A DNA stretch of 64,000 nucleotides, taken from the IMG/VR virus record IMGVR_UViG_3300035666_000015, positions 1 to 64,000 of that record; one strand, given 5' to 3'. Both the position numbers and the translations under genes were made by a program. This document shows, piece after piece, positions 1-64,000 of this stretch. The stretch is from a virus. The notes below the pieces were generated by a model. The model worked only from the letters and a program-made list of their open reading frames with translations, was not told where the DNA came from and made no database searches. Within the stretch, counting starts at the first letter, position 1, and each line of letters starts with the position of its first letter.

Positions 1-302
1 ACACGACCATTCTCGATTGCGATTTCTAAATATTTTGAATACGTCTGAAGCTTACTTCTAACATACTCAGCTTTTGGCAATAAGTCAATTCCTATAGAAC
101 TTTCAATATTGCCAATCCATAGATATTCATCTGCTAATTCCTCAGATACTGCTTCATAATTGGTTTTAAGGGTTTTTAGTGATATTTCACTCCAACCAAA
201 ATATACAGTTTTTAATAAAGCTTTTTGAGCTCTAAGGCAAGCCTCTGCAAGTTCCCCAAGCTCTTCCGCCGTTTTTGTTAGTACGTATTGTTCTTCTGTC
301 AT
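1..302 (-). CDS. MazG-like NTP pyrophosphohydrolase, partial (C-terminus off the left edge)
   Basis: The reading frame opens at an ATG at 302 and is still open at base 1, so about 100 residues are visible. Near the start is EELGELAEAC and about 45 residues later SEELADEYLW. These are the paired E..E and E...D helices that bind metal in all-alpha NTP pyrophosphatases (MazG/dUTPase family). Such phage enzymes hydrolyse (d)NTPs or alarmone-type nucleotides to adjust pools during replication. It is the last gene here of the DNA polymerase operon, starting 7 nt after the preceding gene ends. Substrate cannot be told from sequence. Confidence 0.72.
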   Translation of the reverse strand, partial: MTEEQYVLTKTAEELGELAEACLRAQKALLKTVYFGWSEISLKTLKTNYEAVSEELADEYLWIGNIESSIGIDLLPKAEYVRSKLQTYSKYLEIAIENGR

Positions 303-309
303 GATTTCC

Positions 310-711
310 TCAATATTTAGAACCATTTTTGGCTGTCTTCTTCAACAGCTTAACCCACTCTTGTACATCATTAAGTGGAACCTTAATGAACACTGAGTAT
401 TTGGATTTCAATTTTACAAACACATAACCTTTTTGGGATATCGCATCCACTATCAGATGTCTAACGAAGTTAGGTGCAAAATTGACCAAGAACGCGTTTT
501 TGTTCTGAAGTATCGCAGTAATTTCATCGGATGTCGGTAACTCATCCAAAGCTCTTTGATACGTAGATTCTTTTATGAGGATGCTGTCGGCAGTGTGTTC
601 TGGTACAAGGTATTTCACCATCCAGATAAAATTACCATCTGGCAGTGATATCTTGTACGATTTATCATTTTCAAATACAATCGAGCCTTTATGCCATTGA
701 TATTCACTCAT
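310..711 (-). CDS. Hypothetical protein, 133 aa
   Basis: Not recognised. The start is the ATG at 711, which shares one base with the stop of the DNA polymerase gene (TAATG). GCAGGAG lies just upstream inside the polymerase gene, so the two are translationally coupled; an upstream in-frame start is less likely. The protein is mixed alpha/beta without membrane segments or Cys clusters and ends in a basic helix (EWVKLLKKTAKNG). Its place between DNA polymerase and a nucleotide pyrophosphohydrolase suggests a replication accessory role, which is inference only. Confidence 0.75.
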   Translation of the reverse strand: MSEYQWHKGSIVFENDKSYKISLPDGNFIWMVKYLVPEHTADSILIKESTYQRALDELPTSDEITAILQNKNAFLVNFAPNFVRHLIVDAISQKGYVFVKLKSKYSVFIKVPLNDVQEWVKLLKKTAKNGSKY

Positions 712-2600
712 TAGTGAGTCTCCTGCCAATTATTACCAATTTTAGAATCACCATCCATGATCTCTACACCTACCAATTTGGGACCTTCTTTGAATGCAAG
801 TTTAGCTAATCTAGCAGCTTCTTCTGCATCAGCTTCTTTCACCATAAATTGAACCTCATCGTGATACATTATCAAGGGTACATACTCTATCTTTGCTGTA
901 TCTAAGTACTCCATTAATAGCATCAAGGCTAGGCTACAAGTTATTTTTTCCAAAGATTGTAACAAGTATACTAGCAGTTTATGAGGGCTATCTACGTAAA
1001 CAGGAGCACCACTTATTGATGGTACATAGGGCTCCCCGAATTGTTTAGTGTAATTATAGGTGGACATTAATTTATTGACTAACGTTTCAAACCCTGGAAC
1101 AGCTTTTGTAAATTCAACTTTAAGTATATTACCTTGTTTTGCATTAAACGATCCAAATATGTAAGACCAAAGTTTTTTACCAGAAGCACCAAATAAGAAA
1201 GCATACAGAACCCTTTTAGCAATAGAGCGGGATACTTGATGATCAATACCCATCTTTAACAAAGCATTTGTAAGAGCTTTAGCATTGAATGTATGAATAT
1301 CACCATTCAATAACTCATGTGTGAACTCATCATTCTTTAGATAGAACGCTAAACCTCTGGCTTGATTCCCAGCTGAGTCGGCACCGATTATCTTCCAACC
1401 TTCAGGGCAGGTGAATAAGCGTCTTATTTCAGGACCCCATAAAGAAACAGATTCACCGTCATCAGTGATTTCTCCAGATGGTATATTAGCTATCAATTTA
1501 TGTCTAACACGGAAACTAGGAGTGCCAATAGTGAACACTTCGCCGTGTAGATAATCTTTTTCATCTAACGCCTCTAACCAACCAGTAAGTATAGCAAGCC
1601 GTGAATTGGTTGTTGAATACCTTCTATATAGCTGACCATGCCCACCTAGCATTTCCAGGCTTTCATCAGTTATCTTCGGAGATGTATTTACAGATTTGCC
1701 ATTAGCTTCTCTCTTTGTATTCCATTCAGTGGGAACCCAACCATTACGAAATAGAAATATTTTTACATCTGCTGGAGAGCTCAATTTCAATTCTACCAGT
1801 TCAACACGACAGTAGGGACCCTCTACTAAACGCTCTTCTCCTATTGCACCAGACCAAGGATCGACCCTAAACCACTTAGCTGTATGAGAGTCATACTCAC
1901 CTGTTTTTAACCATTTTGGTTTTTTAAAATCATCTTTAGGATCTTTATTCTTGAATCGAACACCTAATACAGGTTCTAATTCCTCTTTGATTGCCTTAGA
2001 TTCAGCACTGAGTTTTAATAAAAGAGCCTCTCCTGCTACACGATCAAATAGCCAACCATGCATACGAGCTTTTGCACACCATTCTGCTACTGCATGCTCG
2101 GCCTTCAAATGAGTACGTATCAGAGGATTTTTATGGTAAAGTATAGCATACTCTTCCATAAGTATCTTATCAACTTTAGCGTTTATTTCAGTATCAGTTA
2201 CACAGCGACTACGCATCTCAGGAGTGTATCTACTCCAGTCTTCATGCTCTTGTTTAGGCATCCCTAAATGATCACCCCAAGCTTCGAGTGAGTGTCCTTT
2301 GTCACCAAATCGTCTATAGTTCAAGATCTGTGAAAATAACAAAGTGTCTTTTAGTGCTGTTGTCTTACTTGGTCTGAATTTGAATAGTTTATATAATAGT
2401 GGTAAATCATGCCCCATTAAATTGTGACAAGATATGCTGCTTGCAGCTCTGAGATGGGGCTTCCAGCTATCATCATTATTATCAAATACTCGCAGATTAT
2501 TAGCATGTCTATCTTTTGCAACTAATATCCACATCTTACTTGCCTTTAATGCAAGATTGTCTGATTCAGTATCTATTATTAGATCCATAGAATGCGCCAT
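711..2600 (-). CDS. T7-type family A DNA polymerase with 3'-5' exonuclease domain
   Basis: Replicative polymerase of 629 aa (T7 gp5 is 704). The DEDDy-type exonuclease domain comes first: Exo I is IDTES near residue 11, Exo II is HNLMGHDLP, and Exo III is RCVTDTE. The polymerase part shows motif A (GADSAGNQARGLA), motif B (RSIAKRVLYAFLFGA, RxxxKxxxYxxxFG) and motif C (MYHDEVQF) about 50 residues from the end. In motif A the Glu of the usual S-x-x-E-x-R pattern is Gln. I choose the ATG at 2600 with GAGG 8 nt upstream; the frame also has an in-frame GTG at 2609 that overlaps this SD. It follows the DUF3310 gene by 16 nt. No helicase or primase gene is seen in the window. Confidence 0.95.
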   Translation of the reverse strand: MAHSMDLIIDTESDNLALKASKMWILVAKDRHANNLRVFDNNDDSWKPHLRAASSISCHNLMGHDLPLLYKLFKFRPSKTTALKDTLLFSQILNYRRFGDKGHSLEAWGDHLGMPKQEHEDWSRYTPEMRSRCVTDTEINAKVDKILMEEYAILYHKNPLIRTHLKAEHAVAEWCAKARMHGWLFDRVAGEALLLKLSAESKAIKEELEPVLGVRFKNKDPKDDFKKPKWLKTGEYDSHTAKWFRVDPWSGAIGEERLVEGPYCRVELVELKLSSPADVKIFLFRNGWVPTEWNTKREANGKSVNTSPKITDESLEMLGGHGQLYRRYSTTNSRLAILTGWLEALDEKDYLHGEVFTIGTPSFRVRHKLIANIPSGEITDDGESVSLWGPEIRRLFTCPEGWKIIGADSAGNQARGLAFYLKNDEFTHELLNGDIHTFNAKALTNALLKMGIDHQVSRSIAKRVLYAFLFGASGKKLWSYIFGSFNAKQGNILKVEFTKAVPGFETLVNKLMSTYNYTKQFGEPYVPSISGAPVYVDSPHKLLVYLLQSLEKITCSLALMLLMEYLDTAKIEYVPLIMYHDEVQFMVKEADAEEAARLAKLAFKEGPKLVGVEIMDGDSKIGNNWQETH

Positions 2601-2616
2601 CCGTGGCACCTCACTA

Positions 2617-3279
2617 TTACTTTTTCAAATTGTTTTCAACATAAGAAATCCAGTAGTCTAAGTACCAGCGAGATTTCTTTAATTCTTGGAGTTTGTCATC
2701 TTTACGACCTAGCCTATCAAGGTAATTCCTTACCAGAAGTTCCAGGCAAGCCTCGAATATTTCAGGATCTTTGAATCTACCGGTTCTTGAGATAGCATCA
2801 ATCCATTGTAACTCAATGCCTAGCTCTTTATCAACAAAATAGCCCTGATAATGTGCTGCTTTTGCTTTTTCATCGTAACGTGGTAAGCTATTAGTAGATA
2901 CAACGCCTTTTTCCAATGCACGCAGAAAATCTTCTTTAGACATCACAGATGCGTTTGGAGTTGTATAGTTAGTTGTAACTCCTTCTGCTACGTTTCCAGT
3001 TAATATCTTATCAGAAATATTTGGTGTAAGTTCTACAGCCTTTTTGTCTTTTATAGCTGGCCTATTTATTTCATGATTGACTGCTGCTAAGAACTCATCT
3101 AGCTGAGCCTTCGAAGTAAACACATGCTCTATGCTGGCCATATTTGTTTTTGCGCTATAGACGGCGATCAACTTACACCAAGGCCACCATTCAATCTCTT
3201 GTATCTTATCTACTCGATCAATCACACTCAGACTATCATCACCAGGTCTGTATCCGTAAATTTCAAATAGATATATCAT
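2617..3279 (-). CDS. DUF3310 (T7 gp1.7-like) domain protein
   Basis: 220 aa. The C-terminal 80 residues (HYQGYFVDKELGIE... YLDRLGRKDD...LKKSRWYLDYWI) match the pattern of DUF3310 proteins: HYQ, a conserved I/E-rich helix, K/R-x-GRKD, then LKKAxWYLD. T7 gp1.7, a nucleotide kinase, carries this domain. The N-terminal 110 residues are unlike anything I recognise. The stop of the upstream SSB gene and this start meet at 3279, so the pair is translationally coupled. The location between SSB and DNA polymerase fits a DNA-metabolism role. Kinase activity is not shown by the sequence. Confidence 0.7.
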   Translation of the reverse strand: MIYLFEIYGYRPGDDSLSVIDRVDKIQEIEWWPWCKLIAVYSAKTNMASIEHVFTSKAQLDEFLAAVNHEINRPAIKDKKAVELTPNISDKILTGNVAEGVTTNYTTPNASVMSKEDFLRALEKGVVSTNSLPRYDEKAKAAHYQGYFVDKELGIELQWIDAISRTGRFKDPEIFEACLELLVRNYLDRLGRKDDKLQELKKSRWYLDYWISYVENNLKK

Positions 3280-3785
3280 TAGTATGGTGCCTCTGCAGTA
3301 GGTGTTGTTGATTCAGTGGCAGGCTCTGCTGCAGGATTGACAACTTTTGTCTCAACTTGATCGAATTCTTCACGTTGCGAAGCTTCTTTTACAATCCAGG
3401 TTACTACTTGAATTGCTTGAAGCTGCGTAGAGATATTACCAGCGGCATTTTCCCACTGATAAATACGAACATTACAGATAGAACCGTTACCTATCCTATT
3501 TGGATCGATCGGTGTACCGTTACCATCAACCACTTCTACAGGGTCAGCAGGACCACCTTCACGCTTAGTGCAATTTTTGTATATGTTGGTTTTAAAGTAA
3601 GGATCACCATCATCTGGCACAACTGCTGTAATCTTTAGGTTTAGTGACTTCCAGTAGTCTCTTACAGCTTTGTCAGTAGTTACTAACTGTATTGACCATT
3701 TACGAGGCTCACCCTCTTTATACGGCTTAGGCAGTCTGACTGGGTCAGCTTTTACAAAATTAACGGTTACCATTTTTAAAATCAT
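3279..3785 (-). CDS. Single-stranded DNA-binding protein, T7 gp2.5/DUF2815-like
   Basis: 168 aa. The pattern is that of the phage gp2.5 OB-fold family: an N-terminal LPKPYKEGEPRKWSIQL strand, a central DPVEVVDGNGTPIDPNRIGNGS segment seen with variations in the family, then long beta strands (VRIYQWENAAG... LQAIQVVTW). The C-terminus is Pro/Thr/Glu-rich and ends in an aromatic (APY). This recalls, in weaker form, the acidic tail and terminal Phe that let T7 gp2.5 contact polymerase and helicase. Start ATG at 3785 has AGGA 7 nt upstream. Placement next to the DNA polymerase supports the call. Confidence 0.75.
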   Translation of the reverse strand: MILKMVTVNFVKADPVRLPKPYKEGEPRKWSIQLVTTDKAVRDYWKSLNLKITAVVPDDGDPYFKTNIYKNCTKREGGPADPVEVVDGNGTPIDPNRIGNGSICNVRIYQWENAAGNISTQLQAIQVVTWIVKEASQREEFDQVETKVVNPAAEPATESTTPTAEAPY

Positions 3786-3788
3786 AAT

Positions 3789-4148
3789 TTATCCTATATT
3801 GGCGAGTTTGTCAAGTATTTGTTTATTCCAACAGGACTTAGGCACATAATATGAGCTACCACCTGCATTGTTCGTTATGTTTACAATTAATAGCATATCT
3901 TCTGCAATCAATTCGCAAACATCGAAATCACCTGTGCTTTCAAACAAAGACTTGCTATCATCAAAGTCTGAATCATACACGGTTATTTGTTTAAGATCTT
4001 CTTCGGTCTCAATTAGGCATATCGGGCCTCCTACATCTTGTGTGTAATTTTTGATCTTTACGTCATCATTGTCCATCTTCAGTACATCTTGGATTACAGA
4101 ATCGTAACCACAATCAACCAACTCTTCAGGTGTATTGAATATCTTCAT
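3789..4148 (-). CDS. Hypothetical acidic protein, 119 aa
   Basis: Not recognised. Strongly acidic (many Asp/Glu, DNDDVKIKN, YDSDFDDSK), no membrane segment. Its ATG overlaps the stop of the RNA polymerase gene by four bases (ATGA), so its translation should be coupled to the polymerase. An acidic partner of the polymerase or of DNA-binding neighbours is possible, but this is guesswork from position and charge. Confidence 0.75.
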   Translation of the reverse strand: MKIFNTPEELVDCGYDSVIQDVLKMDNDDVKIKNYTQDVGGPICLIETEEDLKQITVYDSDFDDSKSLFESTGDFDVCELIAEDMLLIVNITNNAGGSSYYVPKSCWNKQILDKLANIG

Positions 4149-4807
4149 AAGAATGCGTACTCCGATTTATGTATGCTATTTAAGTCTAGCGTACCCTTGG
4201 GAACTTCTAAGTCATTCACACCAATCTGTTGCATAAATTCATTCATATCAGTGGTTTCATAGATTTCAACGAAAGTCTTCCTAACTAATTTATATAGAGC
4301 ATCCATATCTCCTAGCAAGGAACCAAAACTATCATGAACGGTTGTTACTTCAAATGGTGCATAATTGGTTACCAGGCATACATGAAGCGCATCAAAAGAA
4401 TGTACTACATTAGGAGCTACTCCACAGCTTTGTCTACCCTTAGCAAACGATAAATCTTCAGTATAACATAAATTTAGTTGTAGTGTACGCCCACGATATC
4501 TTATGTTTGTCTTTTTAACAGTACCTTCTACATAGTATTGTATTACAGGAAATCTGCTTATCGGCATTTCCCATTGAAGATACTTATTCTGTTTATCAGC
4601 ACGCTTTCCAGCTATTTCAAAGATTTCCAACATTCTCATTGGGTTCTTTATACAGTTTCTAGCTGTTTCATAATTGAGTCTACCTAGATATGCACCCCAA
4701 CTATGCTCCAAATCCATCAGAAGAGGTATCCCTGATTTCTTGGCATCTTCAATCATTTGATTCCCCATTCCATATGCTGTGGCACCGTAGGGAATTGTCA
4801 TAACATT
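4145..4807 (-). CDS. Single-subunit RNA polymerase, exon 2 (motifs B and C)
   Basis: C-terminal 220 residues of the polymerase begun at 6471. It opens with the second half of motif B (NVMTIPYG; Tyr is residue 478 of the joined protein), includes the conserved APNVVHSFDALHV helix and ends after motif C VHDSFG (catalytic Asp about residue 630). The 3' splice site follows G4808; the first exon bases pair with the first intron bases (P10, AUGUUA with UAACAU). An ORF caller would start this piece at a TTG at 4810, but there is no ribosome site there, so it is an exon rather than a gene. The stop overlaps the next ATG. Confidence 0.92.
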   Translation of the reverse strand, partial: NVMTIPYGATAYGMGNQMIEDAKKSGIPLLMDLEHSWGAYLGRLNYETARNCIKNPMRMLEIFEIAGKRADKQNKYLQWEMPISRFPVIQYYVEGTVKKTNIRYRGRTLQLNLCYTEDLSFAKGRQSCGVAPNVVHSFDALHVCLVTNYAPFEVTTVHDSFGSLLGDMDALYKLVRKTFVEIYETTDMNEFMQQIGVNDLEVPKGTLDLNSIHKSEYAFL

Positions 4808-5058
4808 CAAATTGTTAATACTGCTCGTTAGGCAGCATCAATTTAGTATACAAAACTAAATTGCTATGCATCACTGCATAGATCAGACTATATCATCACT
4901 ACATATTATCAGTAGGCAGGGCGCTTCGGACACACTTGCATCCTACTTCCTTTCGGAATAGTCGTTGCACCTTCTAATGTATTTCTACAAAAGCTTGGCT
5001 CAGGATTGTCTCATAGAGATATTTCCTGAATTCACCCTGTTTTAAAAGCGCCATGTTA
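4808..5058 (-). ncRNA. Group I self-splicing intron in the RNA polymerase gene
   Basis: 251 nt, no ORF. The core elements read, on the minus strand: P (GAATTCAGGAAA, near 5030), Q (AATCCTGAGCCAAGC, near 5000), R (GGTGCAACGACTA, near 4967) and S (GATGATATAGTCTGA, near 4890). P1 can be drawn exactly: 5' exon AAAGCGU pairs with internal guide GGCGCUUU, with the splice-site U.G wobble. The intron ends in G4808. Splicing joins Lys-Arg to Asn-Val-Met inside motif B. Subgroup IA-like by its core sequences. Confidence 0.93.
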
Positions 5059-6471
5059 ACGCTTTATTATCTTTCTACGTTCCTTATGACTGGTTACGCG
5101 ATTCCAGAAATACGGGGCAGCAATGCTCAAAAGATTTGCATGTTTCTTCCTGAACGCTTTTAATACATCTAAGTCATCCAGTTTCTTAACCTCCAATAAA
5201 TCATCAATAAGTTTCTCTATATCTTCTAGTGGATACTTGCAAGTGTGAGAGAGCTCTTCCCACACATGTTCAGCCACATAAGCATATAGATCGCCAGGTA
5301 ATGCACTAGGAGTCAAATTCACATAAGGAGCCATCAATCTATCACGAGTCATGGCTGTAAGATGTTGACACCCATTAGTAGAACCATCCATCCATCCAAC
5401 CATATGACTCACATAACCGTAGTCAGAAAAGTCCTGAAGCTTAGCTTGATATACTCTCAGATTAAACAGATCGATACAATAAGCTAGGAATTGCCACGGC
5501 TCGTCAGCCGCCATCCAGCCTTGATTCTTTCTAGGATCTTCTGCAAATGATAGGAATGCTGTTTCATTATCCTCTGCCCACGCCCATCTCAATTCACGAG
5601 GTAACTTATCTGTCTTTGTTTCACCATCATAATTACCAGCGTAGGTTGTGGCTAGCATATGTAATAACCATCTATAGCCACCGAAACCTATCGGTGTTCC
5701 CTCGCTTCTTAGTAGAAGTGCTTTAGCGAAATCAGTCCCCTGCTCATGTAAGTAAGCTGAAGCTGGATAACGTCTACCTCTAAAATCATAATAATACTCA
5801 TGATAGAAGGTATCACTACCAAACTGTTCACTCATTGCTAATAGTAACTCAACTTCTCTTTGCTTTGACTCCTTTGCCTGTCCTTTTCGTTCCCAGACAT
5901 CATCAAAGGCAGCTTTCTTTCTTGTGAGGGCCCACTTGCCTATCCTCATAATAGCTGTGTTTATTTTCCATCCTGTTCTTTGTGCACGATTGACAGAATT
6001 GAACACCATTGGGTGTGTAGTATTGGACATGAAATACCCCATATATTCGGAGTGTATTAGCTTTTCATGACCCATTATCGCTTCCTCCCAATCTCTGAAT
6101 GGCAATTTTGAAGGTATTTTACCAACAGAGTGTACGGGGACTTGCTTCCAGAGGTAATTCAAGAAAGGTTTATCTTCAATCTTAACTAGATACGCCTGGT
6201 GACCGGAGTAACCTGCACCTAGAAATACTGAGATAACTTTATGATCCTCTAGGACAGAAGCAATATCTGCACCTAATTGAGCAGCCTTTGCAGAGTCGCG
6301 TGGACCCTTCATTGCTGCTGAACCAACAGCGGTTATAAACTCAGAAAAGTACGGACACCCTTTTGGCTTAGGCTGACCATACAAATATACTGCTTTTACT
6401 ATTTTTATGAAGTTTTCAGTTCCAAATGGGGCCAATGCTTTTAGAAGCATTTCTTTGGCTCTATGACTCAT
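5059..6471 (-). CDS. T7-family single-subunit RNA polymerase, exon 1
   Basis: Residues 1-471 of a 691-aa DNA-dependent RNA polymerase. Visible motifs are DFRGR (residues 229-233, the T/DxxGR motif), motif A WMDGSTNGCQH (Asp 362) and the first half of motif B, R466xxxK470. The rest is in exon 2. T7 RNAP has 883 residues; about 190 are missing at the N-terminus, the promoter-binding and exit-channel part. The total is close to the combined length of the two N4 RNAP II subunits as I recall it. An in-frame TGA two codons upstream of ATG 6471 rules out an extension in this frame. The ATG overlaps the stop of a 34-aa membrane peptide. Likely the middle/late polymerase of the phage. Confidence 0.93.
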
Positions 6472-6572
6472 AATTCACTTGAAATAATGTATAAAGAGAC
6501 TAATATTGTCCCGGTGATAGAGAGCTTAAGCGCTAATACCACAATTGTTAGAGTTAAAAGACGCTTAAACAT
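6468..6572 (-). CDS. Small single-TM peptide, 34 aa
   Basis: ATG at 6572 is preceded by TAAGGAGAG. The product starts MFKRLLTLTIVVLALKL and is one hydrophobic helix with a basic N-terminus. Its TGA overlaps the RNA polymerase ATG (ATGA), the junction style used throughout this genome. RNA polymerase has no good SD of its own, so this leader peptide may drive its translation by coupling. Function unknown. Confidence 0.7.
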   Translation of the reverse strand: MFKRLLTLTIVVLALKLSITGTILVSLYIISSEL

Positions 6573-6589
6573 CTCTCCTTACTTTGAGT

Positions 6590-6637
6590 TTTAAAAGAAA
6601 AAAATAAAAGAAATGGCGCGACTCCCGAAGGAGTCGC
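6590..6637 (-). terminator. Rho-independent terminator upstream of the RNA polymerase gene
   Basis: On the minus strand an 8-bp perfect stem GCGACTCC/GGAGTCGC with a TTCG loop (6618-6637) is followed, after GCC, by a long T-rich run. It lies between the TerB/small-peptide genes and the RNA polymerase unit. No clear promoter fits between it and the ATG at 6572, so it may act as an attenuator. Confidence 0.85.
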
Positions 6638-6734
6638 TAAGTTATGTTAAGTTGTGTATTATGTTATTAATTTTTAATATAATATCAATATCTGAACTAA
6701 GGATCTTTATAAATATACCAGAACATGATTTGGC
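6638..6734 (-). promoter_or_regulatory. AT-rich intergenic spacer, possible promoter
   Basis: About 100 bp without a gene, very AT-rich, directly upstream of the terminator. There are TTGATA- and TATAAA-like hexamers on the minus strand but none in a convincing pair with 16-18 bp spacing. I see no other feature. Confidence 0.25.
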
Positions 6735-6839
6735 CTATTGTTTGTTATGTGATTTTAAAAGCTTGTATAAAATTGCAAGTATGCTTCCAAAGATTATCAG
6801 CAATGCTAACAGAACACCACCAGAAAGGACCAGATACAC
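6735..6839 (-). CDS. Small single-TM peptide, 34 aa, GTG start
   Basis: Starts at a GTG that shares one base with the TAG stop of the TerB-like gene (TAGTG). The product is one strongly hydrophobic segment (GGVLLALLIIFGSILAIL) with a short basic tail (KLLKSHNKQ). No clear SD, so expression would depend on coupling to the TerB gene. Confidence 0.5.
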   Translation of the reverse strand: MYLVLSGGVLLALLIIFGSILAILYKLLKSHNKQ

Positions 6840-7258
6840 TACGCTAGACCGTATTCATCCAGACTTACACCAAGCGAACGCGCAACTTTTGTCAGCACAG
6901 TTTTTTCTTCAGGTTCAATTTCGCCGTCAGCTTTAGCAATAGCCAGCATATTCAGAAACACTTCTTCGCAATGATCAGAGTTATCGCTGATATCAGCGAG
7001 TTCCTTCATCATTTTAGCCTGACCAACACCGAAGTCCGCTTCGAGGATGTTTTGGTAGCGAGAGATGACTTTTCGAATTTCTGCAGGCTTGAAAGCTGAT
7101 AAATTGTCATTACTGGTTAATAACTTATCCAACTTATCAAGCTCAGATTTTTCTACAGTACCGTCAGCTGACGCAACGAGCATTGTGCCTGCAACAATTG
7201 CTTCCATTAAATTTTGATTTGAAACTTTTTTAGCACCTTTTAAAAACTTACCGAACAT
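6839..7258 (-). CDS. TerB-like (tellurite-resistance family) protein
   Basis: 139 aa, all-helical. Two similar halves each carry the TerB signature: VASADGTVEKSELDKLDKLL near residue 30 and AIAKADGEIEPEEKTVLTKVA near residue 110, i.e. an acidic metal-binding D-G-x-(I/V)-x-x-x-E pattern. TerB/TerD-type proteins occur with stress- and phage-defence gene sets; the phage role is unknown. It is followed by two membrane-peptide ORFs and preceded by a 107-aa protein with a hydrophobic N-terminus, which could anchor it. Tellurite resistance itself is not implied. Confidence 0.8.
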   Translation of the reverse strand: MFGKFLKGAKKVSNQNLMEAIVAGTMLVASADGTVEKSELDKLDKLLTSNDNLSAFKPAEIRKVISRYQNILEADFGVGQAKMMKELADISDNSDHCEEVFLNMLAIAKADGEIEPEEKTVLTKVARSLGVSLDEYGLA

Positions 7259-7270
7259 ATATTTCTCCGA

Positions 7271-7594
7271 TTATTGATTGTTTATTTGTTGCTTAATATT
7301 ACTAAGGGCCGTTGCTAAACGAGCGCCACCAATCAATCCTTTAACTAAGTCACTTCTATCCTTGAAGGACTTCACTCGGGCTTTCACTTCAACTAAACCA
7401 TCTGTGGTTTGAATAAAGGTCGGACCGCTTTTAACTTGCAAAGTTTCGACTTCAAAGTTTTCTCCGTCTTTATTCTGAAGCACAGCCTTACCTTCTTTGG
7501 CACCTTTGTATTTTAGGTATCCTTCATAGGCTATCTTAGACACTTCGACAGTAGCCACTACAACGTTTGCAGCTAATAAGATATTATTTAACAT
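7271..7594 (-). CDS. Hypothetical protein with N-terminal hydrophobic segment, 107 aa
   Basis: Not recognised. Begins with a hydrophobic stretch (NNILLAANVVVATVEV), then a basic linker (YLKYKGAKEGK) and a beta-rich middle. It sits 12 nt upstream of the TerB-like gene and overlaps the 43-aa membrane peptide upstream by 11 nt, so the three form one translational unit. Confidence 0.72.
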   Translation of the reverse strand: MLNNILLAANVVVATVEVSKIAYEGYLKYKGAKEGKAVLQNKDGENFEVETLQVKSGPTFIQTTDGLVEVKARVKSFKDRSDLVKGLIGGARLATALSNIKQQINNQ

Positions 7595-7715
7595 TAGAAT
7601 CTCCTGGGAAGTAAATAAAAATTGCCAAAGCTACCATCGCAGCCAACGCCATGCCAATGGCATTGATTGAATACCAAATAGCCACGCCTACTAATATCGA
7701 TGTAGTAAGTCTCAT
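7584..7715 (-). CDS. Small membrane protein, 43 aa
   Basis: ATG at 7715 with a good SD (CAGGAGAAAGAG). The product has one or two hydrophobic helices (ILVGVAIWYSI, GMALAAMVALAIFIYF). Its stop lies inside the start of the 107-aa gene. No family recognised. Confidence 0.72.
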   Translation of the reverse strand: MRLTTSILVGVAIWYSINAIGMALAAMVALAIFIYFPGDSNVK

Positions 7716-7731
7716 CTCTTTCTCCTGATAA

Positions 7732-7857
7732 TTAGAAACGTTTGATTACAGACAGTACTGTGTTCAAACGACGTATTCTTTCAGATTTACTATCACAGCG
7801 CTGAGGCATTGATAATAGATGCTGAAATATTTTTAACAATATTATATACTCTTTCAT
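7732..7857 (-). CDS. Small basic protein, 41 aa
   Basis: ATG at 7857 begins 4 nt after the stop of the upstream gene; the frame fills the gap to the next SD exactly. Amphipathic helix first (EYIILLKIFQHLL), then a basic tail (SERIRRLNTVLSVIKRF). SD weak (GGAC). Function unknown. Confidence 0.5.
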   Translation of the reverse strand: MKEYIILLKIFQHLLSMPQRCDSKSERIRRLNTVLSVIKRF

Positions 7858-7860
7858 GTC

Positions 7861-8232
7861 TTAGTCCAACGGCATCCAAGAGAAAATTTCACCCTTATCA
7901 ACTACGTTTTCTCTTCGTAGAACACAGATGAATCCTGATTTTGACATAACAGCCACTCTGGAAACGATACGCGGTATTGGAACATCATTCGTATTCCACT
8001 CAAAGGGAGGTATCTTCCTTAACGACTCTCTGGAGCTTTCTGGAATCAACTTGTTACTATCTTTTGCTACATAGTGAGGTATTCCATTTATAAACCCTCC
8101 AAAACGGCGGGATACTGTGGATTGTGATGATACCACTAATACCATATCACCTACGCGGACTGTACTTAGATCACGCTCTAACTCGTCCAGCAGATCTTTA
8201 CCCCAAACTTCTACTTCTGCTAATGTGCTCAT
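7861..8232 (-). CDS. Hypothetical protein, 123 aa
   Basis: Start set at the ATG at 8232 (MSTLAEVEVW) with GGAG 8 nt upstream; the in-frame ATG at 8250 lies inside the upstream gene and lacks an SD. A beta-rich protein with no membrane segment (GDMVLVVSSQST, RRFGGFINGIPHYV, GFICVLRRENVV). The pattern recalls small SH3-like phage proteins, but I do not recognise a family. Confidence 0.72.
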   Translation of the reverse strand: MSTLAEVEVWGKDLLDELERDLSTVRVGDMVLVVSSQSTVSRRFGGFINGIPHYVAKDSNKLIPESSRESLRKIPPFEWNTNDVPIPRIVSRVAVMSKSGFICVLRRENVVDKGEIFSWMPLD

Positions 8233-8242
8233 CTCTAATCTC

Positions 8243-8560
8243 CTATGCATTTAAATATTTTTCAATTCTTTCGACTTTATCAAAAACGGTTTTACAATCA
8301 TGTAGCAGATGTGTAATTATCTTAGTAGTACATTTACACTCCTTTAGATACTTTTCAAAGGTTATTAACAATCTTATCAGTTTCCTGATTTCTTTCAAGG
8401 TACTTAATGCTTCAGGCTCATCACCAACAAATACAGTATCTTGCACTGCATTATTTATCTGCAGGGCACTTTCTAAACTAACCTCACCTAGTTGATGAAG
8501 CTCCTTACACAGTAATAAATACTGCGCATTTAATTTCGTTTTCGTAATAAATTTAAACAT
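8243..8560 (-). CDS. Hypothetical helical protein, 105 aa
   Basis: Not recognised. Mostly amphipathic helices with several Cys (LLLCKELHQLG, LKECKCTTKIITHLLHDC). ATG at 8560 has TGGAGAAG upstream. First gene downstream of a 29-bp motif shared with 10692-10720, so it may open a transcription unit. Confidence 0.7.
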   Translation of the reverse strand: MFKFITKTKLNAQYLLLCKELHQLGEVSLESALQINNAVQDTVFVGDEPEALSTLKEIRKLIRLLITFEKYLKECKCTTKIITHLLHDCKTVFDKVERIEKYLNA

Positions 8561-8587
8561 TTCTCTTCTCCAGTTAATTTATTTTGT

Positions 8588-8616
8588 TCTTTCATATAAG
8601 ATGGTGACTTTTGCGC
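8588..8616 (-). promoter_or_regulatory. 29-bp motif shared with 10692-10720; candidate phage promoter
   Basis: On the minus strand it reads GCGCAAAA, four variable bases, then CCATCTTATATGAAAGA. It matches the second copy at 26 of 29 positions. Both copies lie about 28-31 nt upstream of the ATG of a small gene. The TATATGA part could be a host -10 element or part of a phage RNA polymerase promoter. The intervening region 8617-8713 has nothing else I can support. Confidence 0.45.
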
Positions 8617-8713
8617 AACCTCTTTTGAACGATTTAATGACGTACAATACGCATGCATTGTGGCAGAGCTGCAGTATTTCCAATACCAAATACAATCCAT
8701 ACAATATATTGCT

Positions 8714-9175
8714 TTACACATCAGAAAAACACAACTCACGTGTAATGAATAAATACTCCTTCCATTTACCCCACCAACTAGGGGCATACTCATCCATTAA
8801 CTCTAGTTCTCCATCGGAAAACTGATTCCATTCTTCCCAAGAGTACTGTCTACAACCTATCGCCAATACGTGTTCAGTGAACGTTATATGCCAACTATCT
8901 AACTGCATAGACCGAATTTCACACATATTGCCAATTACATAATTAATAGCAGCATCTTGCAGTTTGCAATCCTTCAGTGTAGCTCCAGTAAAATCTACAT
9001 GTTGTAAATTACTACCTGTAAAATCTGCGTGGTTTAGCTTAGAATATCTAAACTTAGCAAAAGCTAATTTAGCAAATCTGAACTTACAACTGCGTAGATC
9101 CTTTTCGGAAAAGTCATTTACGTGCAGACGTAGCCCAGAATAATCGTGTACTTTTCTTACAATACTAGATGTCAT
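8714..9175 (-). CDS. Pentapeptide-repeat protein
   Basis: 153 aa. Residues 15-85 contain about ten A(D/N)LxX-type pentapeptides (e.g. HADFT GSNLQ HVDFT GATLK), which fold as a right-handed quadrilateral beta helix. The C-terminal part (LDSWHITF, AIGCRQYSWEEW, ELMDEYAPSWWGKWKEYL) is the cap I know from phage and gut-bacterial pentapeptide proteins with an IGC-x-H/Y-EEW motif. Some relatives mimic DNA and bind gyrase, but this one is short and no function can be assigned. Start ATG at 9175 has AAAAGGAGG upstream and overlaps the previous stop (ATGA). Confidence 0.85.
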   Translation of the reverse strand: MTSSIVRKVHDYSGLRLHVNDFSEKDLRSCKFRFAKLAFAKFRYSKLNHADFTGSNLQHVDFTGATLKDCKLQDAAINYVIGNMCEIRSMQLDSWHITFTEHVLAIGCRQYSWEEWNQFSDGELELMDEYAPSWWGKWKEYLFITRELCFSDV

Positions 9176-9387
9176 TTTAAGCCTCCTTTTTGTATCGTCC
9201 ATTTAGGCGCAGGATTTTTGCGACCTTTTCCATCCACAAAGTTATTAGTTTTTAAGTCATAATAACCCTTTTCAGTCAATACCCTCCCATTGCTAGTTGT
9301 CTGGTAAATCTTGTTGTTCTGTTGCTTGTATTGTTGCGGTTGCACCACTAGAGTGAACACCAACATTATTGTGAATAAAGCTTTCAT
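9172..9387 (-). CDS. Small secreted protein, 71 aa
   Basis: Start at ATG 9387 with GAGAGGAGAGA upstream. The first 19 residues (MKALFTIMLVFTLVVQPQQ) look like a Sec signal peptide or anchor; the mature part is short, basic and Gln/Asn-rich at its start. No lipobox Cys, so not a lipoprotein spanin. Overlaps the end of the upstream gene by 95 nt in another frame, and the good SD supports it as real. Confidence 0.68.
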   Translation of the reverse strand: MKALFTIMLVFTLVVQPQQYKQQNNKIYQTTSNGRVLTEKGYYDLKTNNFVDGKGRKNPAPKWTIQKGGLK

Positions 9388-9739
9388 ATTCTCTCCTCTC
9401 GAATGTACCATCAAAATTTAATTTTAACAACCAAGTGTCCGACTCAGACTTAAAATCATTTATTGGTCTAAAACCTTGGGCATATATAGCAGGTTTAATG
9501 GCTTCCCATAATAGATTGGTTATTGGTATAGATACATAATTAGCATTCTCAACATATAATGCGTAGCAGTTAGTACCTACTTTGAATCCAACAGTGGAAT
9601 TAACTTTAATAAACTCTGCAGGCGTAGGCTCATTATGTACTGCTTTTAGATAAGATACCACTTGCTCAAGTTCCCTTGTAATCAGCACAGGTCTCAAAAC
9701 ACCGTTTTCTAACTCCAAATCATGTAGTTTATAGAACAT
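9293..9739 (-). CDS. Hypothetical protein, 148 aa
   Basis: Not recognised. A globular mixed protein with no membrane segments; the last 35 residues are Ser/Thr/Gln-rich and share DNA with the signal-peptide gene. The start at 9739 overlaps the upstream stop by 11 nt and has no evident SD, so translation is probably coupled. Confidence 0.65.
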   Translation of the reverse strand: MFYKLHDLELENGVLRPVLITRELEQVVSYLKAVHNEPTPAEFIKVNSTVGFKVGTNCYALYVENANYVSIPITNLLWEAIKPAIYAQGFRPINDFKSESDTWLLKLNFDGTFERREYESFIHNNVGVHSSGATATIQATEQQDLPDN

Positions 9740-10079
9740 AGGATTTTACCATGCGCAGTGTTCGTCTGTCAAATTGACGATTCCATATTCGACGGTTTCT
9801 GATAGCCTTTCTAAGCTCCGCTTCCGTAATTTGGTATTGTGCCCAATAAGAGCTTGCTTCTGTAGATCCAGCTTCGAGCAATCTTTTTGTCTCAGCTATT
9901 TCCACAACCACATGATCCATATGTTCCCAACAATCAGAATTCATCCAGAATACCGGAGTTAATCCATCAGCTTTTACAGCCTTGGCGATGATTAAAGCAG
10001 CGAGGCCACAACCACCGTAATTTATATCTTCCAGCATGCCGAGTGCATTTACTGCTTTCAATGTATTTACCATATTCAT
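9729..10079 (-). CDS. Predicted papain-like / transglutaminase-like fold protein
   Basis: 116 aa. Start chosen at ATG 10079 (TGGAGAGTATT upstream); the in-frame GTG at 10091 overlaps that SD. An NYGGCGLAALIIAKAV segment near residue 25, with Cys at a helix N-terminus, is followed about 30 residues later by MDHVVVEI, with His at the start of a strand. This Cys-helix plus His-strand order is that of small phage papain/transglutaminase-like proteins. A third catalytic residue cannot be placed with confidence, so activity (protease, deamidase or none) is open. Confidence 0.55.
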   Translation of the reverse strand: MNMVNTLKAVNALGMLEDINYGGCGLAALIIAKAVKADGLTPVFWMNSDCWEHMDHVVVEIAETKRLLEAGSTEASSYWAQYQITEAELRKAIRNRRIWNRQFDRRTLRMVKSYVL

Positions 10080-10095
10080 AATACTCTCCACGATA

Positions 10096-10500
10096 CTAAA
10101 GATTGTTAAAGAAGTTTAATGGAATTGCCTGAGTTCGGTAGTATTCATCATTAATTACAGTACTGAATACTACACATTTTTCGCTAAGTCTATTTTCTAG
10201 CTTACCAACAGTGCAGTAGTTTATCTGAATTACTTTGTCAAATCGCTCAAGATAATCATTCAAATCCTCTTGCTGCACTATTGTCGGCTGAAGTTCTACT
10301 TCCGATTTCTTGGAAAACTCGTAAACACCTATATCTAGTTGATCAACGGAAACTCCTAATACTTGTAACATAACATTTGCAGAGTCTACAGTAGATTTTT
10401 CTACAGTAATCACTACTACATTATTGTTAGATATTTTGAACTCGTTTTCAAGTGTCTTTAATAATTTACAAACACGTCGCAATTGCTCAACCGTAGTCAT
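10096..10500 (-). CDS. Hypothetical protein, 134 aa
   Basis: Not recognised. Begins with a basic helix (EQLRRVCKLLKTLENEF) and continues as alternating strands and helices. Its ATG overlaps the TGA of a 26-aa membrane peptide (ATGA). No motif that allows a function. Confidence 0.7.
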   Translation of the reverse strand: MTTVEQLRRVCKLLKTLENEFKISNNNVVVITVEKSTVDSANVMLQVLGVSVDQLDIGVYEFSKKSEVELQPTIVQQEDLNDYLERFDKVIQINYCTVGKLENRLSEKCVVFSTVINDEYYRTQAIPLNFFNNL

Positions 10501-10577
10501 AGCATCACCATTAGTAATAAGCCGTTAATTAATACACCTACTAATACAATCAAAAACCAAACATTTGAAATACTCAT
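10497..10577 (-). CDS. Tiny membrane peptide, 26 aa
   Basis: ATG 10577 overlaps the stop of the upstream 28-aa peptide, and its own TGA overlaps the next ATG: a chain of ATGA couplings. GGGA lies 8 nt upstream. Almost entirely hydrophobic (WFLIVLVGVLINGLLL). Confidence 0.6.
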   Translation of the reverse strand: MSISNVWFLIVLVGVLINGLLLMVML

Positions 10578-10660
10578 GAATATATCCCTAAAATAGTTCC
10601 AATAATAAATCCTAAAATCAGTGGTAAAACCACCAACAGTATTACTTCTTCTAAAACCAT
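10574..10660 (-). CDS. Tiny membrane peptide, 28 aa
   Basis: ATG 10660 with GAGGTGATATT upstream. One hydrophobic segment after an acidic start (MVLEEVILLVVLPLILGF). First gene after the shared 29-bp motif and the GC-rich spacer, hence head of a transcription unit. Confidence 0.62.
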   Translation of the reverse strand: MVLEEVILLVVLPLILGFIIGTILGIYS

Positions 10661-10691
10661 AATATCACCTCATTATTGATTATCTTACTTG

Positions 10692-10720
10692 TCTTTCATA
10701 TAAGATGGCCAGTTTTGCGC
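10692..10720 (-). promoter_or_regulatory. 29-bp motif, second copy; candidate phage promoter
   Basis: Same motif as at 8588-8616, 26 of 29 identical. Here it overlaps a GCCAG...CTGGC hairpin on its upstream side. It lies downstream of a terminator and just upstream of the peptide gene starting at 10660, which is where a promoter is expected. Confidence 0.5.
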
Positions 10721-10845
10721 TGGCGGAAGTGGCAGAAACCCCGAAATTTCGAGCCTGGTCATAGGTAGACGATACGGCGGCGAGTAGGGCATTACGGTAG
10801 TGAGGGGGTGAGAGTGGGGCAGCAGAGACGCGTTTCTGAAGGTGC
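10721..10845. other. GC-rich non-coding spacer
   Basis: About 125 bp of clearly higher G+C than the flanks (near half or more by eye), between a terminator and the 29-bp motif. Two overlapping 61-65-codon frames cross it, but they have no SD and odd composition. It could be a regulatory leader or an acquired host fragment. Confidence 0.4.
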
Positions 10846-10874
10846 GTAAAAATACCCCATGATTTTCCATGGGG
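10846..10874 (-). terminator. Rho-independent terminator after the lysis genes
   Basis: Minus strand: CCCCATG, loop GAAAAT, CATGGGG, then TATTTTTA. Begins 7 nt after the stop of the GNAT-like gene and closes the long structural/lysis transcript. Confidence 0.85.
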
Positions 10875-10880
10875 CACTTG

Positions 10881-11348
10881 TTAAATCCACTTAAGTAAAT
10901 AAGCTTCTGAAGTTAATCGAGGCTTTTTATATCCTAGTTTTAATAATAATTTTCTAAACACTGCTTGATTGGCTCTTGAAGAGTCAGATACTAATACATT
11001 GTACCCTTTACGCTTGAGTTGCTTCTCAGCCTTATCAAGCGCATCACTAATCATAAGTACTCGTTGTTTGAGGGGGACACTGTCACTTACTAGCAAATAT
11101 GACATACTAGCTACAGAGACTGTTGAGTAATCAAAGAAATTGCAAGGATTGAATACAAGAACTCCGTATACTTTCGTAGCATCCTCTAAAACTTCGAAGA
11201 ACGCCGCCTCTCTAAATACTTGCAGTAACCTCTTAGAGCATATACGGGGGTTTATTGGAACCTCCGCGAGTGATGGTAACTCTTTCATAACGAGGTTATA
11301 CACCTGATTCAAATCACCATCACCGCGAACTGTACGCCACTGCATCAT
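10881..11348 (-). CDS. GNAT-fold acetyltransferase-like protein
   Basis: 155 aa from the ATG at 11348, whose bases overlap the endolysin stop (ATGA). The order beta strand (KVYGVLVF), strand (VSVASMSYLLV), long helix (LMISDALDKAEKQLKRKG), strand (NVLVSDSS), helix (NQAVFRKLLLKLGYKKP), strand (EAYLLKWI) is a GNAT domain. GNAT-like proteins often sit next to endolysins in T7-, T5- and YuA-type phages. The Q/RxxGxG/A loop is poorly conserved here, so catalysis is uncertain. Confidence 0.6.
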   Translation of the reverse strand: MMQWRTVRGDGDLNQVYNLVMKELPSLAEVPINPRICSKRLLQVFREAAFFEVLEDATKVYGVLVFNPCNFFDYSTVSVASMSYLLVSDSVPLKQRVLMISDALDKAEKQLKRKGYNVLVSDSSRANQAVFRKLLLKLGYKKPRLTSEAYLLKWI

Positions 11349-11950
11349 ACACCACAAAGTTGGAAATGCATCCAATCCTTGTTTATTGCACGACCTAAAG
11401 ATACTCCACCGTTCCTTTCAACAATATTCCACCACTCATCGTACTCAGGTCTCGCTAGCATAGCCTTATCCTTTCCCCAAGCATATTGGTTATTTGAGGG
11501 ATCGATGTCAACAGCAGCACCCCAAGCATGCACTGATTTCTTGTTACCACTTGTCATATTTCGGTCGTTATAACAGCCACCAAATACATTTAGCCTCAAA
11601 TGATCAAATTCAGTAGCACCATAGTAAGCAAAAGCTTCAGAGAATATCTTCGTTAGTACATCTTCTACAGATTTATGACATGCAAAAGAGGTTATATAAG
11701 TTGTTTCAGACCATGCTAGTTTGAATCTGGTTGGTAGAACGCACCTGCCAGAAGATGCTAAAGCGCTACCAGGCTCTCCTAGCAGCTTGGATAGGTCTTT
11801 ATAACTGGCAATCAAAGGTGTGGAGGAACTTCCTAAAGCATCTAATAAGGCTTTAGAGGTATTTGGTCCCCAAACCCCGTCCACCGTGATCTCATGTTTT
11901 AAACTTACTAACAATCTTTGTACATTCTTAATGTCGTCTTTTGATACCAT
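11345..11950 (-). CDS. Endolysin: peptidoglycan-binding motif plus M15-type peptidase
   Basis: 201 aa. Residues 8-40 (VQRLLVSLKHEITVDGVWGPNTSKALLDAL) resemble one peptidoglycan-binding type 1 helix set. The C-terminal domain has the M15 zinc peptidase residues: SVHAWGAAVDIDP (His and Asp ligands) and, near the end, DWMHFQ (third ligand His). M15 phage enzymes cut L-Ala-D-Glu or D-Ala cross-links. No signal peptide, so export needs the holin, probably the gene at 43270. Confidence 0.88.
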   Translation of the reverse strand: MVSKDDIKNVQRLLVSLKHEITVDGVWGPNTSKALLDALGSSSTPLIASYKDLSKLLGEPGSALASSGRCVLPTRFKLAWSETTYITSFACHKSVEDVLTKIFSEAFAYYGATEFDHLRLNVFGGCYNDRNMTSGNKKSVHAWGAAVDIDPSNNQYAWGKDKAMLARPEYDEWWNIVERNGGVSLGRAINKDWMHFQLCGV

Positions 11951-11956
11951 ATAGAA

Positions 11957-12937
11957 TCACCTTTTCAATAATGTAGGGTAAACATGAAATGTAGCTAATT
12001 GGAGTTTATTAGCAGCACTACAATTACCAAACACCTTAAATGTGATTATCTCATCTTTTGGTACATATGTAGACATGAAATTATAAAGTGACGCAACAGG
12101 TGTAGATGTTTGCAAAATATCAACAGCAGGCAAAGTCAGATACGCGCTAGAGCTAGATGCGATTTTAACGTTATCTACAAAAGCATCTACACGTAATTCT
12201 ATGAGATTTGTAACTGTATTAACGTCAAGTAGACGTATCTCACTAATAAATTGGCAGTTTAACATTCCCGTTGATATTGTGGGACTTTGTAGACTATATG
12301 TACAAATTAGTCCATCTGTATCCGGTATTGCTGCTAACGAATTCACGGCTTCTGGTGTTGTAGTTGACAATGAATCGTGAGCAAGATCATCTGTGAAGAT
12401 TTTCTTAGTAGAAATCAGCATACCGGCGGAATACTCTCCTGCGCCGCCACCTGTCCAAACAGGCCGCAGCCAGGCATATCGGGTTACAGTCTGGCCGAAG
12501 TCTCTCCTAACTGAAGTACCAGTAAGAGTGCCCATCAAACTTGCTGAATTTCTATCAGGGGTAGTAGATTCCCACAGCTCTACACCAAAAAATGACTGAG
12601 GATAGACAGAATCGGTCAAATCGAAGGTTATTTCGTATGTATGCAGACTCGTCTGATAACTTATATTAGACAAGACAGGAGTAGGGGTGGTGTACACCCA
12701 CGTCCTAGTACTCCAATCCCATATTGCGGTAGGATTAGGTTTTGCAGGAAACGCCATAATAGCGTTAATATTTATATCAAAGAAGTAGTCTTCTAGAATT
12801 ACACTTGGAGATACTACAGTATCAATTATTCTAACAATTTCGCCATCAACTAACTCTCCATCAATGTATTCAGAATTTACTATCTCTGCTATATGGTTTA
12901 TCTGTCCTTGCATAGACGTGAATAGATAAAGTTGCAT
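11957..12937 (-). CDS. Tail-associated protein, 326 aa, function unknown
   Basis: Beta-rich with a Trp/Pro-rich linker near residue 70 (PTAIWDWSTRTWVYTTP), a pattern seen between phage tail fibre or baseplate modules. The remainder looks like one or two Ig/jelly-roll domains. It follows the J-like hub gene and two small tail proteins, with overlapping stops and starts. A side-fibre or receptor-binding part is plausible but not shown. Confidence 0.6.
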   Translation of the reverse strand: MQLYLFTSMQGQINHIAEIVNSEYIDGELVDGEIVRIIDTVVSPSVILEDYFFDININAIMAFPAKPNPTAIWDWSTRTWVYTTPTPVLSNISYQTSLHTYEITFDLTDSVYPQSFFGVELWESTTPDRNSASLMGTLTGTSVRRDFGQTVTRYAWLRPVWTGGGAGEYSAGMLISTKKIFTDDLAHDSLSTTTPEAVNSLAAIPDTDGLICTYSLQSPTISTGMLNCQFISEIRLLDVNTVTNLIELRVDAFVDNVKIASSSSAYLTLPAVDILQTSTPVASLYNFMSTYVPKDEIITFKVFGNCSAANKLQLATFHVYPTLLKR

Positions 12938-13563
12938 TAAACCTCCAAAATTTGTACGTAATTAACGATATCTGCTGTGAAATTGTTCTTATCACCGTAG
13001 TTACCGGAGTCGATTTGAGTTTGAAAAGAAGATATTTGAATACTCTTTTCATCAGTAGCTACTTTGAATGCTACATTCCTATATGTAATAAAAGACTTAC
13101 CTATTTGAAAACTATCTAGACCTAATGATTGAATTGCTATGTAATAGTTAGAAGTTGGATAAGGACCCTTCATACTTATAGTAACAGCAGCTGTTTTCAA
13201 GTTCTTAACAATACCTCCATACCTCACTCTGGGAAATAACATCTTATTAGAGAAGGTCAACATACCGGAACTAGACCGTATCCTTATTCCATAGCCACCT
13301 GGATCAACGAAATCTGAAGCATTGCCTACAACTACATAAGCAATACCTCCTCCGCCAGATTCACAACTTATCTTAGTGCGTTTAGAATTACAGTATATCT
13401 TCTTACCATTATTTACAGCTCTCACAAAAAGAGCGCCAGGAGCTCTCGTAAAATTCAAAGAGTCTCCTGACTCAAGGACACCTTGTTCTAACACACGAAG
13501 GGTTGGCTCAGCCTGAGATAGCTGTACGAAACCTTCAGCTGTTTTAAAAGAGATACCATACAT
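12937..13563 (-). CDS. Tail protein, 208 aa, shares N-terminal module with the next upstream gene
   Basis: Starts MYGISFKTAEGFVQLS; the upstream gene starts MYGLRLWDSAGNLKLD. Both are the short N-terminal strand pair I know from small tail-tip proteins of siphoviruses (DUF6453-like by pattern). The rest is beta-rich with a Gly stretch (SGGGGIAYVVVG). Probably part of the tail tip or a decoration of the hub. Confidence 0.6.
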   Translation of the reverse strand: MYGISFKTAEGFVQLSQAEPTLRVLEQGVLESGDSLNFTRAPGALFVRAVNNGKKIYCNSKRTKISCESGGGGIAYVVVGNASDFVDPGGYGIRIRSSSGMLTFSNKMLFPRVRYGGIVKNLKTAAVTISMKGPYPTSNYYIAIQSLGLDSFQIGKSFITYRNVAFKVATDEKSIQISSFQTQIDSGNYGDKNNFTADIVNYVQILEV

Positions 13564-13565
13564 TT

Positions 13566-13994
13566 TTATTGCCTATATAACTCAATAGTGAATACCGCCT
13601 TACTTGCATACTCAGAAGTGTTCTGTTTTAAAGAATCTTTGTAGTAAGTAGAACCTGTTAGTATCTTCACAGCAATATTATCAGTTGACATAACACAATA
13701 CCCGGTTATATAATCTAAATTAGTACCAATTGCAGAAGAATATTCAGATGATGGCATCTTAGTTATTATAGCAACCCAAGTACCATCATCTGTCACACCT
13801 GGATGAGGAATATTGAAGGTGTGTGTGATATTAAAACGACCTAGATTGACACCAGTTTGCCCATACATCTTATCAGTAGATGATGCGCTATCTGCTTTTC
13901 TATTGACTTCATATCTGGCAACAAATTTAGGCAGCCTATCAAAGATATCCAGTTTTAAATTTCCAGCGCTATCCCACAACCTTAACCCATACAT
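13566..13994 (-). CDS. Tail protein, 142 aa, DUF6453-like
   Basis: N-terminus MYGLRLWDSAGNLKLD is the same module as in the following gene, so the two are probably diverged duplicates. Beta-rich, no membrane segment, ends in TIELYRQ. Lies 12 nt after the J-like gene and 2 nt before its paralogue. Confidence 0.62.
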   Translation of the reverse strand: MYGLRLWDSAGNLKLDIFDRLPKFVARYEVNRKADSASSTDKMYGQTGVNLGRFNITHTFNIPHPGVTDDGTWVAIITKMPSSEYSSAIGTNLDYITGYCVMSTDNIAVKILTGSTYYKDSLKQNTSEYASKAVFTIELYRQ

Positions 13995-14006
13995 AAGTCC
14001 CTCTCA

Positions 14007-17000
14007 TTAGTTAACCGCATTCAAATCACCAAATTGCATTACTAGAGTGCCATTCTCATCATAAACTTTTATACGTCTACTATCCATATCCATCCTGGCT
14101 CCAGAAGCTGCAGTCGTTACTTTGAAATTACTAGTACCAATAAGATTAATACTACCTATCTGAGCTGCACCTATGGCGCCATTCTCAATATAAGTCTCTG
14201 CCTCCCCTACATGTATTTTTGATAAAGTTGCAAATAACCCTTGATCGCGCACACGTCTAGCTTCATTATTTGCGGTGACATCACCATGAGGCACCCACGA
14301 AGAACCATTCCAAGAATTTACAACAGGGTTGATGGTCGTTGTATCAAACCAGATGTCATTCATCCCTATCGGACTACCGTCAGGCCTTACAGTTGGATAA
14401 AAAGATTCTCTGAAGATATGGTTTCTAGTAGCATTATCTACTGGTCTGCCAGAACCACTTACACCTGACCACACAGCTGTACCACCTAAGTTAGCATCGT
14501 CTGTTACTTGTGCTGTACTAGCTACACCTCCAGGAGAGTAAGGGCTGAATTCGGTCTGACCTGCTAAAGCTTCGCCAAAATATGGCTGAGCTACCCACAG
14601 GTAAGAGGATAGAACGCTGAGATCATTACTATCATACTTTCGTATCAGCACTGTTACAGTGACTGTGTTTGCAGGAGCTATACCAAATGTACCAACTAAG
14701 CTGTGATTAGCTAGATTGTCTCCCCCACCACTCAACACATCTATAGGACCGACCTCTGAAGCACCTATAATATTGCCACTTATATTTAGAAAATAAATAC
14801 CAATAGTTACTTTGCAGCGATGAGCAGCAATTTTTGCATGGAATTCATAACGTTTGCCAGGGGTGGCAGATACCGCTTTGTCAGAGAAGCCCCCTAATGG
14901 GTATATGTCGCAGCATATGTATGTAGGATCAATCACACCATTCAAGTTCAGACTCACAGATCCTATCTGTTCCACGTAGAAAGCATCACCTCCTTTAGGC
15001 CACCAGTATCCAGCTGGAAACTTAATCTTAGCGCTTCCGGAATTAAAAACAGCAGCGTATGGATTATATCCAGTTACGAAAGGAGATGTATTTCTTGTAA
15101 ATTCAGTATTTATTAGTCTGTTAATACCTACACCAACTCTCAAGTTACTACTGTCAGCACCAACTGTAGCTCCAGCTTGTATTCCTGTCAAATGACTATA
15201 TTCACCGGAATTTATACCATTAAGTGAAGTAGGTCGGTCGTTTATCGCACCCCAGTCAATACCACCACTAGATAATAAAGTAACTCCTTGAGCATTCTTT
15301 ATCTGTATACTATTAAATACGGCCGAACCGTTCTTCAGCAATCTCCAACCTTGATAATTTCCAGGAGAATCAGAGAATCCGTCTGAAAGTAATACATCAC
15401 CTATTTGGGCAGCTTGTGTAATAATAGCTTGATTTGCAACTAAAGCATTAGCGCCTACAGTTCCAGCAAGTACGCGATCTCCACTGAAGAAAGCACCTCC
15501 TGCGTTATTATCAACACTATCACCACCCTTATATACAGCAAGTATTCGACCACCAGCGCCTACTGCAGTCACTAATGATGTTGTGTTGCGTAATATTGTC
15601 TGACCAGGTATGTAATATAAATACAAATCTGATACGGTATATGTTGCCGATCCTGCATCAACATTCCAAGTTGTACCATCCGTATCTCTTATTACTTTAA
15701 AAGCATCCCAAGAAACTACGTGCGTTGTTGCATTCGGTAGGAACAGTAAATCAACATAAGAGTAGCTAGTAGTCTCTACATTAAGTGCAGCAACCGATTG
15801 AGCACCTGAGGGTATCTCCCCAATCTCTCCAAAAGTATCAATCTGGGATACCTTATAGTAGTAAACAGTACTTGGGGATGCGTCAAAGTTTATGTAATCA
15901 GAGTTACCTGTATAAACTAGATTAGTAGGGCCTGGCACAAACAACGAACTAAGATCTCTATATACCTTGTAGTAGGCATGATCAGCAGCTTTCTGTGAAG
16001 TGATATTTACAAATACTTGTTGAAACCCAGCAATCAATTGAAAAGCTGGAGCAGGTGCCGCCACATTATTAAAAGTAGCTGCAGTGAACGTCAAAGATAA
16101 CACATCTGTACTATTCACAGCATACACCCGTATTCTTACTGTTCTAGATAATACCCCATGTATAAGTTCATTAGCGTTCTGGGTTATCACCAGACTACTG
16201 CCTTTTTCAACTGGTAAAGAGGTCAATACATTATTAGCTTGATCTAGAAATACAACTTCGTAACGCTTTAGAATCTCCTCTACCAAGATATTGTTAGGAT
16301 CATCTGTCCAACTTATATCGAAAGTAGGAGCCAATCCACCATTTTTATCAATCAAGTTTATGGGAGGATTTAACGAAGAACCTTTTACTACAAGATTAGT
16401 ACCGCCATTATATTCTGCAAGTATGGTGAATGCTTGCGCTGTATCAAAATTTGTAGTAGATTTTACGGTGTTATCAGTACCATCAAAGTATAAATACAAT
16501 CTCTGTCCAGTCCACTGATAAGAACCACCAGGTATAAATAAAATAACTGCAGAACCTGATGGCTTAGCTGTAAAAGGAGGCCAAGATACAAAACCTGGTG
16601 AAGGGTTGTTTCCTGTAAAAGACACGCCTTGAAACGAATACACCTTTCTTTTAGTCACAGTAGCTTCTGTCTGACTGGTGTATGTTATCGTAGACATCCT
16701 GCCATTCTGAGCAAGAGTCCTTACACCGAAGAATGCAGAAGCCTGGTCGATATTTGGTACATCAAACTGATTGTTAGTAGTACGACCGATCTCATCAAAC
16801 AGAGGAATTCCATTAGAATCTACAGGACCATTAGCAGCATGCATATACACAATATAAGCGGCTATATTGGAATAGTTCACAGCAGGCCACTGCAATCTAC
16901 CAAGACTATCAGAGCTGTTTGCGTTTGGAACAAAGGTTACGGAAGAAGGTGCTGGAATATTATTCTGAAAAATAGGGTTTGGTTGCAATACTTGAGATGG

Positions 17001-19094
17001 CTTTTGAGACCAAGCAAATTGTAAATGGTCAACTCTGGCTCCCTTGAGCTTTAACGTCCAATTCTCTGTAGCTTCAAACTCATCTACTCTAAAATACATA
17101 GAGTACGGTTCCAGATACACGTAGTCACCAGGCTCATAGATTCTATCAGTAATAATGATCTCTACTTCAACTTTTGCAGCAGTTCTACTAACCCTTACAT
17201 ACTCTTCAGCCAATGCCAAAGCATGGTATGGGTCGGTCACACCTCCAGAGAATACGTCAGCTTCCAACATAAATCCACTATCTTCAGCTAACATTTGCTG
17301 ATACGTAGTGTTGTCATAATTAATGTTTTCAACACCAGAGTATGCAACACTCCTAGTACTCCAAATCACTATACCATCTTTTGATAAAGCGGCAGCTACA
17401 CTGTGTTCTTTTTGAGCAGTCGCAGTACTAGTTATTTCAACTATATAAGCAGTATCAGCCAGAGACGATCCTAGTATTTGAGCCTCACCCCTATAACCAT
17501 TGACTGTACTTACAGTCTTTACTACAGAATTGTCTAAGCGTTTTATGACTATTGTTGCGGTACTACCAGCAGCCACGGCTACAGTCCAATTACCTGCATA
17601 CTCTTTCTCAACAATCATGTGCGTAGTTAATGATACTACGCTACTAGCCCCGAGCCATACACCGTATTCGTTCAATAACTTAGCTTTTGCACCATCACCA
17701 TCAAAGTCCTGAGAAGATAAAGGCCAGAAGATACCACCAATGCCCTTCAATTGAGAGGAATTAAACTTAGGAGGCCAACTTACAGAATCTTCTTTAAAGT
17801 CTTCAAATTCATTATGAAAACGGACGATACAATGATTTAGCCTATCTTTGGCTTCTGGCCAAGAGATACGTACTTGAGATCCTAGTGCAATATCATCGTC
17901 GGTTATGGTTCCTTCACTGATAACTGACAAAGATGCTGCATCGTAAGCATATTTTAGTTTTAATTTATACTTACCTTGAGACCGTACTAATCTAGCATCA
18001 CCCATTGTATCCAAGATACCTGCTATGTTATCTCTAATAGACTTCGATGTATCTACTACATAATTGCACTCATATAACGGAAGATCTCTTGTTGCGTAAC
18101 CTATTACACTGTTATCAGTTGGTTGCCAAATATGACCACCAACAGGTACTGAAGTTTGTACTATTAAACTACATACACCAGCGGCTTCGCTGAAACTGCC
18201 AAAATCTATTTCAGACAGATCAACACCTTTCCCAACTATAGGATCTAGTAGATAATCAAGTAGACACAGTGCATTATTGTTACTATAATTGAGAGTAGAA
18301 GATATTGTATTTCCTGCACCTATTTCCCGAACAGGCGCACCTTCTATGAATGTCTGTACGTCAGGGACACCATAGAATTGAGGATCATTTTTGTTAAGGC
18401 GAATTACAGCATCAAAGAACGCAATACCATTGAATGTCGCATTTAGTCTGTCCCCAAACCTTGTCGACACTAAATCCCCGTAGTGACCACCAGACATATA
18501 ATAGTCCAAACGCATGGAAGCATAAGATTTTGGCTCCCAGTCGTCTGTTTTAAACTCAGAGAACGAAGGATTGTTTAAAAATTTATCCCCATCAAATACT
18601 ACGTCTCTCACACTTGAAATTGGACCAACACATAACATCTGTTGAAAATATAAGAACTCATTCTTACTTCCATTGATGCTTTCTTGCAAACTTGTTCCAA
18701 CTCTCGTGTATCCTTTTTGTACACGACTTAAGGAGCCATCGCTATTTAGAGCTGTCTCTGTATAAGTGCCAGTAACAGAGCCAACTGCCCCTGCAGAAAA
18801 TGTAATATCACTACTATTAGTTGCAGGTAAGAAAAAATCAGAAGATACATTGTGATATACTCGGTATCCTCCAATTTTAGCCCTTCCATACACTTTAGCC
18901 AAATACCCTGTTTGACCTTCTACTACTGTCTCAATCCCAGTACGACTAGTACGCTCTCCATTAAAATTATCTGCACCATTTACAGCCTTTCTTTTATCTT
19001 TAGTAGCTAATTGGTAGATAGTAGCACCAATTGCTATGATTGCGGTTACACCTGAGAACCCAAGTCCCGCAATTATTGGAACTATAAATCCCAT
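14007..19094 (-). CDS. Tail tip attachment protein J-like (central hub/host specificity)
   Basis: 1,695 aa. A hydrophobic N-terminal segment (PIIAGLGFSGVTAIIAIGATIYQL) is typical of J proteins in this type of tail. Then comes the hub region (GYLAKVYGRAKIGGYRV, PVREIGAGNTISS, DRLNHCIVRFHNEFED), several fibronectin III-like repeats from about residue 720 to 1150, and a C-terminal DUF1983-like region with IGAAQIG and ending RRIKVYDENGTLVMQFGD. J caps the tail, binds the receptor and opens the tail on adsorption. The C-terminal thousand residues are likely the host-range part. It overlaps the L-like gene by one base. Confidence 0.88.
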   Translation of the reverse strand: MGFIVPIIAGLGFSGVTAIIAIGATIYQLATKDKRKAVNGADNFNGERTSRTGIETVVEGQTGYLAKVYGRAKIGGYRVYHNVSSDFFLPATNSSDITFSAGAVGSVTGTYTETALNSDGSLSRVQKGYTRVGTSLQESINGSKNEFLYFQQMLCVGPISSVRDVVFDGDKFLNNPSFSEFKTDDWEPKSYASMRLDYYMSGGHYGDLVSTRFGDRLNATFNGIAFFDAVIRLNKNDPQFYGVPDVQTFIEGAPVREIGAGNTISSTLNYSNNNALCLLDYLLDPIVGKGVDLSEIDFGSFSEAAGVCSLIVQTSVPVGGHIWQPTDNSVIGYATRDLPLYECNYVVDTSKSIRDNIAGILDTMGDARLVRSQGKYKLKLKYAYDAASLSVISEGTITDDDIALGSQVRISWPEAKDRLNHCIVRFHNEFEDFKEDSVSWPPKFNSSQLKGIGGIFWPLSSQDFDGDGAKAKLLNEYGVWLGASSVVSLTTHMIVEKEYAGNWTVAVAAGSTATIVIKRLDNSVVKTVSTVNGYRGEAQILGSSLADTAYIVEITSTATAQKEHSVAAALSKDGIVIWSTRSVAYSGVENINYDNTTYQQMLAEDSGFMLEADVFSGGVTDPYHALALAEEYVRVSRTAAKVEVEIIITDRIYEPGDYVYLEPYSMYFRVDEFEATENWTLKLKGARVDHLQFAWSQKPSQVLQPNPIFQNNIPAPSSVTFVPNANSSDSLGRLQWPAVNYSNIAAYIVYMHAANGPVDSNGIPLFDEIGRTTNNQFDVPNIDQASAFFGVRTLAQNGRMSTITYTSQTEATVTKRKVYSFQGVSFTGNNPSPGFVSWPPFTAKPSGSAVILFIPGGSYQWTGQRLYLYFDGTDNTVKSTTNFDTAQAFTILAEYNGGTNLVVKGSSLNPPINLIDKNGGLAPTFDISWTDDPNNILVEEILKRYEVVFLDQANNVLTSLPVEKGSSLVITQNANELIHGVLSRTVRIRVYAVNSTDVLSLTFTAATFNNVAAPAPAFQLIAGFQQVFVNITSQKAADHAYYKVYRDLSSLFVPGPTNLVYTGNSDYINFDASPSTVYYYKVSQIDTFGEIGEIPSGAQSVAALNVETTSYSYVDLLFLPNATTHVVSWDAFKVIRDTDGTTWNVDAGSATYTVSDLYLYYIPGQTILRNTTSLVTAVGAGGRILAVYKGGDSVDNNAGGAFFSGDRVLAGTVGANALVANQAIITQAAQIGDVLLSDGFSDSPGNYQGWRLLKNGSAVFNSIQIKNAQGVTLLSSGGIDWGAINDRPTSLNGINSGEYSHLTGIQAGATVGADSSNLRVGVGINRLINTEFTRNTSPFVTGYNPYAAVFNSGSAKIKFPAGYWWPKGGDAFYVEQIGSVSLNLNGVIDPTYICCDIYPLGGFSDKAVSATPGKRYEFHAKIAAHRCKVTIGIYFLNISGNIIGASEVGPIDVLSGGGDNLANHSLVGTFGIAPANTVTVTVLIRKYDSNDLSVLSSYLWVAQPYFGEALAGQTEFSPYSPGGVASTAQVTDDANLGGTAVWSGVSGSGRPVDNATRNHIFRESFYPTVRPDGSPIGMNDIWFDTTTINPVVNSWNGSSWVPHGDVTANNEARRVRDQGLFATLSKIHVGEAETYIENGAIGAAQIGSINLIGTSNFKVTTAASGARMDMDSRRIKVYDENGTLVMQFGDLNAVN

Positions 19095-19678
19095 TACAAT
19101 TTACCCCATCTTAATGAAACGTTACTAGAGGAAGTTCTGACAAAATCAGCACAAGAATCTTTCGGGTTTCTAGCTCTTATGAAATCTTTTGACACATATA
19201 TGAATCGTTTATCATCAAGATTTATAAGCGGACTACCAGCTGTTATTGTTAATACATTTGAGCCTAGCTCACTATTATCTATCTCTTTTACAAAAGTATC
19301 TATTGGTCCTCTATATAGCAGCAGGGCATCACTAATAGATGTATATGGCAACCCGTCTGGATTAAAGAAACTGATATGAACCTCTAATTGTTTCCCAACT
19401 AGTGTTTCTCCTAAGTAAGTAGAATTCATATCATCATTACTGTCATCGAACACTACCTTGAATTGACCTCTATCGACCAGAGTGGCAACTGTTGGAGGGT
19501 CAATGTAAATTACACGATCGTGCGCTTGATAGTCTACACCTTCCATTGATATATCGTGTGACAGTGTTGTTTCAGCGTATAATACTGAATTACTAGAATC
19601 TCTTATAGCAAGTAGATAGAAATAATCCACTTTATCCGCTTTCAAAGCATTTATCGCATTAGGACTAAGCAATATCAT
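19094..19678 (-). CDS. Minor tail tip protein, L/DUF2163-like
   Basis: 194 aa. Opens with KVDYFYLLAIRDSSNSVLYAET, then DRVIYIDPPTVATLVDRGQFKVVF, the beta-barrel start of the hub-associated L/DUF2163 family. Located between the M-like and J-like genes as in lambda-type tails. No Cys ligands for the 4Fe-4S cluster known from lambda gpL: only one Cys is seen (KDSCADFV). Confidence 0.7.
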   Translation of the reverse strand: MILLSPNAINALKADKVDYFYLLAIRDSSNSVLYAETTLSHDISMEGVDYQAHDRVIYIDPPTVATLVDRGQFKVVFDDSNDDMNSTYLGETLVGKQLEVHISFFNPDGLPYTSISDALLLYRGPIDTFVKEIDNSELGSNVLTITAGSPLINLDDKRFIYVSKDFIRARNPKDSCADFVRTSSSNVSLRWGKL

Positions 19679-20271
19679 AGGGCCTCCACTAATTTAACCA
19701 CACCATTATCCATAAGTACACCGTCTATATACTGCATACCTTTTATGGAGTCTGTAGAATATAAAAAATTACCTTTGACATCATTTCCATATTTTATTGA
19801 GGTACCGTACGGAACATTAGTCATCAACGCTGGAAACAACTTCATATTAGAGTTTCCAACACAATTCTCTGTAACCATGTATACTTTAGAATGATTAGCG
19901 AATCTAACAAAAGTACCTTCGTAAATCGTACCTAGAAACCCGCTAATTGCTGCGAAAGTGTTAAAAGCAATGCCTGATGTCGTAGCTCCAGCTTCTGCAA
20001 ACCCTTTAGACACTATCCCAAAGTTTTGTGGAAAATTTACTTCAAAAGAGGTATGTGATCCTTTGACTACCATATGCGCCATTAGTAGTTCCGCATTATT
20101 TCTTAGAGGTTCTAGAGCTGTCTCGATCTCCCATCTCTGGGAAGAGCGGCGAACCGCTCTCCTTTTTAGAGAAAGAGAATCATTAGAAAAGACAGGCTCA
20201 TTGCTAAGAACCTTCGTTGGTGAAGAAAACTCAGCAATTACTACATTACCTTTCAAGATTCCATAAGCCAT
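19675..20271 (-). CDS. Distal tail / minor tail protein, M-like
   Basis: 198 aa directly downstream of the tape measure, overlapping the next gene by 4 nt. The segment LKRRAVRRSSQRWEIETALEPL is the recognisable part: siphovirus distal tail proteins share an (R)xxQRWE-type beta strand there. Expected to form the ring joining tail tube and tip. Confidence 0.68.
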   Translation of the reverse strand: MAYGILKGNVVIAEFSSPTKVLSNEPVFSNDSLSLKRRAVRRSSQRWEIETALEPLRNNAELLMAHMVVKGSHTSFEVNFPQNFGIVSKGFAEAGATTSGIAFNTFAAISGFLGTIYEGTFVRFANHSKVYMVTENCVGNSNMKLFPALMTNVPYGTSIKYGNDVKGNFLYSTDSIKGMQYIDGVLMDNGVVKLVEAL

Positions 20272-23200
20272 TTAGCGCCTCTTTACATTTCTTTCTTTGT
20301 TAAACATATTTACACCTTGAGCAAGCTCTGGAAGCATTTTCATTACTTCAGCCCTGGTCTGCCTAGAGATGTCACCTGTGATACCTAAATCAATCTTAGT
20401 AACACTACTTGAACTATTATTTGAACTACGATTGCTGAATTCTTTAGATACAGCACTGGATGATTTGACGATACCACCATCTGCAAACTTAGGTACACGA
20501 CCTTTATTTATTGCCTCTAGTAGTGCACGGTTCTTGGCAGTAGCAGCTGCGTTCACAACGAACTCACCATTAGATAACATAGCAGGTATGCTATCAGACT
20601 TAGAAGTTCCTCGACCACTTACATGACCGCCATCGGCCATAAATAAGCTACCAACCACACCAGCTATAGCACCTACACCATCTGCGATACCTGTAGCGCC
20701 ATCAGATAGAAGCCTGCCTAATCCACCAATTATATCACCTAAAAACCCAGTACTACCAAAAGCACCTTCAAACAAACCAGGTAGTGGACCATTTGCTCCA
20801 AATGTCTCAGTAGCGCTGTCTGTAACACCTTTGAAACCCATATCGGCAGTGCTAAGTACATTGTCAAAACCGTTGGTTACACTTTCAAAACTGGGTGTTA
20901 CGGCTGTCTCAATTGCTTTATCGAATGAACTTGATTGCCCGAACATACCCGAGACATCACCCAACATACCTAATCCATTTTGACCAGACATCATACCAGC
21001 AGCAGCTTGCAAGCTCATTGCGGCAGTATTCAAAGAGATACCTGCAGTCTGTAAAGTAGCTCCAGCTGTTTGTTGATTAGCAAATTCAGAACCTCCAAAG
21101 ATAGTGCCTAAATCAAATTGACCTTTACCTAGACGAGTCAATAGTCCACTGAGATCGGTCTTCTCTAAGGAACTGACAAGACCATCCACGAAACTATCAA
21201 TAATGCCTCCAGTAAATCTATCAGCTAGCATTCTTAAAGTATCTTTGAAGGATGCGTCACCTTTCATCAAACCTGATAAGCCTTCACGAAAACTGGAAAA
21301 TACAGTATCTCTGAATCTGAATCCAGCTTCCATAGACAACCTACCAAGTGATTCTGAAGATGTTCTCATTCCATCTTCCCAGGCAGCTAATAACATATCA
21401 TAGTCGTTCTGAGCTGCAATTCTACCAGCATCTGTGGTAGCTCTTCCTGCACTGTCTCTAGCAGATTGCATACCTTTTAGAATACCTTCATAGCGAATCT
21501 TTTCAGAAGAAGTAGTGAGGTTCTCTATTTGAGTTGTAAAATTTGATAACCCAACTCCATTTTGAGACTCTTGATTAGCCCTGTACCGCAAGCCAGCACC
21601 AGTGCCAAAACGCTTACTGATGATGTCCTTAGACAGTGCTGCCCCTTCACCCTTCTGTATGAAGCCTTTCTCAGTATTTAATCTGATACGTTCCAACTCA
21701 GCTAACACCGGTGTCACGTTGCCTTGAGCTGCATTTAATGGACCGCCAATGACATCTTCTAAACGACTCTTTATGGCTGACACATCTAATCTATCTATCT
21801 CAGAGCTCAGTGAAGACAGTATAGCAGCTTGGTATTCAGGAGATCCAAATACTTCTGCAGCTCTTTTCAGAGCCTCTTCTAGGTTAGGAGTCATACCATC
21901 AGTACTTATACGTGCTTCTAGACCTTCTATTGATTTGGCAAATTCCTTGAAGGTATTATTATCTAAGAATTTCAGGACATTCGATTCAACGCCAGGTAAC
22001 GCATTGGCCAACTGATCAGAACGTATATCTTGGGTTGCACCTCGATTTTTCAGTGCTTCATTAGCTTTTGATAAACCGCTAAGATCATTGGCGGCTTGTC
22101 GGAGAGACTCGGCATTAAACGTTCCTTTAGACATATCATTAGATATTTTTTGCATTTCCTGCCAATACCTGAGAGCTAATTCAATATCTCTGGTATCCAT
22201 CATTGCTAGATTTTCAGTAGAGAATCCAGAACTTGATAGAGTATCGAACGCTCCTTTGATAGACGCAACAATAGCATCAGATTCTAGAGATGCCATATCA
22301 GACATTATTTGCATTTTCTGTGAAAACAAAGAATCAAACTTAGCCTTAGAAACAGAAGCATCAAGTGAACCTAGAGACTTCTCTACTATTTGCAAACTCT
22401 CAGCCATCGCTATATAACTATTGAAATCACCTTCACTCAATGCTCTCAAATCTTTATCTATTGACAAGCCTTTAGATTCACTGTAAAAAGACATACGCTC
22501 AGCATCAGTTTTTCCTCTAAGTTTCTTGTCAAAATCATCAATAGCTTTTCCAGGACCCTTGTCAGTTATATTTTGACCTAAAGCCTCTAGACCTTGAATT
22601 GCTCTACCCTCTTTCAACAAAGCGCGTAATGCATCGACCTTCATTAAATCAATACTGTTGATTGCATCGACTAAGTCTTGTGTCAATTTAGCAGCGTCAT
22701 CCGCTTTGCCAGGTTGACTTTGCAGATCGGTTAATTCGGTTTGCTTTTGTAAAGCATTCTCCAATCGCTTCGTCAACTCATTTTGATCCACTTTCGCCAG
22801 GACAATCGGCGGCATTTCAATATTAAGCTTTTGCAAAGCTGCATTTTGTGTATTAAATGATACTGGCAGTTTCGAAACAGACTCTCTTAGAGACTTTCTG
22901 AGAGCCTCTGTCTCAGCAGTCAAGGTCTTCTCTTCAAACTCTAGACCTATTTTTAGAGATGGTAGTGTAGGCAAGTTAGCCAAGGACTCATTAAGCGAAC
23001 CAATTTCTTTAGCCTTTTTATTACGAAACAAGAAGGCATCTTTATTACCTGTACCATAAATACTTTTGTCAAAACTTGCCAACTCGTCAGAACCCTTTTT
23101 AATACGTTCTTTCAAGTCTTTAACAGCAGAGTCAATACTCCTATCTTGGCCAGTTATCTCACCCAGAATAGCACGTTGCACTTGAACTGTAGATAGTTTC

Positions 23201-26200
23201 AAAAGCTTCCCTTGCAACGCCTCCGCTTCTTTTGTGAGACTCGTCTGAATACCAGGGAACCGAGAAAGCAGTGCTTGCTGCGCCTCAGTGAGACCTGCTA
23301 CGTTCAAGACCTTATCCCATCGCACAGCAAGGCTGGCAGAGTCAGAATACTCATCTGACAGCTTTATCAATGCATCTTTGATAGTTCCTGTGGCTTGCGA
23401 TATTTTGTCGTTCTCGGCCACCAGCTCATCAGTCGACAAGGAATCTGATAATCCCCTTCGAGCTTCTTTGAGGGATTTTAACGTAGGTGCATATTGCAAA
23501 AAGCGATCAGCCACCGTCTTATCAGTTAGATTTTCAGGCAATTTAACGCCAAGACTCTCTGCTTCCAATTTGAAATCTGAGTATTCTTTAAAAGTCTTAC
23601 GCAAGCGCCCTGTATTAGCACCATTTGTCAACACTTCTGCAAAATCACGGTTGAACTCTGTGGTTTTAGCCATGAGTTCGTCGAGAGCCTCTTGCAGTTT
23701 ATTCGGCTGTAGCGTCCCCTTCCAATCAGACACATCAGTCTCCTGAAATTGTAAGATCGCTGTCTTCAAGCTTCCCAGACGCTGCTCGGCGGCAATGGCC
23801 TCTTGCGGTGAAAGAATACCTTCGGCCTGTAAATTGTCCAAGGTAGAGCGGGCCTTGTTATACGTATTCAAGGCGTTAGCTTCTACCTTGGGGGTACGTG
23901 GGGCAGGCAATTGTAATCCTCGACGAATTGCTGAAAAACCCAGAGAAAATAGAGTATCGATGGCGATTGATAGTTCATCAACCCACTCAATTGACTTGTC
24001 AAGACCCTCTATCGACCGCTTCTTAATCTCCGTGAAGACGCTGCCTACTTGCTTTGTTGCATCCGCGATCTTACGATTAAGACCAAAGCTGCCCCAAACC
24101 CCCTCGAATTTACGTATGGTGTTAGTGGCATCGTCTATTTCGTAGGACACACCTATCAAGCTTCCAAGAGACTGCGAGGGGTCTCTTGGCAAAAGTGTTC
24201 TTGTGTCTTTTAGAGCATCTTTGTTATCTGGCAATGCATTCAAGATGCGCGATATCCGAAGTAACACTTTTTCTTGCTCTTTAACCTGATCCAACGTTAG
24301 CGAGCCATTCTCGAGGCGTTGCTCTTCTAGCTGAACGAGGGTTTTGTAAGAACTATCTAAAACGGCCTTATGTCTATCAAAACTTGCGTTGTCGAGCGAG
24401 CTTAAGTCCTTGCTCTCTAATTGGCGCCTAAAAGCAAGATCCGAGCCACTAATTTTAAGGCCTTCTGCGTCTTTGAAAAGAGAATTGACACGTCCCCTTT
24501 GCGACTTGGCAGTGCCCCCAAATGCTTCTCTGATCTCATCAGCAATCTCTGAAATTCGCTTAGAAATCTCCCCTCGTTTCCCGAACAAGTAGCCTACCAG
24601 CAACCCACCAGTTGCTACCGCAGCCGCAGTCCAACCACCCTTAAATACGGTGGCCAGCACTGATCTGGCAGAGTTTCCCCACTTCTTCCATGTGTCTAGC
24701 GACAGCACAGATCGTAGACCTCTACCCAACTTCTTAAGATCTGCACCCATTAGCGCGGAAGCCGCAGAAAACCCTGCCTGTACCCCTGCAACAGAACGAT
24801 AGGCTTTGACGTAGCGCTCCACCAAATTGCCTACTAATAACACTGTGCCGCCTAATATAAGAAGCTCACTCGTGAGGGTTCTTGTAGAGCTTGTCGCGGC
24901 ATCTCCTGCAAATGCCACACCTGAAAATATGGCAGCAAGTCCTACAAAACTAGTAGGTGAAAATACGCTGGCAAGACCTTTTCCAAATTTTGTGATTCTA
25001 TCGTAGATGCCTGAAAATAAGTCCTTTGCCCAATTCTTGACCTTGGTAAATGCGTCTTTCGTGCCTCCTAGAAAGTTATCCCAAGCTCTTTTCGAGCCCT
25101 TCTTGAGTGCGTCTTTGATTTCAACAAAATCTAAGTCACCGAAACTCTTACCGTCGTCTTTGGGACTTGATTTGAATGCATCCCTCAGCGAAATATTACC
25201 AGCCATGTAGTCACGAAAATTAGACCCAAAAGCCTTGAAAGTGTTGACAGTCATCTTCTTTAATTTTTTTAGATTGCCAATCAAAGATTGTACTATCTCT
25301 GAGATTTTCTTGAGCGTAGGTGATTGAGGCCCATAGCCCCCGCTCGCCTCAGTCAGAATTTTAATGATGTTAAAGTCCAGTAATTTCTTTATTGTACCAA
25401 CAACCCAGAATTGAATCTTTCTGAAAGATTCTGCTCCTAGGTCTCCGCCTAGGAACGCATGCACGACGAAGGGCAGGGCGGCGCTACCTGCGTCAAAGAG
25501 CGCTACGCTTTCAAGTAACGCAGTAGACAACAGTGCGGCACCTATTGATGCAGTTGTCTTTTGGAGAGAAGTCGGAAACAGCTTTCGTGCCAATGCGCCG
25601 GGCTCTACAGAGGTTACCAGGGAGAGCAATCCAGGCTCCGCAGCTTTAAAGCCTTTATCTCCCGGAGCCCCCTTAGCAGGCTTTCCTAATATAGCAGTAT
25701 TCGCCATTTTCCTAAAATCTTTTGACACAACTGCTAATCCAGCACTCAAGGCCAAGAGACTCGAGAATGCAGAGTTTGTCAGAGGTGTTACGGATAAGAA
25801 AAGATCTGTGATCGTGTCTGGTAAGGGTGATAGTTCCTCTACGAAACCGTGTACAAAGCCAGGCATCATCTTGAACAGAGAGTTGAGGCCTGTTTGGATA
25901 CCTCTAGCCACCTCTACACCAATAGTCTCTGCCACATTTCCGAGAGTTAAGGCCAATGAGTTGCCAAACAACTCAACGGATTTCTCAATAGGCCCCGATA
26001 GTAGCCCAATAGTTAACAGGCCCCCTATTGCATTAAAAACCGGACTTGCAGATGTGACAGCAAGTGCTGCTGCGATGCCAACAATTAACGAGTTGCCTAT
26101 CTTTTCAAAAACATCTTTCAGTTCTACATCTGCTAACGTCAACGCTAATGAGTCTCTTAGCTTACTAACACTGCTTGAATCGACTTTAGAAAATACGTCT

Positions 26201-27549
26201 GCGAATTGCCCACCAATATTTTTACCGAAGTCTTTGACACTTGATAATACACCATCTAGGTCTTTTGTCTTCTCAACCACACCATCAATGGTATCAGGCC
26301 ACCATGAATGACCTATTACTTCATCATATATTTCAAAAAAAGCTCTTCTGACTTTCACACTGAAATCATTAACATAGGTTAGTGATCGAGACAATCCATT
26401 CTTTGCTGTAATAGACAGTTCTTCGAATAAATTTTTTAGCGCATCTATTGAGACATCAAAATCAATATTGACATCAAGAGCTCCTGCTACTTTTTGTAGT
26501 TTATCAAATACAAAATCTTTTGAAATTTCCAGCAATAATGGTATCTCAAACTTAAATTCGTTGAATTTGGAACGTAATCTGTCTTTAAGATTCGTTATAG
26601 CCGCAATCATTGTAGGCGTGGAAGCCTCTATCTTATCAGCGAGTTTCAATAAGAATTTGCCTGAATTTTCTGAAATACCTAATGCAACATTAAGCTCACC
26701 TAACATGTTGGAAAGAGCACCTTCAAACCGTTTAGCACCTACTTCAGATGTGACAGCCAACTTACTAAAATCTTTGTCAATCTGGTCTGTCATTGACGTA
26801 ATTGCATTAGCCACTGTGGCTGCGGTAAGCTCACCTGCAGCTGCGGCCTTGCGCATCTCGGATGTGGTCATCCCAAGCCCTTTGCGCAAGATATTGGCCA
26901 AGTATGGTGTCTGCTCGATGATGGAGTTTAGTTCCTCACCGCGTAGCGCATCTGCACCTAAACCCTGCCTCAGTTGGAACAAAGCAGCATTTATAGAGTC
27001 TATCGGACCACCGCCAAGCTTGGCAGCTTTTGTGATAGATGCAGTCAACTCTGTCAATGCATCGCCATTGAAACCTTTGTCTTTTAGAACGAGCGCAAGC
27101 CCTGCGTATGATGTGCCAATATCTCCCAAAGAGCTCTTTGTGTCTTTAGCGATGCCTTTCACATCACTCTGTGACTTATTAAACTCTTCGAGTGAGTCTG
27201 TCGCCAGACGTAATTTACTATTTAAATTAAGAACACTATCCCCGTAGCCTTTAAAGGCCTTCAGAGGTGCTGATAATGTATCCAGGGCAGGCCCCAATAA
27301 CCCTAACGCTTGAATGCCATTTGTAATTCTTCCGAATGTTCTATCAATATCTCTGCCTGCAGAATTAGCTTCTCTGCTGAAGTTTTTAATAGCCTTCGTG
27401 TTTTTGCTTAATGTTGGAGCTAAATCAGGAAAAATAGTTTTTGAGGTATTTGCAGTAGAGAATATCGATCTCAATTGCTTATTTAATGCCTCCAAATCTC
27501 TTTCCGTGGATTTGGCGTTGGATTGAAACTCTAGTTCAACACCTGACAT
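20272..27549 (-). CDS. Tail tape measure protein
   Basis: 2,425 aa, the longest gene. N-terminal coiled coil, then the conserved domain with LRQGLGADALRGEELNSI and QTPYLANILRKGLGMTTSEM near residues 195-240. Hydrophobic helices lie around 480-530, 580-610 and 870-960, with long helical repeats after that. The C-terminus is the classic FMADGGHVSGRGTSKSDSIP...LSNGEFVVNAAATA...PKFADGGIV. The protein fills the tail tube, sets its length and is ejected on infection. By the lambda ratio (about 0.16 nm per residue) the tail would be about 350-380 nm, if all of it measures length. Its own terminator precedes it. Confidence 0.95.
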   Translation of the reverse strand: MSGVELEFQSNAKSTERDLEALNKQLRSIFSTANTSKTIFPDLAPTLSKNTKAIKNFSREANSAGRDIDRTFGRITNGIQALGLLGPALDTLSAPLKAFKGYGDSVLNLNSKLRLATDSLEEFNKSQSDVKGIAKDTKSSLGDIGTSYAGLALVLKDKGFNGDALTELTASITKAAKLGGGPIDSINAALFQLRQGLGADALRGEELNSIIEQTPYLANILRKGLGMTTSEMRKAAAAGELTAATVANAITSMTDQIDKDFSKLAVTSEVGAKRFEGALSNMLGELNVALGISENSGKFLLKLADKIEASTPTMIAAITNLKDRLRSKFNEFKFEIPLLLEISKDFVFDKLQKVAGALDVNIDFDVSIDALKNLFEELSITAKNGLSRSLTYVNDFSVKVRRAFFEIYDEVIGHSWWPDTIDGVVEKTKDLDGVLSSVKDFGKNIGGQFADVFSKVDSSSVSKLRDSLALTLADVELKDVFEKIGNSLIVGIAAALAVTSASPVFNAIGGLLTIGLLSGPIEKSVELFGNSLALTLGNVAETIGVEVARGIQTGLNSLFKMMPGFVHGFVEELSPLPDTITDLFLSVTPLTNSAFSSLLALSAGLAVVSKDFRKMANTAILGKPAKGAPGDKGFKAAEPGLLSLVTSVEPGALARKLFPTSLQKTTASIGAALLSTALLESVALFDAGSAALPFVVHAFLGGDLGAESFRKIQFWVVGTIKKLLDFNIIKILTEASGGYGPQSPTLKKISEIVQSLIGNLKKLKKMTVNTFKAFGSNFRDYMAGNISLRDAFKSSPKDDGKSFGDLDFVEIKDALKKGSKRAWDNFLGGTKDAFTKVKNWAKDLFSGIYDRITKFGKGLASVFSPTSFVGLAAIFSGVAFAGDAATSSTRTLTSELLILGGTVLLVGNLVERYVKAYRSVAGVQAGFSAASALMGADLKKLGRGLRSVLSLDTWKKWGNSARSVLATVFKGGWTAAAVATGGLLVGYLFGKRGEISKRISEIADEIREAFGGTAKSQRGRVNSLFKDAEGLKISGSDLAFRRQLESKDLSSLDNASFDRHKAVLDSSYKTLVQLEEQRLENGSLTLDQVKEQEKVLLRISRILNALPDNKDALKDTRTLLPRDPSQSLGSLIGVSYEIDDATNTIRKFEGVWGSFGLNRKIADATKQVGSVFTEIKKRSIEGLDKSIEWVDELSIAIDTLFSLGFSAIRRGLQLPAPRTPKVEANALNTYNKARSTLDNLQAEGILSPQEAIAAEQRLGSLKTAILQFQETDVSDWKGTLQPNKLQEALDELMAKTTEFNRDFAEVLTNGANTGRLRKTFKEYSDFKLEAESLGVKLPENLTDKTVADRFLQYAPTLKSLKEARRGLSDSLSTDELVAENDKISQATGTIKDALIKLSDEYSDSASLAVRWDKVLNVAGLTEAQQALLSRFPGIQTSLTKEAEALQGKLLKLSTVQVQRAILGEITGQDRSIDSAVKDLKERIKKGSDELASFDKSIYGTGNKDAFLFRNKKAKEIGSLNESLANLPTLPSLKIGLEFEEKTLTAETEALRKSLRESVSKLPVSFNTQNAALQKLNIEMPPIVLAKVDQNELTKRLENALQKQTELTDLQSQPGKADDAAKLTQDLVDAINSIDLMKVDALRALLKEGRAIQGLEALGQNITDKGPGKAIDDFDKKLRGKTDAERMSFYSESKGLSIDKDLRALSEGDFNSYIAMAESLQIVEKSLGSLDASVSKAKFDSLFSQKMQIMSDMASLESDAIVASIKGAFDTLSSSGFSTENLAMMDTRDIELALRYWQEMQKISNDMSKGTFNAESLRQAANDLSGLSKANEALKNRGATQDIRSDQLANALPGVESNVLKFLDNNTFKEFAKSIEGLEARISTDGMTPNLEEALKRAAEVFGSPEYQAAILSSLSSEIDRLDVSAIKSRLEDVIGGPLNAAQGNVTPVLAELERIRLNTEKGFIQKGEGAALSKDIISKRFGTGAGLRYRANQESQNGVGLSNFTTQIENLTTSSEKIRYEGILKGMQSARDSAGRATTDAGRIAAQNDYDMLLAAWEDGMRTSSESLGRLSMEAGFRFRDTVFSSFREGLSGLMKGDASFKDTLRMLADRFTGGIIDSFVDGLVSSLEKTDLSGLLTRLGKGQFDLGTIFGGSEFANQQTAGATLQTAGISLNTAAMSLQAAAGMMSGQNGLGMLGDVSGMFGQSSSFDKAIETAVTPSFESVTNGFDNVLSTADMGFKGVTDSATETFGANGPLPGLFEGAFGSTGFLGDIIGGLGRLLSDGATGIADGVGAIAGVVGSLFMADGGHVSGRGTSKSDSIPAMLSNGEFVVNAAATAKNRALLEAINKGRVPKFADGGIVKSSSAVSKEFSNRSSNNSSSSVTKIDLGITGDISRQTRAEVMKMLPELAQGVNMFNKERNVKRR

Positions 27550-27560
27550 CTTTAATTCCC

Positions 27561-27583
27561 GTAAAAAGGCCCCCGAAGGGGCC
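27561..27583 (-). terminator. Rho-independent terminator between tail completion and tape measure genes
   Basis: Minus strand GGCCCC-TTCG-GGGGCC followed by TTTTTAC. It starts right after the stop of the 27586 gene and lies 12 nt before the tape measure ATG, so it should reduce transcription into the tape measure gene relative to the tube and capsid genes. Confidence 0.85.
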
Positions 27584-27585
27584 AG

Positions 27586-27873
27586 TTATTTTAAGCGTAC
27601 AATCGAACCATGTGCCTTGACATTAGGATTCGCTAGTACAACCTTTTCAATAAAAAATGGTGGAGCTTGCTTAGAACTTCCATTGTTCAGCTGAGATATG
27701 TACTCAACATCATTGACTATCTTGTCATTTATAAGCGCCCAACCATCTCTGGCCTTTCCAGTATTAACTGGTGTAGCAGCTTTAAGAGCTAATATTAGCT
27801 CCTTCTTAATTTTGTTTTCTAGAACACTAGCATCGAATTCAATCTTGGTCATTTTCGCTTTGCATTTCAGCAA
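27586..27873 (-). CDS. HK97 gp10-like tail completion / neck protein
   Basis: The segment ATPVNTGKARDGWAL ... VEYISQLNNGSSKQAPPFFIEKV is the core of the HK97 gp10 family: (T)PVxTGxLR then Y-xx-xxxG-t-xx-PP-F. About 85-95 aa. The start is uncertain. A perfect AGGAGGTGAT stands 8 nt before a TTG at 27873, given here; the first ATG at 27852 has no SD; a GTG at 27882 overlaps the SD. Position between chaperones and tape measure is unusual for gp10-like genes, which are more often by the connectors. Confidence 0.7.
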   Translation of the reverse strand: MLKCKAKMTKIEFDASVLENKIKKELILALKAATPVNTGKARDGWALINDKIVNDVEYISQLNNGSSKQAPPFFIEKVVLANPNVKAHGSIVRLK

Positions 27874-28141
27874 GGTTATCACCTCCTATGGCGGCTTTCG
27901 CAAACTTCCAAAAAGTAGAATTCTTAAGATTTTTGTCAGATTTCTCTGGATTATAGATTGGCTTTAAAGTGGCAAAGTATTTATCAGGAGAGCCTTTGGC
28001 ACCTAACGCTTGTAGTATTTTAGAAAAACGATCATCATCTCGCCAATCTGGAGGACGCTGCTCGAAGTAAGCCCACCATTCCAAGAATGTTTCATATGGA
28101 AGGCGGGCCCTTAGTTCATCTACGTAAGGAACCTTGAGCAA
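27839..28141 (-). CDS. Tail assembly chaperone, downstream (T-like) part
   Basis: The frame is open from just after the slip site at 28186. The TTG at 28141 has no SD, so this is almost certainly expressed only as a -1 frameshift extension of the upstream chaperone, as lambda G-T. The segment LPYETFLEWWAYFEQRPPDWRDDDRF is characteristic of T-like/DUF4035-type chaperone tails (F-xx-W-x-xYF...P-x-x-xx-D/R). The fusion would carry the tape measure to the growing tail tube. Ends acidic (SENDQD). Confidence 0.75.
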   Translation of the reverse strand: MLKVPYVDELRARLPYETFLEWWAYFEQRPPDWRDDDRFSKILQALGAKGSPDKYFATLKPIYNPEKSDKNLKNSTFWKFAKAAIGGDNLAEMQSENDQD

Positions 28142-28176
28142 GTAGGCTAACTCAAACAGAGCTAACCTATCCTCAC

Positions 28177-28602
28177 TTAAGACTTCTTTTCTTTATCTTT
28201 AACTCCTGAATACTCAAGGATAGTTTCGGACAGTTTGGACAGTTCTTCAAGCGGTAGTTGCTTCAGCGCATCAATTGTTAAGTTAGCACCATTATCCGCG
28301 CCATACTTCAATACAGTATGTACAACAGAGTAATCTTCCATATTGTCATCATCTTCGATATCCTCTAGTGTAATACCATCAAGCTCAGCCTTGGCTTTAC
28401 GCTCCAGATCTTTTTCACGTTTCTTTTGCAATAGCAGATTTTTTTCAGTCTGCGTAATTAAAAGCTTACGTATTTCATCTACCTGGTCTACAGTTAATTT
28501 ATAGATGACAAGACTGCCGTCTAAAAAGTTAACTTTCTTGCTCATGCGTTTGCCTACGAAGCTCAGAATACCTGAGTTATTATCATTTTGAAGAGATTGC
28601 AT
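28177..28602 (-). CDS. Tail assembly chaperone, upstream (G-like) part
   Basis: 141 aa, helical, charged, rich in Lys/Glu in the middle (KKREKDLERKAKAELDG), ending YSGVKDKEKKS. The position just before the tape measure block and the downstream T-like frame mark it as the G-like chaperone. ATG 28602 has GGAG 7 nt upstream; an ATG at 28545 (MSKKVNFLDGSLVIYKL) looks more like the usual start of the family and also has an AGG, so the first 19 residues are doubtful. Confidence 0.75.
   Translation of the reverse strand: MQSLQNDNNSGILSFVGKRMSKKVNFLDGSLVIYKLTVDQVDEIRKLLITQTEKNLLLQKKREKDLERKAKAELDGITLEDIEDDDNMEDYSVVHTVLKYGADNGANLTIDALKQLPLEELSKLSETILEYSGVKDKEKKS
28186..28207 (-). other. Probable programmed -1 frameshift site (G to G-T)
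   Basis: Slip tetramer A_AAG at 28189-28186, three codons before the G stop. The -1 frame opens only 2-3 codons upstream of this site and then runs through the whole T-like ORF. AGGAG at 28207-28203 lies 13 nt upstream, where an SD-like stimulator would sit. The fusion would read ...KDKEK-EVLSEDRL. Confidence 0.6.
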
Positions 28603-28807
28603 TGAAGAACTCCATTGTTTGTTTCTTTAGGCTTTCAAGTAATGAAAGTGTATTTAGTATTTCTAAATTTTTCTTGCTGTCATCAACGAAATCAGGAATG
28701 CGAGATAGTGTCTTCTCTACACTCTTGTTGATATCAAGCAGGACGTGTTTTTCAGTCACGTCCATGACATATTGCAATGTAAAATTGCCTTTATCTGGCG
28801 TAGTCAT
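28583..28807 (-). CDS. Hypothetical small protein, 74 aa, tail module
   Basis: Not recognised. Helical, moderately charged; overlaps the next chaperone gene by 20 nt and lies 4 nt after the tail tube gene. SD not evident. Synteny suggests a tail assembly accessory. Confidence 0.6.
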   Translation of the reverse strand: MTTPDKGNFTLQYVMDVTEKHVLLDINKSVEKTLSRIPDFVDDSKKNLEILNTLSLLESLKKQTMEFFNAISSK

Positions 28808-28811
28808 GATA

Positions 28812-29393
28812 TTAAACTGTGTAAGCTCCGAACATATCAGACTGCATTGACAAGGTCAACGTTCCGATGTTAGCATCAGCCAGATTAGGCTGTACAGATA
28901 CCGCTTCCAATTTACCAAAGAAGTAGTAAGAGGAGTTTTTCTTTGTACCAATACCACCAGCAGATGATGCGTAAGCAGTTGCGCCTGTGCCGGTTGGTTT
29001 TTCGTTTTGGATAGTTACACGAAATACGTGAACAATACCATCGCCGACCATTTTACCAGGAAATACGGCTGGATCCCATTGAGTACCATCATAGTTGATT
29101 TGCAACTCAAAGTTAGGAGCATCAGCTTGACCTTGAACCTGCTTAGAGGTAGCTGAGCCGAATACAGGTACGTTTACGATATTAGGCTGAATACCTAGAG
29201 TAGGGAACTCGCGGATGTTGTCAACCAACACAAAATCACCAACATCAGCAACTGCTTCGTTTGGCTGTACTTGATTTGCAAACCAAGCTTCTAATTGAGA
29301 CTTGCTGTGAGTAGATCCAGGAACAAACGCTGGATCAGTAATACCAATCGCCAAGGTAGAGTAGATACCAGCGCCTAAGTTTACGTGTGCCAT
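28812..29393 (-). CDS. Major tail (tube) protein
   Basis: 193 aa, lambda-V/TTP-like size. Features include LVDNIREFPTLGIQPNIVNVPVFG near the N-terminus and a Gly/Ala loop (TGATAYASSAGGIG). The closing strands (YYFFGKLEAVSVQPNLADANIGTLTLSMQ) are the pattern of siphovirus tube proteins in which a beta sandwich ends with ADVNT-type residues. It follows the tail terminator gene, the expected order. Confidence 0.85.
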   Translation of the reverse strand: MAHVNLGAGIYSTLAIGITDPAFVPGSTHSKSQLEAWFANQVQPNEAVADVGDFVLVDNIREFPTLGIQPNIVNVPVFGSATSKQVQGQADAPNFELQINYDGTQWDPAVFPGKMVGDGIVHVFRVTIQNEKPTGTGATAYASSAGGIGTKKNSSYYFFGKLEAVSVQPNLADANIGTLTLSMQSDMFGAYTV

Positions 29394-29780
29394 TTAGATT
29401 TCTCCAAAATGATTAAAAGGAATTGAATATATTGATCGCTCTAACGAAGGACGATCAGTATCAGCACCTAAGTGCGTTAAAGAGCCTTGCAGTAATTGCA
29501 CATGCCCTTCTGTTTTGTTAGCTAATATTGACTCTAATATGTCCGCTATTGCTGAGCTGCGATCTGGTCCTTTCCCAATCGGTACAAATATGTCGATCTT
29601 TAGTAAGCCCTTACTCAACTTAGCCCCAGCGCCGTCATCTAAAAGCACATTAATTCTGACATACTCAGTTGTATTATTTGGTACTGGTATATTAGCAGGT
29701 ACTGCAACTATATTAGTTGTCACCCACGCAGAACTAGCAAAGAACTTATAAATCGAGGAAGCAGCGTCTGAGAATTTCAT
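29394..29780 (-). CDS. Tail terminator, U-like
   Basis: 128 aa. The core TTEYVRINVLLDDGAGAKLSKGLLKIDIFVPIGKGPDRSSAIADILESIL follows the tail-terminator plan: strand, Gly turn, strand IDIFVP, G, helix A-x-IAD. It would cap the finished tube and join it to the head connector. The stop is one base before the tube ATG. Confidence 0.72.
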   Translation of the reverse strand: MKFSDAASSIYKFFASSAWVTTNIVAVPANIPVPNNTTEYVRINVLLDDGAGAKLSKGLLKIDIFVPIGKGPDRSSAIADILESILANKTEGHVQLLQGSLTHLGADTDRPSLERSIYSIPFNHFGEI

Positions 29781-30121
29781 AGAAACACCTCTACTAATGT
29801 GACAAAGCGGCCTTGTGTAATAATATTACCAATTTGCCATGTGACACCTTTGATTACCAACTCATTAACATATTTGAGGTCAGTGGTCTCTATCAATACT
29901 TGTTTTTTAGTTATCTGCTTGCTTTTTGAACCAGCATCTAATTCCACAATTCTAACATTAGTTTCAGTAACAGTAGGTGTTGTAGTTACACCGGTGTTAA
30001 AGTCAAATTGTGGAGGAGTGTTGCTTTTCAAAGCGCCTGTTTCAGCCAGATCACCTATCAGATTAAAAGCCAGATCAATACTATCTTCTATCAGCTTTTT
30101 GAAACTCAATTTCGCCTCCAT
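29777..30121 (-). CDS. Head-tail joining (neck) protein, putative
   Basis: 114 aa, position-based call between the gp6-like connector and the tail terminator. The fold order (helix, then strands KQVLIETTDLKYVNELVIKGVTWQIGNI) resembles stopper-type joining proteins, where a short barrel ends with a W-x-I/V strand. Overlaps both neighbours by 4-16 nt. Confidence 0.6.
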   Translation of the reverse strand: MEAKLSFKKLIEDSIDLAFNLIGDLAETGALKSNTPPQFDFNTGVTTTPTVTETNVRIVELDAGSKSKQITKKQVLIETTDLKYVNELVIKGVTWQIGNIITQGRFVTLVEVFL

Positions 30122-30588
30122 ACAAGCCCTACAGAAGGTCCACTCAGTAAATCTCCAAGCTTCCTGGTTATATCGCCAGGCATCTTTTCGACGTTTCTAA
30201 TACCACTGAGTGAAATCGGCCCTATGCTTATAGAAGATGCCGTAGCACCCCTAGTAGGAACTTGTTGGAGTAAGTGAAATGCAAGCTCAAATACAGCTTC
30301 TACATATCTTTCAGGAATATTGTCTAATGACACGTATATCCCTTTAGTTCTATCTAAGTATTCACCGACTCTTGGAAACGGAAATATTTGGTCTACTTCT
30401 TTTATGTAGCCCTTATATGATAGCTCTGACAACTGCTGCGCAGCACTGACCAATGCCTTCTCTCGATCCGCTTCTGAGAAGGTTTCCCAAGCATCAGAAG
30501 CAGTTCTTGATAAAAAGTAATTGTCAGCCTCAAGCAATGTCACTGGAGCGTTTCCTCCAACCAATTGTAGGAAGCTAGACGGATACAT
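30106..30588 (-). CDS. Head completion / connector adaptor, gp6-like
   Basis: 160 aa. Pattern of the gp6/DnaT-like adaptor family: SDAWETFSEADREKALVSAAQQLSEL near residue 30, then IFPFPRVGEYL, NIPERYVEAVFELAFHLLQ. It should dock under the portal and prepare the site for the neck. One nt separates it from the major capsid stop. Confidence 0.78.
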   Translation of the reverse strand: MYPSSFLQLVGGNAPVTLLEADNYFLSRTASDAWETFSEADREKALVSAAQQLSELSYKGYIKEVDQIFPFPRVGEYLDRTKGIYVSLDNIPERYVEAVFELAFHLLQQVPTRGATASSISIGPISLSGIRNVEKMPGDITRKLGDLLSGPSVGLVWRRN

Positions 30589-30589
30589 A

Positions 30590-31822
30590 TTATGAGTGGA
30601 AGATTGGCAGAATACCTAAGTTAAGCACAGAAGTAGCCTTACGTGCCCACAAACCAGCAGCTGCAGCGTTGGTCATATCAAACGCAGCATCTTCAACTTG
30701 TACCAAGGTGGAGTTATGGTCTTTAACACCTTTGTAACTTGCGTTAGAAGCAAATGCATCTTCTGGACCATCCCAAGAGTAACCGGTAGGGTGGTAGATG
30801 TATCCCCAACGATACCACAAGTCGGTAGTACCACCACCTTTGAAGGAGGAAGCTTTACGATCGATTTCAATGTCGTCAGGTACACTCAAAGGTGTGAACA
30901 ACAAAGAACCAGCACGCATTACAAAACTTGTAAAAGGGCCAGTGATGTCTGCACCTGCGCCTGTAGCAATTTTATTACGAATTGCTAAAGACAAGTTAGA
31001 AGACGATTCACGACTTGGTAGCAACCGGAATTTACCTTGGAAGATGGTTTCAAAATCGACTTCACCATCAGTAACACGATCACTATCAACCAGGTTTGCA
31101 GAACGTAAAGACGCCATCAAACGAGGAGAGCAAGTGAGATAATAGTAAGGATCTTCCAGATCTTTCCAGGCTTTACCAATTGCTTGCAAGAAACCTTCAG
31201 CACGAGCAGCACCTTGAGTAGCGGCAGACGCATCTACGATAGCTTGAGATGCACCCAAATCTACGTAAAATCCGTAACGGTTGTAGTCCGCACTGTCAGC
31301 CAAGCTAGTAGGAGTGTCAAAAGTTTGACCGCCTAAGCCTGCAGCACCTCCGATAGAACCGGCACCACGCATGATTTCGGACAAAGCCACACCTTTCAAT
31401 AGTGCAAATAGTGCTTGGTTTTGGTCGTCAGTACGAGTTTGTACGAAGTCTTTAGCCAACTTCTGTAAACCGTCTTGTTGGGTCACAACTTGAGCCATGT
31501 TCAATTTACGACCACCGTTAGAACGGACAGTTTTAATGTATTTGGCCATTGAAGACTCATAGTTAGTGAATTCACCATCTGCTGAATCAGTCAAACTGAC
31601 TACGTTAACTTTTGGGCTTAACGGTTTGAACCAACGCATTTGACCGATATAAGTCTCAGTGTTTGGATCAACTTGTGGTGGATTGTTTGTAATAATCCCA
31701 CTGTTGATTATTTGTTTAGCAGATGTATATTCTTCATCTACGTACATACCAATCGCTTCTTGCAATTGGTCGATATTGGTAGCACCCGCTACTGGGGTAT
31801 GTGAAAACTGTGTTGCAGCCAT
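30590..31822 (-). CDS. Major capsid protein
   Basis: 410 aa, straight after the scaffold and before the connector. Contains DPYYYLTCSPRLMASLR (the P-domain helix) and the strand region SVPDDIEIDRKASSFKGGGTTDLWYRWGYIYHPTGYSWDGP, a pattern typical of capsid proteins from phages with DUF4055 portals. HK97 fold is assumed. No protease gene is seen; with a separate scaffold gene, the head is probably of the scaffold-release type. Confidence 0.88.
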   Translation of the reverse strand: MAATQFSHTPVAGATNIDQLQEAIGMYVDEEYTSAKQIINSGIITNNPPQVDPNTETYIGQMRWFKPLSPKVNVVSLTDSADGEFTNYESSMAKYIKTVRSNGGRKLNMAQVVTQQDGLQKLAKDFVQTRTDDQNQALFALLKGVALSEIMRGAGSIGGAAGLGGQTFDTPTSLADSADYNRYGFYVDLGASQAIVDASAATQGAARAEGFLQAIGKAWKDLEDPYYYLTCSPRLMASLRSANLVDSDRVTDGEVDFETIFQGKFRLLPSRESSSNLSLAIRNKIATGAGADITGPFTSFVMRAGSLLFTPLSVPDDIEIDRKASSFKGGGTTDLWYRWGYIYHPTGYSWDGPEDAFASNASYKGVKDHNSTLVQVEDAAFDMTNAAAAGLWARKATSVLNLGILPIFHS

Positions 31823-31827
31823 TTAAA

Positions 31828-32487
31828 TTATCCTCTTTGTCTACGGATTTCTCCGCTTTTAATTTTGGCGAGTAACTCATTCTGAGCTAAATCACCGACT
31901 TTTGTAGATGTACTTGTTGTCGTTGACGAAGAATTTCCTTGCGAAAATCCTGCTGAAGTTGTCGGTTTGAATAAGTAATCATTGTCAGGATCTTGTCTAT
32001 AATCTCTTATGACTTGTTCCAATGGTTTTCCTGAACTATGAATCCAAAGACCTTTGTCGTCTTGCGAAAATTGTTCACGTAACTCAACCAAAGCAGTGTT
32101 ATGAGCTTTAGTAGACTTGAACTCAAGGCCTGCTAGTGCCATTGTAAGTTCTTTGTCACGGGATGCAAGAGCACGCTCACGCTCCAGTTGGCTCTTTTCA
32201 CGTTCGGCAGTCTCCCGCTTCAAACGTTCATCAGCTAGTCGGGCTTCATACGCCTCTTTTAGCTTACCTTCTTCTTCGAGCTTCTTGATTGCTGCCTGTC
32301 TTTGTTCTTCTTCATAAGCTTCCAGCTTTTCCTTTAGAGCCGCCTGCTCAGCGTTCAAGGTATCGCGCTCTTGATAAACATTATCAAGCTTGCCTTTGAT
32401 AGGGGCTAAACGCTCTTGTACGCGGGTTTCAATAAGAGCATCTAGCTCTTCTTTTGACATTTCAATTTTATTTTCGTTTTCAGACAT
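31828..32487 (-). CDS. Capsid scaffolding protein (gp20/DUF4355-like)
   Basis: 219 aa: acidic start, long coiled coil from about residue 30 to 115 (EERQAAIKKLEEEGKL, ADERLKRETAEREKSQLERERAL), globular HSSGKPLEQVIRDYRQDPDNDYLFK, a Ser/Thr linker, and a basic tail (IKSGEIRRQRG) of the sort that binds capsid protein. Directly upstream of the capsid gene. Confidence 0.85.
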   Translation of the reverse strand: MSENENKIEMSKEELDALIETRVQERLAPIKGKLDNVYQERDTLNAEQAALKEKLEAYEEEQRQAAIKKLEEEGKLKEAYEARLADERLKRETAEREKSQLERERALASRDKELTMALAGLEFKSTKAHNTALVELREQFSQDDKGLWIHSSGKPLEQVIRDYRQDPDNDYLFKPTTSAGFSQGNSSSTTTSTSTKVGDLAQNELLAKIKSGEIRRQRG

Positions 32488-32528
32488 TTTTAGTACTCAT
32501 TTGACGGACACAGTCCATAGACTAAACA

Positions 32529-33980
32529 TTAGCCTACACCATAAAAGTAGAGATCATTATCAAAGTTTTCTGGGACTTCACGAAGAATATCATCCTTCTT
32601 GAGTATATCAGAATCCTCTATAACACGACCTCCGATCTTAGACTTACCCGCAACAGGGATAAGCCCTTTTTCAATAGCCTCGTTCAAGTAACTGTCATAT
32701 GTTTCTTTTGGCAGTCCTCTGGCTAACATTTCATCTAACACACTCTTGAATATATTACGATCCATTGCATTAGCGTAAATGCCTCTCAATGCTTTTCTAG
32801 CATCCAGCATATCAGAGACATTAGTAAAGAAAGCATCATGAATTGTAGAAGTAGGGATATCATTCTTACTTCCCCAAATATGGAATTGCTTCACTAGTGT
32901 AGCATCATTACTGTGGTTCAAGTTAACAGCATACGCTGTACGAGCTTTTGTCACATCAGCTATGTCATTAATTTTACCACTCTTATTCAATAGTTCTTCC
33001 CACCAATTTAAGCTTGTTTTCTGTGGTATTTGAAGAATATTTGTAGTCCACTCACCGTTAGCATTCTTATACAGCAACTTCTCTTCAAAGCTTTGAGTGA
33101 AATTCTGTTCAAGTACTTTTCCATCAAAATTTACAGAAGGAACGTTGGTCCATGCCTTAGGAAGTTTGTTTGCTTTAAACAATTCTACTTCAAAGAGTTT
33201 CAATTCTTTAAATAGTTGTCGTTTTCTTATAGCTGATAGACTGGTCAATGCACCAATATTTGGCACAGTAATTTCCATTTTCAAATACTTACCACCAGTA
33301 CGTCTTGCTACAGGTGCTGGAACACCTTCAAGCATTTGTCTAAGTGGTGCATCTTCAGACCACCAATTAAATCGTTCAAGCAACTGGGCTGATACAGATT
33401 TATTTCTTGGCAATCCCAATAACTCACTCAATCGTGCTGGTAACTTGTAACCAGTCTTAGCTTCTCCAACAACTTGCTGCTTACCTAAAGTTTTCCAATC
33501 AAAATCGCTATCAGATGGTTTAGCTTCTTTTAAATAAGACTCAGCCAATCTTCCGAAAAACTTTGTGAAATCTTTAAGAATTGGGACTTGTTCGCCTAGA
33601 TGCTCACTCATGATCTTAGCCACAGCTTTGAAGTCATTCGGAGTGATTACTTGATCGTAACTAGCAGACATCTTATCAAGAACTGCTCTGGTTTTATTAT
33701 CTAGGAAGAACAATTCCTCCATTATCTCATCACCAGGTTGTAAGCCTTTATCAAAGATATCTTTTACATCTTGTCGTAACTGTTTCAGTTCTGCTGTCGT
33801 TTCTGGATCGAATCTTTCGTATCTAGCAGCTCTAGCTGATATCTCGTTTAATACCTTATCACGGCTATCAGCGGTAACAACTAGTGTATTTTCTTTCTTA
33901 CCAAGAACCTTACCGAGCTTGCCTTCGACATTTAGGATGCCGGTACGTTCTCCTGCTCCGTACAGCGTGACCATATTTTG
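32529..33980 (-). CDS. MuF-RNA polymerase fusion, exon 4 (motif B end to C-terminus)
   Basis: Last 483 residues of the protein begun at 39278. It starts QNMVTLYGAGERTG (second half of motif B; Tyr about residue 1096 of the joined protein) and reaches motif C TIHDAFFTN (Asp about 1471), preceded by AYAVNLNHSNDATLVKQF, which is the catalytic-palm helix. About 380 residues separate motif B from C, twice the T7 spacing and nearer to N4 vRNAP as I recall. The final acidic 90 residues have no motif. ATG 33974 has no SD and would cut motif B, so this is an exon. Confidence 0.9.
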   Translation of the reverse strand, partial: QNMVTLYGAGERTGILNVEGKLGKVLGKKENTLVVTADSRDKVLNEISARAARYERFDPETTAELKQLRQDVKDIFDKGLQPGDEIMEELFFLDNKTRAVLDKMSASYDQVITPNDFKAVAKIMSEHLGEQVPILKDFTKFFGRLAESYLKEAKPSDSDFDWKTLGKQQVVGEAKTGYKLPARLSELLGLPRNKSVSAQLLERFNWWSEDAPLRQMLEGVPAPVARRTGGKYLKMEITVPNIGALTSLSAIRKRQLFKELKLFEVELFKANKLPKAWTNVPSVNFDGKVLEQNFTQSFEEKLLYKNANGEWTTNILQIPQKTSLNWWEELLNKSGKINDIADVTKARTAYAVNLNHSNDATLVKQFHIWGSKNDIPTSTIHDAFFTNVSDMLDARKALRGIYANAMDRNIFKSVLDEMLARGLPKETYDSYLNEAIEKGLIPVAGKSKIGGRVIEDSDILKKDDILREVPENFDNDLYFYGVG

Positions 33981-34231
33981 CGTATGTTCGCATTAACTCG
34001 CTACGTTAATACCGAATCCTCATAAAAATAGAAAATTCTGCTCTATATTCCTACAGAGTTCGGACTATATCTTGCGCAATTGCGCTCCCGCGCTTCCCAG
34101 ATGCTATCTGGTACGTCTTTCGACTAGTCTCTACACCTTCAAGATATCATTAACGATATCTAGCTTGGCTCGGTATTGTCCGTTCTGGATATCCACCGAA
34201 TTCACGGGATTTTAGAAGACCCAATTTGTCA
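33981..34231 (-). ncRNA. Group I intron 3 in the MuF-RNA polymerase gene
   Basis: 251 nt, no ORF. P (GTGAATTCGGTGGA), Q (ACAATACCGAGCCAAGC), R (GGTGTAGAGACTA), S (AAGATATAGTCCGA) are all present in order. P1: exon GAAGGCU with guide GGGUCUUC, ending in the U.G wobble; P10 CAA with UUG. It joins Lys-Ala to Gln-Asn-Met in motif B, the same site as the intron at 4808-5058. Confidence 0.93.
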
Positions 34232-34388
34232 AGCCTTCGCAGCCTTCCTGAGATCAATCTCAGTTAAGCCAAATCTTTCATTCATCTTTTTGAAACGAGG
34301 ATCGTTAAATGTTAATCTAGCGATCTCATCATACCCTTTTGTTATACGTTCGCCCAGTTTTTTCCAATCCGTATTTGGTAAATAGTCC
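34232..34388 (-). CDS. MuF-RNA polymerase fusion, exon 3 (motif B start)
   Basis: About 52 residues: DYLPNTDWKKLGER... then ...LTEIDLRKAAKA, ending with motif B R1084xxxK1088. The 5' end is assigned by frame: the joint to exon 2 must add one base, and the site must follow a G. Position 34388 fits, 34364 is an alternative that removes eight residues. The first 23-47 nt overlap the end of the HNH gene in another frame. Confidence 0.82.
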
Positions 34389-34992
34389 CGCTGTTACACC
34401 CAAATAGATTGGCGATTTCTCTGTCACTTACGCAACTCTCAATTAACGATTTAATCTTAACAACGTCTTCCCTACACAATTTAGGTCTGTTATCACGTAG
34501 CGGTGGGAGAGCACACAAGGGCTCTACATGTTTCCAAGCTCTACCAACTCTAATATTAGAAATTGTCCCTACACTGACACATAATGTATCTGCTAAACTC
34601 TGGGGACCAGCACCCTCTAGAAGCGCTAACTTGATCTCAGAAACCAATGCTTCATCGAGCTTGGCGTGTTTCATCTTTGATCCCCGCTGCATTAATCCTG
34701 TATCATATGCATGTTGCGTATTAGCGGAAGCGGTGCACCATTCTAGATTGTCAGCGTTATTATTTAGCTTGTTTCCGTCTAGATGATTTACATAAGGTAG
34801 CTTCTGTGGGTTGTCACAATAAAGGGTAGCTACCATCCGATGTACTCTGAATGATTCTTTGAGATAAGAGTCATATAAGCAGAGGTATCCTCCTTGATTC
34901 TTGAAAGTCTTCCGCACCTTATTTGTTGTTAAGTTTATAACAGTTCCATCTTTCGACACCCCGTATGGTGTATCTAAGTACTGCTTTGGCAT
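34342..34992 (-). CDS. HNH homing endonuclease in intron 2, with tandem HTH repeats
   Basis: 216 aa from the ATG at 34992 (TGGAGCATTT upstream; an ATG at 35007 has no SD). The N-terminal NUMOD4-like part is followed by an HNH core: FRVHRMVATLYC, LPYVNHLDGNKLNNNADNLEW. Two copies of a helix-turn-helix then end IRVGRAWKHV and IRIGKNWANV. It would cut intronless alleles and spread the intron. Its stop codon lies beyond the 3' splice site, inside exon 3. Confidence 0.9.
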   Translation of the reverse strand: MPKQYLDTPYGVSKDGTVINLTTNKVRKTFKNQGGYLCLYDSYLKESFRVHRMVATLYCDNPQKLPYVNHLDGNKLNNNADNLEWCTASANTQHAYDTGLMQRGSKMKHAKLDEALVSEIKLALLEGAGPQSLADTLCVSVGTISNIRVGRAWKHVEPLCALPPLRDNRPKLCREDVVKIKSLIESCVSDREIANLFGCNSGTIYQIRIGKNWANV

Positions 34993-35205
34993 AAATGCTC
35001 CAGTCATGTATTGAGAATTCTCATAGTTACCTATAAGATCAGACTATATCTTACGTCCGTGTTCCCGTGTTTCGAATCACATGGATCCTACGTATTTCTA
35101 CTAGTCGTTGCACTACTCTTCATGCACATCTTGTGCGAATAGCTCAGTATTGTCCACTAGGGAGTTCCACTGAATTAACGGGATTTATAGAGACCATATA
35201 TGTTT
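34389..35205 (-). ncRNA. Group I intron 2 in the MuF-RNA polymerase gene, HNH-bearing
   Basis: About 817 nt. Core: P (TTAATTCAGTGGAA), Q (ACAATACTGAGC), R (GTGCAACGACTA), S (AAGATATAGTCTGA), all between 35010 and 35180; the HNH gene lies downstream of S. P1: exon AGAGGCU with guide GGUCUCU and U.G at the cut. It interrupts the gene about 29 residues after the motif A aspartate. The 3' end is less certain (34389 or 34365). Confidence 0.9.
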
Positions 35206-35712
35206 AGCCTCTGTTTCTGAGAAGTAGGAACCACATTGCTCAATTCAGCTAACTTCTTATTTCTAGTAGTTATCGCAATAATCTGAGCGCCTGATGATGA
35301 GGCATCTTGCTCAAGAGCTAATGAAGTCATGTACTCAGATAACGTTTCCAGATTCTTTTTAGAGTATGGAGTATTTAGATTCTTAGATTTTAGATACGAA
35401 TCTATTTTAGTAGTTTCGATAGCTAATCTAAAGAATTTACCAAGCTCCTCTCCTTCAATCTTTTTAACAACATCGTTATCAAGCAATTCACGAATATCTT
35501 GAGGCTTGCCTCTAAGTGCTTTGCTACCTATCGACACAAGAGTCTCCCGCCACTTATCAGCGATCTTCTGTCTACCAGTAACAGATAATGAGTTGTAGGC
35601 ACCTTCAAAATCAGTACTAAGACCTCCTAAGAATCCACCAACTTGATCATTAAAATTCTTGAAAGCCTTTACACTGAATGCTTTTGGTTTTTCAGTATTT
35701 AAGAATGGTCTA
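35206..35712 (-). CDS. MuF-RNA polymerase fusion, exon 2 (motif A)
   Basis: 169 residues. Begins RPFLNTEKPKAFSVKAF and ends with motif A and its follow-on, LALEQDASSSGAQIIAITTRNKKLAELSNVVP. The catalytic Asp is about residue 1004; T7 has DGSCSGIQHFSAMLRD here. The open frame extends upstream past the GTG at 35537 without an SD to the splice site, which supports exon status. Confidence 0.9.
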
Positions 35713-36675
35713 CGTATTGTTAAGTGTGCTTCGTTACTTCACACCTTTATTTTAAGTTATGTTTTTCCAAGTCTTACCTTGAATTATTGCTGAAACTGTA
35801 CCACTATGCACTTCAAAGGTGCGTCCTAATTCTGATAAGGAGTAACCTTTTGCATAAAGTCTTTTGATTTCTCGGACTTCTGCAGCTACTAATTTTGGCT
35901 CGTTTTTATTAGGACTCTCAGGAATAGAGATTCCTGGTAACACATGCTTCCAAGTCTTACGATCTCTTATTTTTGAAATAGTGCCTCGTACTACAGGATA
36001 AAATTGTGCAATTTCTGAATTAGTACGTCCATCTATCATTTCGAAAATTATTTCGGACACTAGTTCTTCGTCTAATTTAGCAATTACACACTCACTTCCA
36101 ACATGCATACATCCATTAGCCCAAGCATGCTCCATATTTTCGACATGAGTAATAATCTCTAAGTTTGAACTAGCATTATTACGCTTATCAGTATCTATGT
36201 GATTCACCTCACCTACTGCTGCGGGTAAGTGGCACTCAGCGACTAAAGCATGTACTTTAAATGTGTATTGTATTTTATTAATCCATAATGAAACTTTGAG
36301 GTACCCGTGGCCATCATCAGATGGCTTAAGGATTCGACCCGTTGTCATACGTCTAACGCTACCAGTATCACTTACTTCATAATCTGTATCTCTAAACTGT
36401 TTCCAGTCGATCATCTTCGTACCTTATGTTCTTAAAATAAATCTATATGTCACCATATAGTCCAGACTATATCATCATCCATTAAAGGATGTTGGGCATT
36501 TCGAGCAGACTTCTGCTCTACAGACTTCATCATCCGTTCTGGATGGTATGTCTTAGTCGTTGAACCTTCTAAGAGATTCCTCTCTAAGCTTGGCTGCTGA
36601 TTGTCTCATAGAGATTTTCCAGCAATTAACCCAATTATTCGATATGCATTACTGCATAAAGCGTCTATTTAACTA
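35713..36675 (-). ncRNA. Group I intron 1 in the MuF-RNA polymerase gene, HNH-bearing
   Basis: 963 nt. P (GTTAATTGCTGGAAAA), Q (ACAATCAGCAGCCAAGC), R (GGTTCAACGACTA), S (GATGATATAGTCTGG) lie between 36460 and 36640, followed by the HNH gene. P1 needs one bulged C: exon AAACGUU with guide GACGCUUU. The proposed joint gives ...GPQSGETF-RPFLNTE.... It lies about 17 residues after the DxxxR motif. Confidence 0.88.
35752..36414 (-). CDS. HNH homing endonuclease in intron 1, with tandem HTH repeats
   Basis: 220 aa; ATG 36414 has AAGGT upstream. NUMOD4-like start (WKQFRDTDYEVSDTGSVRR), HNH core (FKVHALVAECHLP, GEVNHIDTDKRNNASSNLEI), then two HTH units ending IRDRKTWKHV and IIQGKTWKNIT. Same architecture as the intron 2 enzyme, so the two are paralogues, but only this one ends before its 3' splice site. 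Confidence 0.9.
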   Translation of the reverse strand: MIDWKQFRDTDYEVSDTGSVRRMTTGRILKPSDDGHGYLKVSLWINKIQYTFKVHALVAECHLPAAVGEVNHIDTDKRNNASSNLEIITHVENMEHAWANGCMHVGSECVIAKLDEELVSEIIFEMIDGRTNSEIAQFYPVVRGTISKIRDRKTWKHVLPGISIPESPNKNEPKLVAAEVREIKRLYAKGYSLSELGRTFEVHSGTVSAIIQGKTWKNIT

Positions 36676-39278
36676 AACGTTTCACCACTTTGTGGACCTA
36701 TAAAACCACGCTCATAAATACGAGCACGATGATCGAGGAAGGGAACGTTGCTGAATGCAGCATCTTGTTTACGGAGCCACTCCATCGTTTTGAAACGCTC
36801 ATAAGCATCCCCACGCTCTGCAATAAAATGTTTGAACTCGTTAAGATCATCATAATACTTTGCCTTACCCTTGTCATCTTTAAAATTCAACAAATTTTGA
36901 GTAAAATCATAGAAGTCTTTGTCAATTTTATATCGAGTCTTGCTAGCCCAATTCAAGGCCTGTGCCATATCCTTGTCAATAACATCTACAGGGAACTCAG
37001 AAAAAGAGCCAGTTGATGTCACAGGAATTCTGGAGTCTTCCCACCCTAAGAGACCGTTATCAATAAAGTACGTCTTATAACCAGGTCTTACAATTAGCTG
37101 TGGACCACTCAAAGATGGCACGCGCATTCCAACATCAATCTTTCTTTGCAGCTTGGAATATTCTTGAATCACCGGATCCGTGATCCTTACATTATATGCC
37201 ATCGTGTCATAGTATGGTCCAAAATAGCTACCAGACATTCGACTCTTCATTCTACGCTTCTGAACCCCAAACGTTTCCAATTGAAATAAATCATTGTTAC
37301 GTTTAAGGAGCGACATACCTAGCTCATACCATTCCCGTCGGTTGCCATTGTAGTTTGCTAGATTATGTAAGTCTCTACCAAGTCCAACAGCCAATTGATC
37401 GACATCAGGAGAATCTGCCAGAGCAAGCCTGTGTGCAAACTTCAAATAAAATTGTTGAATCTCACCCTCACCTAGCCTAGAACGAATCTTGTCAGGTATG
37501 CCTATGTCTAATGTAGATCGTAGCTTCCTAGCAATCTTTGGGGCGGTACTGTCTTCCCAAGTATTTCTAGCACGTATATTCTTGATAAGAGAGTCATGCA
37601 ATTCTTTCAACTGCACATTACCTAGCACAGGATCAATATATACATCTTGTTTTAACTTTACAAGAACGTTTGTATCTTTCCGCAGTTGATTCTCCAGAAA
37701 CTCTGAAGCATTCAATACATCATATTTGACTTGAGCAACAGAGGCACCTTTAAACGAACCCCAAACTTGACCATCTCTGCGTTGTCTTTCAAACACAGTT
37801 CTCAAGTTGTCAACAACGACAGCACGCTCGTTAGAGCTCATCTTGCTCTCAAGACTATCACTTACGCGTTTTATTAACGCCTTATCAGCAGTTTTCAAAT
37901 CCTCAGATGAATCAACCAACTTTAATTTATTGGTTAGTAGTGACGGATTTGGAAGATATCTTCGATTGTCTTCATATCGTCCAGTTACGGGATTAAATAC
38001 CAGATTCTGTTCAGATGGTGGACTGTTTATCACTCGATCTTTATTCGCTTTTTTACTAGAGATCAATTGACCACGGTAGTTTGTGAGACTCAATAAACCA
38101 TCAGCTTCTCTAGATTGCAACTCGTAAAAATCAATAAGATTCTTTTCAAGAGAAGGATCACTATAAAAATCATCCACACGAGACGCACCTAAGTTTAGCT
38201 GAGCGAGTTTCTGCTTTGCATTGGCTAATCTCTTAGTATCACCTGGCAAAGTTGAATCACTTAGCTGTCTCACCTCAGCAAGACTGGCAAAATCACCGTC
38301 TTCTAAAATAAACCGATCCAATGAGATAGCTTTGCTATTAAATAGTGCAACTCTTTCATCAGTTTTCAAGTGGCGCTTCTGTATCTCAACAGGTTGTCGT
38401 CTGAGCCATTCATCATAAGACTCGCGCATTGGAGTCTGTCCATCGTAGAAGGCTCTTTGCTTACTAGAAAGTTTTGCTAAGTTTTGTTTTCTTACTTGAA
38501 CTACACCTTCTAACTTTGAAACATCTTCCCACTTCTTGATTATCGGTGTAGTTACAGAGCGACATCTGAAGTGAGCAGGAGGCAGCATATCTCGCTGATC
38601 TACAGTGTATATCTTACCATCTCTAGCCTTACAAATATCGCTTGTCCTTGAATCAAGCACAGCAATATATTGCCAACCTTCAAGCACCTCTTTATTCGCC
38701 ACAAAGACTGCGTGGTCTGCTTGAGCATGCACACTGGTCATTGCTGTTATCACTAAAGATTGGGAGCTATTTCTAGAAATCTTATGAACATTCCCACGTC
38801 TAATTTCAAGAGCAATCTGCTCCATATCAAGACCTTCCGAGATACCTCTTCTTATTATCTGCTCTAGACGACGCTTCTCTGCTACATTCAAACCCACCCA
38901 TCCAGCAGCAAGGGTCATGTTATTGTAGATCGGTGTTTTTAGCACTAACTCTTCAGCTACCCGCTTCTTAGGGCGATTGGTTCTCCAGATACGGCCTACA
39001 TTTGCGTCTAAAGCTTGAAACAAGAAAGAAACTTCGTCAAGTGCATACTCAATGAGATTCTTTTTACTATTCTGATAGAGCTCGTTATACGTAGCATCGA
39101 GCTCTTCTTTCAATAACTTCTTTTGATTTTTTAATGAACTGTTTAATACGATTTCCTTTGTACGTACCTCATGCTCACTAAGCAGGGTGTTTAGGTTAGA
39201 CATCAGACCATCCTCGTAACGGCGCAGCAATGCTGCACGTTCTGTCAAGGTGTCTGATATCTGAGTATTTACATTCAT
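36676..39278 (-). CDS. MuF head protein fused to single-subunit RNA polymerase, exon 1
   Basis: Residues 1-867 of a protein of about 1,572. Residues 120-250 form a MuF/SPP1 gp7-type minor head domain: SVHAQADHAVF, then WQYIAVLDSRTSDICKARDGKIY, PPAHFRCRSVTTP. MuF proteins enter the procapsid with the portal and are ejected with DNA. The region from about 550 on is the N-terminal part of an RNA polymerase, ending at DHRARIY (residues 849-855), the counterpart of T7 DWRGRVY. ATG 39278 overlaps the portal stop (ATGA), placing this gene firmly in the head module. The simplest reading is a virion RNA polymerase carried into the cell by MuF. Confidence 0.9.
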
Positions 39279-40723
39279 ACAGGTTCAGTTACATTTGTGT
39301 TAGTTGTTGGATCATTTGGTGTGAAATCAGAGTCATCATAAGCTGCATCTAACACATCATTTTTCTTCAATAGCTCTAACCAAACATCTCTAGGCAAGTG
39401 GCCATTTTCATACCATTCAGTTGCAAGACGTAGCCATCCTTCACCCAACACATACTCATCAAAATCATTCGATAGTCGTAATTCTATTGTGAACTTGTCA
39501 TTAAAGTGCCAAGAGACTAATTCAGAGAATACTTGAGATAATGTAGAAGACATCTTTGCAGACAGCGAGCTAATGGTAGCAGTTTGAGGAGAATCTTGCA
39601 AGCGTCTTGCGTACCCTGACTCATTTGCAACAGTCTTTGCCAGCATTCTAATACCCAATCGAGCAATCTCTTCGATATTGCTGGCGATAGCTCTATCCAT
39701 ATCTTGTAAAGCATCTGTTGGCGAACGTAAGACGTCAATACGAGCGTCCGAAGGTAAATGTAACCACGAACCTAGACCAGCTTGAACAATTTTATTGAAA
39801 TCTGTATCAGGAATATCTGCAAATACTACAGGAGTAAAAGCCGCTGCTGTGAATAACACATGATTTCTTCTGGTCAGCTTATTGTAAAGTACAGCCTCTT
39901 TCTCAATGATGGTCTCCAATACTGGACGCCCTTCTTTAAGCTTGCCATTAACAGGCCAGAAAGGTAAGTAATTTAAGTACTCCCCATTAGCCTTCGGAAA
40001 TTGTGTGATAATCTCTGGGCTATCTTTTTTAAAGATACGTACTTGGTACCTTCCATCTACAATTTCATGTAGCCAGATTGTAGGTATCTCTTCAGGCTCA
40101 TGCTCATTCTCTGAATAATCCTCAGTAACACCTAAGATATATACAGCAGTTAATACCTCTTTTCCAAAGCGATCTTTATCTATTCGGTAATTGATAACTT
40201 CTTCTGCAGTCCACAGGATAGGATATGGACGTACTCTAGCTCTGTCATCGATACTCATATTGATGAATTCTTGCTCAGGCACGTTTGGATAATTAATTGA
40301 TATCCAACCACGAGAAGTCTGTAATTCCTCTTGGATGCACTGTTCAATAAACCCCATTAACGGCAGATTATCGACTGTCAATGATTCTTTCAGCCAATCA
40401 ATGATTTCGGGTACTTCAGGTGATATTGTTATAGAAGGCTCCTTACGAAGCAAGCCTCCTAACACCATACGCATGAATTGAGCAGAAATCCCAGGTAACT
40501 CTGCCTCTGCCTTAAGAAGTTCGTACTGAGACTCTTCCATTGATTCTGAAAAAGGGATTAGTACATTGGACCAATTTTGAGTATCCAAAACCAAGTCCAG
40601 ATTCTTTACAGCACGAGCTCCTTCGCAGAATGCTCTTATACGTTTCCAAACATTTATATTGTTGCGATATGTCTTGTGGAAGACAGAGACGTCCCCAAAG
40701 ACATCTGACTTGGTATTCTTCAT
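39275..40723 (-). CDS. Portal protein, DUF4055-like
   Basis: 482 aa. Features include YRNNINVWKRIRAFCEGARAVK, LLRKEPSITISPEVP, TSRGWISINYP, ITQFPKANGEYLNYLPFWPVNG and ESGYARRLQDSPQTATISSLSAKM, the pattern of DUF4055 portals. It forms the dodecameric DNA channel. The start directly follows the stop of spike A, an unusual neighbour for a portal gene. Confidence 0.87.
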   Translation of the reverse strand: MKNTKSDVFGDVSVFHKTYRNNINVWKRIRAFCEGARAVKNLDLVLDTQNWSNVLIPFSESMEESQYELLKAEAELPGISAQFMRMVLGGLLRKEPSITISPEVPEIIDWLKESLTVDNLPLMGFIEQCIQEELQTSRGWISINYPNVPEQEFINMSIDDRARVRPYPILWTAEEVINYRIDKDRFGKEVLTAVYILGVTEDYSENEHEPEEIPTIWLHEIVDGRYQVRIFKKDSPEIITQFPKANGEYLNYLPFWPVNGKLKEGRPVLETIIEKEAVLYNKLTRRNHVLFTAAAFTPVVFADIPDTDFNKIVQAGLGSWLHLPSDARIDVLRSPTDALQDMDRAIASNIEEIARLGIRMLAKTVANESGYARRLQDSPQTATISSLSAKMSSTLSQVFSELVSWHFNDKFTIELRLSNDFDEYVLGEGWLRLATEWYENGHLPRDVWLELLKKNDVLDAAYDDSDFTPNDPTTNTNVTEPV

Positions 40724-42283
40724 TTATAGCACCATACTATAATTTTCACTCAACTGGTACGAAATACGCCCGACATTATCTGACTTATCTTCTATGACAT
40801 ATTCATTTACGATAGATGCCGTAGGCTCTATCGCAGCTATCGCTGTAGACAACGAAGAGTAGTTAACGCCAGCTTTGCTGATTACTGTAGCTGGGAGTAC
40901 GGCAGTATCTAAGATATTATAGACAGACTGGTACATCGTCACATCTTGGGATGCTTGTATATCTACAAGTTTACCAGAAATAGCGCCGCTTGCATGAAAG
41001 ATAATACCTGTAGTAGAGCATCCAGTATTGTTCGTGGCACCGTCTGCATTAGCAATTAATCCCACGCCTACATTACCGTCTAAGTAAATATGTACACCAT
41101 CCATACTAGTATTAGTACAACCTTTCAACTGTAAGTGTGATTGCTTACAATTTCGAGTTCTACCACCAACAGCTTTAGCTCCGGTAGTTCTTTTGAATAG
41201 TAAGCCTATGCCAGAGGATACTATGTCAATACCTGTAGTTAATCCATTTTGATTAGAGCCTTGCATAACGCCGTGTCCAGCACTGGGAGCATCCCTGAAT
41301 TTCAGACTTCCAACAATCCTGGTACCGCTTATAAATCCATTATTGGATGTATTGTCGTAAGCGTTGGCACCATCATGACCGATCAATACTGCGATACCAC
41401 CATTTACATCTATGTCAACTGTGCCACCTATCACTTTAGCTCTATGCGCTGGATATGTTACGTTATCACAATCAATATACACCCCGTAAGCAGTTCCAGT
41501 TGCTGATAATGTACTTAGCGAGATCTCTGGTTTGTAAACAAGAGGATTTTCTACATTTTTAATACTTATCCCTATGTCTTGCACTGCAGGAAACGCTGCG
41601 AAGTGTTCTACTTCCACTCTAGGTTCGAGAAGCGTGACCTTAACTCCAGCACCTGTTGCTGCAAAATTAAACATAGCCCTACCGACTTGTTTAGCTAGAC
41701 ATCGTGCAACAGGGCTACTCAAAGTTATTGATGAATTATTCCCTAAGGTTAATGCATCAATCCCACCACGATTAGAAGTAAGATCAGGAGAACCTAATAA
41801 ATGGATCTCAACAGCATTTGTGCTAGTAATATTCACTGGGTAGAATGTAGCGGTGATCACCCGAACGGCACCTAAATCAAATGTAAATGGACCGGCAGTA
41901 GGTGTTAATAGTATTACATCGTTTTGAATAACACTGCCTCCTCCTAGATTTATGCCGTTAGGACCGAATCCTGCAGTTTTATTTGCCATCGCAGCTGATA
42001 CCCGATAGACAGCTACCGTGCTGCTAGATTGTAAAGTAGCACCATACGCATTTACAGAATCTATGAATATTGACTTCTGGTTTGTAAAGTAGCCAAGCCC
42101 TGCTGAGGATTCTATTTCAGAAGGAGTATATACTCCATCGCCAAACAAGATCGTGTCACCATCTGCTGCTAATTCATATGCACCACTATCTGCACCACTA
42201 TCAAACATGGTACGTTTTGCCAATGCTAACGTTAATCCTGAGTTTGCATTATTACCGTGCTTTGCTATAAATATTGTTGCCAT
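40724..42283 (-). CDS. Tail spike A, parallel beta-helix
   Basis: 519 aa. Starts MATIFIAKHGNNANSG with a KxGNDxNxGLT-type lead-in typical of pectate-lyase-like phage spikes. Short Gly/Asn/Thr-rich turns then repeat, as in a beta-helix (GVYIDCDNVTYP, GIAVLIGHDGANAYDN, SGIGLLFKRTTGAKAVGG). The last 60 residues may be the trimer tip. Likely binds or digests surface polysaccharide; no catalytic residues can be assigned. One-base coupling with the small base protein upstream. Confidence 0.72.
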   Translation of the reverse strand: MATIFIAKHGNNANSGLTLALAKRTMFDSGADSGAYELAADGDTILFGDGVYTPSEIESSAGLGYFTNQKSIFIDSVNAYGATLQSSSTVAVYRVSAAMANKTAGFGPNGINLGGGSVIQNDVILLTPTAGPFTFDLGAVRVITATFYPVNITSTNAVEIHLLGSPDLTSNRGGIDALTLGNNSSITLSSPVARCLAKQVGRAMFNFAATGAGVKVTLLEPRVEVEHFAAFPAVQDIGISIKNVENPLVYKPEISLSTLSATGTAYGVYIDCDNVTYPAHRAKVIGGTVDIDVNGGIAVLIGHDGANAYDNTSNNGFISGTRIVGSLKFRDAPSAGHGVMQGSNQNGLTTGIDIVSSGIGLLFKRTTGAKAVGGRTRNCKQSHLQLKGCTNTSMDGVHIYLDGNVGVGLIANADGATNNTGCSTTGIIFHASGAISGKLVDIQASQDVTMYQSVYNILDTAVLPATVISKAGVNYSSLSTAIAAIEPTASIVNEYVIEDKSDNVGRISYQLSENYSMVL

Positions 42284-42585
42284 TACTCAGCCCTAATAGA
42301 GATATTGATTATTTTACCAAAAGACCAATCAAATGTTTTTACGACACCATTTCCTGTCACTTGATATAACAATCCATTCTGATAAGTAGCAGTATATGGT
42401 ATATTTTTGTCAAGCCAAGACACTGGCCCGTATGGCCCATAAAGGACATCACTCAAGAGCGAGGCCCCTTTCTTCCGCATGACTTCGAAAGCAACTAACG
42501 TTCCTGTAAAGGTCTCTGGCCCATTAACTGCTACAACATTCGTACCGTCATTTGAAACTAACGTCCAATCTTCTGAATTAATCAT
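42283..42585 (-). CDS. Small spike-base protein A
   Basis: 100 aa: DWTLVSNDGTNVVAVNG, GTLVAFEVMR, VLYGPYGPVSW, IPYTATYQNGLLYQVTGNGVVKTF. It is clearly homologous to the 164-aa protein at 46631, which also precedes a beta-helix spike. Probably an adaptor that attaches the spike to the tail. Confidence 0.7.
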   Translation of the reverse strand: MINSEDWTLVSNDGTNVVAVNGPETFTGTLVAFEVMRKKGASLLSDVLYGPYGPVSWLDKNIPYTATYQNGLLYQVTGNGVVKTFDWSFGKIINISIRAE

Positions 42586-42785
42586 TAGCCTCTCCGTAAT
42601 ATGTTAAACTCTTCCATTGTGCCTTTAAAACATCCAGCTAATTCATGCTCTGCAATAATATTGTCACCATCACTACGGATATTCCAGTCGGATGGGACAG
42701 TTGCAGCCATCAGCTTCTTAGAAGGATTGACGTGTTTGATCACTTGCGTTTCTGGGGCTTTTGTCTCGGGAGGTGTTAATGTCAT
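42585..42785 (-). CDS. Short base-domain protein, 66 aa
   Basis: Pro/Thr-rich start, then DWNIRSDGDNIIAEHE...CFKGTMEEFNIL, a third, shorter version of the DW-x-SDG-x-N...GT-x-x-EF domain in the two spike-base proteins. Its stop shares a base with the next start (TAATG style). Confidence 0.65.
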   Translation of the reverse strand: MTLTPPETKAPETQVIKHVNPSKKLMAATVPSDWNIRSDGDNIIAEHELAGCFKGTMEEFNILRRG

Positions 42786-42798
42786 TTTTGTTCCTAAA

Positions 42799-43143
42799 TT
42801 ATCTTGTTAAAAATCTAATACGATCAATGATGTTTATAGTCCTGCGAACTTCACCTGAAGCTTTGTGTCGTTCAAATGTAGCAGTCACGAGGTGAGGTTC
42901 GTTTTCTAGGAGTCTCAAAAACAAGTCTAATTGATGATGTCTTTCAAACTCACCAGCATGCATTGACATTGCCGTTATATGGCAATTATTTCCTCTTATC
43001 TGGGCTGTACAGGCTCCAGCATATTGTGGCAATGTCCTATAACAAGCAGTGACACTCATAGGCTCGTTGTAAAAACGTGCAGTATAGAGTCTACCATCCA
43101 CGCAACCATCACACTTTCTCTCTAGTAACGTATAAGAGTTCAT
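42799..43143 (-). CDS. Hypothetical Cys/His-rich protein, 114 aa
   Basis: Start at ATG 43143, which overlaps the TGA of the 47-aa membrane protein; an in-frame ATG at 43221 lies inside that gene. Not recognised. Six Cys in the first 80 residues (KCDGC, CYR, CTAQ, CHIT) suggest a metal site. Lies in the cluster of lysis-like membrane proteins. Confidence 0.65.
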   Translation of the reverse strand: MNSYTLLERKCDGCVDGRLYTARFYNEPMSVTACYRTLPQYAGACTAQIRGNNCHITAMSMHAGEFERHHQLDLFLRLLENEPHLVTATFERHKASGEVRRTINIIDRIRFLTR

Positions 43144-43283
43144 GATGATATTAATGCATGGAGGTATACGAGACTTGCCCAGCCTGCAAATAAGACACTC
43201 ATTGCGACTACTTGACTCCATTTATTAATAACATCTGTACTTCTGCGAGATGTTCGTCGTCTATCTAGCTCACACTGACTCAT
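43140..43283 (-). CDS. Small single-TM protein, 47 aa
   Basis: ATG 43283 with AAGGAAG upstream, inside the end of the holin-like gene; TGA overlaps the next ATG. Basic N-terminus (ELDRRRTSRRSTD) then one TM helix (VVAMSVLFAGWASLVYLHAL). An N-in TM protein beside a holin could be an antiholin or pinholin; not proven. Confidence 0.68.
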   Translation of the reverse strand: MSQCELDRRRTSRRSTDVINKWSQVVAMSVLFAGWASLVYLHALISS

Positions 43284-43641
43284 CTGTTACTTCCTTAATC
43301 AGCCTATTAGTGATTACTTTATGGGCTTTTCTAAAGATAGTCAAAGTCTCTTCTGCAAAACAGGCAAAGAAGCCTGCCAGTACTGTAGCTGGATGTGGCG
43401 GTAAAGCCATCCAACCAGCTACACTAACCATCATGAATGATATGCCTGTGGCCATTATGAAAAATCGCATCCAACGCTTGAAACAAGCAAGATGAGATGC
43501 GCCACATGCGGACTCAAAAGCAGTTCTTGTGAAACTAGCAACGAATGCAATCACAAGAGCACCCCAATAAGGCCCCGTAAAGAAGCTAACGACGAGACCT
43601 GTACCAATCGAAATGACAGCTTCTTCTGTCTGTGTTTGCAT
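43270..43641 (-). CDS. Holin-like membrane protein
   Basis: 123 aa with three or so hydrophobic helices: ISIGTGLVVSFFTGPYWGALVIAFVASF, FFIMATGISFMMVSVAGWMAL and ATVLAGFFACFAEETLTIF. Charged C-terminus. Size and topology fit class I/III phage holins, and the only endolysin lies 31 kb downstream in the same direction. ATG has AGAGAGG upstream. Confidence 0.6.
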   Translation of the reverse strand: MQTQTEEAVISIGTGLVVSFFTGPYWGALVIAFVASFTRTAFESACGASHLACFKRWMRFFIMATGISFMMVSVAGWMALPPHPATVLAGFFACFAEETLTIFRKAHKVITNRLIKEVTDESV

Positions 43642-43651
43642 ACGACCTCTC

Positions 43652-43765
43652 TTATGGTTGTTTATCGAACAGGAGGAGCTCTTTCAACTCCTCACTAACA
43701 TAGTATTTATACGCGCCTAGTGACCAAAGGTTAAGAGGCGGCAGTTTAAGATCAGGCCAGCTCAT
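43652..43765 (-). CDS. Possible small protein, 37 aa
   Basis: Starts inside the end of the next upstream gene and fills the gap before the holin SD. Begins MSWPDLKLPPLNLWSLG, then an acidic helix. No SD, so coupling would be needed. Plausible because gaps are rare here. Confidence 0.42.
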   Translation of the reverse strand: MSWPDLKLPPLNLWSLGAYKYYVSEELKELLLFDKQP

Positions 43766-43964
43766 AAATTGTTTGCATTACTTTTCGATGAGACGCACCA
43801 CTATTAATTATACTCAACCAATCAATTTGTGGTTTAAATAGTAATTTAGTGACATAGGCTCGAGGTAACTCACCAACAGACATCTCTATACGAATGTCAG
43901 TTACGCCCTCAGTATCGATGTTGAGTAATTTGCATACGTCTTCATTTGTCAAGAATTGAATCAT
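43752..43964 (-). CDS. Hypothetical protein, 70 aa
   Basis: Not recognised. ATG overlaps the stop of the Gly/Ala-rich basic protein upstream (ATGA). Begins with an FLTNEDVCKLLNID helix, then strand-rich (IRIEMSVGELPRAYVTKLLF). Confidence 0.65.
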   Translation of the reverse strand: MIQFLTNEDVCKLLNIDTEGVTDIRIEMSVGELPRAYVTKLLFKPQIDWLSIINSGASHRKVMQTIYELA

Positions 43965-44389
43965 TGCTTGCCTTGCATACGTCTACCAATCTTTTGCATA
44001 CGCTTACCAACGCGTTGCGTGATTTTGCTTTTTCTAGAAAAGAGTTTTCTACCAACTGAAGAAGCCGCTGCTACTGGTATTGCGCCGCCTAAAAATGAAC
44101 CCACATTACCGCCGACTTTGGCAGCTGCTGGGCTTCTTGTGGCCATATACGCTAGTGCAGCTCCGGTACCTCTAGCATAATAGTCAATTTTCTTCGCATT
44201 GGATATTGACGCGGCAAGTCCTGCACCTGTAGTACCTGCCATAAGTTTCAGACCAGTATTGGTGGCGAATCTCACGTTTTCCACCTTTTTACCAGTTTTT
44301 TCCAAGCGTCTACCAGTACGGTTTCTTTTTTTCAAACCTTCGGATATAGCTTTTTTCCAAGCTGCATCCATTTTTCTACCTATACTCAT
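43961..44389 (-). CDS. Basic Gly/Ala-rich protein, paralogue of the 52730 gene
   Basis: 142 aa from ATG 44389 (GGAG upstream). N-terminus GRKMDAAWKKAISEGLKKR matches GRRMDDAWKKAISEGLKRA of the gene beside terL. Middle is Gly/Ala-rich and weakly hydrophobic (LKLMAGTTGAGLAASI, AALAYMATRSPAAAKVGG), ending strongly basic (RVGKRMQKIGRRMQGK). Possibly an internal virion or membrane-active protein. Confidence 0.7.
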   Translation of the reverse strand: MSIGRKMDAAWKKAISEGLKKRNRTGRRLEKTGKKVENVRFATNTGLKLMAGTTGAGLAASISNAKKIDYYARGTGAALAYMATRSPAAAKVGGNVGSFLGGAIPVAAASSVGRKLFSRKSKITQRVGKRMQKIGRRMQGKQ

Positions 44390-44567
44390 TTTTAGCTCCA
44401 TTTACAGTATCTTCAATAATAATAATAATAAGGCTTACCTGATCTGCGTTATATCCATCTAGTTTTAAATACCGTGATCCATCGGTTCGCGTTTCAAACA
44501 TTGCCCCAGGATTGAATTAAGCCAGATTGCACCCCTTCGGGGGTGCTCGGTTGATTCTAGTGGATTT
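44390..44567. other. Intergenic region with (AAT)n run and a perfect hairpin
   Basis: About 178 bp. Holds the SD of the next gene, an AAT/ATT run of five to six units near 44420, and a 7-bp GC stem GCACCCC/GGGGTGC with TTCG loop (plus strand) at 44529-44546, just after the spike B stop. No T-run on either side, so termination is uncertain. Confidence 0.5.
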
Positions 44568-46631
44568 TCATAGCGATATTGATAAGTTTGGCGTGACTTG
44601 ATATTGCAAACCACTACCACCAGCACCACCAGCACCGTATGGCCAATCAAGATAAACAGAGTTTTTATTCAGCGTAGGCACCCATGCGTCATCATTGATA
44701 TATTGCTGCTCAAGCGTTGGGCGAGTTGCTGCCGTATCTTTGGCCCATTTTGCAACCTCTGTATATGTGCCAGTTCCAATGCCCGTTGATTTGACCGCAT
44801 CAAATAAAACGCCCCACTTAGCCAGTGAAAACTCGGCGTATTCGTGGGCGTATATGACAAGTGGAACACCATGCCACATTGCCCAATGACACAGCGCTTG
44901 CACTGATCGAGTCAAAATCGCGTCTGTTGATTGGTTTAAAAAGTTTGTATGCAATCCAAACATTTCCGCAGAACTGTATCCGGATTCTTCAAGCGGGAAT
45001 TTATAAATTACGTCAGTAATGTTTGTAACAGCAGCTGCTCCAAGTCGCGCGCCATAAAACCCGGCACGACTGAGAACTTTTGCAGCAATTGTTGAATTCG
45101 CACTACCAGCACTCCAAACATGGGTTTTCGGTCTGTAGCCAGTATTATTAAAAATATCATCAGCAGCACCAGTCACTTCCCAATCGACCAGCCGATCGGC
45201 ATCAATAATCAGATTATTAGACGCTGTTTTGATGTTTGCGATATCAACATCTGCTAAACATCTAGCGGGAACAGCATCAGCTGGTGACGTACCTAGCGTT
45301 GCAATGGTTGCCGTATAACTGTTGGCGTTTAAAAGCCCGACAATGCCGGAAATGGTCATGCCGGATTGCATCAGATCATAATTCAGTGTTGGCGTTGCGC
45401 TACCGTTGTGAAATGTTTGCAAACGATTCGCCGCTATAACGAATCTCACTGTTGTTGCTGCGCCTGTGTATTGCGCGGTTAATCCATTGCCGCCACCGTG
45501 TCGCATGTGGCAGCCTGTCCGCCCGTGCGTTGCAAGGTCGTGGCCCCTATCGATGACGGATTTAATTTCCAGCCATTGTGCAGGAGATATAGCGTTGGGG
45601 TTGTCGCCTTCGCGGGTTGTGTTTGCATATGTTCCGCGCAATCCGCGAGATTCCAGAGCATCTAACCATGATGACAATTCACCTGGGAACACTCCGCCTG
45701 TCACATATGCCTCAATATCATCACGGATAAAACAGACCATGCTGCCGCGCCGGGACTTGTTAAATATTTTGCCAGATTCACCCGCAGGCCCTTTGACCAA
45801 TGAATCTAAAGTGTTTGAGCCGCCGCCAGAATTAACAAACCCAAGGTTAAACGGTGTTGAATCAAGCACGGGATACGTGACAACGCCGCCTTTTATAGCC
45901 GCTGTACCTGTACCAGTGTTAAGGTGTACATCACGCGCAGCTAATTTGCCGCCACCTATTAAAATTGGGTTGTTGTGCTCTGTTGAAGCGCCGTTTTGTG
46001 TCAGCCAATTGACGTTTGTATGACCGCCCGATAACAATCTGAATGTTTTGACGACTGTATTTGCACCGTCCGATCGACTATACAAAGCATGATTTTCATC
46101 GCGAGTGTCATAAATATGCACCTGACCGCCAACGCCAAGGGCATCAATCCTGTGTCCAATGTTGCAGCGTGTGAAATGATTTCGTCGCAGAATAACTGTC
46201 GATGTAATGCCAGCCGCTGTCAGTAAGGCATCGCCCGCGCAATCGTGTACATAGTTGTCAGCCATTGCTCCATCTGCAATATTCGCATTGATTCGGAATG
46301 CATAGGTTGAAACCTTGGTTTTACTAATATCGCATTTTCTAACCGCTGAATTTGCGTGCTCTAACCTGAACACATAAGAGCCTGACATATTTGTGCCGTC
46401 GATGTAAATCTTATCAGATCCCCACGGTTCAAAAATCACGCCTTTCGTATCCGATATATTGGCAGCAACCATAAACGGCGCTGATTTTGTTGTTTTTAAC
46501 AAAATCGTATCGCCAGCCGTTGCTGCTGTGTAAGCGGATACAACGTTAGTCCATGGATCTAACTCTGTGCCTGTGCCTGTGTTTGTGCCAACACCAGCCG
46601 AAACTGTGCAATCTACATATCTAGTCGCCAT
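44568..46631 (-). CDS. Tail spike B with NodB-type polysaccharide deacetylase domain
   Basis: 687 aa. Residues 1-270 look like a beta-helix (GDTILLKTTKSAPFMV, VRKCDISKTKVSTYAF, VILRRNHFTRCNIGHRID). From about 285 comes MVCFIRDDIEAYVTGGVFP, GLRGTYANTT, then IDRGHDLATHGRTGCHMRH. The Asp-Asp followed by H-xxxxx-H at a helix N-terminus is the metal-binding set of the NodB/carbohydrate esterase 4 fold. Late motifs (YRPKTHVWSAGS, WHGVPLVIYAHEYAEF) fit its strands 7-8. It probably removes acetyl groups from host capsule or LPS. The gene is visibly richer in G+C than its neighbours, a sign of recent acquisition. Confidence 0.8.
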   Translation of the reverse strand: MATRYVDCTVSAGVGTNTGTGTELDPWTNVVSAYTAATAGDTILLKTTKSAPFMVAANISDTKGVIFEPWGSDKIYIDGTNMSGSYVFRLEHANSAVRKCDISKTKVSTYAFRINANIADGAMADNYVHDCAGDALLTAAGITSTVILRRNHFTRCNIGHRIDALGVGGQVHIYDTRDENHALYSRSDGANTVVKTFRLLSGGHTNVNWLTQNGASTEHNNPILIGGGKLAARDVHLNTGTGTAAIKGGVVTYPVLDSTPFNLGFVNSGGGSNTLDSLVKGPAGESGKIFNKSRRGSMVCFIRDDIEAYVTGGVFPGELSSWLDALESRGLRGTYANTTREGDNPNAISPAQWLEIKSVIDRGHDLATHGRTGCHMRHGGGNGLTAQYTGAATTVRFVIAANRLQTFHNGSATPTLNYDLMQSGMTISGIVGLLNANSYTATIATLGTSPADAVPARCLADVDIANIKTASNNLIIDADRLVDWEVTGAADDIFNNTGYRPKTHVWSAGSANSTIAAKVLSRAGFYGARLGAAAVTNITDVIYKFPLEESGYSSAEMFGLHTNFLNQSTDAILTRSVQALCHWAMWHGVPLVIYAHEYAEFSLAKWGVLFDAVKSTGIGTGTYTEVAKWAKDTAATRPTLEQQYINDDAWVPTLNKNSVYLDWPYGAGGAGGSGLQYQVTPNLSISL

Positions 46632-47125
46632 TATGCAGCCCCCACAGTCACACCAGATAATTGACCGCCGCTATAGGTGAATGTTTTAACGACCCCACCG
46701 CCTGTTACTGTTGCAAGATTCCCACCACTGTAGGTCGCTGTGTAGTCTATATTATCCTCTGTCCAACTGAGCAAACCATTGGCACCATAAACCATGTTTG
46801 ATAACGCTCCCACATCCCAACTAATACCATCGCTCGTGTAAAGATTTTTACCAACCTGAGCCACACCAACTCCAAATTCAGCAGCTGAGGGTAATTGAGC
46901 TACTTGCTGGATGTTAGCGTTAACTTGTTGTCCAAGGTATTCACTGAGGAAATCTTGATGCGCAGTGCTTTTGAACACTGGGACCCCGTTTACGATCTCA
47001 GGATCACCTAGCCGTTTCAAAGCTTCAAAGGCAACCAATGTGCCTGACCAGCTTCTGGAGCCATTAACTGCGGTGACGTTAGTACCATCATTGCTAGTTA
47101 ATAGCCAATTTGAATTTTTTAACAT
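46631..47125 (-). CDS. Small spike-base protein B
   Basis: 164 aa: NWLLTSNDGTNVTAVNG, GTLVAFEALKRLG, then an insert of about 60 residues (QVNANIQQVAQLPSAAEFGVG), then MVYGANGLLSWTEDNIDYTATYSGGNL...VVKTF. Shares both end regions with spike-base protein A, so it is a duplicate with an added coiled segment. Overlaps the spike B start by one base. Confidence 0.72.
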   Translation of the reverse strand: MLKNSNWLLTSNDGTNVTAVNGSRSWSGTLVAFEALKRLGDPEIVNGVPVFKSTAHQDFLSEYLGQQVNANIQQVAQLPSAAEFGVGVAQVGKNLYTSDGISWDVGALSNMVYGANGLLSWTEDNIDYTATYSGGNLATVTGGGVVKTFTYSGGQLSGVTVGAA

Positions 47126-47140
47126 TAAATCTCCCCTAAA

Positions 47141-47452
47141 TTACTGTAAGTTCTTTTCCACAACAAATTCACCTATCTCACTACTCCAGCTACCGCTAGG
47201 TAGCGTGACCTTACCCTGGACCTTCCAAGTACGATCTTGGTCTAGAAATCCAGCTTCAGTAACATACCTAATCAGTCCATCAGAGCCGTTAGTGGAAAAT
47301 TGTGCCGTCTTCACAACGACAGATTTGTCAGGTTTTTGAAAAATTAATTGTTTAATGGTAGCAGTAGATAGACCAGGAAGAGGTTGCCCATTTTCAAGTA
47401 GCTCAACCTCAATAACTGTCCCAGTATCGCCTACATGAAAATCTGCTGGCAT
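47141..47452 (-). CDS. Ig-like baseplate/fibre adaptor (BppU N-terminal type)
   Basis: 103 aa. Plan: HVGDTGTVIEVELLENGQPLPGLSTATIKQLIFQKPDKSVVV, then LIRYVTEAGFLDQDRTWKVQGKV, SSEIGEFVVEK. This is the lone beta-sandwich of BppU-like and similar phage adhesion proteins (G-D-T-x-x-V...L..AT....F..PD). Sits upstream of the spike cassettes. Confidence 0.7.
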   Translation of the reverse strand: MPADFHVGDTGTVIEVELLENGQPLPGLSTATIKQLIFQKPDKSVVVKTAQFSTNGSDGLIRYVTEAGFLDQDRTWKVQGKVTLPSGSWSSEIGEFVVEKNLQ

Positions 47453-47454
47453 TA

Positions 47455-48324
47455 TTATGACTCCAAATGTAATGTTAAACGCTTATTAACAGCTAGTAAT
47501 AATTTAGTTCCAGTGCTCAGCATCGTGATATTACTAATTCGTAATGTCTTCTTAATTAGCAGCTCTTGGCTTAAAGATCTGGAGATCACGCTAGTAGACC
47601 TTTTACTGCGACCAATTGTTGATCCAATTCTCGAGGAACGATTAACTACCAGGCTGAATCTTTGTATATCTGCTGGGGCTACTTGTGAAACACCTACTTC
47701 ACCAGAGGTAACTTCGTTATTTTGAGAAGCATCTGCGCCTGTCAGCACGTGTGATTGAGCAATATCACCCACTGATGTCTGAGAATCTTGGATGCCACTG
47801 TCACCGGCTAGACCGTGAAGTTGAGAAAGTGTGTCTACTGAGGATTCAGCAGATTGCTCAACGCTGTCCCCAGTCAAAGAGACTATACTAGTGATAGAAA
47901 TTTGACCATCGGTTGCACTACTATCTTGAGCTGAATTCAATCCAGACAATATATTGATCTGTTCTATAGCCGCTGAACTCGCAGAACTATCTTGACTAGC
48001 TGATTGTCCAGCTAAGTCGAATATTTCACCAATAGCCCCTACACCTGATTCTGCAACTTGTATAGCATCGAGACCGGTAAGGTCTATTATCTGTGATATA
48101 CTGCCAACAGAAGCTTCATTGTTCTGTAAGGAATTAGCACCAGTTAAGTCTACTGAAGTAATTGCATTGTATATAAACGCAACCTCACCACCAAGCAGTA
48201 GTGAGATTTTTGAGGGATACGTTGTTGTATTTAGTATCTGTGCAGAAGCTTTTTCCAACACTAGTGATGTAGGAGTGATTGCTGCTGGAGACAGTTTAAA
48301 TACTACATCACTACTTATTTGCAT
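47455..48324 (-). CDS. Virion protein with seven 22-residue repeats
   Basis: 289 aa. From residue 60 to about 215 there are seven tandem units of 22 (one of 24) residues, each beginning L(T/A/S)G and carrying SxQ(D/N) five to seven residues later and a VGxIxQI-like end. Such regular Ser/Gln repeats are typical of fibrous, beta-solenoid or trimeric shaft segments. The N- and C-terminal parts are unrelated; the last 60 residues are basic. Probably a fibre shaft. Confidence 0.65.
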   Translation of the reverse strand: MQISSDVVFKLSPAAITPTSLVLEKASAQILNTTTYPSKISLLLGGEVAFIYNAITSVDLTGANSLQNNEASVGSISQIIDLTGLDAIQVAESGVGAIGEIFDLAGQSASQDSSASSAAIEQINILSGLNSAQDSSATDGQISITSIVSLTGDSVEQSAESSVDTLSQLHGLAGDSGIQDSQTSVGDIAQSHVLTGADASQNNEVTSGEVGVSQVAPADIQRFSLVVNRSSRIGSTIGRSKRSTSVISRSLSQELLIKKTLRISNITMLSTGTKLLLAVNKRLTLHLES

Positions 48325-48325
48325 T

Positions 48326-50479
48326 TTAGGTTGCGCTCACTTTCGCGTATATCTCAACACCATTTGGCAAACCAGCTGATGGTATGAAGCGTCTTCTGAG
48401 ACCAGAAGTATTTCCACCAAGCCCATTTACCCATGTAGTACCGTTGTGATACTGCCAATTTCCATTAGCAGTGCTATTACTATCTTGTACGAGCACTGCT
48501 GCGTTAGTATCAGCCCGATAATAGGTAATTGAAAGACTCGTCAAAGTTGTGAATACAACAGATTGAACAACTCCGAGTGTGCCATCAGCATTGTTTGAAT
48601 CACTCAAATTCCAGCGAAGTTCTGGTGGTAGTGAATCGTCTGCATCATACAACACACCTAGCGAGTGTATTCTTGCTGGAATAGCACTAGCACCCATTGT
48701 TCTAAATTCAAACATGAATTGTATATATGCGCTCCCATCTACACCAGATAAATCTCCGTCATTGTCCACTAATGTCCATGCTCCAGAGTTATCAGCAATA
48801 CCCGCAGTTCTATAATAGAGTTTATAAGGTTCAGGCGGTATACCTAAGTTACTCCCAGAAGCTGCTCCAATTATACGATCACTGGCTGTAAATGCTTTTG
48901 AAAACTTATTAACACCTGGCACCGCAATTCTTGGGCTTATAATCCTACAACCTGTTGATGCAGCATATTCCCAATCTGCCCCAATCGGGGAGCCATATAG
49001 CCAACCGAATGTTGTGCTATTATTCGCTAGGTACGCCATACCGCCCTCGACCCAAGGTTGTAAAGCTGCTGAGGTGTGTATGCTAATGGGAGCGTCGGGT
49101 GACGCGTTAGTGCCATTTTGTAATCTTGATGTATTGTAGACCATGCGATCGAAAGGAGAAGAGTCTGTCTTATACTCAGTAAGAAAACTGCCCCATATAA
49201 CACCGGAAGGTGTGGTCGTTGTGATTAAGAACTTATCTATTGATGAAGCGTAATCAAACGCCGACAATGCACCCGATGAAGCCTGTGTTGCGCTCCCTCC
49301 AGTAGCAATTTCTACCATCATATCTCCAGCCGATATAAAAGTAGTATCTCCTGTACCTATCAGGCTTAATGCTTTTGTTCTATATAATCGAGTGGTGGTT
49401 ATGAAATATAGGCACTCTACTCCCATTCCAGGGCCATGTCCTGCACTAACAACCTTTGCATTAGATGTTTGTGCAACGGTGCCTGTTAAAGTAGCAGAAA
49501 CAGCAGTAGAATATTGAAATGCTGTAGTATCAGCTCCAGAAGTCAACGTAAGTGCTGCTCTTATATTAAACTTGAATAGCTGACATGTAGAAGTACCATT
49601 TGCAAACCAAGCCATTTGCGATTGAAAACTAGTTTTCGTCTGCAACCCAATACCGGTATTAACGGTTTCGGTGATAGTTGCAGCAGACTTTAACCAATAG
49701 CAAGCTCTTATATTATCTACAGTTGTAGCAGCGGGTATTGCGAGACCACCAGACAAGAAGTTCTCAACTCTTAAGCCTTTAACTACAAACAATCCACCAT
49801 TAGTAGTAGTTGCATTCGTGTTTCCGAGAATCAACCGCAGGTCTTCAATCACATACGGCGTACCAGCGGCAATGGTCCCTGCTGAAGCTGTCAGTGTGAT
49901 TCCTGTATTGGAACCAATAGCACTTATCTCATACCATGTCGTAATTTCAGATGGATCAGTTGATCCGAAGCCTATTCTATTTCCAACACAAGCTCTGTCT
50001 GTTTGCCAAGAGGTTCCTACACCTGTTACAGCAGTACCACTTGCGGAAATTGTTCCAGCAGTGTGTAGGTCGTAGGTATTGCATAAGGAAACGATAGAAG
50101 CATTCGTAGCTACAGGAAAAGTTACTGTAATAAATCCTTTCCAAGTAAGAGTAGCCGTTAATCTGTCTTCTTCATAAAGAACAATCCTACGTGTCGCGCC
50201 AGCAGTTGCATTGTCGGCAAAGAACACCCAATCTTTCATACTGGTGGGTGTGTTGCTCCAACGCATCGCTGTAGGTGCGCGTAAAGGTATTGCAGTACTG
50301 GCTTCTAGAGGCCTACCTAGCTGTAATGGTAAGGGGCCTGTCCAGTTATCTTCTGGAGTAACCCCACTCATTTGCGTCATTAATGGACCTAAGCCTAATT
50401 TGTCAGGGTCGTAAGTCTCCATGCCTAACCGATAACTCAGTAAGTTACCAAAATCTATTTTTTCCGCTGCATAGCTCAT
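48326..50479 (-). CDS. Large virion-associated protein, 717 aa
   Basis: Not recognised with certainty. Begins KIDFGNLLSYRLGMETYDP, then Thr/Ala/Gly-rich beta structure throughout, with a TISASGTAVTGVGTSW Ig-like strand set, and ends LPNGVEIYAKVSAT. Its position between terL and the fibre genes and the low-complexity beta composition suggest a large structural or adhesion protein. No catalytic motif found. Confidence 0.6.
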   Translation of the reverse strand: MSYAAEKIDFGNLLSYRLGMETYDPDKLGLGPLMTQMSGVTPEDNWTGPLPLQLGRPLEASTAIPLRAPTAMRWSNTPTSMKDWVFFADNATAGATRRIVLYEEDRLTATLTWKGFITVTFPVATNASIVSLCNTYDLHTAGTISASGTAVTGVGTSWQTDRACVGNRIGFGSTDPSEITTWYEISAIGSNTGITLTASAGTIAAGTPYVIEDLRLILGNTNATTTNGGLFVVKGLRVENFLSGGLAIPAATTVDNIRACYWLKSAATITETVNTGIGLQTKTSFQSQMAWFANGTSTCQLFKFNIRAALTLTSGADTTAFQYSTAVSATLTGTVAQTSNAKVVSAGHGPGMGVECLYFITTTRLYRTKALSLIGTGDTTFISAGDMMVEIATGGSATQASSGALSAFDYASSIDKFLITTTTPSGVIWGSFLTEYKTDSSPFDRMVYNTSRLQNGTNASPDAPISIHTSAALQPWVEGGMAYLANNSTTFGWLYGSPIGADWEYAASTGCRIISPRIAVPGVNKFSKAFTASDRIIGAASGSNLGIPPEPYKLYYRTAGIADNSGAWTLVDNDGDLSGVDGSAYIQFMFEFRTMGASAIPARIHSLGVLYDADDSLPPELRWNLSDSNNADGTLGVVQSVVFTTLTSLSITYYRADTNAAVLVQDSNSTANGNWQYHNGTTWVNGLGGNTSGLRRRFIPSAGLPNGVEIYAKVSAT

Positions 50480-50904
50480 GCAAACTCTCCTGTTTCAATG
50501 AATTGTGCCTGAAATGCACAAGAAACACCGTCTGCATTTTGGACTTCTACTAAAGCTGTTGATGCGTACGTGCCTGTTGTTTTTACAACCCAAGAAGCAT
50601 CATGAAAACAAGGCTTTCCGCTACTAAGCACAATAGTTGGAATTGCTAAATCACCTTCAACTATTGATCCCAGTATTTCATCTGCTCTGCCTGGAGATAA
50701 TAATCCCGCTGCTTCAAAAGCATGTACTCCAGCAATAACAGAAGGCTCACTAGTGTCAATTGCAGTCCCATCGCTGTCTGGCGTTAAATTGTTAAATTTA
50801 AATAACCACACCTCAATAGCCGACACAGTCTTTTCTGCAGCTAGTATAGCAGTAACTTCTTCAGTTGTGAATCTATTAATGAACTGTTGCTTAGTCAGTC
50901 TCAT
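50476..50904 (-). CDS. Hypothetical virion-module protein, 142 aa
   Basis: Begins MRLTKQQFINRFTTEEVTAIL, a helical start common in small proteins next to large fibre genes, followed by SAIEVWLFKFNNL. C-terminal half is beta-rich. Its stop overlaps the 717-aa protein start by 4 nt. Function unknown; probably virion-associated by context. Confidence 0.65.
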   Translation of the reverse strand: MRLTKQQFINRFTTEEVTAILAAEKTVSAIEVWLFKFNNLTPDSDGTAIDTSEPSVIAGVHAFEAAGLLSPGRADEILGSIVEGDLAIPTIVLSSGKPCFHDASWVVKTTGTYASTALVEVQNADGVSCAFQAQFIETGEFA

Positions 50905-50909
50905 TTGAG

Positions 50910-51296
50910 TTACACGGGTTGTTTATTTGTGTATGTCAGTGAGGGAAATGTAGTAATATTCCCAACAGTAACTGTCTGTCCTGAGCTTTCAGTTGTCACC
51001 CATAGGACTTTAGAGTTTGCAGTATCTACAAAAGCGAAGTGTGTAGGATCACCTGTATTATTAGCAGCGGTATCCTGCTTACCAGCTGAGAAAGTCAATA
51101 CACGATCATTACCACTAGTACTTAGTACGAAATCTCCGGATGTTAGTGTAGCCTCTGCTACAATATTTCCAGCTGTCATAACTGTGGCATAGCTATCACC
51201 ACTCGTATAAGCTATCACTGCGACAACTTTGTTACAATTATTCTTTATATAGTTCAGACCATTGTCTAAAACATCTTGATGTGCCCATTTAGCCAT
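50910..51296 (-). CDS. Hypothetical virion-module protein, 128 aa
   Basis: MAKWAHQDVLDNGLNYIKNNCNKVVAVIAY, then short beta repeats (ATLTSGDFVLSTSGNDRVLTFSAG). The WAHQDVLDNGLNYIKN opening is one I know from small structural proteins of many phages, usually uncharacterised. Perhaps a head decoration or fibre-base component. Confidence 0.68.
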   Translation of the reverse strand: MAKWAHQDVLDNGLNYIKNNCNKVVAVIAYTSGDSYATVMTAGNIVAEATLTSGDFVLSTSGNDRVLTFSAGKQDTAANNTGDPTHFAFVDTANSKVLWVTTESSGQTVTVGNITTFPSLTYTNKQPV

Positions 51297-51311
51297 AAAA
51301 CCTCTTGTGAC

Positions 51312-52733
51312 CTAATAATTCTTACTTTTATGAGACCCTGCTCTACCGAGCAAGATAGGATATTTGTATTCACAGAAGTATCGCACACCATCAGAGAAAT
51401 GTTCTTCACCTTCTGTCTTATCAATGATTGCACCATCTTTATCTGCCCAGACAGTACGCTCCATAGAACGAATTGTTTTAACTTGTTTGGGAGAGAAATA
51501 CATAGAAGTCTCGCCACTAGCTGTCAATAGTTTACGATTAACCGCATTAGCACTATCCACAATAGGAGGTGACTTCTTATGAGCCAACACCGTAAATCCC
51601 ATTGATTGCAAGATTGATAAATCAGTCCTGCCAACAGGTGTAGATGTCTTGCGAGATTTGCCAGTAGGGTCTGGATAAGCATATACTTTAAAAGGCAAGC
51701 CATTAACTCTTCGTTTAATAGCTTCCGGTGAGGAAGTATCTAGATTTGGAATAAAGCGATTTAAAATGGCAATGCCTAGTGTCTCTGTGTCAGGATGCCC
51801 AAAACACTCATCAATGCCAAGTATCACGTCATCACGTATGACATACATACTAGTGGCTTGGATATCAACGTTAAAGTCGATAGCGCAATGTACATCCTCA
51901 TCAGGAAATCTTTCCAAATCTTCATCAAGCACATGAATCGCTCTATCGAAGCAGTAAAATACGCTCTTACCTGACTCTTTAAAATCAGCACCATACTCAG
52001 ATGACCAAGATACTGGATCCATCTCTGACTTGAGTGCTTCAATCTCAGCAGGATCAAGCTCAGGAGATGTCGTATAATCAAACTTATTGAACACCCACTC
52101 ATTAGACACAGTGTGCATCTGACACAGATCATAGAAGAAATTGAATCCTTCAGGAGTAGATATCATCATACCCTTACCTGATGTAAGCTTAAGTGCTGCT
52201 TCTACATGTCTATCAGTAGACCTCTTATCATTCAAGATACGCTCTTTAATCGCTGATGTCTTCATCACAGACCAACGAGTATTGATGCAAGGTCTTATAA
52301 TCTTCTCCCAAGCTTGCTTAGGTTTCATACCTTTCTTGCAGCTTGAGACTTCGTCCCATAACACAAAGAATGCACCTTTACCACGCATCCTTTCAACACT
52401 CTCATATGAAATCAAACGTAATTTTGTGTTATTTGGAAATAATGCTCTACCATCACTTTCGGAAGAGCTTTTAGCTATTCTTGACAATTGTAACTCATCA
52501 AATAACACAGGCCAGTAGATGTCAACTGCCTGGTCAAATGTTGGTCCAATCACATATACACGCTTGTTAGGCACCCAAGCAGGTAACTCCATCAGTTGTT
52601 GAATAGCTATTCTAACCGCCGAAGCACCTGCATAGGTCTTACCCCAACCCCTTGAACAACAGTCAGTCGAAAACCTGGTATCTGTGAAGAGCAATTGTCT
52701 GACAACACGAGATTGACCAGGATGCAACTTCAT
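51312..52733 (-). CDS. terL: Terminase large subunit
   Basis: 473 aa. ATPase: Walker A SRGWGKT near residue 28, Walker B FFVLWDE near 125. RNase H-type nuclease: AIDFNVD near 288, a second acidic residue in YPDPTG, and EEHFSDGVRYFCEY near the end. It packages DNA into the procapsid and cuts the concatemer. It overlaps the basic Gly/Ala-rich gene by 4 nt. The packaging mode (cos, pac or repeats) cannot be told. Confidence 0.93.
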   Translation of the reverse strand: MKLHPGQSRVVRQLLFTDTRFSTDCCSRGWGKTYAGASAVRIAIQQLMELPAWVPNKRVYVIGPTFDQAVDIYWPVLFDELQLSRIAKSSSESDGRALFPNNTKLRLISYESVERMRGKGAFFVLWDEVSSCKKGMKPKQAWEKIIRPCINTRWSVMKTSAIKERILNDKRSTDRHVEAALKLTSGKGMMISTPEGFNFFYDLCQMHTVSNEWVFNKFDYTTSPELDPAEIEALKSEMDPVSWSSEYGADFKESGKSVFYCFDRAIHVLDEDLERFPDEDVHCAIDFNVDIQATSMYVIRDDVILGIDECFGHPDTETLGIAILNRFIPNLDTSSPEAIKRRVNGLPFKVYAYPDPTGKSRKTSTPVGRTDLSILQSMGFTVLAHKKSPPIVDSANAVNRKLLTASGETSMYFSPKQVKTIRSMERTVWADKDGAIIDKTEGEEHFSDGVRYFCEYKYPILLGRAGSHKSKNY

Positions 52734-53248
52734 TTTTGTAACCGTTTTCCCGCTCTTTGCATAGAGGAGCCAACACCTCGTACAATCGCAGAACCAAAGC
52801 TAGCTTCCACAGGTCTGGCAGCCCCCAACACAAATCCAGCAATTTTGCCTACTTTCTGTGATCTTCTTAGAAATTTAGTAGCATTCTTTACAGCGGCTTC
52901 TGCTTTCGCTTGCGCAGCTTTCGTGGCAGGCCTACTCAATTCACGTTGTAAAGCTTTATTAAAACTTACTACTGACTTCGCTTTATTCAACTCTCTAATC
53001 CCTTTTGGAGTGTATTTAACAAGTGCCTGTCCTTTACGAAGCTTATAAGCCATACCCAAGCTACCAATCACAGAACCAGCAATGAACCCTCTTGCAGTAC
53101 CAGTGGCGATACTTGCTGCTTTTTGACTAGCTCGAGATCCAATAACTTTTCCAGAATTCTCGATGCCCTTACCAGCACCTCTCCTAGCACGTTTTAATCC
53201 TTCAGAGATCGCTTTCTTCCAGGCATCATCCATACGTCTTCCACTCAT
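52730..53248 (-). CDS. Basic Gly/Ala-rich protein, paralogue of the 43961 gene
   Basis: 172 aa, GGAG upstream of ATG 53248. N-terminus GRRMDDAWKKAISEGLKR is nearly identical to that of the protein at 43961; the centre has a Gly-zipper-like hydrophobic stretch (GTARGFIAGSVIGSLGMAY) and several basic helices. C-terminus basic. Placed between small and large terminase. Function unknown. Confidence 0.7.
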   Translation of the reverse strand: MSGRRMDDAWKKAISEGLKRARRGAGKGIENSGKVIGSRASQKAASIATGTARGFIAGSVIGSLGMAYKLRKGQALVKYTPKGIRELNKAKSVVSFNKALQRELSRPATKAAQAKAEAAVKNATKFLRRSQKVGKIAGFVLGAARPVEASFGSAIVRGVGSSMQRAGKRLQK

Positions 53249-53251
53249 AAT

Positions 53252-53389
53252 TCACTCCAAGTCTCTCATCACTGTATCAAGTAATGCACTAAAACAATCA
53301 CGAATGTTTGAGCACACATTAGTACACAAACACATAAATATCCAACACAACCATATAAGGCTGACTAAAATTGCTCTAATTAGTTTCAT
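53252..53389 (-). CDS. Small single-TM, Cys-rich protein, 45 aa
   Basis: ATG 53389 lies inside the end of the putative small terminase gene. One TM helix (AILVSLIWLCWIFMCLC) followed by a short soluble tail; six Cys. No strong SD. The frame exactly fills the gap to the next gene's SD. Confidence 0.55.
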   Translation of the reverse strand: MKLIRAILVSLIWLCWIFMCLCTNVCSNIRDCFSALLDTVMRDLE

Positions 53390-53807
53390 CTGTAAATATT
53401 ATTGGCAACATTGGTACATCTTCATCTTCATCACTAGCAACAACTTCTGTAACTCTACCATAAGCAAAGCGCATAAGTTCTTTAGCAACACTCACTTGTG
53501 CATTATCCACTGCCAACACATCCTCATTCTTAACATAGATTGGCTTTCCAGTTTTATTGTTGAGTTCCAAAACAGCACCAGATCTTCGTTGTTCTAGATA
53601 TTGTCTTTCATTCTGCAATTCCATAAACTTACGTACTAGTGCTTCACAAGGATCAAAATCTAGCTGTTCTAAGCGTCTTCGAGAATCACGCTCCAATCTT
53701 CGTTTTCTTGTTAACACAGCACCATTCTCATCGTAAGTTGCTGGTCTTCCAGGAGGCTCAGGGTTGTGTTGACTGAAGACCTCTTCAGGGTCTTTAAAAT
53801 CAAACAT
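53376..53807 (-). CDS. Putative terminase small subunit
   Basis: 143 aa. First gene of the packaging/structural transcript, two genes before terL. PGRPATYDENG then a long basic helix LTRKRRLERDSRRRLEQLDFDPCEALVRKFMEL, VDNAQVSVAKELMRFAYGRV, and an acidic end. The LxxLxFDPxxxL segment and the K/RELxxYxxP-like helix resemble small terminases, but no clear HTH is seen. GAGG precedes the ATG. Confidence 0.6.
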   Translation of the reverse strand: MFDFKDPEEVFSQHNPEPPGRPATYDENGAVLTRKRRLERDSRRRLEQLDFDPCEALVRKFMELQNERQYLEQRRSGAVLELNNKTGKPIYVKNEDVLAVDNAQVSVAKELMRFAYGRVTEVVASDEDEDVPMLPIIFTDETN

Positions 53808-53847
53808 ATTGACCTCGACTAAGATATATTATTTAGATAACTAAATA

Positions 53848-53999
53848 AATAACTTAAAAATAATAATTAATAACTTAAAAATAATAATTAATAACTTAAA
53901 AATAATAATTAATAACTTAAAAATAAAATAATTAATAACATATTAACACTATATTAATAACTTAAAAATAACATATTAATAACTGAATAATAACTAAGA
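53848..53999. repeat. AT-rich tandem repeats, 21-bp unit
   Basis: Three perfect 21-bp copies begin at 53848, 53869 and 53890, each starting AATAACTTAAAAATAA. A fourth at 53911 and further diverged AATAACTT/AATAACAT/AATAACTG units follow to about 53999. Nearly pure A+T. Candidate origin (iterons plus unwinding element) or terminase recognition region. Confidence 0.8.
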
Positions 54000-54097
54000 A
54001 GTAACTAGCTAATTTCGTTTAAGTTACCTTCTTTAAGTATTATATTAATATCCATATTGGTACTTCTTTAGTTATTTTCTAGAATAACTCATCTTCT

Positions 54098-54160
54098 TTA
54101 GCTAAGAAGAAGCAAAAAAAAAAAAAAAAAAAAAAAAACTCTTCTCGCTCCTCGCTCCAT
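54098..54160 (-). CDS. Possible leader peptide with seven consecutive Phe codons
   Basis: ATG 54160 has AGCAGG seven nt upstream. The 20-codon frame runs through the T25 tract as seven TTT codons, then four Leu codons, Ser and stop. Could be chance; listed because an SD-led ORF across a homopolymer could attenuate or slip. Confidence 0.2.
   Translation of the reverse strand: MERGARRVFFFFFFFLLLLS
54114..54138. repeat. Homopolymer A25 (plus strand)
   Basis: Twenty-five consecutive A, no hairpin beside it on the minus strand. Same length as the tract at 54258. Confidence 0.9.
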
Positions 54161-54257
54161 TAATTTACCTGCTGCTCCTTCTATCGTGTATTAGAAGCTT
54201 TCCAAAAATCAACTTATCGAACTTCCAGAAGGTCTTCAAAATACTGCCCTTCGCAAG
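54139..54257. other. Non-coding spacer between the two homopolymers
   Basis: About 120 bp of mixed sequence with a short CTCGCTC direct repeat. I see no gene or clear promoter in it. Part of the 530-bp gene-free stretch 53808-54337. Confidence 0.5.
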
Positions 54258-54327
54258 AAAAAAAAAAAAAAAAAAAAAAAAATAGTGAAAGAACCCACCC
54301 CAGAAGCCCGAAGGCCTCCAGAGTGAG
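54258..54327 (-). terminator. Strong terminator closing the early/metabolic transcript, with T25 tract
   Basis: On the minus strand a 15-bp stem with TTCG loop (54294-54327) is followed by TTCTTTCACTA and then 25 T (54282-54258). Several pairs are G.U on the minus transcript and would be A.C mismatches on the plus strand, so the structure is built for minus-strand RNA. Confidence 0.85.
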
Positions 54328-54337
54328 TTTTTTTAGG

Positions 54338-54541
54338 TTATTGCATTAGCCCTATTAACGCCTTAGCGTGTCCCATTGCTGCAAGGTTGGATCTATGCAC
54401 CAAACCTCTTTCTAGAAGTAGATATTCTTTTCGGCTATCACCCCAGTTAGCTGTGGTAATGAGAGAGTCACTTGTAAGATTAAGGAAGTAGTACGTTTCA
54501 CCAAATACAGGTTCAATTGTTACATGACATTCATAGTACAT
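54338..54541 (-). CDS. Hypothetical protein, 67 aa
   Basis: Not recognised. Last gene before the terminator; its start shares a base with the upstream stop. Strands with aromatics first (YYECHVTIEPVFGETYYFLNL), then a basic/Leu-rich helix. No motif. Confidence 0.62.
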   Translation of the reverse strand: MYYECHVTIEPVFGETYYFLNLTSDSLITTANWGDSRKEYLLLERGLVHRSNLAAMGHAKALIGLMQ

Positions 54542-54765
54542 TAGCAGACTCTCCTAGGAGTTATATTATATTGTTTACAATACTCAACAATACGTGGATC
54601 AAAACGATTTGTCGCATAGAATTTACCCGTACGATCTCTCATCACAGTGAAGTATTCAGGAGTGTATATCTTAGCACCCATTATATCTTCACCCTTACAC
54701 CAAGCATCGGCAAGTCTTTGAGCATGCTCTTTTGAAATGGATGGATTTGATTCATGTAGATTCAT
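54541..54765 (-). CDS. Hypothetical protein, 74 aa
   Basis: Start at ATG 54765, overlapping the previous stop (ATGA); an in-frame TTG upstream is less likely. KIYTPEYFTVMRDRTGKFYATNRFDPRIVEYCKQY suggests a small alpha/beta protein. Function unknown. Confidence 0.65.
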   Translation of the reverse strand: MNLHESNPSISKEHAQRLADAWCKGEDIMGAKIYTPEYFTVMRDRTGKFYATNRFDPRIVEYCKQYNITPRRVC

Positions 54766-55166
54766 TTTACGATTTTCCAATTAGATTCTGGACTCAGCTC
54801 ACGAGCAGCCACATACCTGGTACTAGTAGAGCGACGTTTTTCGTTTTGTCGAGCGTTACGTTCTTCTCTGGTCATTCTCACATCAGCACCTACTTTTGCA
54901 TCTACAGACCGCCATATATGTAGCAGTTGTTTATCTGATAGACCTTCTACATAAGCATGGAATACTAGAGGAAAATAAGATGCTAACCAACGTATTGGAT
55001 CACGAATATTCTGGTAGTCAGTTTTGGTAGGCGTTTTTGGACGATCAACAATTGTATAAGGCTCCACGCCAAGCTGCCTTGCTGTGTAATTGACAATTCC
55101 ACGAAGTTTCCAACCCTTCCTAACACATGGAAAGAAATTAGCCATAAACGTAGGAGTCTCATTCAT
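54762..55166 (-). CDS. Hypothetical protein, 134 aa
   Basis: Not recognised. Basic protein with FMANFFPCVRKGWKLRGIVNYTARQLGV near the start and TREERNARQNEKRRSTSTRY near the end, possibly nucleic-acid binding from its charge. Two nt after the next upstream gene. Confidence 0.65.
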   Translation of the reverse strand: MNETPTFMANFFPCVRKGWKLRGIVNYTARQLGVEPYTIVDRPKTPTKTDYQNIRDPIRWLASYFPLVFHAYVEGLSDKQLLHIWRSVDAKVGADVRMTREERNARQNEKRRSTSTRYVAARELSPESNWKIVK

Positions 55167-55167
55167 A

Positions 55168-55356
55168 CTAAAGACCTCCTAGTATTGGTATGAATTTTTC
55201 ATGGAATTCTACGGCCTCACGAACGCGTACAGGCTCACCATGTATTGCCTTAGAATAGATAACAACAGGAGTCCCATCTCGTGAGTTTGTACAGTCAGTC
55301 CCTTCTGCCAGTTTAATATAAATTTCACCAGACTTTTTATTTCTATATTTCAGCAT
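55168..55356 (-). CDS. Small DUF1653-like protein, 62 aa
   Basis: MLKYRNKKSGEIYIKLAEGTDCTNSRDGTPVVIYSK...VRVREAVEFHEKF. The YRNKKSGxIY strand, a V(V/I)Y strand and a final (R)xxxEFxxKF match the small SH3-like DUF1653 family common in phages. GGAAG precedes the ATG. Function unknown. Confidence 0.6.
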   Translation of the reverse strand: MLKYRNKKSGEIYIKLAEGTDCTNSRDGTPVVIYSKAIHGEPVRVREAVEFHEKFIPILGGL

Positions 55357-55681
55357 TGTATCTTCCTGTGTTCTTTTGGCAGCCAGATAATCTCTGAAGA
55401 TTTATTAGTTGTTGCATCGTTTCAGAATGACTGAGACGTTCTTTGGCTAATGCTTCAGCCCATGATTTAACAGCAGCCTCACGCTCTCGTAGATCAATCT
55501 CTTTAGCGATTATCGTGAGTTTAAGCGACTCAATTTGTTCTCTGTATTGTGATAACAGCCGCTTATCAACAGGCCTCGCCAACTCTACTTCGATATCTTT
55601 ACAAATTTGACAAATTTCGCTATTAAATTGACCAAGTTCTTCAAGACATTCGAGTGCCCTTCTCAATAGCTCATGACTCAT
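55343..55681 (-). CDS. Hypothetical coiled-coil protein, 112 aa
   Basis: Residues 30-90 are one long coiled coil (YREQIESLKLTIIAKEIDLREREAAVKSW). Start overlaps the previous gene by 11 nt. No other motif. Confidence 0.65.
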   Translation of the reverse strand: MSHELLRRALECLEELGQFNSEICQICKDIEVELARPVDKRLLSQYREQIESLKLTIIAKEIDLREREAAVKSWAEALAKERLSHSETMQQLINLQRLSGCQKNTGRYNAEI

Positions 55682-55937
55682 CAGACAACTCCATGTAAAC
55701 CTCTTGAATCTTTTCCAGCTTACATATTCGTATCATCTGCTCGGAAGGTGGGGTTAGTGTAAACATCCGTTTACCTAGCGAATCCACAGCTGTCCATCCG
55801 ATAGTTTGCATCACAGGAATAGAATCTATTTCTTGAAGTAACTCCTCGACAATACCATCATCACCACACAGAAGATATTGTTCCAACCCCTCTTCCAAGA
55901 ACTCTTTCATTCTGACTAATACATTAAATATTTTCAT
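55671..55937 (-). CDS. Hypothetical protein, 88 aa
   Basis: Acidic, helical first half (VRMKEFLEEGLEQYLLCGDDGIVEELLQEI), strand-rich end (KRMFTLTPPSEQMIRI). Overlaps both neighbours; ATG overlaps the DUF7220 stop (ATGA). Not recognised. Confidence 0.65.
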   Translation of the reverse strand: MKIFNVLVRMKEFLEEGLEQYLLCGDDGIVEELLQEIDSIPVMQTIGWTAVDSLGKRMFTLTPPSEQMIRICKLEKIQEVYMELSDES

Positions 55938-56173
55938 ATTCTCCTCACAGCTAACCTGTTAAAAATACGCCTTATTATATAGGAGCGTAACAAAGACACA
56001 GCAGAGAATATTGCAACAAGTATACAGTTTTGTGACAAAGGCACCTCTATCCCAAATAAAGGGTAGATATACGCCTGGATTGCTACTCCAAGCGCAAATC
56101 CTGTAACTAAGTTACAAATACTCTCCAAAGCACTATGACTGCGCTTTTGCACGTTGAGCCAAGCGTCTTGCAC
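55934..56173 (-). CDS. Small two-TM protein, DUF7220-like
   Basis: Core SALESICNLVTGFALGVAIQAYIYPLFGI then CILVAIFSAVSLLRSYIIRRIFNRL: the ES-x-x-N...G-x-x-x-A-x-Q...PLFGI and (F/V)SxxRSYxxRRxFN pattern of a phage membrane family (DUF7220). The start is uncertain: GTG at 56173 given, GTG at 56152 fits the family length better. Neither has a good SD. Confidence 0.72.
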   Translation of the reverse strand: MQDAWLNVQKRSHSALESICNLVTGFALGVAIQAYIYPLFGIEVPLSQNCILVAIFSAVSLLRSYIIRRIFNRLAVRRI

Positions 56174-56375
56174 ACTCTCTTATACCTTGATGTGGGATAA
56201 ATTTATTAGTAGATGCTTTATACCTCTTACTACCTTTGCTTTGTCCGCCGCGTTTCGTACGATCATGAAAAGGTGTATTACGCAACCGCAAAATTTCAGC
56301 ATTGATATCCGGACCAGGCATAGATATCATCAGCAGTGGAACTAGCGCTCTTGTGATTTGTGATTTAGAAAGCAT
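56133..56375 (-). CDS. Hypothetical basic protein, 80 aa
   Basis: GAGGTAATAAT precedes ATG 56375. Very basic after residue 30 (RTKRGGQSKGSKRYKAS, ARRLAQRAKAQS). Possibly nucleic-acid binding. Overlaps the DUF7220 gene by 20-41 nt. Confidence 0.62.
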   Translation of the reverse strand: MLSKSQITRALVPLLMISMPGPDINAEILRLRNTPFHDRTKRGGQSKGSKRYKASTNKFIPHQGIRECARRLAQRAKAQS

Positions 56376-56379
56376 ATTA

Positions 56380-56838
56380 TTACCTCGATTTGATTAATTC
56401 AGCAGCTGCCAACATTTGATTATAGCAAGCAGTGTCTGCAATTGAGTTGGCAAGATCCCCATTATGAGCACGTACCCACTCAAAATCTATATGGATACCC
56501 TCTTGCGTTTTTGAAACTAAAGCTGTCTTAAGCTCAATCCATAAATCTTGATTCTTTACAGGCGACCCTGATGCCGTTTTGAAGTTGTTTTTGACCCACT
56601 TGGCAAACCATTTAGTTATACCATTACAAGCATACTGGGAATCAGTGTATATGATATTACTAGGTTCATTGACCAGCTTAACCGCTTCAATTATTGCCTG
56701 TAATTCCATTCTATTATTTGTAACGGTGGTACCTATAGCTGAGCCACTTTTAAGCACAATCATCTCATTACCATCCACTACGGCCCAGCCACCAACTCCT
56801 TTGACTAGATTACAAGAACCATCTGTATATAATAGCAT
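56380..56838 (-). CDS. rnhA: Ribonuclease HI
   Basis: 152 aa, full RNase H1 length. Catalytic residues: Asp in LLYTDGSC (residue 6), Glu in NNRMELQAI, Asp in YTDSQYA, and Asp in the final ADTACYN after the VRAHNGD handle loop. Would remove RNA primers and R-loops. ATG overlaps the exonuclease stop (TAATG). Confidence 0.93.
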   Translation of the reverse strand: MLLYTDGSCNLVKGVGGWAVVDGNEMIVLKSGSAIGTTVTNNRMELQAIIEAVKLVNEPSNIIYTDSQYACNGITKWFAKWVKNNFKTASGSPVKNQDLWIELKTALVSKTQEGIHIDFEWVRAHNGDLANSIADTACYNQMLAAAELIKSR

Positions 56839-57338
56839 TAGCCTAACGCCAATTTCATCATACGACGGTAAGCCTTTGCGAGTCTAATACTATACTCAAT
56901 ATCGGCTTCTGCGCGATGCTCTGTATTATCTTCCGCAACTTGAATTGGATATAATAATTTCAGAGACGTGGTATCCAGCACTTGATGGCTAAACTTAACA
57001 TTCGGAAAATGGTGCTCTAACCAGTTTTTATCAAAGTTAACAGAACTGCCTAATAGGTGTATCTCAGTACTCGTATGTAATTTTAGCCAAGCTTCAAACT
57101 CACCTAAAGTGCTTGTAGGTCTGGCATCAAGCAACCCAGTACCTTCGGGGCCATGCATTTTAAGGATGAACTCACTTAACTCTGCTTTTACACCTTTGTA
57201 CCCAAATACTTCATTGAAACGCGGACCAGTTTCTTGTAAATCTTCTGAAAGAGGGATCGCACACGCTTCCAGAATTACACCTTCAGCTGGTTTTAGACCT
57301 GTTGTTTCGAGATCAATTGCAAGAAATTTTGTTATCAT
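56838..57338 (-). CDS. DnaQ-like DEDDh 3'-5' exonuclease
   Basis: 166 aa: AIDLETTGL (DxE), LLGSSVNFDKNWL (second Asp), EHRAEADIEYSI (His and Asp), the DEDDh set. Size and spacing match oligoribonuclease/epsilon-like stand-alone exonucleases. TTGGAG lies upstream of the ATG, behind its terminator. Role in proofreading or nucleotide recycling is open. Confidence 0.85.
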   Translation of the reverse strand: MITKFLAIDLETTGLKPAEGVILEACAIPLSEDLQETGPRFNEVFGYKGVKAELSEFILKMHGPEGTGLLDARPTSTLGEFEAWLKLHTSTEIHLLGSSVNFDKNWLEHHFPNVKFSHQVLDTTSLKLLYPIQVAEDNTEHRAEADIEYSIRLAKAYRRMMKLALG

Positions 57339-57356
57339 TTATAACTCCAAAGTCAA

Positions 57357-57383
57357 TAAAAAACCCCCTCGCAGGGAGGGGGC
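57357..57383 (-). terminator. Rho-independent terminator after the acidic duplicated protein gene
   Basis: Minus strand CCCCCTC-CCTG-CGAGGGGG followed by TTTTTTATTG, 18 nt after the stop at 57401. Confidence 0.9.
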
Positions 57384-57400
57384 TTGAAAGGTATTACGTC

Positions 57401-58180
57401 TTATTCTGCAGAATCGTCTTCTTCTGCGGTTTCTTCTTCTTCAAATTCGTCTGGCAAGAAGGTATCTTTCAACTTGACCATAGCATCCGATAAGTAAGTA
57501 TCGAATTCATGTTTCGCTTCGCCTGTCTCCAGATCATATAAGCGTTCAATAGTTTTGTCAGCAATTGCTGCAGCAACAGCATTTTCCAAAGCTTCTTCGG
57601 TTTCGAAAGTATTACCAGCCAATATCTTCTCTAAGGCGTTTGCCAATTGATAGATTTTAAGACCAGCTTTAGCTTTTGGATCAACTTCACGTTTAATGAC
57701 ACCGGCTTCGAAGGCTTTTAGGACAGCATCTTTATTGGCGATGATCCAACTGACTACATCAACGTTGTTGTCCAGGGCAGCCATCAAAGTGTTTTTAGTT
57801 GCCAGCGCAGATTCTTCAGGAGACATCTTTTTGGTTGCAGGCCATTTGAATGAGGTGACGATTGCTTCCGCATTAGTGGTCAGGAAGTCAAAACGCTTAT
57901 CTTTCAATGTAGCGATTACATCCAGCGCTGTTTTCAGAGAAGCTTTTTCATTTTTGGTTACACGACGAATCGTATCCGTACCAAAGGCATTCAACACAGT
58001 ATCAGTGTTGTCAATCAGCCAATCTACCAAGTCTTGTGCGGCACCGAGCGCCAACAAAGCACTTGTGATCAACGGTTTACGTAAGAACATATCAGCTTCA
58101 GCTCTTGTATCGAAAGCAACCAGAGCACCAGTGTTAGGATCACGTACGCAAACAGCATTGAAAATTTGTGGTTGAGACAT
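57401..58180 (-). CDS. Duplicated-domain protein with acidic tail, 259 aa
   Basis: Not recognised. Two related helical halves: AAQDLVDWLIDNTDTVLNAF (about 47-66) and NNVDVVSWIIANKDAVLKAF (about 137-156), each followed by a basic IRR/IKRE stretch and a long helix. The last 16 residues are almost all Asp/Glu (DEFEEEETAEEDD). Own leader, strong SD (AAAAGG) and own terminator suggest high expression. Acidic tails are common in ssDNA-binding and DNA-mimic proteins; which applies is unknown. Confidence 0.75.
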   Translation of the reverse strand: MSQPQIFNAVCVRDPNTGALVAFDTRAEADMFLRKPLITSALLALGAAQDLVDWLIDNTDTVLNAFGTDTIRRVTKNEKASLKTALDVIATLKDKRFDFLTTNAEAIVTSFKWPATKKMSPEESALATKNTLMAALDNNVDVVSWIIANKDAVLKAFEAGVIKREVDPKAKAGLKIYQLANALEKILAGNTFETEEALENAVAAAIADKTIERLYDLETGEAKHEFDTYLSDAMVKLKDTFLPDEFEEEETAEEDDSAE

Positions 58181-58344
58181 AGTTATTACCTTTTATATTT
58201 AGATTATTGAGGGGTTATAGCATTAATTGCGTGACAATTGCCCAATATTGCACAAAATTTGCAGCGACACTTATCAGTCAGTGAAAGCCGCGAGGCAGGC
58301 GGGGTGCTGTGACCCTCTTTTTCGGGCGAGCACCTGCGCGTTTT
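58181..58344 (-). promoter_or_regulatory. Regulatory intergenic region with hairpins
   Basis: 164 bp. Just after the stop at 58345 comes a GC-rich structure (GGTGCT...AGCACC plus flanking GCAGG/CCTGC and an inner CCC/GGG arm), then an AT-rich part with GCTATAAC and two CAAT palindromes (CAATATTG, CAATTG). The hairpin lacks a T-run. A promoter for the highly expressed gene at 58180 is expected here, but no -35/-10 pair has good spacing. Confidence 0.45.
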
Positions 58345-58548
58345 TTAAGAGGCGTTCATAGGAATGTTTCCAGGGAATCCTATACGCCCTATAGATTTAC
58401 CACACATCGTATAGAAATACAGACGACCTGTTTGATCTTTAAGCATCATCCTTTGAGATCTAGGATTGAACCTTAGTAATGCGAGTTCTGCGCCCATCTC
58501 ACTTTTAAGGACATCGCCTACTTTATGATTGAATACTAATGTCTTCAA
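58345..58548 (-). CDS. Hypothetical protein, 67 aa
   Basis: No ATG near the start. TTG at 58548 has GGAG about 9 nt upstream and is given here; a TTG at 58563 is the alternative. KTLVFNHKVGDVL...RSQRMMLKDQTGRLYFY is a small beta-barrel-like protein. Overlaps the nucleotidyltransferase gene end. Confidence 0.55.
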   Translation of the reverse strand: MKTLVFNHKVGDVLKSEMGAELALLRFNPRSQRMMLKDQTGRLYFYTMCGKSIGRIGFPGNIPMNAS

Positions 58549-59347
58549 AGTCTTCTTCTCCAAAGGCCTCGTCGAGGAGTCCTGTTATAAAGTTCAAATC
58601 CACGCTCTCATCTTCAGAGTTCAATGCAGCATCCAGGAACCCCTTTAGATACAACATATCTACACCTACTAATTGATCACGCAGAGTAGCCCTGTGTGTT
58701 AAATCTACTTCTGATACCTGCAGTATCATCTTTAATACCTGACCAGCTGAGATCTTCCAACCACGTTTTATAAATTTACGTATACGAAGGATGGAACATA
58801 TCGGGTATAAAGAACCTTGATAATAGAGTTCTTTCGTCAAAATAGATTCGAGAGCTTTCTTTGGGGCTACTATCCCTGTTGAAGATGACCAATAGCATGT
58901 GCAATGAATGAAATCATAGTTCTTGAATATTTGTTCAGGTGTTCCATAGAATCTGAGTATGAGTTGCACCTTGCCATTCAAAGAAATAGCATTATCCGAA
59001 AAGAACCTAGCAGAATATTTTGATTTCTCAGCAGTTGCAACCATACCGTCAGCAGCTTGCAGAAACACTCGGCTTTCAGATTCACCTTTTATATTAGTGA
59101 AAGGCGCTGAATACCAACCAACTACACCATTTTCTTTCTTGGTAAAATAACTTAACACAGACCTTACTGCCTCGAAGCTGTCAAAGTAGAAGTCATAGTC
59201 ATTCACCTTTGTACCCATCAGCATACTTGTGATAGCACCTCCAGCACATATGGTATGATTACGAAGAATATCTTGTATATCGGGATGTTCAACACACAAT
59301 GCTTCTACAACAGCATTTATGTTACCTGCAATAAACTGCAATTTCAT
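58523..59347 (-). CDS. Nucleotidyltransferase-like protein
   Basis: 274 aa. AGGAITSMLMGTKVNDYDFYFDSFEAV: the GG...DxDxYF metal-binding motif of the polymerase beta/CCA-adding fold, near residue 35-55. A third carboxylate may be in GKVQLILRFYG. The rest is helical and ends acidic. Directly downstream of the DNA ligase (ATGA overlap), so a nucleic-acid end-repair or tRNA-editing role is possible; similar proteins occur in large phages without known function. Confidence 0.68.
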   Translation of the reverse strand: MKLQFIAGNINAVVEALCVEHPDIQDILRNHTICAGGAITSMLMGTKVNDYDFYFDSFEAVRSVLSYFTKKENGVVGWYSAPFTNIKGESESRVFLQAADGMVATAEKSKYSARFFSDNAISLNGKVQLILRFYGTPEQIFKNYDFIHCTCYWSSSTGIVAPKKALESILTKELYYQGSLYPICSILRIRKFIKRGWKISAGQVLKMILQVSEVDLTHRATLRDQLVGVDMLYLKGFLDAALNSEDESVDLNFITGLLDEAFGEEDFEDISIQS

Positions 59348-60564
59348 AATGGATACCTTTTCAATATGTCTTCCAGTGAGTCTGGTGATTTATCAAAACG
59401 CTCACCACCATACCGTGGCTCAAACAACGAATACTCACCTTTTGAGTTTTTGATTACATTCTTGAATTTGACAGATACTGCACTGTATTCAAACTTTTTC
59501 CAATTATCAACAATCTTTTTGCGTTCAGCATCTGTAAGGCCAGATACATTGACTCGTAAGTCGCCTTCCTCAGACACGCAAATTAGTGAACCAAAGGTAT
59601 CAGACAGGCGTCCTTTACCAGCCATTAATCCGATTACACATAGACAAACCTCATGGACTTCCTTATCTTTTACCATCAAGCGCGACGTACCTGAAAACCA
59701 AGGTGCATATAGGTGCTTCAGAACTAGACCCTCACCCTCCTTACTATCTACCACATGTTTACGTAGTGCTAATCTACCTTCGTTACTTGATACTGGATAT
59801 GTTGTGATACATAGTCGTTTTGGAATACGGGCCAGCCTATCACCATATGGAGCAGAGTCCGTACGGTGATCTTTAATTGCATCCCATGCGGAATACACAA
59901 GCTCAAAACCACTCGGTAGTACACCACCTTGGGCAATAGAGTTGATCATTCCATTACTAATCGCACGATCAATTGTAACACCGTTAGGATCTTTGATCGT
60001 CAATTCACCTTGCCAAATAAAATTATTATGCAACTCTGGTATTTTTAGAGTATCCTCATAAAACAACACCTTACCTTGTCTAGAAAGATAGGCGGTGTTT
60101 CGCTTTTCAGCATATAGACCATCTTTCTTTGGTTGCGCCACCCAATCGCCTTTACTATAATTCAGAGTTTCAAGTGGAACTTCTTCTGGAGTGGAGCAAC
60201 GCATATATGGCATTTCTTCAATCAGATTTCCAAACACCGAGTTGATTGTCTTAATTGCTGCTCCCATTTTCAGATCTTTATTGACAATCCTAGAGTAAAG
60301 GATACCAGAAGCTTTTGTCAGAGAATAATGCAAATCCATTGAGTATGGTCGATTCAAATCTTTCACCGATAACATTTCATTACCGTTACCAGGAACATCA
60401 GAGATGAATAATTTGCCAAAGACTCTATGAGGATCGTACGTAGCCTTCAACACTTCACTGAAGAAAGAATCTTCTTTATACTGAGACAATAATTGCTGCT
60501 TTTTTAATCTTGATTTATGAGCTGCAATCTCTTCAATAGCAATAAATACTGAATCACTGTTCAC
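59344..60564 (-). CDS. ATP-dependent DNA ligase
   Basis: 406 aa, GTG start with AGAGG upstream. Motif I VAQPKKDGLYAEKR (nucleotidyl Lys about residue 146), motif III FIWQGELT, motif IV EGEGLVLKHL, motif V region LMVKDKEVHEVCL, then the OB domain. Seals nicks during replication and repair. First 120 residues form a helical DNA-binding-like extension. Confidence 0.9.
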   Translation of the reverse strand: MNSDSVFIAIEEIAAHKSRLKKQQLLSQYKEDSFFSEVLKATYDPHRVFGKLFISDVPGNGNEMLSVKDLNRPYSMDLHYSLTKASGILYSRIVNKDLKMGAAIKTINSVFGNLIEEMPYMRCSTPEEVPLETLNYSKGDWVAQPKKDGLYAEKRNTAYLSRQGKVLFYEDTLKIPELHNNFIWQGELTIKDPNGVTIDRAISNGMINSIAQGGVLPSGFELVYSAWDAIKDHRTDSAPYGDRLARIPKRLCITTYPVSSNEGRLALRKHVVDSKEGEGLVLKHLYAPWFSGTSRLMVKDKEVHEVCLCVIGLMAGKGRLSDTFGSLICVSEEGDLRVNVSGLTDAERKKIVDNWKKFEYSAVSVKFKNVIKNSKGEYSLFEPRYGGERFDKSPDSLEDILKRYPL

Positions 60565-60859
60565 CAGTCACCTCTTTAAATTTACTAATTATTAGACTAG
60601 ATTCTTCAACAGAACCTGAAAGCACATTAGATACAAGCACTATCTCAGAAGGAGTGCACTTTGCCTGGGGACATACTATATTCAATTTAGATACTTCGGG
60701 TGGTAAGTTCAAACCTCGTATTACAGCAGCAGACACTATTATTTTATCTGTCCGTGAGAATGAGATAGTATTCGAAGTATTAGCCATTATAATCAGAGAA
60801 CTACAAACAATTAAACACCCAATTATTACTAACAACCAGCCAATTGTATTTTTACTCAT
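60554..60859 (-). CDS. Membrane-anchored protein, 101 aa
   Basis: Start at ATG 60859 (GAGG upstream; upstream in-frame ATGs lie in a CAT-repeat end of the previous gene). One TM helix (TIGWLLVIIGCLIVCSSLIIM), then about 70 soluble residues with VCPQAKC. No lipobox. Not recognised. Confidence 0.68.
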   Translation of the reverse strand: MSKNTIGWLLVIIGCLIVCSSLIIMANTSNTISFSRTDKIIVSAAVIRGLNLPPEVSKLNIVCPQAKCTPSEIVLVSNVLSGSVEESSLIISKFKEVTGEQ

Positions 60860-61085
60860 ACAAATCCTCGTAATCATCATAGTCATCATGGAAATCATTC
60901 TCTAAAAATATATCTAGGTCTTTGTTATCCTCTTTATCAAACACAGCAGGATTTACACCAGAGCCAAGGCAAGACTGACAAAAGGATTCACACTCTGTTT
61001 GACTATTTCCAGTACCTTTACAATCTGGACACAGATACGCTTGTAAATTATCATCATGTGTACTAGCTACATTAGCAGCATTCAT
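60852..61085 (-). CDS. Small zinc-finger protein, DnaJ central-domain-like, 77 aa
   Basis: CPDCKGTGNS...CQSCLGSG: two CxxCxGxG knuckles making one zinc site as in DnaJ, then a very acidic tail (DFHDDYDDYEDLYE). AGGAGGTAACTA precedes ATG 61085. The same double knuckle occurs in the ORF inside the reductase intron (62767). Confidence 0.75.
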   Translation of the reverse strand: MNAANVASTHDDNLQAYLCPDCKGTGNSQTECESFCQSCLGSGVNPAVFDKEDNKDLDIFLENDFHDDYDDYEDLYE

Positions 61086-61095
61086 TAGTTACCTC

Positions 61096-61344
61096 CTAAG
61101 GTATTGGACGCAAGTTAACAGGTAATTCAAGTTCTTCCAGAAATTCGTATACAGTATTCTTAGGAGTTTGCTCTTCTTCATCAGCAATCATCATAGAGAC
61201 AACTGTACCTAATGTACCAGCATTTATATCAAAGTATGCTGTTTCTCCTGTAAGATGGTCGAGAATTGTACACGAATATAGGTCACCAACCTCAGATTTG
61301 GCCATTAATCGTGTATCTTCAGTAGTTACATCAACAATAAACAT
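61096..61344 (-). CDS. Hypothetical protein, 82 aa
   Basis: Not recognised. GGAG upstream of ATG 61344. Strand-rich (VDVTTEDTRLMAKS, CTILDHLTGETAYFDINAGTLG), acidic end. Confidence 0.68.
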   Translation of the reverse strand: MFIVDVTTEDTRLMAKSEVGDLYSCTILDHLTGETAYFDINAGTLGTVVSMMIADEEEQTPKNTVYEFLEELELPVNLRPIP

Positions 61345-61369
61345 TTATTCACTCCAATTAGTAAAAGAT

Positions 61370-61525
61370 TTACCACCAATCTTCGTTTTTCTTTCCCAAG
61401 CCTATTACGAATGTTATGAAGGGAATAGAAATAGAAATCTCGAGTTGATAATAAAAATTACACCATCTCACCCCAAAACCAATATGTCGTTCAAATATAT
61501 AGTAAAATCTATCACATCTTCCCAT
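61370..61525 (-). CDS. Small aromatic-rich membrane-like protein, 51 aa
   Basis: ATG 61525 shares one base with the upstream stop (TAATG) and has GCAGGTG six nt before it. Tyr/Phe-rich helix (DRFYYIFERHIGFG), then a hydrophobic segment (ISISIPFITFVIGLG). Fills a 180-bp gap. Confidence 0.58.
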   Translation of the reverse strand: MGRCDRFYYIFERHIGFGVRWCNFYYQLEISISIPFITFVIGLGKKNEDWW

Positions 61526-61770
61526 TAGACACCTGCATTAAAGAAAAGCTTCTTAATTTCAAGCTGACTATTCCTCGTGATTGCTTGTAGATGCTTATCT
61601 AGATCTGTTATCGAAAACTGCACATCTGTGATTCCATTATAACGATTCTTAAAGTAGCTAAAGGTGTAGTTAGCATGGTCTACTATTATGACAAAATGGA
61701 GAAACCGTACCAAACTATGCAGCCCTTCCGGCTTAAACCAATGCTTTTCAATCACTAAGAAATTATTCAT
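61525..61770 (-). CDS. Hypothetical protein, 81 aa
   Basis: Not recognised. Hydrophobic/aromatic middle (SLVRFLHFVIIVDHANYTFSYF) but no clear TM; helical end. First gene after the terminator behind the reductase. Confidence 0.62.
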   Translation of the reverse strand: MNNFLVIEKHWFKPEGLHSLVRFLHFVIIVDHANYTFSYFKNRYNGITDVQFSITDLDKHLQAITRNSQLEIKKLFFNAGV

Positions 61771-61783
61771 TCTAACTCCAAGT

Positions 61784-61809
61784 TAAAAGCCCCCAAATTA
61801 ATGAGGGCT
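61784..61809 (-). terminator. Rho-independent terminator after ribonucleotide reductase
   Basis: Minus strand AGCCCTCATTAATTTGGGGGCT then TTTTAAC; imperfect but with a T-run, 11 nt after the reductase stop. Confidence 0.65.
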
Positions 61810-61820
61810 AGATCAACTAA

Positions 61821-62710
61821 TTAACGAATAGGACAAGCGCCTTTTTCGCAATCTTCCGCAGCCAACTCTTCTTCAACACAAGTTGGTACTGAGTTAATCA
61901 CGCGTGTACTTGCTACAAGCTTATTATATGCCTCTTCTGATATTTCTTCATAAGGAGCTTGAAGGAAACCATGATCAGAATGCAGCATAAAACTAACAGT
62001 TTTTATACCATTAGTGTAATTCTTTTCCAGATACGAGCGTATGGCTGGTAATTCTTCCGGCTTATAATACACAGTACAAGACACTGAATTATCAGACCAA
62101 TTGGCTTGTAAGCGACTGATCATTTCCAACTGTTTAATAGCTGTGACATCTCTTGCCAGAACCGTACCATCCGGATATCTGAAAGGAAATGTAACAACAC
62201 AAGTACCATAATTCAAACTACCGTCGAAATTCTTAGCGAACTCGACCGGATAACCATGATCAGTACAAGTTGTTACTAACGGATGTTCAGCAGCTATCCG
62301 TATCCTTCTTAGCATAAACTGAGCAAATCCAGGATGGATACCGGGGGTAACACCGGGCAGTAATGATAAGGTACCACTAGGTTTTACAGTTGTCAGTTTG
62401 ATACTAGTAGGCCAACCACGTAATGCTGAGTATTCTTCATCAGTTGTACGTAGGAACTCGTAAGCTTCATTCAACCAACCCATCTGTAAGTCAGAAGCTT
62501 GACAAATACCAGTTAATCCAATACCCATCCTCAAATTACGATGTACAACTTCTTCTGTTTCTTTCTGATGGCTGCTTAACATCAGACTGTGTTTATTTAA
62601 TCGATAAACCAGCTGGGATATATCAAGGAACTCACCCAAACTAGTAATAGCTGGAAGATTAATATCTGCTAGGCAGCATGTTTCAAAATCTTCCAAACTT
62701 TGTTCTGCAC
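61821..62710 (-). CDS. Class II ribonucleotide reductase, exon 2
   Basis: About 296 residues. Opens with the last two bases of the radical-Cys codon, then AEQSLEDFETCCLADI. Later TTVKPSGTLSLLPGVTPGIHPGF (the substrate-binding PSGT loop) and a C-terminal DCEKGACPIR Cys pair that would pass electrons from thioredoxin. The motif set is that of adenosylcobalamin-dependent RTPR/NrdJ enzymes. The frame start at 62696 is an internal Leu codon without SD. Confidence 0.92.
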
Positions 62711-62766
62711 CATTTTGTTCAACACGATTCGCTAATTCGTGCCCGTCTTTCGACTGCTACATATCA

Positions 62767-62979
62767 CTATGCAGATCGGACTATATCATCTTGTGACGCG
62801 CTTCCACCCGCTTGGGTGTACTCTACTCTTCTACGATTTGAGTTCTCTAAAAAGTCTGCCCAGGTGTCATTGCCGTCACCATTACAATGGGTACAGTAGA
62901 TTACACCGTCTCCTGGTTTAGGCTGTTTTACTTTGGGATCTTTTCCCGTACCACTACAGTTTGGGCATATACTTCTCAT
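62767..62979 (-). CDS. Intron-borne zinc-knuckle protein, 70 aa
   Basis: ATG 62979 with AGGAG 8 nt upstream. ICPNCSGTG...YCTHCNGDG: two CxxCxGxG knuckles. The C-terminus QDDIVRSA is encoded by the conserved S element of the intron core itself. No HNH, GIY-YIG or LAGLIDADG motif. Confidence 0.7.
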   Translation of the reverse strand: MRSICPNCSGTGKDPKVKQPKPGDGVIYCTHCNGDGNDTWADFLENSNRRRVEYTQAGGSASQDDIVRSA

Positions 62980-63018
62980 TAACACTCTCCTATAGAATTT
63001 CGATAGTCTCTACACTTT

Positions 63019-63306
63019 CTAAACCCGCCAAGGTTTCTGTTTTAACTTAAATCTTTTGTTATTAGCTCGTGAGCGTGTTCCATCTAAATATGTCACATTT
63101 GCTGTATCGTTATCCGAAAGTGATTTAGACACTTTGGCATAACGAACACTCTGAATGAATCTGAATTTAAAACCATCATCATCAAATAATGTATCAGAGA
63201 TGTTTAGAACTATGTTTATAAAGTCACCTGTAAGCCGACTCCTCATAAGAGAGCCTACAGCTGGTTGAGTATTTATAGGTGTTTGTTTAAAAATCACTTG
63301 ACGCAT
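63019..63306 (-). CDS. Intron-borne hypothetical protein, 95 aa
   Basis: ATG 63306 with AGAGGAG upstream. Not recognised; basic C-terminus (TRSRANNKRFKLKQKPWRV). It occupies the loop between Q and R and stops just before R. Could be a splicing cofactor, a degenerate endonuclease or a freeloader. Confidence 0.65.
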   Translation of the reverse strand: MRQVIFKQTPINTQPAVGSLMRSRLTGDFINIVLNISDTLFDDDGFKFRFIQSVRYAKVSKSLSDNDTANVTYLDGTRSRANNKRFKLKQKPWRV

Positions 63307-63429
63307 TTATGACACTCCTCTAGTAGTCATGTCAGTTAATATACAACTTGGCGGGTCTAGCTTAGCTCGGGATTGCCTACGTGAGGTGTTCCCCGAATTC
63401 ACGTCATTTTAAATCCGCCTGCTAGTGAA

Positions 63430-64000
63430 ACGGATTATATCCAACTACTTTTGGATCAGGATATCTAGTATCACCTAATCTACCAACTTTTCTAGAGAGT
63501 TCTGGGTTTATCAGACCATAACACTCTCCATTGCCTTTATAGCCTTCCCAGAAGTATTCGTGCAAATCCTCTAGATCGCTACAAGCAACACTGTTATTAC
63601 TCATAGCGCGCCAAGGTGGAATATTGCCTAAGTCCCAACGTTTGGCCAACAAATATTCAATATCATCAGGATCACCAATGCACAACAAAGCAGATCGCCT
63701 AACGTTGCCTGCAACTATTATTGCAGCAATGATATTCATGACATCCAAACAATCGATAGGCCTTACACTACGACCGCGACGTTTCATCAAGACTTCTGAA
63801 ATTTGCTGAAGACCTCTGCATAAATCTTCAGGCCCAGAAGCCACCCCGCCAAATCCTTTGATTGGTGTACCTTTACCACGTATAGCTTGTGTTGAGTACG
63901 TAAAGGTTCCCTTCTCAGCAGAATCACTCAAGAAAGCTGCTTTCAGGGTCTTACCTAAGAACCTTACCCAACCCTCACGCGAGTCTGGTATGATGAAATC
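63430..64000 (-). CDS. Class II ribonucleotide reductase, exon 1, partial (N-terminus off the right edge)
   Basis: 190 residues, open through the right edge: the frame still reads IIPDSREGWVRFLGKTLKAAF at base 64000, so the TTG at 63931 is internal. Visible are GTPIKGFGGVASGP, MNIIAAIIVAGNVRRSALL and WRAMSNNSVACSD, characteristic of B12-dependent reductases. Ends GYNP plus the first base of the catalytic Cys codon. Supplies deoxynucleotides for phage replication. Confidence 0.92.

Follow-up and report, generated by a model that had tools for sequence, protein, structure and literature searches.

A class II reductase gene split at its radical cysteine codon

The window analysed here (bases 1 to 64,000 of a virus record of 69,540 bases) carries on its minus strand a class II ribonucleotide reductase gene, nrdJ, that is divided into two exons around one intron. 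Exon 1 fills 63430..64000 of the window and starts past its end, at contig position 64468; it contributes 346 codons plus the T of a cysteine codon and matches the RNR-II insertion domain (PF21995, E 9e-12) as well as phrog_367 (E 3e-34). Exon 2 (61821..62710), which also has Pfam and PHROG matches, starts with GT GCA GAA and ends at the stop codon. Joining AAT CCG T to GT GCA GAA yields an intact NrdJ of 642 aa with a restored NPCAE motif, and the exon junction predicted after ligation reads AATCCGTGTGCAGAA. In a phmmer search of solved structures, this protein matches the Lactobacillus leichmannii enzyme (1L1L) with an E value of 1e-68, its NPCAE aligned to NPCGE and its Cys347 to Cys408 (counted back from alignment residue 421), and both the NPCxE radical cysteine and the homology along the enzyme to 1L1L place it in class II. 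In class II reductases, this cysteine carries the thiyl radical. The initial annotation had equated the residue with C408, had proposed that splicing rebuilds its TGT codon and had argued that the enzyme would lack its catalytic residue without splicing; all three points hold at the level of the predicted products, as the unspliced frame of exon 1 continues with NPFH into a stop codon and would give a 348-aa protein without the cysteine. Both exons are fully open and keep their conserved residues, and the same intron allele occurs in two further contigs, at 99.99% identity across the 7 kb that we compared. Upstream of nrdJ, a primase-helicase gene (L005 3972-6599, minus strand; contig 65471-68098) is interrupted by an intein that has Hint and LAGLIDADG domains.

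The intron itself (62711..63429, minus strand) is a group I intron of an IA-like subgroup, 719 nt long and without P2 or P8; the range of 62709-63431 given in the initial annotation is this element plus flanking exon bases. P1 (63412..63436) forms where the annotation had put it, at AAUCCGU (63436-63430), which pairs with intron GCGGAUU (63418-63412) in 7/7 positions including the terminal U.G at the 5' splice site. The 5' strand of P3 (UGACGU, 63401..63406) pairs with GCGUCA at 62799-62794 and is followed by P4 (UCGGGG/UCCCGA) and P5 (CCU/AGG) within 63367..63396. P6a (63019..63360) consists of CUAGACCCGCCAAG (63360-63347) and CUUGGCGGGUUUAG (63032-63019), 14 pairs that were read directly from the sequence, and its loop L6 houses a first open reading frame, ORF1, whose stop codon is the end of the P6a 3' strand. 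The 5' strand of P7 (GACUA, 63004..63008) pairs with UAGUC at 62783-62779; a P7.2 hairpin (CACCC AAGC GGGUG, 62805..62818) is conserved in the covariance-model alignment described below. The stretch 62784..62799 runs from P3' (GCGUCA, 62799-62794) into CAAG AUGAUA, the place of the absent P8, and the intron ends with the P9 hairpin (CUGCAU ... AUGUAG, 62757..62774), P9.1 (GUC GAAA GAC) and P9.2 (CACGA ... UCGUG; together 62723..62754) and the omega G as its final base (62711). A different P7 5' strand, GACATGACTA near 63330, would have put both reading frames of the intron into one loop and was dropped after comparison with the related introns of phages L083 and L084, which places P7 5' at GUGUAGAGACUA and ORF1 in L6. 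Among other phage group I introns, those of L095, L096, L097, L101, L102, L106 and L107 have 4-5 bases from P3' to J8/7 and no P8.

Helices P3, P4, P5, P7, P7.2, P9, P9.1 and P9.2 pair fully in all eight introns compared, and 30-81% of pairs remain after strand swaps between these introns, in which P7 does not vary; the strands were hand-picked to pair, but they lie beside conserved motifs that fix their position. For P3, 48/48 native pairs compare with 60% after the swaps.

Filled and empty versions of one insertion site

In about 40 relatives, no intron interrupts the reading frame at the site, and the intronless sequence matches the joined exons; intronless NrdJ homologues at 64-69% identity are likewise continuous there. 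We scanned viral contigs for an intron 3' end followed by TGY GCN GAR CAR and obtained 26 stretches, nearly all flanked on either side by nrdJ exons, that represent 16 distinct introns at the cysteine codon once copies are merged. These introns share not only the codon but also one junction rule: where the preceding proline codon is CCG (10/10), exon 1 ends in CCG T and exon 2 starts with GY, where it is CCT (6/6), exon 1 ends in CCT and exon 2 starts with TGY, and exon 1 ends in T and the intron in G in 16/16. As read from these alignments, the junction tracks the exon U, and the choice of CCG or CCT shifts the predicted splice point by one base; both intron ends move together, and the mRNA is therefore the same. 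The junction of the initial annotation, with exon 1 ending at T 63430 and exon 2 starting with GT at 62710, agrees with all 16 introns, a comparison of sequences that backs it much better than P1 alone. A scan of bacterial genomes for this junction yielded 15 stretches; nearly all look like chance matches, and in none was a reductase recognised. In a spread sample of 50 of the 1189 cultured phage records with NrdJ relatives, no record had an intron at this position, and the few NrdJ matches in two pieces include one gene annotated as containing an intein.

Fourteen-odd lineages thus have the site in common and differ in the intron that occupies it. Class A comprises 13 distinct introns with a 208-aa LAGLIDADG protein (PF03161, E 4e-18), class B the other three (that of the window, that shared by L083 and L084, and that of L088), which lack P2 and any recognisable endonuclease. 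Median BLAST scores are 198 bits within class A, 159 bits within class B and 0 between the classes, with cross matches mostly limited to the P7'-P9 stretch. Judged by FastTree topology alone, the class B members do not form one group on the NrdJ tree, and two sister phages whose DNA near the end of exon 1 is 92% identical carry introns of different classes (L080 class A, L083 class B). Between phage L052 (class A) and the intronless L014, identity is 95.7% on the downstream side of the site and 79% on its upstream side, a boundary that looks like the trace of homing-associated recombination; the jump in identity falls exactly at the intron site (L052 near 5018-5854, L014 3066-3088). Occupied and empty alleles of one site in relatives are what a mobile intron would leave behind, and we infer that the introns move, although the other hallmark of a mobile intron, an encoded homing endonuclease, has no counterpart among the protein families detected in the two reading frames of the window's intron.

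Several of these nrdJ genes hold other insertions. That of L080 (1389-7043) combines its class A intron with two inteins, one after NVRR and one beside the second conserved cysteine (ETC), and is directly preceded by an HNH/AP2 gene of which L083 and L084 keep a remnant. The nrdJ gene of L064 (1194-5111) has two in-frame inteins, one within the LNNC region and the other immediately following the conserved ELCC, and that of L078 (reverse complement, near 2537-3621) has a further insertion of ca. 1.1 kb at residue 459.

Intron cargo, group I identity and alternative readings

The window's intron contains two reading frames. ORF1 (63019..63306, minus strand; 95 aa) has an AGGAG ribosome-binding site just upstream and belongs to no Pfam family. 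ORF2 (62767..62985, minus strand; 72 aa from a GTG, with an ATG at 62979) lies in L7.1, encodes a zinc-finger-like CxxCxGxG and continues through P7.2, P3', J8/7 and P7' to a stop codon in P9; its match to the DnaJ central domain falls under the Pfam cut-off. Two ORFs of this length arose in 0 of 5000 Markov-simulated introns, and both are probably translated, though such putative ORFs might be non-coding. Relatives of ORF1 are found in L020, an intronless phage in which a gene of 144 aa immediately follows nrdJ (phmmer E 2e-4), in L078, and in L133 as a free-standing gene of 119 aa. ORF2 has a weak similarity (E 0.005) to a zinc-finger gene that lies 1.7 kb downstream; in cultured phages, neither ORF had a match. 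Cargo varies across class B: the 235-nt intron of L084 has a P8, a closed P6a hairpin and no ORF, the 518-nt intron of L083 is nearly the same intron with a gene for a YunG-like phage protein (PF24591) in its P6a loop, and that of L088 has a different small ORF in the P6a loop. On these comparisons, the simplest reading is that intron loops have captured genes of the neighbourhood.

With high confidence, although from sequence comparison, we interpret the element as a self-splicing, IA-like group I intron inserted after the first base of the radical cysteine's TGT codon, at a site that introns of classes A and B appear to have colonised recurrently and where the window's intron carries small phage genes. 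The intron would fold on exon 1 via P1, the RNA would be cut behind the U that takes part in the U.G pair, exon 1 would be joined to exon 2 at the terminal G, and splicing, which we expect to take place in vivo, would restore NPCAE and with it an active NrdJ, while unspliced mRNA would yield only the fragment of 348 aa without the cysteine. Two unrelated introns would have colonised the site, of which class A encodes a LAGLIDADG endonuclease and class B none that is recognisable, and the class B intron of the window holds two small and otherwise ordinary phage genes in its P6a and P7.1 loops. The cysteine codon would be a recurrent target because the surrounding DNA can hardly change.

Alternatively, ORF1 or ORF2 could be a new homing nuclease or maturase and the element an ordinary mobile intron, given that phage intron ORFs are usually endonucleases and that a CxxC zinc finger can bind DNA. 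We consider this unlikely, as searches of Pfam, PHROG and cultured phages found no nuclease motif or family in either ORF, relatives of ORF1 stand free in phages, once directly after an intronless nrdJ, and the ORFs of class B differ from one intron to the next or are missing altogether.

The group I assignment of the initial annotation withstands scrutiny even though Rfam at its gathering threshold found two other introns over the window and missed this one. A permissive search with RF00028 gave it 21.3 bits against a 50-bit cut-off and aligned only its 3' end; the low score is due to the long ORFs in L6 and L7.1 and to the lack of P8. Since the intron fell below the Rfam threshold, we built our own covariance model from the 3' domain of 11 other phage introns, leaving the nrdJ intron out. 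Its best match in the window is 62823-62716 (107.5 bits, E 5.7e-26), with the place of P8 as the only notable gap in the alignment, and the same model found no match in 17 intronless nrdJ loci. The intron thus has P1 with its U.G, the omega G and the core of P3, P4, P5, P6 and P7, and lacks P8 and a curated RF00028 score of at least 50 bits. A P8-less form with a short P3'-J8/7 segment occurs in at least five other phage intron lineages with intact core; we therefore regard the loss of P8 as a natural variant and not as proof of decay, and did not treat it as decisive, although it could weaken splicing. That the element is a degenerate, non-splicing remnant that has lost its endonuclease and P8, with nrdJ a pseudogene in this phage, is hence very improbable: the subthreshold Rfam score, the missing P8 and the lack of an endonuclease ORF would fit it, but all other core helices pair, the 3' domain scores highly, P8 is dispensed with elsewhere, both exons are open with conserved residues kept, and two further contigs carry the same, nearly unchanged allele.

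We see next to no chance that the junction lies elsewhere or that an intein or programmed translational bypass accounts for the insertion: nothing was found in favour beyond the general ability of short repeats to move a junction by one base, an intein is ruled out by the in-frame stop three codons in, and the 16 concordant introns, the U.G at the 5' site, the G at the 3' site and the match of joined exons to intronless sequence all speak against it.

Other group I introns lie in the window as well. One at 4864-5118 (minus strand, 74.5 bits) splits a T7-like RNA polymerase gene into ORFs at 5056-6471 and 4145-4810, both matching PF00940, and three more (36443-36685, 35020-35216 and 34041-34292) lie in or beside one large protein gene region (33985-36685, minus strand) that also contains HNH_3 ORFs at 35752-36414 and 34342-35007.

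Relation to known introns and significance

By BLAST and covariance model, the closest 3' domains are those of the DNA polymerase introns of T7-like and N4-like phages and of the phiTE terminase intron (RF00028), which share the core architecture of the nrdJ intron. Those examined sit in other genes and carry HNH endonucleases, whereas the nrdJ intron has no HNH gene, two other ORFs and no P8. Reductase genes are the nucleotide-metabolism genes most often split by introns in phages (PMC3653736), and introns or endonuclease insertions are on record in nrdB and nrdD of T4, nrdE of Twort, nrdE/nrdF of SPbeta and nrdA of Aeh1 (PMC3653736, PMC2988022); these also lie beside functionally critical residues, but the genes belong to class I or III. 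For nrdJ, the split phage genes on record are only those of phiYS40 and P60, and neither is described as an intron case (PMC3653736). Nearest in position are the introns that immediately follow the NLC codon, which corresponds in class I to the radical cysteine, in Staphylococcus phage SEP9 and Pseudomonas phage SPA01; that of SPA01 encodes a class A-like LAGLIDADG ORF and that of SEP9 an annotated endonuclease, but they are inserted two bases further on and in a class I enzyme. Group I introns favour conserved sites (PMC2814812), and endonuclease targets often span active-site codons (PMC2988022). Our search of the literature, which covered few subscription journals, found no paper on introns at the class II radical cysteine codon or on cargo other than endonucleases. 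That introns interrupt reductase genes at essential residues was already known, and the new parts are the occupancy of one site by two classes, the gene cargo and the absent P8; the two unrelated classes, the two non-endonuclease ORFs and the missing P8 also go beyond the initial annotation.

In collaborative homing, an endonuclease-free intron is moved by a free-standing endonuclease (PMC2988022, PMC3984707), and the nrdJ intron resembles such cases in lacking an endonuclease of its own at a site targeted by another element. A free-standing gene for a SegE-like GIY-YIG endonuclease (PF19835) lies 3.6 kb upstream of nrdJ (L005 6587-7063, minus strand; contig 68086-68562), and by analogy its product is a candidate partner for the intron. 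More speculatively, class B introns may be carriers that, sheltered in an indispensable codon, pick up small neighbouring genes into their loops and swap them between phages; because ORF2 overlaps P3', P7' and P9, folding of the intron may in addition control translation, a possibility that we put forward tentatively.

The site offers a clean example from nature of competition between two unrelated introns for a codon that cannot be lost, and close relatives represent all three allele types (empty, class A and class B). It also lends itself well to testing how a group I intron reads its exon, because a synonymous change between CCG and CCT moves the predicted splice point and leaves the protein unchanged. 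Group I introns have been divided into those with ORFs that act as homing endonucleases and those without ORFs (PMC3984707); the class B introns fit neither category, and endonuclease-free introns with phage genes call this split between homing-enzyme introns and empty ones into question.
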